A stretch of DNA of 32,593 bases, taken from assembly GCF_903642205.1 (NCBI RefSeq), contig NZ_CAHJWH010000019.1, positions 1 to 32,593 of the forward strand. Direction: 5' to 3'. Position 1 is the first letter of the stretch; the number at the start of each line of letters is the position of its first letter. This document shows positions 1 through 32,593 of this stretch, piece by piece. The stretch comes from Caulobacter sp. S45 (GTDB lineage: Bacteria; Pseudomonadota; Alphaproteobacteria; Caulobacterales; Caulobacteraceae). Made by a program: the position numbers and the translations under genes. The notes below the pieces were generated by a model. That model searched no databases, had not been told where the DNA came from, and saw only the letters and a program-made list of their open reading frames with translations.

Positions 1-530
1 GCCATGCCCTGCAGGATCGTCATCAAGTAGCGGACCAGGGCCGCCGGATCGATTTCCTCCGGAAAGTCGCCATCCATCTTGGCTTGATCGAAGCGCCGAC
101 AAAGGACCGCCTCCGAAGAGGCGCGGCGCGCCACCACCTCCGCCTTGATCGACTCCGCCTCCGCCCCGCAGGCGACCGAGTGGATGACGTTCAGACATCC
201 GCGCGGACCGCACGTGCTCGTCTGCATCGACAGAGCGCTGGTCAAAATGCGTTCAGCCACACCGCGCGCGGTAGGCGCATCGAGCGCTGCACCCATGAAG
301 GCTAGCTTCTCGCGCTCGTACAGGTCGAGCGCCTTACGGAACAAAGCCTCCTTGTTGCCGAATGCTGCGTAGAGGCTAGGGCGCGTCACCCCCATCGCCT
401 CGGTGAGTTCACTCAGCGAGGCGCCTTCGTATCCCTTGCTCCAGAAAACCCCGAGCGCCGCTGACAGGGCGGCGTCAACACAGAACTCCCGCGGGCGTCC
501 CCGGGAAATCGTGGCCTCCTGCGCTTCCAT
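1..530 (-). CDS. TetR/AcrR-family transcriptional repressor (C-terminal end outside window)
   Basis: The reading frame starts at ATG 530 and runs off the left edge, giving 176 visible residues. After a basic SRGRPRE leader comes a TetR-type helix-turn-helix at about residues 38-57 (LSELTEAMGVTRPSLYAAF) followed by GNKEALF, the classic junction into helix 4. The ligand-binding half contains CGPRGCL at about residue 103, a motif common in the subgroup with AefR/AcuR-like C-terminal domains. It probably represses itself and/or the divergent gene at 723; two palindromes lie in the 192-bp gap between them. The ligand cannot be inferred. An in-frame TTG three codons upstream is an alternative start. 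The family call is secure; the target and inducer are unknown. Confidence 0.9.
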   Translation of the reverse strand, partial: MEAQEATISRGRPREFCVDAALSAALGVFWSKGYEGASLSELTEAMGVTRPSLYAAFGNKEALFRKALDLYEREKLAFMGAALDAPTARGVAERILTSALSMQTSTCGPRGCLNVIHSVACGAEAESIKAEVVARRASSEAVLCRRFDQAKMDGDFPEEIDPAALVRYLMTILQGM

Positions 531-549
531 ACCGATCAATATAGAAGGT

Positions 550-561
550 GGAAGCGCTTCC
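550..561. promoter_or_regulatory. Perfect 12-bp palindrome, candidate operator
   Basis: GGAAGCGCTTCC is a perfect palindrome about 20 bp upstream of the TetR start codon, where autorepressor operators often sit. No binding data can be drawn from sequence alone, and GC-rich palindromes of this length can arise by chance. Confidence 0.35.
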
Positions 562-618
562 GTCCACCACTGTCGGAACGATTGCGTGCGCCAGCGCCAA
601 CCTCTCTTAAGGCAGTGA

Positions 619-636
619 CCGTACTGTCCAGTATGG
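619..636. promoter_or_regulatory. 18-bp inverted repeat, best candidate TetR operator
   Basis: The sequence CCGTACTGTCCAGTATGG has 8-bp arms, CCGTACTG and CAGTATGG, that match at 7 of 8 positions around a 2-bp centre. It is placed almost centrally between the divergent TetR gene (start 530) and the gene at 723. Length and symmetry fit operators of TetR-family dimers. The link to this repressor is inferred from position only. Confidence 0.5.
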
Positions 637-696
637 AAAGATGTTGACGGCCTAAGCCGGCGGCGTGTAATCCGTACCTGTTAGTACATAAGGATT

Positions 697-718
697 GAGG
701 AGCTCTCGGAGGCTCCTC
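697..718 (+). other. Stem-loop overlapping the ribosome-binding site of the gene at 723
   Basis: GAGGAGC (697-703) pairs perfectly with GCTCCTC (712-718) around an 8-base loop, TCTCGGAG. The likely Shine-Dalgarno GGAGG (708-712) lies across the loop and the start of the 3' arm, four bases before the stem ends and ten bases before the ATG. If formed in mRNA it could modulate initiation. This is inference from base pairing only. Confidence 0.35.
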
Positions 719-722
719 ACGG

Positions 723-1370
723 ATGCTGATCATGTCCAAGAATGAACGCTTTGGTCTGCCCCTGTCGCTTACGGAAGCGTTGCGCGCGGACCCATCGCCG
801 GACGCCGCCCTGCTTGCGAACCTTCTGGAGGAGGGTGAGGCGCCGGCCTCGCGACCGCCGGCCGGCAGGTTAGGACGGCGCTGGCGCACAGCCCTGGCCG
901 GCGTAAGCTTGGCCGCGGGTTTTGCGATGCAGGGGTATGCTGGCACGACCAGCCTGGAAGGCCGCTGGACCATGGCGCCCGCGCTATCAAGCTTCGAGGA
1001 GAGGGTCACCGGACCCGCGCCCGACCGAGCGACCGTGGTCGTCAGCCGCGACGACGCCCGTCACTTTTCCTACGAACTCAGCGAGAGTCGCGGCGGGGTC
1101 TCGGTGGCGCATGGAAACTATGACCTCTCCTTCATCGATTCCCTTTCGACGAGTTCAGTGGACGGAACGCGCCTGCCGGTTGCCGTCGAACGGGACGTCT
1201 ACGGCGACATCGTCATCCGCGCCCCTGTCGTGGACGGGCTGCAAGCTCTGATTCGCGTGCGTCGGACCGGACCGAACACCGCCTTACTGGAGCACGAGGT
1301 GCAGGGCGCCACTGGCTCACGTCAACTTGAGCGGATCAGTCTCGTGCGCGACGAGACGCCCTCTTACTGA
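723..1370 (+). CDS. Hypothetical membrane-anchored protein
   Basis: A 215-residue protein, not recognised. The first ~50 residues are hydrophilic (LTEALRADPSPDAALLANLLEEG, arginine-rich before the membrane). One hydrophobic segment follows at about residues 53-72 (ALAGVSLAAGFAMQG), suggesting an N-in single-pass anchor. The remainder starts LEGRWTMAPALSSF and is rich in alternating beta-type segments. That opening resembles small secreted beta-rich proteins that begin with a G-x-W-x-L/M-x-P-x-x-S-x-F pattern. GGAGG about 10 bases upstream supports ATG 723; ATG 732 is an alternative. It is divergent from the TetR gene and may be its target. The cytoplasmic tail plus anchor plus extracytoplasmic domain recalls anti-sigma-like topology, but no sigma factor gene is visible nearby. 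Confidence 0.65.
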   Translation: MLIMSKNERFGLPLSLTEALRADPSPDAALLANLLEEGEAPASRPPAGRLGRRWRTALAGVSLAAGFAMQGYAGTTSLEGRWTMAPALSSFEERVTGPAPDRATVVVSRDDARHFSYELSESRGGVSVAHGNYDLSFIDSLSTSSVDGTRLPVAVERDVYGDIVIRAPVVDGLQALIRVRRTGPNTALLEHEVQGATGSRQLERISLVRDETPSY

Positions 1371-1377
1371 TCTTCCG

Positions 1378-1426
1378 TTGAAGGCGGCCGACGCGTCTTA
1401 CACTCCAGACGCCAGCCTTCCTTCAA
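1378..1426. terminator. Two-tier hairpin between convergent genes, candidate bidirectional terminator
   Basis: Outer arms TTGAAGG (1378-1384) and CCTTCAA (1420-1426) enclose an inner perfect stem GCGTCT/AGACGC (1393-1398 with 1407-1412). It fills the 57-bp gap between the convergent gene ending at 1370 and thiL ending at 1428. There is no long T-tract on either side, so intrinsic termination is plausible but not certain. Confidence 0.5.
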
Positions 1427-1427
1427 G

Positions 1428-2438
1428 TCAGGCGTGACTCCAGCCGCGTCGTCCGACCGCCACTGCGTGTCCGCGAAAGCTGGCCGACAGGCCGGCGCCT
1501 TGGCAGACCTCACCGACCGCGGTCACCGTCGTTCCACTCAGCGCCGCCGCTTCCGTGAAGGCGTCGACGTATCCGGGCGGGATGGCGCAGACCACCTCAT
1601 AATCGTCCCCACCTGTGGCTAGAGCCAGGCGGGCTGCGCTGGGGTCAGGCTGGGAAGCGAGCCAAGCTCGTGCGGGTGCCGACAGAGGCAGCCGGTCCAG
1701 ACGTATCGACACGCCTAGCCCGCTCGCCTCTCCAATGTGGCAGGCATCCGCGAGCAAGCCGTCAGAAACGTCGGCCGCTGCGCTCGCGTAGCGTCGAAGT
1801 GCGTCCTGCAGGGCAAGCCGGGGCATGGGCAAGCGATGGCGGTCCTGCAGCTCCTCCCGCTGCGCCCTAGTCAGCTCCGCCAGGCCACCCGTCAGCACCT
1901 GCAGGCCAAGGCAGGCGTCGCCGATGGTCCCGGAGACAACCACAACATCGCCGACTTGCGCACCGTCCCGCCGCACGACGTGTCCGGCTGGCGTCCAGCC
2001 CAGCAGCGTCATGCTGGCGGTGAGAGGCCCGCTCGTGGACACGGTATCTCCGCCCAGCAGGCGCACTCCGAAGCTCACCTGGTCCTGCGCCAGACCCGCA
2101 GCGAATTGCGATCGCGCCTTGAAGCCGATATTTAGCGGCCACGCGACGGTGAGAAGATAACCGTGTGGCTCCGCCGCCTTGGCCGCCAGATCCGACAGGT
2201 TGGCGCGGAGCAGCTTGCGCGACACTAGGTCTAGCGCCTCATCAGGCAGGAAATGGACGCCGGCCACCATCGCGTCGGTGGTGATGACGAGGTCGAAGCC
2301 GGGGCGGGATGGCAATACGGCCACATCGTCGAGCAGGCCGAGCGCCTCCGGCGAGCCCTGAGTCAGGGGACGGTACAGGCGGGCGATCTGCTCGAACTCG
2401 TCCGGCTCGCCCATCTCCGGCGGGCCGGACGCCGACAT
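1428..2438 (-). CDS. thiL: Thiamine-monophosphate kinase
   Basis: ThiL phosphorylates thiamine monophosphate with ATP to give thiamine diphosphate, the active cofactor. The 336-residue protein shows the family's ordered motifs: DDVAV near residue 38, TTDAM near 54 followed by HF, RANLSDLAA near 80, GGDT near 130, DVSDGLLAD near 215 and GGDDYEV near 276. These aspartates bind Mg-ATP. ATG 2438 shares one base with the nusB stop (TGATG), so the two are translationally coupled; an in-frame TTG one codon earlier is less likely. It is the last gene of glyA-nrdR-nusB-thiL. Its product is the cofactor of the pyruvate dehydrogenase E1 encoded later in the window. Confidence 0.95.
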   Translation of the reverse strand: MSASGPPEMGEPDEFEQIARLYRPLTQGSPEALGLLDDVAVLPSRPGFDLVITTDAMVAGVHFLPDEALDLVSRKLLRANLSDLAAKAAEPHGYLLTVAWPLNIGFKARSQFAAGLAQDQVSFGVRLLGGDTVSTSGPLTASMTLLGWTPAGHVVRRDGAQVGDVVVVSGTIGDACLGLQVLTGGLAELTRAQREELQDRHRLPMPRLALQDALRRYASAAADVSDGLLADACHIGEASGLGVSIRLDRLPLSAPARAWLASQPDPSAARLALATGGDDYEVVCAIPPGYVDAFTEAAALSGTTVTAVGEVCQGAGLSASFRGHAVAVGRRGWSHA

Positions 2439-2905
2439 CAAGCGGTGCGCAGGTCGCGGGCCACGGCGTCCAAGGCGCCGTTGACGAAGGCAACTTCCTT
2501 GGCGTCGACGAAGGCCTTGGCCAGTTCAACGTACTCGTCGATCACCACCTCTGACGGGACGTCCTCGCGCGCGTTCAGCTCAAAAGCGCCGCAACGCAGC
2601 ACCGCGCGGACGGTGGCGTCCAGCCGGTCCAGCTTCCAATTTGCGGCGAGGCGCTTGCGGATGGCAGCGTCTAGCACGCCCTGGTCGGCCACGACGCCTC
2701 GCACGATCTCGGCGAAGAAAGCTTCGTCGGCGTCGGCCAAGCGCTGGCCTTCCAGATCGCGGCCGAAGCGGTGATCTGTGAACTCGCGCACCACCGCCTC
2801 CACGCCCACGCCCGCGACCTCCATCTGGTAGAGGGCCTGGACCGCGGCGAGGCGGGCGACTGAGCGGGCCTGCCGGCCGGCATGGCTCATGACGGACGTG
2901 CTCAA
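2438..2905 (-). CDS. nusB: Transcription antitermination factor NusB
   Basis: NusB binds boxA RNA with NusE (S10) and promotes antitermination of rRNA operons. The sequence is all-helical with the family landmarks [16 protein letters not shown] near the N-terminus, [12 protein letters not shown] mid-protein, [17 protein letters not shown] and the C-terminal [13 protein letters not shown]...[11 protein letters not shown] 2905 overlaps the nrdR stop and has a strong GAGGAGG seven bases upstream. ATG 2890 would give a protein five residues shorter but lacks a well-placed ribosome-binding site. Length 150-155 residues, normal for the family. In many alphaproteobacteria nusB follows ribH; here it directly follows nrdR. 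Confidence 0.95.
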
Positions 2906-3369
2906 ACCTCCACCTCCTCGTTCAGGCCCTCTTGGGTCAGGAACTTGGCAAAGTCGGAGGTTTCACGGAAGTCACGGTAGACCGAGGCGTAGCGCACATA
3001 GGCCACCTCATCGAGGCCCTTCAGCGCCTTCATCACCATCTCGCCCACGACCGAGGACGGGATGTCGGTCTCGCCCCAGCTCTCGAGCTGGCGCACGATG
3101 CCGGAGACCATGCGGTCGGAGCGCTCCGCGTCGATGGGGCGCTTGCGGATGGCGATGGCGATGGAGCGCACCAGCTTCTCGCGGTCGAAGGGCGTGCGTC
3201 GGCCCGAGCGCTTGACGATGGTCAACTCGCGCAGCTGCACCCGCTCGAAAGTGGTGAACCGGCCCCCGCATTCGGTGCAGAAGCGACGCCTGCGGATGGC
3301 GGCGTTGTCCTCCGACGGGCGGCTGTCCTTCACCTGACTTTCGGCATGGCCGCAGAAGGGGCAGCGCAA
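2902..3369 (-). CDS. nrdR: Transcriptional repressor NrdR
   Basis: NrdR senses ATP/dATP and represses ribonucleotide reductase operons by binding NrdR boxes. An N-terminal zinc ribbon is visible as CPFC at residues 3-6 and CTEC at about 31-34, followed by the ATP-cone domain ([18 protein letters not shown] and [11 protein letters not shown]). The protein has 155 residues, the usual length. The start is TTG 3369: MRCPFC is the invariant family N-terminus and no ATG is available, with AAGGA about ten bases upstream. It lies 24 bp after glyA and overlaps nusB by 4 bp if NusB starts at TTG 2905. Confidence 0.96.
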
Positions 3370-3393
3370 CGGGCGGCGATCCTTATCGAAAGG

Positions 3394-4710
3394 TCAGGGA
3401 TAGATGGGAAAACGTGCGGTGAGGTCCAGCACCTCGTCGCGCACGCGCGCCTCCACCACCGGGTCGCCGCTGTCGTCTCCGCCGGACAGGGTGTCCACGA
3501 CAGTGGCGATCAGCTCCCCCACCCGCTTGAACTCTGCCTTGCCAAAGCCGCGGGTCGTGGCGGCCGGCGAGCCCAGGCGGATGCCGGAGGTGACGGTGAA
3601 TGGGGCGGTGTCGAAGGGAACGCCGTTCTTGTTGCAGGTGATGTTGGCCCGCTCCAGCGCGACCTCGGCGGCGCGGCCGGTGGCGTTCTTGGGCCGCAGG
3701 TCCACCAGCATGAGGTGGCTGTCGGTGCCGCCGGAGACAATGTCGAGGCCGGCGTCCTTAAGGGTGGCGGCCAGAGTGCGGGCGTTGTCGACCACGGCCT
3801 GGGAGTAGACCTTGAACTCCGGCTTCAGCGCCTCGCCGAAAGCGACCGCCTTGGCGGCGATGACGTGCATCAGCGGGCCGCCCTGGAGGCCGGGGAAGAC
3901 GGCGGAGTTGATCTTCTTGCCGAGCGCCTCATCATTGGAAAGGATCATGCCGCCGCGCGGACCGCGCAGGGTCTTGTGGGTGGTGGTCGTGCAGACATGG
4001 GCGTGGAGGACCGGGCTCGGATAGACGCTGGCCGCGATCAGACCGGCATAGTGTGCCATGTCCACCATGAGATAGGCGCTCACCGAGTCGGCGATTTCGC
4101 GGAAGCGCTTGAAGTCGATGTGACGGCTGTAAGCCGAGCCGCCAGCGATGATCAGCTTGGGCTTGGCTTGGCGCACCGTGTCGGCGAGTTTGTCGTAGTC
4201 GATCAAATGGTCGTCCTCGCGCACGCCGTAGGTGACGGGGTGGAACCACTTGCCGGAATAGTTGGCGGGGCTGCCGTGGGTCAGGTGGCCGCCGGCGGCC
4301 AGGTCCATGCCTACGAACGTGTCGCCGGGTTTCATGAGCGCCAGGAACACGGCGTTGTTGGCCTGGGCGCCGGAGTGGGGCTGGACGTTGACGAAGCTGC
4401 AGCCGAACAGTTGACGCGCCCGCTCCTGAGCCAGCCGTTCGGCCTCGTCCACGTATTCGCAGCCGCCATAGTAGCGCTTGCCGGGATAGCCTTCGGCGTA
4501 CTTGTTGGTGAGCACGCTGCCTTGCGCCTGCAGCACCGCGCGGCTGACGATGTTCTCCGAGGCGATCAGCTCGATCTGGGTCTGCTGGCGATGCAGCTCC
4601 TCGGTGATCGTGTGCATCAGCGCGAGATCGGATTGCTCCAGCGCGGTGTGGAAGAAGCCGGCATCAGTGGCGCGGCGGGAGACGGCAGGCGCGGTCAGCG
4701 TGTCGGTCAT
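3394..4710 (-). CDS. glyA: Serine hydroxymethyltransferase
   Basis: GlyA is the PLP enzyme that interconverts serine plus tetrahydrofolate with glycine plus 5,10-methylene-THF, supplying one-carbon units; its glycine product also feeds HemA. Visible landmarks are IELIASEN near residue 47, [15 protein letters not shown] near 69, [10 protein letters not shown] near 214 and the PLP-lysine motif [13 protein letters not shown] near 240. ATG 4710 gives 438 residues, about 20 longer than E. coli GlyA because of an N-terminal extension before the conserved core. The open frame continues upstream to 4773, but that extension is not family-like. No strong Shine-Dalgarno is seen. First gene of the glyA-nrdR-nusB-thiL run. 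Confidence 0.97.
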
Positions 4711-4857
4711 CGGACGCGGGCTCTGATGGTGGCGGAACAGCGCTTGTTTAGGCGCTTTGCTGGGCTGCCACAACGCGAGAGATGCTTCGACGGCAAGGGC
4801 TGTCGCCTTCCTTTCAGAGTAAGGACTTCCAGCCTATCTTGGACGCCCAATGCCTTA

Positions 4858-5181
4858 CTAAGAGGTCGCACCATCCTCGCCTTCAGGCCAGGAAACATCA
4901 GGTCCAAGCGAAGCCTTGGCGCGAGCACAGAAGTCACCGGCACTGGAATGTTCAGCACACCATGGCGCAACGGCATTTTGCCAGGGGAGCACCACCTGAA
5001 CGTCAGTAGCTAAGTCAAGCGTGCCATAGGCGCCGAGTCGGTCTACATGAGCAGCTCGAAGATCATCAACAGTGAATTCGACCGTCAAAAAAGAGTGCGC
5101 GTCTGGATTGCCTAGTCGATCAATGTCTGGCCGCAGTGTCAAAATGCTCAAAGTCTTCGCATTCTTGGGGAAATCAGGCAC
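4858..5181 (-). CDS. Hypothetical protein (doubtful)
   Basis: A 107-residue frame from GTG 5181 that matches no family I recognise. It begins MPDFPKNAKTLSILTLRPD and contains EFTVDDLRAAHVDRL, so it reads like a soluble mixed alpha/beta protein with two cysteines in the C-terminal third. The frame starts 20 bp after the stop of the lipoprotein candidate upstream, so the two may form a cassette. The DNA is less GC-rich than its neighbours, which makes a chance open frame less likely than usual here and hints at foreign origin. No clear ribosome-binding site. Could be a gene or a degraded remnant. Confidence 0.4.
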   Translation of the reverse strand: MPDFPKNAKTLSILTLRPDIDRLGNPDAHSFLTVEFTVDDLRAAHVDRLGAYGTLDLATDVQVVLPWQNAVAPWCAEHSSAGDFCARAKASLGPDVSWPEGEDGATS

Positions 5182-5201
5182 GCCTGCCTGAATCGCCTGA
5201 G

Positions 5202-5402
5202 CTATACGTTGCTAACGACCGCCACTTCGCCAACATAATCCTTGTCTTGGCTTTGTTTCGGGAGGGTGGTGATTAGCTCACCATTCTCGAACTTCCCGCC
5301 CCAAGTTGCCTCGACAAGGGTGGTTGGTACGGGAGGGTGCCCGCATGCCCCCAAGCTGACGGCCGCCGCCAGAATAGTCGCTGTAAAGCTAAGTTGTTTC
5401 AG
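5202..5402 (-). CDS. Putative small lipoprotein (start codon unclear)
   Basis: The frame encodes a charged-then-hydrophobic leader, LKQLSFTATILAAAVSLGAC, ending in a lipobox (LGAC), then about 46 residues of mature protein beginning CGHPPVPTTLVEATWGG. This is a typical lipoprotein signal. The start is a problem: the in-frame candidate is CTG 5402. A well-placed GAGAGGG instead precedes ATG 5407, which is one base out of frame and hits TGA after two codons. Either CTG is used, or a one-base deletion has broken the start, or translation begins at ATG 5492 inside hemA. The function is unknown. It lies downstream of hemA on the same strand in a less GC-rich patch. Confidence 0.45.
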   Translation of the reverse strand: MKQLSFTATILAAAVSLGACGHPPVPTTLVEATWGGKFENGELITTLPKQSQDKDYVGEVAVVSNV

Positions 5403-5446
5403 CTCATCAGCCCTCTCAGCTTTGCGACCGTTCAGGGTGCAGAACG

Positions 5447-6682
5447 TCAGGCCGCCACCCCGCCCATCCGCTTCACGTTGCAGCGCGTCCACAGGCCCTG
5501 CATCGCACGCACTAGGTCGTCCATCATGGCGTCGGTGTGGAAGGGCGTGGGGGTGAAGCGCAGGCGCTCAGTTCCCTTGGGCACGGTCGGGTAGTTGATC
5601 GGCTGGACGTAGACGCCGTGGTCGGCCAGGAGCAGGTCGCTGATCAGCTTGCAGTGCAGCGGATCGCCCACCAGTACCGGGACGATGTGGCTGGGGTTGT
5701 CCATCACCGGCAACCCGGCCTCATGGAAGCGACGCTTCAGGGTCATGGCCCGCTCCTGGTGGCGGGCGCGCATCTCGTCGTGGGTCTTGAGCCAGCGGAC
5801 GCTGGCCAGCGCCGCCGCGGTCAGGGCCGGCGGCAGCGAGGTGGTGAAGATGAAGCCGGAGGCGTAGAGCCGGATGGCGTCCACCAAATCAGCGTCGCCG
5901 GCGATGTAGCCGCCCATGACGCCGAAGGCCTTGCCGAGCGTGCCCTCAATGACGTCGATTTCGGCCATCACCCCGTCGCGCTCGGCGACACCAGCGCCGC
6001 GGTCGCCGTACATGCCTACCGCATGTACCTCGTCCAGATAGGTCAAGGCCCCGTAGCGCTTGGCCAGCGCCACCGTGCCGGCAAGGTCGGCGATGTCACC
6101 GTCCATGGAGTATACGCTCTCGAACGCCACCAGCTTTGGGGCGCCAACCGGCGCACCCTTCAGCAGTCTCTCCAAGTGATCCAGGTCGTTGTGCCGGAAG
6201 ACGTGACGCGCGCCACCACCGTTGCGGATGCCCGCGATCATCGAGGCGTGGTTTTCTGCGTCCGAGAAGATGATGAGACCCGGCAGGATCTTGTAGAGGG
6301 TGGACAGCGCCGCCTCGTTGGCCACGTAGCCCGAGGTGAACAGCAGGGCGCCGGTCTTGTCGTGCAGGTCCGCCAGCTCCCGCTCCAGCTCCACATGGTA
6401 GTGGGTGGTGCCGCTGATGTTGCGCGTGCCGCCGGAGCCCGAGCCGCAGGTGGCGATGGCGTCCTGCATGGCCGACAGCACCATGGGGTTCTGGCCCTGG
6501 CCGAGGTAGTCGTTGGAGCACCAGACCACCACCTCGCGCTCCGCCCCGTCCTCGCAGGTCCAGGTGGCGCGGGGGAAGTCTCCGCAGCGGCGTTTCACGT
6601 CGGTGAACACGCGATAACGGCCCTCGGAACGGACCTGGTCCACCGCGGCTCGGAACGCGGACTTGTAACCCTCTGGAGTCAT
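5447..6682 (-). CDS. hemA: 5-aminolevulinate synthase
   Basis: ALAS condenses glycine and succinyl-CoA to 5-aminolevulinate, the first step of haem synthesis by the C4 (Shemin) route used by alphaproteobacteria and mitochondria. The 411-residue sequence has [12 protein letters not shown] near residue 54, [13 protein letters not shown] near 81, [10 protein letters not shown] near 215 and the PLP-lysine motif EGTLGKAFG near 245. The C-terminal RFTPTPFH is also typical. The start at ATG 6682 has AAGG upstream. A perfect 14-bp stem-loop sits 17-50 bases before the start codon. hemB, the next enzyme, lies about 1 kb away on the other strand, so the two are linked but not co-transcribed. Confidence 0.97.
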
Positions 6683-6698
6683 GGCGGCCTTCTACGCC

Positions 6699-6732
6699 TC
6701 GCCTCCGGCCGCCGACAAGCGGCCGGAGGCGA
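6699..6732 (-). other. Perfect 14-bp stem-loop in the hemA leader
   Basis: TCGCCTCCGGCCGC (6699-6712) pairs along its whole length with GCGGCCGGAGGCGA (6719-6732) around a 6-base loop. It ends 16 bases before the hemA start codon, in the gap between hemA and the upstream gene ending at 6818. It may be the terminator of that gene (no T-tract follows), an attenuator of hemA, or a binding site. The structure is directly visible; its role is inferred. Confidence 0.55.
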
Positions 6733-6817
6733 TTACGCACCTTCTAGGCGGCCCATCCTTAAGGTTCCAACCAACTCGTCCCATGGCGGCCATAGAGCCG
6801 GGCTTTCAGACGTTCTC

Positions 6818-7552
6818 TCAGGCGGCGGGCTTGCGGAAGCGGAAGATGAACTGATCGGTGCGGCCGCGGATCGAGGGGTCGAAGACGGCGGCGGTGTGCG
6901 GATCGGCCGGATTGGCCACCGTCGACGAGGTCGCCTCGAAGCGCAGGCCGGACTGCGTGATCTCGGCCCGGGCGAAAGCGGGCTCGATCCGGTGCAGCGT
7001 GCTGGCCTGGCTCGCGCCGGCGCCCGCGGCGGCCACATGATCCTCGACCAGATAGACGCCGCCGGGCTTCAGCGCCGCAAACACCGCCTTGTCCACCGCC
7101 GCAGCCGTGTCCGGCGGCACGTGGTTGTTGTGAAGGTCGTGGTAGTTCTGGGTGGTCCAGACCACATCGGCCGGCCCCTGGTCAGTAATCTTGCCGAGCC
7201 CTTCCACCACCACGGTGACGTTGCCGTAGCCGGGCTCAGCCGCCAGGGCGCGCTCGGAGGTCACCGTCTCTGGCTTCATCTCGGCCATGACGTTGGGGAC
7301 CACGGCGAACACCCTGCCACCCGGCCCGACCGCGGCCGAGAGCAGGCGGGTGTAGTAGCCACCGCCGGGGATCATCTCGATGACGGTGTCGCCGGGCTTG
7401 ACGCCGGCGAAGGCGATCACCTGGTCGGGATGGCGGTGCACGTCGGCGGCGACGTCGGCCGGCGGGCGGCCTCCCGCCGGAGCCGCAGGCTGCGCGAACG
7501 CCGCGCGCCCCGCCGACATCAACGCCACCGCCGCCAACAGAACCGCACGCAT
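6818..7552 (-). CDS. Exported SAM-dependent methyltransferase-like protein (COG4798 type)
   Basis: A 244-residue protein with a signal peptide (MRAVLLAAVALMSAGRAAFA, cleavage before QPAAP). A class I methyltransferase fold follows: motif I is VIEMIPGGGYYTRLLSAAVG near residue 58, then GRVFAVV, a PADVVWTTQNYHDLHN segment near 130, and LKPGGVYLVEDH near 165. The N-terminal ADVHRHPDQVIAFAGVKPGDTV is characteristic of exported proteins of this group. Substrate and reaction are unknown; a SAM-dependent activity outside the cytoplasm would be unusual, so it may be catalytically repurposed. ATG 7552 was chosen because GGGAGGGTGGA precedes it and the signal peptide begins there, although the frame stays open to 7837. 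Confidence 0.85.
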   Translation of the reverse strand: MRAVLLAAVALMSAGRAAFAQPAAPAGGRPPADVAADVHRHPDQVIAFAGVKPGDTVIEMIPGGGYYTRLLSAAVGPGGRVFAVVPNVMAEMKPETVTSERALAAEPGYGNVTVVVEGLGKITDQGPADVVWTTQNYHDLHNNHVPPDTAAAVDKAVFAALKPGGVYLVEDHVAAAGAGASQASTLHRIEPAFARAEITQSGLRFEATSSTVANPADPHTAAVFDPSIRGRTDQFIFRFRKPAA

Positions 7553-7656
7553 CGATCCACCCTCCCCGTTTCGGCCGAGCTTAACGCGTCTGCGCCCGCT
7601 TGTCGCGCCCGCGTCGATGGGCTTCAAGCGCGCACCCGCTGTCGAGAGCCCAACCC

Positions 7657-8664
7657 ATGACCCGCGCCCCCATCGCCCCCTATCCGGCGCTGCGCCTGCG
7701 CCGGCTGCGCCAGGCCGACTGGGTGCGCCGCCTGGTGCGCGAGACCACGCTGGCGCCTGCCGACCTGATCTGGTCGATCGTTGTGCACGACGGGCCAGAG
7801 CCCGAGGTCCCCGTCGCCTCAATGCCCGGCGCGCCACGCCTGTCGGTCGGCCGGGCGGCGGAGGCGGCGCGGGAAGCCCGCAAGCTGGGCATCCCCGCCG
7901 TTGCGGTCTTCCCCTATGTGGACGGGGAGAAGAAGGACGACCGGGGCAGCGCCGCCTACGACCCCGACGGTCTCGTCTGCCGCGCGGTGAAGGCGATGAA
8001 GGATGCGGCGCCGGAGGTCGGGATCATGTGCGACGTGGCGCTCGACCCCTTCACAACCCACGGTCACGACGGCATGATCGAGAACGGACGGGTGCTGAAC
8101 GACGCCACCATCGAGCGGCTGGTGGAGCAGGGCCTGATCCAGGCCGCCGCCGGATGTGATATCCTGGCGCCCTCGGATATGATGGACGGCCGGGTGGCGG
8201 CGCTCCGTACCGCGCTTGAGCGCGAAAGCCTACAAGACGTGATGATCATGGCCTACGCGGCCAAATACGCCTCGGCATTCTACGGCCCCTACCGCGACGC
8301 CATCGGCTCATCCAAGCTCGCGTCGGGGCTGTTCGACAAGAAGACCTACCAGATGGACCCGGCCAATACCGAGGAAGCGCTCCGCGAAGTGGCGCTCGAC
8401 ATCGCCGAGGGCGCCGACATGGTGATGGTCAAGCCCGGCATGCCCTATCTCGACATCGTGCGCCGGGTGGTGGAGGCCTTCGCCTGCCCCACCTTCGCCT
8501 TCCAGGTCTCCGGCGAGTACGCCATGCTGACGGCGGCGGCCCAGAACGGCTGGCTGGACGAGGACAGGGCCATCCTGGAGAGCCTGCAAGCCTTCAAGCG
8601 TGCCGGCTGCGCAGGGATCATCACCTACTTCGCTCCAAGAGCCGCCCGGATTATGCAGGGCTAA
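7657..8664 (+). CDS. hemB: Porphobilinogen synthase (delta-aminolevulinic acid dehydratase)
   Basis: HemB joins two 5-aminolevulinate molecules into porphobilinogen, using the product of HemA encoded nearby. The 335-residue protein contains both active-site lysines, in MIMAYAAKYASAFYGP (about residue 202) and MVMVKPGMPYLD (about residue 258). The metal loop reads CDVALDPFTTHGHDG, with aspartates and alanine where zinc-type enzymes have three cysteines, so this is a magnesium-type enzyme. ATG 7657 gives the normal family N-terminus. No strong Shine-Dalgarno is seen. The gene faces the transglutaminase gene at 8703, with a hairpin between them. Confidence 0.97.
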   Translation: MTRAPIAPYPALRLRRLRQADWVRRLVRETTLAPADLIWSIVVHDGPEPEVPVASMPGAPRLSVGRAAEAAREARKLGIPAVAVFPYVDGEKKDDRGSAAYDPDGLVCRAVKAMKDAAPEVGIMCDVALDPFTTHGHDGMIENGRVLNDATIERLVEQGLIQAAAGCDILAPSDMMDGRVAALRTALERESLQDVMIMAYAAKYASAFYGPYRDAIGSSKLASGLFDKKTYQMDPANTEEALREVALDIAEGADMVMVKPGMPYLDIVRRVVEAFACPTFAFQVSGEYAMLTAAAQNGWLDEDRAILESLQAFKRAGCAGIITYFAPRAARIMQG

Positions 8665-8688
8665 GGAGCCGGATTTGTCCGGCGCCTT
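8663..8688. terminator. Hairpin at the end of hemB, candidate bidirectional terminator
   Basis: AAGGAGCCGGA (8663-8673) pairs with TCCGGCGCCTT (8678-8688), 10 of 11 positions, around the 4-base loop TTTG. It begins within the hemB stop codon and lies between the convergent hemB and the transglutaminase gene ending at 8703. The T-tract is poor. Confidence 0.55.
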
Positions 8689-8702
8689 CTCCGAATGGGC
8701 GC

Positions 8703-9515
8703 CTAAGAGCCCGTGGTTTGCTCTGCGATGACGTCGAACTTGGCGAGACTGGAAGCGCCGAAACTCGTGGTGATGGCGACGTCGGTGGCGTCCCGGCCGT
8801 AGCCCTGCAGGATGCGCCCGATGCGGGGCTTGTTGTGGCGCGCGTCGAAGGTGTACCAGCGGCCGCCTATGAAGGCCTGGAACCAGGCCGAGAAGTCCAT
8901 CGGCCCCGGGATCGGGTCGATGCCGATGTCGCCGAGGTATCCGGTGCAGTAGCGCGCCGGGATGTTCATGCAGCGGCACAGCGTCACCGCCAGGTGGGCG
9001 AAGTCGCGGCACACACCGACCTGGTCCTGGTGCGCGCCGTGGGCTGTGCGGTCCGGCTTGGCGTGGGGATAGCCGAAGGTGATGCGGTCGTGGGCGTAGT
9101 CGACGATGGCCTGCACCCGCCGCCAGCCGCCCTGCACCCGGCCGAACTCCGCCCAGGCGGTGTCCATCAGATAGTCGGTCTCGCAGTAGCGGCTGCCCAG
9201 AAGGAAGACGAGCGCCTCGTCCGGCAGGTTCTGGATCAGGTGCTGCTCGGCCTCCAGCTCCACCACGTCCGGCTCGCCCGAGTCGGCGACGACGAAGTCG
9301 CTGGAGAAGGTGATGCGGCCGCCGGGCGCCAGCAGGCGGTGGCAGATGTTGCCGAACCCGTCGGCATAGGCGTGCACGGGCACGTCGGGCGTCACCCGCA
9401 TCTCCTGCGGCGTGACGAGGTCGGCCAGCCGCTCGGGCCGCACGCTCAGCAGCAGCAGCATGGGGGTCGGCCCCACGCAGTCATAGGAGATCTCGTAGCC
9501 GCAGCGGATATGCAT
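8703..9515 (-). CDS. Transglutaminase-like protein
   Basis: A 270-residue protein with a beta-rich N-terminal half (MHIRCGYEISYDC, PTPMLLLLSVRP) and a transglutaminase core in the C-terminal half. The nucleophile is the cysteine of GVCRDFAHLAV near residue 168. The second catalytic segment reads MDFSAWFQAFIGGRWYTFDARHN, giving the aspartate. The histidine normally found before A-W is a serine here, which may mark a subfamily or altered activity. Such proteins are predicted cysteine proteases or amidases acting on peptides; no substrate is known. It lies 59 bp after a second transglutaminase-like gene on the same strand and is probably co-transcribed with it. Confidence 0.88.
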   Translation of the reverse strand: MHIRCGYEISYDCVGPTPMLLLLSVRPERLADLVTPQEMRVTPDVPVHAYADGFGNICHRLLAPGGRITFSSDFVVADSGEPDVVELEAEQHLIQNLPDEALVFLLGSRYCETDYLMDTAWAEFGRVQGGWRRVQAIVDYAHDRITFGYPHAKPDRTAHGAHQDQVGVCRDFAHLAVTLCRCMNIPARYCTGYLGDIGIDPIPGPMDFSAWFQAFIGGRWYTFDARHNKPRIGRILQGYGRDATDVAITTSFGASSLAKFDVIAEQTTGS

Positions 9516-9574
9516 GGATCAGACTCTCACAAGGCGGCGGCCCGGCCTCGCCGTTCACGGCGACGAGCCTGGCC

Positions 9575-10489
9575 TCAGGCTGCCAGGCGCACGGGCGCGC
9601 CCTGGCGCTCCACCTCTACATCGACCTCAACGTCCATGCCCAGGAAGTCGTCCGCCGCACCGTCGTAGCTGCCGCAGAGCGGCGTCGCCTGGCTGGGGTC
9701 GCGGGTGATGGCGACGCGGATGAGGTCGGTGGCGCCGACGATCCCGTTGGTGGGGTCGAACTCCACCCAGCCGCAGCTCGGCAGGAAGACACGTACCCAG
9801 GCATGGGTATGACCGCCGCCCGCGCGCTTGGGGCCGCCGGAGCCGTTCCGGCTGTAGACGTAGCCGGACACGAAGCGGGCCGCGAGGCCCAGCGAGCGGG
9901 CCGCCTCCATCATCAGCATGGCGTAGTCGCGGCAGGTGCCCGAACCCAGCCGCAGCGTCTCCAACGGCGCCTGGGCGGGGCCGTAGAGGCGCTGGCAGTA
10001 GCTGAATTCGCGCCGGATCGCGTGGGTCATCTCGGACAGGGCGGCGAGCAGGCCGGTGGGGCCATCCTGGCGCAGGAACTGCTGCGCCCAGCGCTCCAGC
10101 CGCCGCTCGGGGTCCGAGTGCTGGCGCTCGATGGAGCGCATCAGGTCAGGCAGGTCCTCGGCGGAATAGGCGAAGGGGAAGGTCTGGGCCGAGGCGTCGA
10201 TCAGGTCCTCGTCCTCGGTCACCAGGGGCGCAGGGCTGTGCTCCAGCCGCACGTGGCTCTCGAAGCTGATCGTGTCCGCCTTGCCGGCGAACCTGGCGAC
10301 GCCCACGCAATTGCCGAACACGTCGTGGACGAAGCGGAGCTCCACGGGCTCGGGGACGATGACCAGGCGCGTGTCCAGTATGCGCTGGTCGTAGCTCTCC
10401 AGCGGCCTGAACATGACCCTATGGTCGCCGAACGCCACCGGCCGGCGGTAGCGGTAACGCGTCAGGTGTCGGATGTTCACGATCGGCAT
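9575..10489 (-). CDS. Transglutaminase-like protein with N-terminal beta domain
   Basis: A 304-residue protein beginning MPIVNIRHLTRYRYRRPVAF, the start of the bacterial transglutaminase N-terminal domain (about residues 1-90). The transglutaminase core has an intact triad: Cys in GSGTCRDYAMLM near residue 183, His in HTHAWVRVFLP near 228, and Asp in WVEFDPTNG near 242. It is likely a cytoplasmic peptidase or amidase. In many proteobacteria such genes accompany alpha-E and ATP-grasp proteins, but none is visible here. ATG 10489 is only 36 bp from the divergent gene at 10526, so the promoters must overlap. Confidence 0.92.
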   Translation of the reverse strand: MPIVNIRHLTRYRYRRPVAFGDHRVMFRPLESYDQRILDTRLVIVPEPVELRFVHDVFGNCVGVARFAGKADTISFESHVRLEHSPAPLVTEDEDLIDASAQTFPFAYSAEDLPDLMRSIERQHSDPERRLERWAQQFLRQDGPTGLLAALSEMTHAIRREFSYCQRLYGPAQAPLETLRLGSGTCRDYAMLMMEAARSLGLAARFVSGYVYSRNGSGGPKRAGGGHTHAWVRVFLPSCGWVEFDPTNGIVGATDLIRVAITRDPSQATPLCGSYDGAADDFLGMDVEVDVEVERQGAPVRLAA

Positions 10490-10525
10490 CTTGCGGACCT
10501 AACGGGGGAGTCGTTGATAAGGTCG

Positions 10526-11278
10526 ATGCTTCCTCTCGCCGCAACCGACCCCCATCCCGTCATTGTGCAAAATGCGGGCAGTTCTAGCCCCTACCTGATC
10601 ATCTGTGACCATGCCGGGCGCCGTACGCCCGCGGAGCTGGGCGATCTGGGCCTCCCGCCCGCCGAATGGGAGCGCCACATCGCCTATGACATCGGCGCGG
10701 CCGGCCTGTCCGAGCGGCTGGCGGCGGCGCTGGGTGGGGCCTGCGTGATCGCCCAGGTCTATTCGCGCCTGGTGATCGACTGCAACCGCGATCCCGCCCG
10801 GCCCGACGCCATCGTGGAGACGGCCGACGGCGCGACCGTCACGGGCAACCTGAACCTGTCCTACGAGGCGCGGCGTGGCCGGGTAGAGGCCATTCACACA
10901 CCCTATCACGCCGCCATCGCCGCGGAGCTGGACGCGCGGGCGGCGGCGAGGACGCCCACCTCGCTGGTGCTGATCCACAGCTTCACGCCGGCGATGGGTG
11001 GCATGGCGCGGCCCTGGCAGGTGGGCGTGCTGCACCAGGGCAACGCCTTGTCCCTGGCGGCGCTGCGCTGGCTGCAGGCGCGGCCGGAACTGACGGTGGG
11101 TGACAATGCCCCCTACGCCATGGATGACATCGACTACACCGCGCCCGTCCACGCCCAGGGCCGCGGGCTGGAGTACCTGGAGTTGGAGACGCGACAGGAC
11201 CTGATCGCCGATGCGGGGGGCCAGGATCGGTTTGTGGAGCTGTATGCTGAGATGCTGCGAGGGATCGTCCCGCGATAG
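10526..11278 (+). CDS. N-formylglutamate amidohydrolase family protein
   Basis: A 250-residue protein of the FGase family (zinc carboxypeptidase-like fold). Visible motifs are YLIICDHAGRRTPAEL near residue 22, where the histidine is a metal-ligand candidate, RLVIDCNRDPARPDAI near 82 and SLVLIHSFTPAMGG near 145. Characterised relatives hydrolyse N-formyl-L-glutamate at the end of histidine degradation. No hut genes are present here, so the true substrate is open. ATG 10526 has AAGG a few bases upstream. It is divergent from the transglutaminase pair, a hint of shared function in amide or peptide turnover. Confidence 0.88.
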   Translation: MLPLAATDPHPVIVQNAGSSSPYLIICDHAGRRTPAELGDLGLPPAEWERHIAYDIGAAGLSERLAAALGGACVIAQVYSRLVIDCNRDPARPDAIVETADGATVTGNLNLSYEARRGRVEAIHTPYHAAIAAELDARAAARTPTSLVLIHSFTPAMGGMARPWQVGVLHQGNALSLAALRWLQARPELTVGDNAPYAMDDIDYTAPVHAQGRGLEYLELETRQDLIADAGGQDRFVELYAEMLRGIVPR

Positions 11279-11327
11279 GCCTCCGCCCCCCGGAGAGATC
11301 AGGCGCTTCCATACGCCGGCGCTGCTC

Positions 11328-11475
11328 ATCCTCCCCTGCGAAGCGGGGGAGGGGGACCGCGCGCAGCGGGGTGGAGGGGGTTTGTAGGGCGCCGCGGCAT
11401 CCACCGTCACCGGCCAGCGAGGCCCCCCTCACCAGGCTTCGCCTGGTCCCCTCCCCCCGCTTCGCAGGGGGAGAT
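11328..11475. repeat. Large intergenic inverted repeat of palindromic units
   Basis: Two arms of about 53-55 bp (11328-11380 and 11421-11475) face each other across a 40-bp spacer. Both contain CTGCGAAGCGGGGG in opposite orientation, then a smaller hairpin; in the right arm this is a perfect ACCAGGC/GCCTGGT stem (11431-11447), and each arm ends in a G-rich or C-rich run. The repeat fills most of the 246-bp gap between the convergent genes ending at 11278 and 11525 and may act as a terminator for both. A single related unit recurs at 30686-30707, so this is a repeat family, REP-like in form. Confidence 0.75.
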
Positions 11476-11524
11476 AAGAGTCTGTCGCTGGATGTGATCG
11501 CCTCATCCTGATGAAAAGAGGCGC

Positions 11525-11950
11525 TTATCCGCCGAACCGCTCCACCGTAAGCGCGATCACCCGCACCGTCTCGGCCCAGAGCCCCAGCTCACCGAGCCGC
11601 GTCAGCGGATGGAACGCCGCCTCGGCCGCATCGTCCCCCGCCCGCGGCTCGCCCGAGCGCCAGCGTGCGGCGTAGTCGATCAGCACGTAGTGGGTGTCGT
11701 CTCCGAACAGCCCGTCCACCACATCCACCAGGCCGAGCAACTCGGCCTCCACGCCGGTCTCCTCGACCAGCTCACGCAAGGCGGCGGCCTCCAGCCTCTC
11801 GCCCCACTCCACCCGACCGCCAGGCAGGCTCCACGCGCCCTGCAGCGGCGGCTTGCCCCGCCTGATGAGCAGCACGTCGGTCCCGCGCAGGCAGACGACG
11901 CCGACGCCCGGGACCGGCCGGCGGACGCCTTCGAGGCCAAACCGCGTCAT
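11525..11950 (-). CDS. Nudix hydrolase
   Basis: A 141-residue protein with a complete Nudix box starting [18 protein letters not shown] and ending VEETGV (about residues 44-67), matching G-x5-E-x7-R-E-x2-E-E-x-G. These residues bind the metal and hydrolyse a nucleoside diphosphate linked to another moiety. The upstream LPG and the N-terminal [12 protein letters not shown] resemble ADP-ribose or NADH pyrophosphatase-type members, but the substrate cannot be fixed from sequence. ATG 11950 is the obvious start. It is convergent with the gene at 10526 and divergent from the gene at 12092. Confidence 0.92.
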
Positions 11951-12091
11951 CTGTGGCCTTTACGCCCCACCCCTGTTGCGTCCAGGTTTCCGTGGCGAAA
12001 CACCACGCCGGGTGCGACGGGTAAGCCCCTGTTCACCCTTACCGCCCAGGCTAATCCTCACACGCACGTAAGGTGTTTCGGGATTTCCTGC

Positions 12092-12712
12092 ATGCGCAAG
12101 CGTCTGACGGCCATCGCTCTCTCGGCCGCCCTCGCCGGTTTCGGCTTCAGCTCCTCCGCCAACGCCCAGGGTCTGCAGTGCGTCCAGTTCGCGCGGATGT
12201 TCACCGGCCTGCAGCTGTTCGGCGACGCCGCCACCTGGTGGGGCCAGGCCATGGGCAGGTACAATCGCGGCTTCACCCCCGAATCGGGCTCGGTGCTGGT
12301 GTTCAAGGCCACCGGCGTCATGTCCCACGGCCACGTCTCGGTGGTCAGCCACGTGCTCACCGACCGCATCATCCAGGTCACCCACGCCAACTGGTCGGTG
12401 ATCGGCGGCCATCGCGGCCAGGTGGAGAAGGACGTCACCGTGGTTGACGTCTCTCCCACCGGCGACTGGAGCCAGGTGAAGGTCTGGTACGATCCCAGCC
12501 ACAACCTCGGCAACTCGGTCTATCCCACCTACGGCTTCATCTATCGCGCCGCCCAGAAGACCGCCGGCGTCGCCAACCAGATCGCCCAGGCGGCCACCGG
12601 CCACTACGCCGCCACCATCGCCATGGCCGCGCCGCATGCCCCAGTTCACACGACGGGCGCGGCGACCACCGGCTCCGGCGACCTGCTGCAGTCGATCCTC
12701 AGCCGCCCCTGA
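12092..12712 (+). CDS. Secreted CHAP-domain amidase/peptidase
   Basis: A 206-residue protein with a signal peptide (MRKRLTAIALSAALAGFGFSSSANA, cleaved before QG). It continues directly into a CHAP domain with the catalytic cysteine in LQCVQFARMF near residue 30 and the histidine in MSHGHVSVVSHV near 91. A typical CHAP feature, SGSVLVFKA, lies between them. CHAP enzymes cleave peptidoglycan peptides as amidases or endopeptidases. The last ~60 residues are low-complexity Ala/Gly/His/Thr. The start is set by the signal peptide; the frame is open further upstream. The 3' end overlaps the convergent mtgA by 14 bp. Likely periplasmic or secreted cell-wall hydrolase. Confidence 0.9.
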   Translation: MRKRLTAIALSAALAGFGFSSSANAQGLQCVQFARMFTGLQLFGDAATWWGQAMGRYNRGFTPESGSVLVFKATGVMSHGHVSVVSHVLTDRIIQVTHANWSVIGGHRGQVEKDVTVVDVSPTGDWSQVKVWYDPSHNLGNSVYPTYGFIYRAAQKTAGVANQIAQAATGHYAATIAMAAPHAPVHTTGAATTGSGDLLQSILSRP

Positions 12713-13511
12713 GCACGCAGGCGGCCAGGTCGTCCGCCTGCACCGTCTGCGCCGCCGCCCCGATGCGGCGGCTGCGGCGAGCCACGTAGGCGCCGGGCCG
12801 CACGGCCTTCCACTTCAGCGGATCGGGCAGGATGGCGGCCAGCCGCGCCGCCTCCGAAGCGCTGAGTTCGTTCGCCCCGTGGCCGAAGTAGCGCTGTGAC
12901 GCAGCCTGCGCGCCGTACACGCCCGGGCCCCATTCCACCACGTTCAGATACACCTCCATGATTCGCCGCTTGCCCCACAGCGGTTCGATCAGGCTGGTGA
13001 AACCCGCCTCCAACCCCTTGCGGACATAGGAGCGCTGCGGCCAGAGGAAGACGTTCTTGGCCGTCTGCTGGCTGATGGTGGACCCGCCGCGCACCCGGCG
13101 GGGGTCGCGCGCATTGTGCGCCGCCGCCGCGCGCATGGCGGCCATGTCGAAGCCGTGATGGCTGCAGAAGTGCGAGTCCTCCGCCGCGATCACGGAGCGC
13201 ACCAGGTCGGGCGAGATGCGCGAGACCGGCCGCCAGTCCTTGTGCAGCCCGTAGCCCTGCGCCAGCCGCTCCACCATCAGCAGGGTGACCGGCGGGGCGA
13301 CGACCCGGTAGATCGCCGCGAGCGCCAGCGGCATGAGGAGGAGGATCAGCAGCACGGCCAGCACCCACCGCCCAAGCCCGCCGCCGGACTGCCGAGGAGC
13401 GCCGAATGGCGCGGTCCTTGGCGCAGCTGGCCGTGGCGGCGGCGCCCTTGGCCGAGGCGGCGCCTTTCGCACCGCCGTGACACGCTTCACTCGCCGCGTC
13501 TCTCGAACCAT
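12699..13511 (-). CDS. mtgA: Monofunctional biosynthetic peptidoglycan transglycosylase
   Basis: MtgA polymerises lipid II into glycan strands. The 270-residue protein has a Pro/Arg-rich cytoplasmic N-terminus of about 45 residues, one transmembrane helix at about 47-68 (VLAVLLILLLMPLALAAIY), then a GT51 domain. GT51 motifs present are AAEDSHFCSHHGFD near residue 109 (catalytic glutamate), RGGSTISQQTAKN near 141 and KRRIMEVYLN near 179. No transpeptidase domain follows, so it is the monofunctional form. ATG 13511 starts the gene, which diverges from the SDR gene at 13641 and overlaps the CHAP gene tail to tail. Confidence 0.95.
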   Translation of the reverse strand: MVRETRRVKRVTAVRKAPPRPRAPPPRPAAPRTAPFGAPRQSGGGLGRWVLAVLLILLLMPLALAAIYRVVAPPVTLLMVERLAQGYGLHKDWRPVSRISPDLVRSVIAAEDSHFCSHHGFDMAAMRAAAAHNARDPRRVRGGSTISQQTAKNVFLWPQRSYVRKGLEAGFTSLIEPLWGKRRIMEVYLNVVEWGPGVYGAQAASQRYFGHGANELSASEAARLAAILPDPLKWKAVRPGAYVARRSRRIGAAAQTVQADDLAACVLRGG

Positions 13512-13640
13512 CGCACCCGACCGCCTGGCGCCGCACTAGCTCCAGCCTTGCAGCGTTGCAATCGGACGCCGGGGGCCGGCGGGCAGGAACCGCGCCCTTC
13601 AGCCTCCCGTTCTCCTGCACCATCACATCGGAGTGGACGC

Positions 13641-14729
13641 ATGCGCCCCGCCTTGAAGGCCCTCGCCGCCCAGACGCTCGTCATCACCGGGGCCACCTCC
13701 GGCATCGGGCTGGCCACCGCCCGCGCCGCCGCGGCGCGAGGCGCCAAGTTGCTGCTGGTCTCCCGCAACGAGCAGGCGCTGCGGGCGCTCTGCGAGGAGC
13801 TGAAGGCGCGAGGCGGCACGGCCAACTTCGCGGTGGCCGACGTGGCGGACCTGGCTTCGGTGCAGGCCGCGGCGGCCCGGGCCGACGAGCTCTACGGCGG
13901 GTTCGACACCTGGGTGAACAACGCCGGCGTCTCGGTCTACGGCGCCATCGCCGACACGCCGCTGGAGGACCAGCGCCGCATCTTCGAGACCAACTACTGG
14001 GGCGTGGTGCACGGCTCCCAGGTCGCCGTGGAGCAACTGAAGGGCCGCGCCGACGGCGGAACCCTGATCAATATCGGCTCGGTGCTGTCGGACCAGGCGA
14101 TCCCGGTCCAGGGCGTCTATTGCGCCTCCAAGCATGCGGTGAAAGGCTTCACCAACGCGCTGCGCATGGAGCTGGCCAGGAGCGCGCCGGGCGTCTCGGT
14201 GACGCTGATCAAGCCGGCGGCGCTGGACACGCCCTTCCGAGACCACGCCCGCAACTATACCGGCGCGCCGGTGAAGAACCCGCCGCCCATCTACGCCGCC
14301 TCGCTGGTCGCCGACGCCATCCTCTACGCCGCCGAGACGCCGACGCGGGAGATCACGGTGGGCGGGGGCGGCCGGGCCCTGGTCCAGTTCGGCCAGCACT
14401 TCCCCTGGTTGGCCGAGCCCCTGCTGGCCTGGGCCGTACCCCTGCTCAGCCGCGGCGCGAGCGAGCCGAGCGAGGCCAAGGACGACGCCCTGTACAAGGC
14501 CGGCCGGGACCTGCGCGAGCACAGCCCCTATTTCGGCGTCCGCCAGACCAGCCTCTACACCGCCGCCCAGCTGAACCCGCGGATCACCGCGGCGGTGATC
14601 TCGGGCGCCCTGGCTGCAGGCCTGGTGATGCTGAAGGCCCGCGACAGCCTGCGGATCCACGGCGCCAAGCGCGAGGCCGTGCGCCGCTATCGCGCCAACG
14701 CGGAGGCGAGGCAGCCGGTGCAGGACTAG
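13641..14729 (+). CDS. Short-chain dehydrogenase/reductase with C-terminal extension
   Basis: A 362-residue SDR protein. The N-terminal NAD(P)-binding motif is TGATSGIG near residue 17, followed by NNAG near 94 and the catalytic YCASK near 157 with an upstream serine in NIGSVLS. Basic residues after beta-2 (SRNEQ) suggest NADP preference. Beyond the usual 250-residue core there is an extension of about 110 residues ending in a hydrophobic stretch (AAVISGALAAGLVML) and a basic tail, suggesting membrane association. The substrate is unknown. ATG 13641 has GGAG eight bases upstream. Confidence 0.92.
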   Translation: MRPALKALAAQTLVITGATSGIGLATARAAAARGAKLLLVSRNEQALRALCEELKARGGTANFAVADVADLASVQAAAARADELYGGFDTWVNNAGVSVYGAIADTPLEDQRRIFETNYWGVVHGSQVAVEQLKGRADGGTLINIGSVLSDQAIPVQGVYCASKHAVKGFTNALRMELARSAPGVSVTLIKPAALDTPFRDHARNYTGAPVKNPPPIYAASLVADAILYAAETPTREITVGGGGRALVQFGQHFPWLAEPLLAWAVPLLSRGASEPSEAKDDALYKAGRDLREHSPYFGVRQTSLYTAAQLNPRITAAVISGALAAGLVMLKARDSLRIHGAKREAVRRYRANAEARQPVQD

Positions 14730-14741
14730 CGCTGCGCGCCG

Positions 14742-15848
14742 TCATGGCCGTGCAATCCGCCCGCCCGTCATCGGGACCGGAACGCCTGTCGTGCCTGGAA
14801 ACGAGATCGGCAGCCCCTTCAGCGTCCGCACGGCGAGGTAGGCGAAGGCTTCCGCCTCCAGCGCGTCGCCGCGCCAGCCCACCGCCTCGGCGGCCACCAC
14901 CTCGCAGGATGCGCGCGCCTTGATGACGCGCATCAGCTCGGGGTTGGACCGCCCGCCGCCCGCCACCACCAGCACCCGCGGCGGCTCGGGGGCGAGGCGC
15001 AGGCCCTGCGCGATGGCCTCGGCGGTGAAGGCGGCCAGGGTGGCGCAGGCGTCCTCGACGCCCAGCGCCGCCAAGGGCTCCAGGCTGAAGTCGTAGCGGT
15101 CGAGCGACTTGGGCGGCGGCGCGGCGAAGTAGGGGTGCGCCAGGTAGGCCGCGAGCACCGCCGCATCCACCCGCCCGGCCGCCGCCAGCCGGCCGTCCTG
15201 GTCGAAGCGGCCGAGGCCGCGCGCCTGCACCAGCAGGTCGATCATGCCGTTGCCGGGGCCGGTGTCGAAGGCCAGCGGGTCCGACCGCTCGCCGAACAGG
15301 GTGACGTTGGCCACGCCGCCCACGTTCAGCACCGCGGACGGCGGCTGCAACCCCGACGCCCGGGCGCGGGCCTGGTGATAGATCGGCGCGAGCGGCGCAC
15401 CCTCCCCGCCCGCCGCCACGTCGGCGGTGCGGAAGTCGTAGGCGACCGGGACGCCCGCCAGTCGCGCCAGCAGCTCGCCGTCGCCTAGCTGGACGGTGCG
15501 CCCGATCCGGCCCTCCGCAGGCCGCTCGTGTAGGACGGTCTGGCCGTGGAAGCCGATCAGCTCGATGTCGCGCCAGCCCAGCTGCTCGCGCGCGAGGAAG
15601 GCATCCGCGGCCGCGAAATGCTCCCGGGCGACCGCCTCGGCGGTGGGTGCGAACTCGGACGGAGGCGGTGCGCTGCGGGGCCAGGTCTTGGCCGCCTCCG
15701 TCGCCGCCAGCACCAAGGCGCGCGTCGCTTCGCTGAGCTTGCGCTCGCCGGCCGGCCCGAAAGCGGAGATCGTCTCGCCGTCGGTATCGAGCACGGCCAT
15801 GTCCACCGCATCCAGCGAGGTGCCGCTCATGAACCCCAGCACGCGCAT
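14742..15848 (-). CDS. anmK: Anhydro-N-acetylmuramic acid kinase
   Basis: AnmK phosphorylates and opens 1,6-anhydro-MurNAc to MurNAc-6-phosphate in peptidoglycan recycling. The 368-residue protein matches the family length and has [14 protein letters not shown] at residues 5-18 (ATP site), FHGQTV near 105, [11 protein letters not shown] near 175 and [13 protein letters not shown] near 195 with the catalytic Asp. ATG 15848 gives the conserved N-terminus; an in-frame TTG at 15893 is less likely. It diverges from tyrS and is one of four cell-wall genes within 7 kb. The companion N-acetylmuramic acid 6-phosphate etherase is not in the window. Confidence 0.95.
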
Positions 15849-15920
15849 GCGAGCGATCCCCGCCGGCTCCGCCTGGAGCCGCTTCAAAGCCAAGCTCCCG
15901 CCATGCTAGACCCTGCTCCG

Positions 15921-17180
15921 ATGTCCGAGTTCAAGCCGAAATCCGAGCTGGTCCACCTGCTGGTGGAGCGCGGCTACCTGCACCAGGCCACCAACCTGGA
16001 GGGACTGGACGCAAAGGCGGTGTCGGGCGTGGTCACCGGCTACATCGGCTTCGACGCCACCGCCGCCAGCCTGCACGTGGGCAACATGATGCAGATCATG
16101 ATGCTGCGCCGCATGCAGCAGACCGGCCACAAGCCCATCGTGGTCATGGGCGGCGGCACCACCAAGGTCGGCGACCCCTCGGGCAAGGACGCCACCCGCC
16201 AGCTGCTCAGCGAGGCGGCGATCGCGGCCAACATCGCCTCCATCCGCAAGGCCTTCGACGCCTACCTGAGCTTTGGCGACGGCCGCGCCGACGCGATCGT
16301 GGTGAACAACGCCGAGTGGCTGGACCAGCTCGGCTACGTCCAGTTCCTGCGCGACTACGGGGTGCACTTCACCCTGAACCGTATGCTGAGCTTCGACAGC
16401 GTGCGCCTGAGGCTGGAGCGCGAGCAGCCGCTGACCTTCCTCGAGTTCAACTACATGCTGATGCAGGCGACTGATTTCCTCGAATTGTTCAGGCGTTACG
16501 GCTGCCTCCTGCAGTTCGGCGGCTCCGACCAGTGGGGCAACATCGTCAACGGGGTGGAGCTGATCCGGCGGGTGGAGGCGAGCGAGGCCTTCGGCTTCAC
16601 CAGCCCGCTGGTGACCACCGCGTCGGGCGCCAAGATGGGCAAGACGGCGCAAGGGGCGGTGTGGCTGAACGCGGAGCTGCGCAGCCCCTATGACTACTGG
16701 CAGTTCTGGCGGAACACCGAAGACGCGGACGTGGGCCGCTTCCTCAAGCTGTTCACCGACCTGCCGCTGGACGAGGTCGCGCGGCTTGAGGCGCTGCAGG
16801 GCGCCGAGATCAACGAGGCCAAGAAGGTGCTCGCGGGCGAGACCACCGCCCTGCTGCACGGCCGCGCCGCCGCGGACGCCGCCGAAGCTGGCGCGCGGGC
16901 AGCGTTCGAGGACGGCGCGACTTCGGCCGACCTGCCGAGCTTCGCCCTGCCCCGCGCCAGCCTTGAGGCGGGAGTTCAGCTCGCCGCCCTGGTGGCCGAC
17001 GCCGGCCTCGCCGCATCCCGCTCCGAGGCGCGGCGACTGGCCCTTGGCGGAGGCCTGCGCCTGAACGACCGGCCCGAGACGGACGCCCAGCGCCTGGTCA
17101 CCCTCGCCGACCTCGACGCAGACGGCGTGATCAAGCTTGCTGCAGGCAAGAAGAAGATCGTGCTGGTGCGGCCAGCTTGA
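15921..17180 (+). CDS. tyrS: Tyrosyl-tRNA synthetase
   Basis: TyrRS charges tRNA-Tyr with tyrosine. The 419-residue protein has the Rossmann catalytic core with the HIGH-equivalent SLHVGN near residue 47, [10 protein letters not shown] near 82, a tyrosine-binding [13 protein letters not shown] near 177 with GGSDQWGN, and the KMSKS-equivalent KMGKT near 237. The C-terminal S4-like RNA-binding domain ([18 protein letters not shown]) lies at about 360-415. ATG 15921 fits the family N-terminus; ATG 15903 would add six residues. Neither has a strong Shine-Dalgarno. Confidence 0.96.
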
Positions 17181-17237
17181 GCCCGGGGCCCGACCTCATG
17201 CCCTGTCCCGCCGTGAAAGAGATCAAAGGAGACATCC

Positions 17238-17711
17238 ATGTCTGAGCTGACCCTCGACGATCCCGCCCCTGACTTCGACCTGCCTACCGATGGCGGCGGA
17301 CGCGTCTCCCTGGCGACACTCAAGGGCAAGCCCTTTGTCCTTTACTTCTATCCCAAGGACGACACCTCGGGTTGCACCAGTGAGGCCAAGGCCTTTTCCG
17401 AGATGAAGGCGCAGTTTGAGGCCGTCGGGTCTAAGGTGATCGGTGTGTCCAGAGACGGGCCCAACAGCCACGACAAGTTCAAGGCCAAATACGACCTGAC
17501 CATAACCCTGGCGTCAGACGAGGATGGTACGATGCTGGAGCGTTACGGCGTCTGGGTCGAAAAGAGCATGTATGGTCGCAAGTACATGGGTATCGAGCGC
17601 GCCACCTTCCTGATCGGCGCTGATGGCTCGGTGAAGCAGGTCTGGCGCAAGGTGAAGGTACCCGGCCACGTGGACGCCGTGCTGAAGGCCATGCGCGCGC
17701 TGGCCGGCTAA
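17238..17711 (+). CDS. bcp: Bcp-type peroxiredoxin (thiol peroxidase), one-cysteine form
   Basis: Peroxiredoxin Q/Bcp reduces hydroperoxides with a peroxidatic cysteine. The 157-residue protein has the thioredoxin fold with FVLYFYPKDDTSGCTSEA; the peroxidatic cysteine is Cys46. Where E. coli Bcp has the resolving cysteine five residues later there is Lys51, and no other cysteine occurs in the protein. It must therefore be reduced directly by an external thiol or partner. Two further motifs, ISVS-like VIGVSRDGP and RATFLIGADG, fit the family. ATG 17238 follows AAAGGAGA with good spacing. It lies 57 bp after tyrS and may be co-transcribed. Confidence 0.94.
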   Translation: MSELTLDDPAPDFDLPTDGGGRVSLATLKGKPFVLYFYPKDDTSGCTSEAKAFSEMKAQFEAVGSKVIGVSRDGPNSHDKFKAKYDLTITLASDEDGTMLERYGVWVEKSMYGRKYMGIERATFLIGADGSVKQVWRKVKVPGHVDAVLKAMRALAG

Positions 17712-18000
17712 CCCAGCGGACGATGTTGAAGCACCTGTGGCAACCCGTCGCAGGTTGTACGTGACCCGCCGAGGAAGCGGATGTGCATCACGTCCTCCGC
17801 ACGCCCGCATCTTGCTCAAATCTTAATGGCTCGTGAGGGCCTTCTTGCACGGAGCACGTTCTGAAGTTGTTTGAAGTCTTGCCGTCGCTCCAAAGCAACT
17901 GCCACGATCTCGCCAAAGACAGCACGATCCGCCTTAATCAGGTTGAGCAACAAAGAGTCTGATCCGAGGGCGGCTTGCGCCCGCGCCCTGGGTTTGCTCA
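17712..18000. other. Intergenic region with a possible gene remnant
   Basis: These 289 bp lie between bcp and the M23 peptidase gene and are visibly less GC-rich than their surroundings. On the minus strand, about 17816-18000 reads as roughly 60 residues of natural-looking sequence (SDSLLLNLIKADRAVFGE, then LERRQDFKQLQNVLRARR) ending in TGA. No ATG or ribosome-binding site begins it, and the upstream extension runs antisense to the peptidase gene. I see no clear terminator, RNA gene or repeat. The promoter of the peptidase gene should be here. Confidence 0.3.
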
Positions 18001-19086
18001 GTGCCGCAAATGCAAACTTCCAGCTTCGGTAATGTCGTGTTCGGAACGGCCACTGCTTCCTCCAGCTACAGCCTCTTAGACTTGGGTCGTGATCTCCGGG
18101 CCAGAACACCGCGTGGGATGCGGGCGGCCAGCGCGCTCGCCGCCCCGGTCGCCATGCTGGTCGGCGCAGTCGGCCTGATGGGCTTATGGACCGCCGTGCC
18201 CCGGAACCAAGTCCTGCTCGAGGCGCCCGTCGCCCCCGCGGGCGTGATCGCCACCGATCATGAGGCGGCGGCGGTGACTCGGGCGGCCGCCAGCAACGAC
18301 CGCGCCCTGAAACACCTGCTGATCGACCTCGGCGCACCGGTTCAGCTTTCCCCCGCCCCTATGGCCAGGCTGACTTCAACGGCGGCCCAGACGGTCGCCG
18401 GGCTGCGCGAGACCGAAGCCAACCTGGTCTCCGCCGCCGATCTGGCCGCCCAGGCACGGCTAAGGGACACCCGCGCAACCTTCCACGCGACCGGCCTCGA
18501 CGCGCGTCCGTACATGGCCGACGCCAGCACGTCCGCCGACCTGTCGCCGCTGGAGCTGCGGGACGCCCGTGTCCTCGCAGCCCGCCTGGACGTAGACGCC
18601 CCGCTGGCGCGCCAGGTGCAGCGCACCGCCCGTGACCTGATGGCCGCCCAGGCGCTGGGTGACGCGGCGGCTGCCCTGCCGTTGGCCACCCCCGTGGACG
18701 ACCCCGTGCGTTCCAGCCCGTTCGGCCCTCGGACGGACCCCTTCACCCATGTCTCGGCCTTCCACCCCGGCCAGGACTTCTCCGGCCACTATGGACAGGC
18801 GATCCATGTGACGGCGCCGGGCGTGGTGTCGTTCGTCGGCCAGCGCTCCGGCTATGGCAACTGCGTCGAGGTCGACCACGGCCACGGCTTCAAGACCCGC
18901 TATGGACATCTGGAAGCTTTCACCCTGGGCGTCGGCCAGGTGGTGAAGACCGGGGACGTGATCGGGCGCATGGGCTCAACCGGCCGCTCCACCGGCGTAC
19001 ACCTGCACTATGAGGTCTGGGCCAGCGGCCGCCTGCTCGATCCTGCGCCGTTCCTGAAGGCTGGGACCTCGGCGCTGCGAGGCTAG
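18001..19086 (+). CDS. M23/LytM-family peptidase, membrane anchored
   Basis: A 361-residue protein with a cytoplasmic N-terminus of about 44 residues, one transmembrane helix at about 45-66 (SALAAPVAMLVGAVGLMGLW), and an alanine-rich helical region (about 90-225) likely to form a coiled or extended stalk. A LytM domain follows at about 235-350. The zinc ligands are present: HPGQD (H-x3-D) in the first motif and VHLHYEV (H-x-H) in the last, with RYGHLEAF between. It is thus predicted to be an active DD-endopeptidase of peptidoglycan, unlike degenerate EnvC/NlpD activators. Start is GTG 18001 or ATG 18010. Its 3' end overlaps the convergent gene by 4 bp. Confidence 0.92.
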   Translation: MPQMQTSSFGNVVFGTATASSSYSLLDLGRDLRARTPRGMRAASALAAPVAMLVGAVGLMGLWTAVPRNQVLLEAPVAPAGVIATDHEAAAVTRAAASNDRALKHLLIDLGAPVQLSPAPMARLTSTAAQTVAGLRETEANLVSAADLAAQARLRDTRATFHATGLDARPYMADASTSADLSPLELRDARVLAARLDVDAPLARQVQRTARDLMAAQALGDAAAALPLATPVDDPVRSSPFGPRTDPFTHVSAFHPGQDFSGHYGQAIHVTAPGVVSFVGQRSGYGNCVEVDHGHGFKTRYGHLEAFTLGVGQVVKTGDVIGRMGSTGRSTGVHLHYEVWASGRLLDPAPFLKAGTSALRG

Positions 19087-19817
19087 GACAGCGTCTCGAC
19101 CGCGGCGATCAGGCGCGTGAGGTCCTGAGGCCGCGACAGGCGGTGATCGCCGTCGCGCACCAGGGTGAACACCACGTCGTCGCCACGCCACGCTTGCGCC
19201 AAGGCCAGGGCGTGGGTCCAAGGCACGTCGGCGTCTGCGCCGCCCTGGAGCACTTGCAGAGGCGCGTCACTCGCCACCGGACCGGGCAGCACCGACCAGG
19301 CGCGACCGTCTTCCAGCAAGGCGCGCGAGATGGCGTCTCCCGGCCCATGCGGCGATGGCCGCACCCAGACGCCGCTCGTGGCCAAGCTCTTACGGGCCTC
19401 GGAGTCCAGCTCCGGCTCCATCAGCTTGTCGGTCATATCGGCTGCGGGGGCGATCAGCACCACGCCCGCGATCCGCTCGGGCCGGGCGAGCGCCGCGAGC
19501 GTGGCGATCCAACCGCCCATGGACGAACCGACCAGGATCAGCGGGCCCGTCGTCAGCTCGTCGATCACCGCCAGCGCGTCTGCCCGCCAGCGAGAGATCG
19601 TCCCCCGAACGAACTCGCCAGACGAGGCGCCATGGCCGAAATAGTCGAAGCGGACATAGGCGCGCCCGCGCTGGCTGGCCCACTCGGCCAGGGCCTGCGC
19701 CTTCGTCCCCGCCATGTCGGAGTTGAAGCCACCGAGCCACACGACGGTCCGCCCCTCGCCCGCCATCGCCTCGTAGGCCAGCCGCTCGCCGTCGGGCCTG
19801 TGGAGATGGCTGGCCAT
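19083..19817 (-). CDS. Alpha/beta hydrolase
   Basis: A 244-residue alpha/beta hydrolase with the nucleophile elbow GSSMGG near residue 98, an oxyanion region WLGGFNSDMAG near 28, the acid in GGADADVPW near 195 and the histidine in DGDHRLSRP near 224. The FDYFGHGASSGEF loop resembles ABHD10-like acyl-protein thioesterases. It begins 9 bp after the enoyl-CoA hydratase stop codon on the same strand, so it is likely the last gene of the valine operon. A thioesterase role there is plausible but unproven. Start ATG 19817. Confidence 0.9.
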   Translation of the reverse strand: MASHLHRPDGERLAYEAMAGEGRTVVWLGGFNSDMAGTKAQALAEWASQRGRAYVRFDYFGHGASSGEFVRGTISRWRADALAVIDELTTGPLILVGSSMGGWIATLAALARPERIAGVVLIAPAADMTDKLMEPELDSEARKSLATSGVWVRPSPHGPGDAISRALLEDGRAWSVLPGPVASDAPLQVLQGGADADVPWTHALALAQAWRGDDVVFTLVRDGDHRLSRPQDLTRLIAAVETLS

Positions 19818-19826
19818 GGAGGCTGT

Positions 19827-20609
19827 TCAGCGGCCCTTGAAGTCGGGCGCCCGCTTCTCGACGAAGGCGGCCATGCCTTCCTTCTGGTCCTCGAAGGCGA
19901 AGAGGGAGTGGAACAGGCGGCGTTCGACCTTGATCCCTTCGGTGAGGGTCGTCTCGAGCGCGGTGTCCACCAGCTCCTTGTTCATCACCACCGCCAGGGG
20001 CGACTGAGCGGCGATCTTGCGGGCGACGGTCATCGCTTCGTCGATGAGCTTGTCGAGGGCCACGACCCGGCTGACAAGCCCCGCGCGCTCGGCTTCAGCG
20101 GCGTCCATCATGCGCGCGGTCAGCATCATGTCCATGGCCTTCGACTTGCCCACCAGGCGGGTCAGGCGCTGGGTGCCGCCGATGCCCGGCATGACGCCGA
20201 GGTTGATCTCCGGCTGGCCGAACTTGGCGTTGTCCGCAGCGATGATGAAGTCGCACATCATCGCCAGCTCGCACCCGCCGCCGAGCGCATAGCCGGCCAC
20301 CGCGGCGATGATGGGCTTCCTTGAGCGCACGATCCGCTCGGAGGCTTCAGTGAAGAAGTCCTGGCGGAACGCGTCGGCATAGCTCAGCCCCGCCATCTCC
20401 TTGATGTCGGCGCCCGCCGCGAAGGTCTTGCTCGAGCCGGTGAGCACCAGGCAGCGCACCGTCTCGTCGCGATCCAGCGCCTCTATGCACAACGACAGCT
20501 CCTGCATCAGCTGGCTGTTCAGGGCGTTCAGCGCTTCCGGCCGGTTCAGCCGGATCAGGGCCACGCCGTCGGCGGCGGGCTCCGCGATGACCGTCTCGTA
20601 GTCGCTCAT
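19827..20609 (-). CDS. Enoyl-CoA hydratase
   Basis: A 260-residue crotonase-family hydratase, probably hydrating methacrylyl-CoA to 3-hydroxyisobutyryl-CoA in valine breakdown. Visible are the oxyanion loop [13 protein letters not shown] near residue 65, [12 protein letters not shown] near 107 with one catalytic glutamate, and [20 protein letters not shown] near 129 with the second. The C-terminal [17 protein letters not shown] is standard. ATG 20609 overlaps the mmsB stop by 4 bp (ATGA), indicating translational coupling. General fatty-acid beta-oxidation is possible, but the neighbours argue for valine. Confidence 0.93.
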
Positions 20610-21523
20610 CGGCCGCCTCTCGCCTCCGCGTCCAACTCGTCCAGGTGGCCGCGCATCAGCTGCAGCACGCCGGAAAAGTCTTTGTCGCCGTAGCCCAGGC
20701 GGTCGAACATGGCGTAGAGGCCCTCGGCCTGCGCACCCATGGGCGTCGCCGCGCCTGCCGCCGCCGCCGCGGCCTGTGCGAGCTTCAGGTCCTTCAGCAT
20801 GAGCTTGGTCAGGAAGCCGCCCTCGTAGCCGCGGTCCGACGGCGAGGCCGGCCCGACGCCCGGCCACGGGCAGTAGCTGGAGATCGACCAGCACTGGCCT
20901 GAGGACTGGGAGACGATGTCGAAGACCTTGTCCGGCTTGAGCCCCAGCCGCTCAGCGAGCGCAAAGGCCTCGCAGACGCCGAGCATCGAGATGCCCAGCA
21001 CCATGTTGTTGCAGATCTTGGCCGCCTGGCCGGCTCCGGCCTCGCCCGCATGCACCACGGCCTTGGCCATGGGCTTCAGCGCCGCCTGGACATCGGGGAA
21101 GCGCGCTTCTTCGCAGCCGACCATGAAGGTCAGCGTACCGGCTTCGGCCGCCGCGATCCCGCCGGAGACGGGCGCATCGGCGAAGCTGACGCCTGCATCC
21201 CTGGCCTCGGCGGCGAGGGCGCGGGCGCTGTCCACGTCGATCGTGGAGCAGTCGATCAGCAGTGCGCTCTTGGACACGCCGGGCAGCACCGCCTCGGTCA
21301 ACACCTGGCGCACGTGGGCGCCGGCGGGCAGCATGGTGATCACCAGTTCCGCCCCCTCGGCCGCCTTCGCCGCAGACCCCGCGGCCATGCAGCCGGACTG
21401 GACCGCGCGCTCAACCGCCAGGCCGCTCAGGTCGAAGGCCTGCACCTGATGGCCGGCCGCGGCCTGCCGGGCGGCCATGCCGGCGCCCATATTGCCAAGA
21501 CCGATGAAGGCGATGCGGCTCAT
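20606..21523 (-). CDS. mmsB: 3-hydroxyisobutyrate dehydrogenase
   Basis: MmsB oxidises 3-hydroxyisobutyrate to methylmalonate semialdehyde with NAD. The 305-residue protein has an N-terminal Rossmann motif [14 protein letters not shown], the substrate-binding [16 protein letters not shown] near residue 118, and the catalytic lysine in [12 protein letters not shown] near 170. The Trp/Gly-rich [15 protein letters not shown] near 240 is typical of the family. ATG 21523 overlaps the upstream hydrolase stop by 4 bp. The frame is open further upstream but without family similarity. Confidence 0.95.
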
Positions 21524-22605
21524 CGTCGTCCTCTTTGCGCGCCGCCCTCGTTGAGGTGGGCCGGCGTCCATTCCTCATCTTCGGGCAAGGGCTCGAAGAT
21601 GGCGTCGAGTTTCTGTTGGGTGACCTGCGCCAGGGTCGGCGGATCCCAACGGGGCGCGTTGTCCTTGTCGACGATCACCGCGCGCACGCCTTCGCGGAAG
21701 TCGGCGCTCATGCTGACGCGGGCGGCGATGCGGTACTCCACCGCCATCTCCGCCTCGAAACTTTGCACGTCGCGTCCCTGGCGGAGCTGTCGGTACGCCA
21801 CTTTCATAGCCTGAGGCGACTTGCTCTTCAGAGTGGCGAGCTGGGCCAGCGCCCATTCGCCGCCGTCCGCCTCCAGGGCGTTGAGGATGGCTTCCACGCT
21901 CTCTGCACCGAAGAGCCGGTCGATGTCCGCCCGCTGCCGCGCGAGGGGTGGTTCGCCCGCATCGGCCTCGCGCTCGGTCAGCAGGGTGTCGAGCGCGCCG
22001 GGATCAGCGAGCAGCTGCGCCTTCAGCGCCTCGACCTGGCCCTGCGGCACATAGTCGGTGGCCAAGCCCAGCAGCAGGCAGTCCGCCGCCTTCAGGCGCG
22101 CGCCGGTCAGAGCCAGCCACATGCCGGTCTCGCCCACCAGACGCGGCAGGAACCAGCCGCCGCCCACGTCGGGGAACAAGCCTATGCCGGTTTCCGGCAT
22201 GGCGAAGACGGTGCGCTCGGTGGCTATGCGATAGCTGGCCGGGGCCGAGATGCCGACCCCGCCGCCCATCACCACGCCATCCATGAACGCCACCACCGGC
22301 TTGTCGTAGCCGAACAGCAGGGCGTTCAGCCGGTACTCCTCGGCGAAGAAGGCCCGGGCGGCGACGCCATCCTGCGCCCCGCTCTCCATGATCATGCGGA
22401 TGTCGCCGCCGGCGCAGAAACCTCGCGGGCCGGTGTGGTCGAGCATCACGGCCGCGACCCGCGGATCGTTGCGCCAAGCCAGCAGGGCCTGCGCCATGAT
22501 CTGGCACATCTGCGTGTTCAGGGCGTGCAGAGCGGAGGGCCGGTTCAGGGTCAGCCGGCCCCAGCCGCCTTCCACCCGGGCGATGACGGGCGCTGCGTCG
22601 GTCAC
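21520..22605 (-). CDS. 3-hydroxyisobutyryl-CoA hydrolase
   Basis: A 361-residue member of the ECH_2 branch of the crotonase family, longer than ordinary hydratases as expected for HIBCH. It releases 3-hydroxyisobutyrate from its CoA ester. Motifs are [11 protein letters not shown] near residue 19, [11 protein letters not shown] near 62, [11 protein letters not shown] near 110 and [14 protein letters not shown] near 134, carrying the catalytic Glu and Asp. The C-terminal [17 protein letters not shown] is diagnostic for the hydrolase. Start is GTG 22605, which overlaps the dehydrogenase stop by 4 bp (GTGA). It is translationally coupled on both sides. Confidence 0.94.
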
Positions 22606-23741
22606 TGGCGCAGCATCTCGCGCGCGGTGATCACGCGCATGATCTCGTTGGTGCCTTCCAGGATCTGGTGCACGCGAAGGTCCCGCACGATCCGCTCCAG
22701 CGGATAGTCCTTCAGGTAGCCGTAGCCGCCGTGCAGCTGCAGGGCGTCGTTGGCGACGCGCGAGCCCGCATCGGTGGCGAAGCGCTTGGCCATGGCGCAG
22801 AGCTTGGTGGCGTCGCGGTCCTTGCGATCCAGCGCCGAAGCGGCGTTGCGGATCATCAGCCTCGCAGCCTCTAGCTCGGTGGCCATGTCGGCCAGCTTGA
22901 ACTGCAGCGCCTGGAAGTCCGACAGCGGGCGGCCGAACTGCCTTCTCGTCGCCACATAGGCCTGTGCGGTGTCCAGCGCGAGTTGCGCGCCGCCCAGCGA
23001 ACAGGCGCCGATGTTCAGCCGCCCACCGTCCAGGCCGGACATGGCGATGCGGAAGCCTTCGCCCTCCGCACCCACGCGGTTCTCCACCGGCACGCGGCAG
23101 TCGTCGAAGTTGACCACGGCGGTCGGCTGGGCGTTCCAGCCCATCTTCCGCTCCAGAGCGCCGAAGCCGAGCCCAGGCGTTCCCTTCTCCACCACCAGGG
23201 TCGAAACGCCCTTGGGGCCGTCGCCGCCCGTGCGCACCATGACCACGTAGACATCGCTGGCGCCGGCGCCGGAGATGAAGGCCTTGGATCCGTTCAGAAC
23301 GTAATGGTCGCCGTCCAACCGGGCTGTGGTGCGGAGCGCCGCCGCATCCGACCCCGACCCTGGCTCGGTCAGGCAATAGGAGCCGATCAGCTCCATGGTG
23401 GTCATGCTCGGCAGGAAGCGCTGGCGCAGCAGGTCGTCGCCGTACCGGTCGATCATCCAACTGGCCATGTTGTGGATCGAGATGAAGGCGGCCGTGGCCA
23501 CGTCGCCGTAGGACAAGGCCTCGAACACCAGCGTGGCGTCCAGCCGGCTGAGCGCGGAGCCGCCCACGTCGTCGCGTACGTACAGGCCCGCAAATCCGAG
23601 CCCCGCAGCTCTGCGCATCACGTCGACGGGAAAGTGGTGCTCCTCGTCCCAACGGGCGGAGTGGGGGGCGAGTTCGGCGTCAGCGAATCCCTTCGCCGCG
23701 TTCCAGATCGCCGTCTGGTCTTCATTGAAGGCGAACTCCAC
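22602..23741 (-). CDS. Acyl-CoA dehydrogenase, probably isobutyryl-CoA dehydrogenase
   Basis: A 379-residue FAD-dependent acyl-CoA dehydrogenase. Signatures are [14 protein letters not shown] near residue 126, [14 protein letters not shown] near 158, [15 protein letters not shown] near 268 and [16 protein letters not shown] near 338. The catalytic glutamate sits in [12 protein letters not shown] near 363, the position used by short-chain and isobutyryl-type enzymes. Operon context (HIBCH, mmsB, hydratase) points to isobutyryl-CoA to methacrylyl-CoA. Start GTG 23741 has GAGGAG about eight bases upstream. It is the first gene of the coupled valine operon; the pathway's mmsA is not in the window. 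Confidence 0.93.
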
Positions 23742-23773
23742 CCCCCGAACTCCTCAACCCGCCGTCCGGCGGT

Positions 23774-23980
23774 TCAGTCCCCCAGCACTTGGGCGGGTCG
23801 TAGGCTGCGGAACGGCTGAAGCCAAGCCTCCGACTTGGTCCAGCGATGGATGTCGCCGCAGGCCGAGCACCGCACCGCGGCGTTCTCGAAGGCGTCGCCC
23901 GCGAACTGCGCCTCGGACATGGTGTGGCGGGTGGATACGGGGTCGCCCGTGACCGGGCAGTGGATCATGACAAGAGGCAT
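23774..23980 (-). CDS. Small zinc-ribbon-like protein
   Basis: A 68-residue protein, MPLVMIHCPVTGDPVSTR, followed by a phenylalanine/alanine segment and VRCSACGDIHRWTKSEAW. One cysteine near residue 8 plus Cys-x2-Cys and a histidine near 46-52 suggest a compact zinc-binding fold. The function is unknown. Starts at ATG 23980 or ATG 23968 are both possible; a longer frame from GTG 24034 is less natural. It lies 84 bp after lpdA and 32 bp before the valine operon on the same strand. A short CCGCC/GGCGG hairpin at its end may be a weak terminator. Confidence 0.7.
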   Translation of the reverse strand: MPLVMIHCPVTGDPVSTRHTMSEAQFAGDAFENAAVRCSACGDIHRWTKSEAWLQPFRSLRPAQVLGD

Positions 23981-24064
23981 ACGCTCACAACGCGCAGCTT
24001 TGCGATTGGTGACGCCCCGTGCGGATTTGTCCACAGGTGAGGCGGGCTCGCGCGCCAGCGGTCC

Positions 24065-25468
<1,404 letters not shown>

Positions 25469-25478
25469 TTTATCGATC

Positions 25479-25691
25479 CTACTTGCGAGGCTGAGTACGC
25501 ATCCAAGCGTCGAACTTAGCCCAGTTCACATGATGGGCGTCGTCCTGATGGCCCTTAGCTAACCACCGAACTCCACCTCTTGAAACGCGGAGTTCTCCAA
25601 GTTTTCCATCGGTTGTAGACACAACAAACCTCGGCGCGGTTTGTTCATTCACTACCGAGAGCTCACCGACATTCATTTTGATATCAGCCAC
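25479..25691 (-). CDS. Small protein of unknown function within the pdh operon
   Basis: A 70-residue protein read from GTG 25691, which follows GAGGAG with good spacing and begins 12 bp after the pdhC stop. It ends 10 bp before lpdA, so it is clearly within the operon. The sequence has a beta-rich middle (RFVVSTTDGKLGELRVSRGG) and an aromatic C-terminal part (VRWLAKGH, NWAKFDAWM). The pattern G-x-L-R-V-S-x-G-G-V-x-W followed by W-x-x-F recalls widespread short orphan proteins of unknown function. Its base composition is much less GC-rich than pdhC and lpdA on either side, suggesting it was acquired. Confidence 0.75.
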   Translation of the reverse strand: MADIKMNVGELSVVNEQTAPRFVVSTTDGKLGELRVSRGGVRWLAKGHQDDAHHVNWAKFDAWMRTQPRK

Positions 25692-25703
25692 CGACTTTGC
25701 TCC

Positions 25704-27173
25704 TCACGCCAGCATGGTCACCGGGTCTTCCACGAAGCCCTTGAAGGCCTGCACCCAGCGCGCCCCGATGGCGCCGTCCACCACCCGGTGGTCGCAGGTG
25801 AGCGTCACGCTCATCACTGTGGCCACCGCCAGCGCGTCGCCGCGCACCACAGGCCGCTTCTCGCCGGCGCCCACCGACAGGATGCAGCCCTGGGGCTGGT
25901 TCAGGATCGAGCTGAAGCTTCGGATGCCGAACATGCCGAGATTCGACAGCGAGAAGGTGCCGCCCTGGAACTCCTCCGGCCTCAGCTTGCGGGTCCGCGC
26001 CCGCTCTGCGAGGTCCTTCATGGCGGTGGAGAGGTCGGCCAGGGAGCGGTTCTCGGCCTCCCGGATGATGGGCGTGATCAGGCCGCCGTCGATGGCCACC
26101 GCCACCGCCACATCGGCATGGTGGTGTAGGGCGATCCCCTCCGGCGTGAAGGAGGCGTTGGCTTCGGGCACCGCCTTGAGCGCCAGAGCCGAGGCCTTGA
26201 TCAGCAGGTCGTTGACGGAGACCCGCACGCCCCGGCTTTCCAGGGCGCCGTTGATGCGCTTGCGCGCGTCGAGCAGGCGGTCGATCTCCAGGTCCATGTT
26301 GAGCGGGAAGTGCGGCACGTCGCGGAAGCTCTCAGTGAGCCGGCGTGCGATGGTGCGGCGCATCCCGTCCAGTGGAATGAGATCGTAGGAGCCGGGAGGG
26401 ATGCCGAGGCTTTCCAGCGACTTCGCCTCGGCCGGCGCGGCGGGTGGCGCCGCTTGCGGCTTGGAGGCCGGAGGCGGAGCGGCCTGCGGCTGGGCGGCCG
26501 GTGCGCCCGGCTTGGCCACCTCGATGTCGCTGACGATGATGCGGCCGTGCGGGCCGGAGCCCTTCAGCGCCGACAGGTCCAAACCCTTCTGCTGAGCTAG
26601 CCGTCGCGCCAGCGGGCTGGCGAATATCCGGGCGGCGATGGGACTCCCTCCGTCCGCTTCGCCGCCATCTCCCCCGGAGGAGGAGGATCCGAAAGCGCCA
26701 CCTCGATCTTCCTCGTCTGGCGAAAGTGGCGACGAAGCCGACGAAGGGGGCTTGGCGCCTTCGTCGGCTCTCGGCGGCGACTTCGCGCCCGGATCGGCCT
26801 GGCGTTCGCGCGCCTCTTCCTGGCCCTGGTCCCGGGCCGCGCGGGGGTCGTCGGAGCTGGCCCCGGCGATGACGTCCTTGCTCTGGGCCGCCTTGGGTTG
26901 CTCCGCTGGAGGGGCGGTGGGGGCTGCAGTCCCGCCCTCCCCCTTCAGCCTGGCGATGGGGGAATTGACCTTCACCCCCTCGGTCCCTTCCGGGACCAGG
27001 ATGGCGTCCACCACGCCCTCGTCCACGGCCTCCACCTCCATGGTAGCCTTGTCGGTCTCGATCTCTGCGATCACGTCACCGGCGGAGACAGTGTCGCCGG
27101 CCTTCACGTGCCACTTGGCCAGCACCCCCTCCTCCATGGTCGGCGAGAGGGCGGGCATAAGGATGTCGGTCAT
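25704..27173 (-). CDS. pdhC: Pyruvate dehydrogenase E2 (dihydrolipoamide acetyltransferase)
   Basis: E2 forms the core of the pyruvate dehydrogenase complex and transfers acetyl from lipoyl-lysine to CoA. The 489-residue protein has one N-terminal lipoyl domain (about 1-79, lipoyl lysine in [16 protein letters not shown]). A long Ala/Pro/Ser linker (about 80-178) follows, then a peripheral subunit-binding domain ([28 protein letters not shown], about 183-222), a second Ala/Pro linker, and the acetyltransferase domain (from about 260). The catalytic [10 protein letters not shown] lies near residue 460. The linker contains a palindromic repeat element read in frame, described separately. ATG 27173 starts the gene, 21 bp after the GFA remnant. 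Confidence 0.96.
26643..26751 (-). repeat. Palindromic repeat element inserted in frame in the pdhC linker
   Basis: Two imperfect inverted arms of about 46 bp (left arm from CTCCCTCCGTCCGCTTCG, right arm ending GAAGCCGACGAAGGGGGC) match at roughly three quarters of positions around a loop of about 17 bp. On the pdhC strand it encodes a peptide starting [16 protein letters not shown] and ending [11 protein letters not shown] with no stop. It is homologous to the element in pdhB and in the same frame; this copy is 109 bp and the pdhB copy 112 bp. It is more diverged between arms than the pdhB copy, suggesting greater age. Confidence 0.8.
26754..26789 (-). repeat. Extra half-copy of the palindromic element in pdhC
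   Basis: Two bases beyond the full element, GGCGCCTTCGTCGGCT followed by GGCGGCGACTTCGC repeats the arm sequence of the element with a few changes. On the coding strand it gives [12 protein letters not shown], next to the KPPSSAS of the main copy. It looks like the remnant of an earlier or nested insertion, still in frame. Confidence 0.6.
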
Positions 27174-27194
27174 CGCAGGTCTCTTGGCCGCCGG

Positions 27195-27598
27195 TCAGGC
27201 GCGGCTGAGGTGGGCGAGGCTGGGGCCATGGGCCTCCCAGTCGCGTCCGTCGAAGGGCTCAACGCGCAGGTCCAGCGCCACGTATTCGTCCAGGCAACGG
27301 GCGTTCACCGACCAGCCGTCCGGGTTCGAACGAGGGCGGTAGAAGGCCTTCGCCCCACAGGTGCTGCAGAACAGGTGTCGCGCCACGCCTGTCCCGAGCT
27401 GTAACTCGTCAGGTGATCCGCGCCCAAGAGCAGGCGGAAGCAATCCTCCGGCACGATCAGGTGCAGGTAGCCCATCTTGCTGCAGATGGAGCAATTGCAG
27501 TCCTGGACCGTCAGCTGCGAGGTCAGCTCGGCTTTGAAACGCACGGCTCCGCAGTGGCAGCCGCCCTGCTTCCAGCTGCGGTCGTCTCGCGGGCTCAC
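27195..27598 (-). pseudogene. GFA-family (glutathione-dependent formaldehyde-activating-like) gene, frameshifted
   Basis: The first part, from GTG 27598, encodes QGGCHCGAVRFKAEL, NCSICSKMGY and up to GADHLTSY. The rest of the family, TGVARHLFCSTCGAKAFY and SNPDGWSVNARCLDEY, continues in another frame down to the stop at 27195. One missing base at about 27400/27401 explains the break: TAC-CAG-CTC would restore the expected LTSYQLGTGVARH. All zinc cysteines (CHC, CNCSIC, CSTC) are otherwise intact, so the lesion is recent or is a sequencing error. GTG overlaps the pdhB stop by 4 bp, and the gene lies inside the pdh operon. GFA-family proteins bind zinc; most have unknown substrates. Confidence 0.88.
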
Positions 27599-29118
27599 TT
27601 GTAGCAGACGCCCTTCACCGCCTGCACGATCTTGTCGACCGAGGGCAGGCAGAGCGCCTCCAGGTTGGCTGCGTAGGGCATCGGCACGTCCTCGCCGCTG
27701 ACCCGGGTCGGTGGGGCGTCCAGGTAGTCGAAGGCGTGCTCCACCACCCGCTGGCAGACCTCGGCGCCGACGCCATAGGTCGCCCAGCCCTCCTCCACGC
27801 TCACCAGCCGGTTGGTCTTCTTCACGCTCTCGACGATGGTCTCATGGTCCAGAGGGCGCAGGGTGCGCATGTCCACCACCTCCGCCTCGATCCCGTCGGC
27901 AGCAAGCTTCTCGGCCGCCTCGAGCGCGAACCCGACCATGCGGGAGTGGGCGACCAGGGTCACGTGCCTGCCCTCCCGGCGCACCTTGGCCTTGCCGATG
28001 GGCAGGACGAAGTCGTCCATCTCCGGAACGTCGAACTCGTGCCCATAAAGCATCTCGTTCTCCAGGAAGACCACCGGGTTCGGATCGCGGATGGCAGCCT
28101 TCAGCAGCCCTTTGGCGTCGGCCGCGTCATAGGGCGCGATCACCTTCAGCCCCGGCACCGAGCCGTACCAGGCGGAATAGTCCTGGCTGTGCTGAGCCCC
28201 CACCCGCGCCGCGGCGCCGTTAGGGCCGCGGAACACGATGGAGCAGGTGATCTGGCCGCCGGACATGTAGCGGGTCTTGGCGGCGGAATTGACGATGGCG
28301 TCGATGGCCTGCATGGCGAAGTTGAAGGTCATGAACTCTACGATCGGCTTCAGCCCGGCCATGGCCGCCCCGACGCCAAGCCCCGCAAAGCCGTATTCGG
28401 TGATCGGCGTATCCACCACGCGCTTGTCGCCGAACTCCTGCAGCAGGTCGCGCGACACCTTGTAGGCGCCCTGGTACTGGGCGACCTCCTCGCCGATCAG
28501 GAAGACGCTGTCGTCGCGCCGCATCTCCTCCGCCATGGCGTCGCGCAGCGCGTCGCGCACCGTGGTCGCCACCATCTTGGTGCCGGCTGGGATGTCGGGG
28601 TCGGCGAGCGGAGAGGGCGTAGCGAGGGCGACAGGCCCCTCCCCTTCCGCTTTGGGCTTGACGGTCTCCGGGGGCTGCTTCTCCGGCTCGCCAGCGCTGG
28701 CCTCGGCGGCGTTCGGCTTGGCGACAGCGACCGGCGCTGCGGCGGCGGAGCCCCCTCCGTCCGCTTCGCGGCCACCTCCCCCAGGGGGGGAGGATCTAGG
28801 ACCCTGTTTTTCTTGATCTTCCTCCCCTGGGGGAAGTGGCGGCGAAGCCGACGAAGGGGGCGACTTGGCGCTATGGTCAGCCTCATCCTTCAGCCGCGCT
28901 ATGGGCGCGTTGACCTTCACGCCCTCGGCCCCGGCCTCCACCAGCAGCGCCTCCACCACGCCCTCGTCGACGGCTTCGACCTCCATGGTGGCCTTGTCGG
29001 TCTCGATCTCGGCGATCACATCGCCGGCCGAGACCGTGTCGCCGACCTTGATGTTCCACTTGGACAGTGTGCCCTCCTCCATGGTGGGGGAGAGGGCGGG
29101 CATGAGGACATCGGTCAC
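27595..29118 (-). CDS. pdhB: Pyruvate dehydrogenase E1 component, beta subunit, with N-terminal lipoyl domain
   Basis: With PdhA it forms the E1 heterotetramer that decarboxylates pyruvate on thiamine diphosphate. The 507-residue protein has a lipoyl domain at about 1-79 (lipoyl lysine in [15 protein letters not shown]), a low-complexity linker at about 80-180, then the transketolase-like beta subunit ([25 protein letters not shown]-type start, [49 protein letters not shown]). A lipoyl domain fused to E1-beta is known from alphaproteobacteria. Its lipoyl domain is almost identical to that of PdhC. Residues about 85-125 are encoded by a palindromic repeat. Start is GTG 29118, 9 bp after pdhA. 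Confidence 0.96.
28750..28861 (-). repeat. Palindromic repeat element inserted in frame in the pdhB linker
   Basis: Left arm 28750-28796 and right arm 28815-28861 are 47 bp each and match at about 41 positions, around an 18-bp loop that is T-rich on the plus strand. The arms begin GCCCCCTCCGTCCGCTTCG and end GAAGCCGACGAAGGGGGC. On the pdhB strand the element encodes [17 protein letters not shown] through [15 protein letters not shown] without a stop, forming part of the flexible linker. The mRNA would fold into a very strong stem-loop at this point of the coding sequence. Confidence 0.85.
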
Positions 29119-29127
29119 GTGGGTTGC

Positions 29128-30240
29128 TCAAGCCTCTGCATAGACGTCTGTGTAGAGTTCCTTGGGGTCCGGCTCGGGCGCGGTGCGGGCGAACTCGGCG
29201 GCGTCGGCGACGATCTTCTTCACCTCCGCATCGATGGCCTTCAGCGCCGCCTCATCGGCGAAGCCGCGGGCCTCCATCTTGTCGCGCAGATGGTCGATGG
29301 GGTCGCGGGTCTTGCGCACCTCGTCCACCTCCTCCCGCGTCCGATACTTGGCCGGGTCGCTCATGGAGTGGCCGCGGTAGCGGTAGGTCTTCATCTCCAG
29401 GATGTAGGGCCCCTGGCCTGAGCGGGCGAACTCCGCCGCCCTCGCTCCAGCCTCGCGCACCGCCTCGATGTCCATCCCGTCCACCTCCTCGCCCGGAATG
29501 TTGAAGCTTTCGCCCCGGCGGAACAGGTGGGTCTGGGAGGAGGCGCGCTCGACGCTCGTGCCCATGGCGTACTGGTTGTTCTCGATCACGAAGACGATCG
29601 GCAGCTTCCACAGCTCGGCCATGTTGAAGGCCTCGTAGACCTGTCCCTGGTTGGCCGCACCGTCCCCGAAATAGGTGAAGCTGACCTTGCCGTTCCCGCG
29701 ATACCAGTTGGCGAAGGCCAGGCCGGTACCGAGCGGCACCTGCGCGCCGACGATCCCGTTGCCGCCGAAAAAGCCCTTCTCCACCGAGAACATATGCATG
29801 GAGCCGCCCTTGCCGCGGGCGGCGCCCGTGGCGCGGCCTGTCAGCTCCGACAGGACGGCCTTGGGGTCCATGCCGATGGCCAGCATGTGGCCATGCTCGC
29901 GGTAGCCGGTGATGACCTCGTCGCCGTCCTCGGCGATCGACTGCATGCCAACCGCGATGGCTTCCTGGCCGATGTAGAGGTGGCAGAAGCCGCCGATCAG
30001 CCCCATGCCATAGAGCTGGCCCGCCCGCTCCTCGAAGCGGCGGATCAGCAGCATGTCGCGATACCAGCCGAGCATCTGGTCTTTGGAGGCGGAGCCAGGC
30101 GGGTGGTTGTGGTCGGACGGAGCGGGATCGGCTGCAAGCGCAGAGGTCCTGCCCGGCCTGGGCTTTGCACCGGTTTGCGCGGGACGGCGCGCCTGCGAGC
30201 GCTTGGCGTCGGCGGTGGGCGGCTTGGATGCGCGGGCCAT
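29128..30240 (-). CDS. pdhA: Pyruvate dehydrogenase E1 component, alpha subunit
   Basis: The alpha subunit carries most of the thiamine diphosphate site. The 370-residue protein starts with a basic, Ala/Pro-rich tail of about 50 residues, then MLGWYRDMLLIRRFEERAGQLY, HLYIGQEAIAVG and the TPP motif GDGAANQGQVYEAFNMA with IENN (about residues 199-228). The phosphorylation-loop region RYRGHSMSDPAKYR follows near 290. The disordered N-terminus is longer than in many homologues and may help dock E1 to E2. ATG 30240 follows GGGAGA. A perfect 8-bp hairpin lies just upstream, between ftsB and pdhA. Confidence 0.97.
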   Translation of the reverse strand: MARASKPPTADAKRSQARRPAQTGAKPRPGRTSALAADPAPSDHNHPPGSASKDQMLGWYRDMLLIRRFEERAGQLYGMGLIGGFCHLYIGQEAIAVGMQSIAEDGDEVITGYREHGHMLAIGMDPKAVLSELTGRATGAARGKGGSMHMFSVEKGFFGGNGIVGAQVPLGTGLAFANWYRGNGKVSFTYFGDGAANQGQVYEAFNMAELWKLPIVFVIENNQYAMGTSVERASSQTHLFRRGESFNIPGEEVDGMDIEAVREAGARAAEFARSGQGPYILEMKTYRYRGHSMSDPAKYRTREEVDEVRKTRDPIDHLRDKMEARGFADEAALKAIDAEVKKIVADAAEFARTAPEPDPKELYTDVYAEA

Positions 30241-30257
30241 GAACAGAAGTCTCCCGT

Positions 30258-30283
30258 GACGGCGCCCTGTCTAGAGCGCCGTC
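30258..30283 (-). other. 8-bp hairpin in the pdhA leader
   Basis: GACGGCGC (30258-30265) pairs perfectly with GCGCCGTC (30276-30283) around a 10-base loop containing TCTAGA. It sits 17 bases before the pdhA start in the 67-bp gap after ftsB. It may be a weak terminator for eno-ftsB, an attenuator for pdh, or a stabiliser of a processed 5' end. No T-tract follows. Confidence 0.4.
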
Positions 30284-30307
30284 CGACCGGGGGAAAGCGT
30301 CAAAACA

Positions 30308-30637
30308 TCAGTCCGAGCGGCGGGCGGTCCGGATCACGTAGTCGCGAGGGTCGGCGAAGCCCAGGATTACGCGCGCCCGTTCGTCCAGCAGGTCGCGCGA
30401 CAGGGAGGCGTCGCTGAGCAGGTGGATGCGGCTGTCGAGCTCGGCCTCCTGGGCTTGCAGACGCTTCAGCTCCTGGCTGCGGGCGGCGAGCGCCGCATTG
30501 CGCTGCGGCCGGGTGAGCAGGCCGCGGTCGCCGGTCAGGGCCTGATAACCGAAGTAGAAGATCAGCAGGGCGAACAGGGCCGTGGGGATGTAGGGGCGCA
30601 GACGATGGAACACGCGCGACTCCGGGCCGGACTGCAT
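30308..30637 (-). CDS. ftsB: Septum formation initiator family protein (FtsB/DivIC)
   Basis: A 109-residue bitopic protein: short N-terminus, one transmembrane helix at about 17-34 (IPTALFALLIFYFGYQAL), then a coiled coil (RNAALAARSQELKRLQAQEAELDSRI-like heptads at about 45-72) and a C-terminal LDERARVILGFADPRDYVI segment typical of FtsB/DivIC. It links FtsL and FtsQ in the divisome and helps activate septal wall synthesis. Position after eno is the classic arrangement. ATG 30637; the ribosome-binding site is weak. Confidence 0.92.
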   Translation of the reverse strand: MQSGPESRVFHRLRPYIPTALFALLIFYFGYQALTGDRGLLTRPQRNAALAARSQELKRLQAQEAELDSRIHLLSDASLSRDLLDERARVILGFADPRDYVIRTARRSD

Positions 30638-30685
30638 CTCAGGGATGCGCGAACAGGGTTAACGGCAGGTTTAGCCGCGAACCTC

Positions 30686-30707
30686 CCTCCCTGCGAAGCG
30701 GGGGAGG
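30686..30707. repeat. Single palindromic unit between eno and ftsB
   Basis: CTGCGAAGCGGGGGAGG preceded by CCTCC forms an imperfect hairpin and matches one end of the intergenic repeat at 11328-11475. It lies just after the eno stop codon in the 77-bp gap before ftsB and could act as a terminator or mRNA stabiliser for eno. Confidence 0.6.
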
Positions 30708-30714
30708 AGAACAC

Positions 30715-32052
<1,338 letters not shown>

Positions 32053-32082
32053 TTAGCCCACGCGCCGTCGGTGCTCAACAAT

Positions 32083-32105
32083 CGCTCTCCCGCAAGGGGA
32101 AAGCG
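32083..32105 (-). terminator. Candidate rho-independent terminator after the glycine-zipper gene
   Basis: On the minus strand CGCTTTCCC pairs with GGGAGAGCG (one G-T pair) around a 5-base loop, followed by ATTGTTGA. It lies 7 bp after the stop codon of the gene ending at 32112 and about 90 bp before the eno start, so it would separate that gene from eno. Confidence 0.6.
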
Positions 32106-32111
32106 AGCGCC

Positions 32112-32399
32112 CTAGCAGTGCACGGTGCTCTTGGCGATGGCGTGGCCCGCCACCGCGCCGACGCCGGCGCCCACCAGGCCGCCGACCAACCCGTGGCCGA
32201 TCAGTGCGCCGGCCACGCCGCCCGTCGCTGCGCCGGCCAGGGTGCCCTGATTGCCGGCGTGGCGCCTCGCACGGTAGCAGCTGTGATAGTAGTGGTGGTG
32301 ATAGCCATAGTAACCCTGGGCGGAAGCCGGCGCGACGCCCGCAGCCGTCACGGAGGTCAGGGTGGCCAAGGCGGTGACCGCCATCATCAACTTGCGCAT
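32112..32399 (-). CDS. Small exported glycine-zipper protein
   Basis: A 95-residue protein with a signal peptide (about 1-27, ending VAPASA) and a short Tyr/His-rich segment (QGYYGYHHHYYHSCYRARRH). A glycine-zipper region follows, GTLAGAATGGVAGALIGHG and LVGGLVGAGVGAVAGHA, ending STVHC. The zipper region is typical of outer-membrane or periplasmic 2TM glycine-zipper proteins that assemble in membranes; the function is unknown. ATG 32399 with GGGAGA upstream is preferred to an upstream in-frame ATG at 32435. The histidine/tyrosine cluster could bind metal. Confidence 0.85.
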   Translation of the reverse strand: MRKLMMAVTALATLTSVTAAGVAPASAQGYYGYHHHYYHSCYRARRHAGNQGTLAGAATGGVAGALIGHGLVGGLVGAGVGAVAGHAIAKSTVHC

Positions 32400-32520
32400 A
32401 ATCGTCTCCCGATCCGATGCGCTACGGAATGACAAGCCGAAGGCTAGGGTTCCGAGGCGCGAGGATCCGGTTGTCGCAGGTGCGAGATGAACGGCGCCTG
32501 AGCGCGCCCGTCATGCCAGA

Positions 32521-32593
32521 TGGTACCACCTCCCGGTCTCGAACCGGGGACCTCCAGAGCCACAATCTGGCGCTCTAACCAACTGAGCTAAGG
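32521..32593 (-). tRNA. tRNA-His (GUG anticodon), 5' end outside window
   Basis: The minus strand reads D arm (GCTC...GAGC), anticodon stem CCAGA/TCTGG with loop TTGTGGC, giving anticodon GTG for histidine. The T arm is CCCGG/CCGGG with loop TTCGAGA. The acceptor 3' strand AGGTGGT is followed by A73 and an encoded CCA. The first four bases of the 5' acceptor strand lie beyond the right edge. Most bacterial tRNA-His have C73 paired with G-1; A73 is the form found in a large alphaproteobacterial clade including Caulobacter. Confidence 0.95.

Follow-up and report, generated by a model that had tools for sequence, protein, structure and literature searches.

The linkers that follow the lipoyl domains of PdhB and PdhC in Caulobacter sp. 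S45 each contain, in frame, a copy of a structured palindromic repeat that is dispersed in Caulobacteraceae genomes. Judging from sequence comparisons, we lean toward two separate insertions of one repeat subfamily into the two linkers as the origin of this arrangement. The window analyzed here is the whole stretch of 32,593 nt, in which pdhB and pdhC belong to one minus-strand operon. The relevant features are as follows.

25704-27173, minus strand: pdhC, dihydrolipoyl acetyltransferase (E2), 489 aa (Pfam PF00364, PF02817, PF00198), with lipoyl (residues 3-76), E3-binding (183-218) and catalytic (263-488) domains
26644-26750, minus strand: pdhC palindromic element, 107 nt, two arms and a 15-nt loop, codons 142-177, in frame (BLASTN)
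27595-29118, minus strand: pdhB, E1 beta subunit of pyruvate dehydrogenase, 507 aa, lipoyl domain at the N terminus (Pfam PF00364, PF02779, PF02780)
28751-28860, minus strand: pdhB palindromic element, 110 nt, two arms and an 18-nt loop, codons 87-123, in frame (BLASTN)
11424-11487, minus strand: single arm unit of the same palindromic repeat family (nhmmer, 15.4 bits)

In both PDH genes the element starts with CCCCCT and finishes with an AGGGGG-type end. The two copies match in BLASTN at 78% identity (E 2e-19 in this genome), far above chance; 87 of 112 alignment columns are identical, and the outer 46-nt arms agree at 41/46 and 40/46 positions. The first-pass annotation had described the pdhC copy as a diverged element of 109 nt at 26643-26751, which was right as to its nature and slightly off as to its extent (107 nt as measured). 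Its further statements that the two copies share orientation and codon phase and differ in length by exactly one codon are borne out, the extra codon lying in the central loops, AAGAAAAACAGGGTCCTA and GAGGTGGCGCTTTCG (18 nt in pdhB vs. 15 nt in pdhC), which do not align with each other. The peptide stretches read from the element are of 15 + 11 residues in pdhB and 15 + 10 residues in pdhC. The two copies do not, however, occupy an equivalent place, as had been claimed. The lipoyl domain of PdhB comprises residues 3-76 (Pfam), as does that of PdhC, and the pdhB element begins 10 residues beyond it, at codon 87, whereas the pdhC element begins 65 residues beyond it, at codon 142, and ends approximately 5 residues before the E3-binding domain. 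The positions are thus 55 residues apart between the genes and adjoin different domains. When folded as single-stranded DNA, the pdhB copy had a z score of -8.50 (0/200 shuffles as good) and the pdhC copy one of -2.66 (1/200 shuffles as good), indicating that decay of the hairpin has gone further in pdhC. The GC-by-codon-position test flagged no coding frame across the single arm unit at 11424-11487, and a search of the window with Rfam gathering thresholds returned a tRNA at the window end and nothing else.

Two further minus-strand features were seen beside pdhC. Between pdhB and pdhC there is a GFA-like gene (27305-27598; PF04828, 28 bits, above cut-off) that looks frame-shifted, as its C-terminal part (27195-27494; 16 bits, below cut-off) is read in a different frame. 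On the other side of pdhC, before the ORF at 24065-25468, there is a small ORF of ~65-71 aa (25478-25694) with no Pfam match above cut-off.

The repeat is a REP/BIME-like dimer in which two arms of ~46-50 nt, each with two small hairpins, are separated by a variable loop whose sequence differs from copy to copy. The consensus of 124 distinct arms, taken from this and other genomes, folds into the hairpins GGC-TTC-GCC and CCTCCC...GGGAGG, and across these arms the paired positions covary (e.g., CG in 85 and GC in 25, or CG in 91 and TA in 24). The own genome (G000; 3.26 Mb in 265 contigs, 96% complete) contains at least 56 BLASTN matches among those listed, with both strands counted and 40 of 64 candidates scored. 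A profile search, run on the window together with 33 loci taken from this genome, detected 34 merged places, ranging from single arms of ~50 nt to full two-armed copies. Element-like DNA was found at E ≤ 1e-5 in at least 95 of 149 sampled genomes of the family and in at least 12 of 22 genera, with 5 candidates per genome scored.

Signs of a mobilizing mechanism were sought in the flanks and in the gene content. Target-site duplications, which the first-pass annotation had proposed to look for, showed no excess at 5 nt or more (2/41 copies vs. 1.6 expected); at 4 nt or more, flanking repeats were seen for 9 of the 41 copies vs. 4.7 expected, a number reached by 9/200 shuffles. The element resembles MITEs in being palindromic, dispersed and without a transposase of its own, but seems to differ from them in this lack of excess duplications of at least 5 nt, and a search with PF01797 identified no parent IS. 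A RAYT (Y1_Tnp, PF01797) was considered as mobilizer and rejected, since PF01797 was found in none of the three genomes of the genus (96, 98, and 85% complete). Among eight element-carrying genomes tested, a Y1 transposase (PF01797) was detected in one (G040) and was absent from the other seven.

In-frame insertion within protein-coding sequence is not confined to the PDH genes, as it was also found in a Mur ligase gene, in glyS, and in an lhr-like helicase gene. The Mur ligase gene, which we read as murF, carries the element between its middle and C-terminal ligase domains; glyS carries it inside the glycyl-tRNA synthetase beta domain, close to where contigs C94 and C69 both end; and the helicase copy, slightly shorter than full length, lies between the DEAD and helicase-C domains. 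Where the two glyS contigs (C94, locus L011; C69, locus L026) overlap, close to the element, their residues differ slightly, which suggests either variation between strains or that the assembly broke at the repeat. Four of the eight full-length own-genome copies are within genes (pdhB, pdhC, Mur ligase, glyS), and a copy at serA seems to be located directly 5' of the start codon. In a wider full-length set, 7/32 copies were classified as genic by the GC-by-codon-position test, a figure that is too low, since this test fails to flag both sides of the pdhC copy. The Mur ligase and glyS elements recur at identical places and in frame in genome G002, another member of the genus, so intragenic inserts can persist through speciation. 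Apparently in-frame copies were also noticed in two further ORFs, L204:1147-2517 (G002) and L233:2-1585 (G130), of 457 and 528 aa.

PDH loci were read in 69 genomes, the own genome included, out of 138 with a pdhB match. From these, 64 pdhB and 63 pdhC linkers could be extracted, both being available for 58 genomes; loci L033, L034, L035, and L040 were left out of all counts as repeat genomes of L147, L152, L112, and L150, respectively. In G001, which belongs to the same genus and whose PdhB is 86% identical over residues 126-507, neither the pdhB nor the pdhC linker contained a match to the element. The pdhB linkers of the two genomes align clearly on both sides of the insert, while the pdhC flanks are more diverged. 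Since G001 lacks both elements, both PDH copies are insertions. In G002, which is closer than G001 by sucB (92% vs. 82%) and is 85% complete, no pdhB match was found. These comparisons also bear on the reading that the first-pass annotation had named as its own refutation, in which the two linkers are simply homologous ancestral sequence without insertion boundaries, or resemble each other by chance as low-complexity sequence. The linkers are indeed Ala/Pro-rich, GC-rich, and similar by composition, but the sequence in question belongs to a dispersed repeat, forms hairpins whose paired positions covary, and is absent from G001 as well as from the majority of sampled relatives, so we consider this reading extremely improbable.

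The window linkers are long: at 113 aa the pdhB linker is the longest of 64 (median 64), and at 110 aa the pdhC linker is the longest of 63 (median 57). An AlphaFold2 model of PdhC (17 sequences; mean pLDDT 61.8, pTM 0.42) gave pLDDT values below 50 almost throughout residues 79-180, between the better predicted lipoyl and E3-binding domains, with block means of 27-34 for the element stretch. The survival of the copies may be due to the frame that is used, in which the palindrome encodes a soluble stretch rich in Pro, Ser, Gly, and Glu that would act as extra flexible linker. The pdhC linker also includes an extra Asp/Arg/Glu-rich stretch (~26751-26873, codons 101-141) that has no G001 counterpart and is apparently single-copy. 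The possibility that it is a second dispersed repeat was not supported, as the best own-genome BLAST match of 26752-26960 besides itself had an E value of 0.007.

We next consider whether the two PDH copies reflect one event or two. The reading that we favor is that, after the split from G001, two members of the subfamily would have entered the two disordered linkers independently, one in pdhB and one in pdhC. This preference is based on the facts that the insertion places differ, that the flanks share nothing beyond chance, that the lipoyl domains are not sisters, and that the loops are unalignable. For the element-free flanks, the best pdhB-pdhC score was 23, a value equalled by 42/62 and 36/63 comparisons with the linkers of other genomes. 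The two lipoyl domains of the window are not sisters, and their third-position identity is 0.65.

The same data bear on the first-pass suggestion that the element moved together with the lipoyl domain as a linker module, that is, that lipoyl domain, linker, and element were duplicated or converted between the genes as a whole. Such an event does occur in the family: in G043 the two linkers, which carry a different element, show 83% identity across 216 aligned nt and the lipoyl domains are sisters. It was not seen in this genome, although sharing between pdhB and pdhC is found elsewhere (G043, G071, G040). In the window the element-free linkers are not more alike than the null, the element positions are those 55 residues apart, and the lipoyl third-position value is near those of the orthologue comparisons with G001 (0.66 and 0.70). 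We therefore regard whole-module transfer as improbable here.

A more serious alternative, which we consider plausible though less probable than separate insertion, is that a single insertion occurred and that the element alone was then copied between the two PDH genes, by ectopic conversion seeded by the lipoyl domains or by the element itself, or by a local hop, after which the loop diverged. Several observations are in its favor. The orientation and frame of the two copies agree. The arm subtype CCCTTCGTCGGCTTCGYCGCCACTT (CTTCGTC...CACTT) is matched exactly by the pdhB and pdhC copies only, 10 other places of 12 having 2-3 mismatches, with the qualification that the pattern was itself written from these two copies. 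Carriage is correlated, as the 4 pdhB carriers are all among the 9 pdhC carriers in the 58 genomes (p 3e-4, ignoring phylogeny). In G040, the pdhB and pdhC elements are alike at 100/107 nt, loop included, while their flanks are unrelated; the figure is 92/103 nt in G071 and, more loosely, 85/113 in G099. In 22 of 58 Caulobacteraceae genomes the lipoyl domains of pdhB and pdhC group together as sisters, so that they often evolve in concert and exchange between them is frequent; third-position identity has a within-genome median of 0.70 vs. 0.59-0.62 between genomes.

The loops provide evidence on both sides. The two window loops are 30% identical, vs. 31% for shuffled letters. By comparison, loop identity is 0.83 for the glyS and 0.67 for the Mur ligase copies (G000 vs. 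G002), 0.68 for the pdhB and pdhC copies of G040, and 0.64-0.86 for the pdhC pairs within genus g2 when G071 is left aside (6/6 above shuffles), all of these pairs being above their shuffles, of which at most 18/1000 reached the observed value. Loops thus usually stay recognizable under descent, and the shuffle-level identity of the window loops, when most vertically inherited copies keep alignable ones, argues against element copying, as do the different positions and the lack of any trace of lipoyl exchange in the window. However, loops may lose all likeness within a genus, as the G071 pdhC copy may show: its loop has identities of 0.39-0.50 with those of four genus mates (4/4 at shuffle level), with arms at 0.86-0.87. 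The loop identity between the pdhB and pdhC copies of G071 is borderline (0.64; 58/1000 shuffles).

The shared frame had led the first-pass annotation to propose that two independent in-frame insertions would imply selection for one permissive frame. Independent insertion with filtering by frame is the better supported of its two options, given the empty G001 linkers, the flanks, the loops, the non-sister lipoyl domains, and the fact that all 13 Caulobacteraceae PDH linkers with matches of at least 27 bits have the element in one phase. Counted conservatively, these 13 linkers represent five lineages (the window, g2, G040, G099, and G010). The pdhB genes of Alkalicaulis and Oceanicaulis have the same phase; other phases were seen in Alkalicaulis pdhC and in weak or partial matches in L147 pdhB and in L053, L072, and L120 pdhC. 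In the PDH frame the element is rich in Pro, Ser, Gly, and Glu. Of the other five frames, three contain stops in the pdhB copy and none does in the pdhC copy, and most of those that remain open have a high content of Arg, Trp, Phe, or Leu. Which frame is permissive depends on the host gene and not on the element. The pdhC copy has a mirror frame on its opposite strand that resembles linker just as much. The helicase copy is read in the PDH frame, and the Mur ligase and glyS copies in another, so any frame filter depends on host context. A host-dependent filter is as would be expected for selection on a disordered linker, with about five lineages as its basis.

The distribution of the element across PDH and sucB linkers is suggestive of a preference for the PDH genes. 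Among the sampled Caulobacteraceae, it was found in 9/63 pdhC linkers (11.4 kb) and 4/64 pdhB linkers (12.5 kb), and in 0/53 linkers of sucB, the E2 of 2-oxoglutarate dehydrogenase, provisionally assigned by sequence likeness (25.2 kb searched). The sucB sample comprises 53 of 65 loci, the other 12 having been dropped as incomplete or unrecognized, and includes all 8 element-carrying genomes that were looked up. When phylogeny is ignored, the excess over sucB has a Fisher p-value of 0.004 for pdhC and 0.13 (not significant) for pdhB; as 5 of the 9 pdhC carriers belong to genus g2, the preference is suggestive only.

PDH linkers of other genomes also contain repetitive DNA. The pdhC linker DNA of G131 (L120:606-827) has at least 77 own-genome matches among those listed, and that of both genes of G043 (L112:1723-1974) at least 74, both strands counted in each case. 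Most of this linker DNA was observed to belong to other, longer palindromic families, unrelated to the present one, with matches of ~150-160 bp in dozens per genome. Strong DNA folding of the linkers in further alphaproteobacteria hints at more palindromic inserts. We tentatively propose, as a possibility that falls somewhat short of probable, that palindromes are captured repeatedly in the PdhB and PdhC lipoyl linkers of alphaproteobacteria, where unrelated families would land in different lineages, one frame would survive, and lipoyl-anchored exchange would copy inserts between the adjacent genes.

The best-known case of in-frame palindromes within genes is that of Rickettsia. As described in the available portions of the sources, Rickettsia palindromic elements (RPEs) are dispersed palindromes of ~150 bp, many of which lie in frame within genes, also in sister species (PMC10969869, PMC3733652). 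Compared by description, the Caulobacteraceae element is similar in being a palindrome of roughly 100-150 bp that is dispersed in the genome and inserted in frame inside genes, and by this description it works like RPEs. It differs in that its hosts are of another lineage, free-living and GC-rich, and in its repeated use of one linker pair and its sharing between pdhB and pdhC, which those portions do not mention for RPEs. REP/BIME sequences are short hairpin units, single and dimeric, that are mostly intergenic with some in ORFs, and REPs within genes, belonging to the GTAG and CGTC superfamilies, have been described in replication, repair, and tRNA genes, with tRNA synthetases and RNA helicases among the targets, according to the part of the source available (PMC3733652). 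The present hairpin unit likewise occurs both singly and as an inverted dimer, but each arm has two hairpins, 7/8 element genomes have no Y1 (RAYT) gene, and PDH subunits are not named as REP targets in that part of the source (PMC3733652). Another Caulobacter repeat family, the CcrM-associated intergenic repeat (CIR), is strictly intergenic according to the available text (PMC10969869). Compared with CIR by that description, the present element differs in being also intragenic and in having an arm consensus that, by eye, lacks GANTC. The GANTC motif is the CcrM site. A literature search of incomplete coverage returned no report of palindromic inserts in PDH lipoyl linkers or of this element in Caulobacteraceae genes. 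Intragenic palindromes as such are already known from RPEs and intragenic REPs, and there is weak evidence that the PDH-linker and Caulobacteraceae case is new.

The Caulobacteraceae, relatives of the laboratory model Caulobacter, thus show RPE-like behavior in housekeeping genes. The PDH linkers provide a natural series within one well-understood complex, from empty sites through one and then two copies to the presence of more than one repeat family. The long-standing question of how selfish palindromes are tolerated or used by coding regions becomes testable in this system, in which PDH linker length and swinging-arm function can be directly assayed. If the linkers are indeed a recurrent capture site, selfish DNA would determine how long the linkers of an essential multienzyme complex are. 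As relatives show such inserts more than once, repetitive DNA may repeatedly have supplied a central enzyme with linker sequence.
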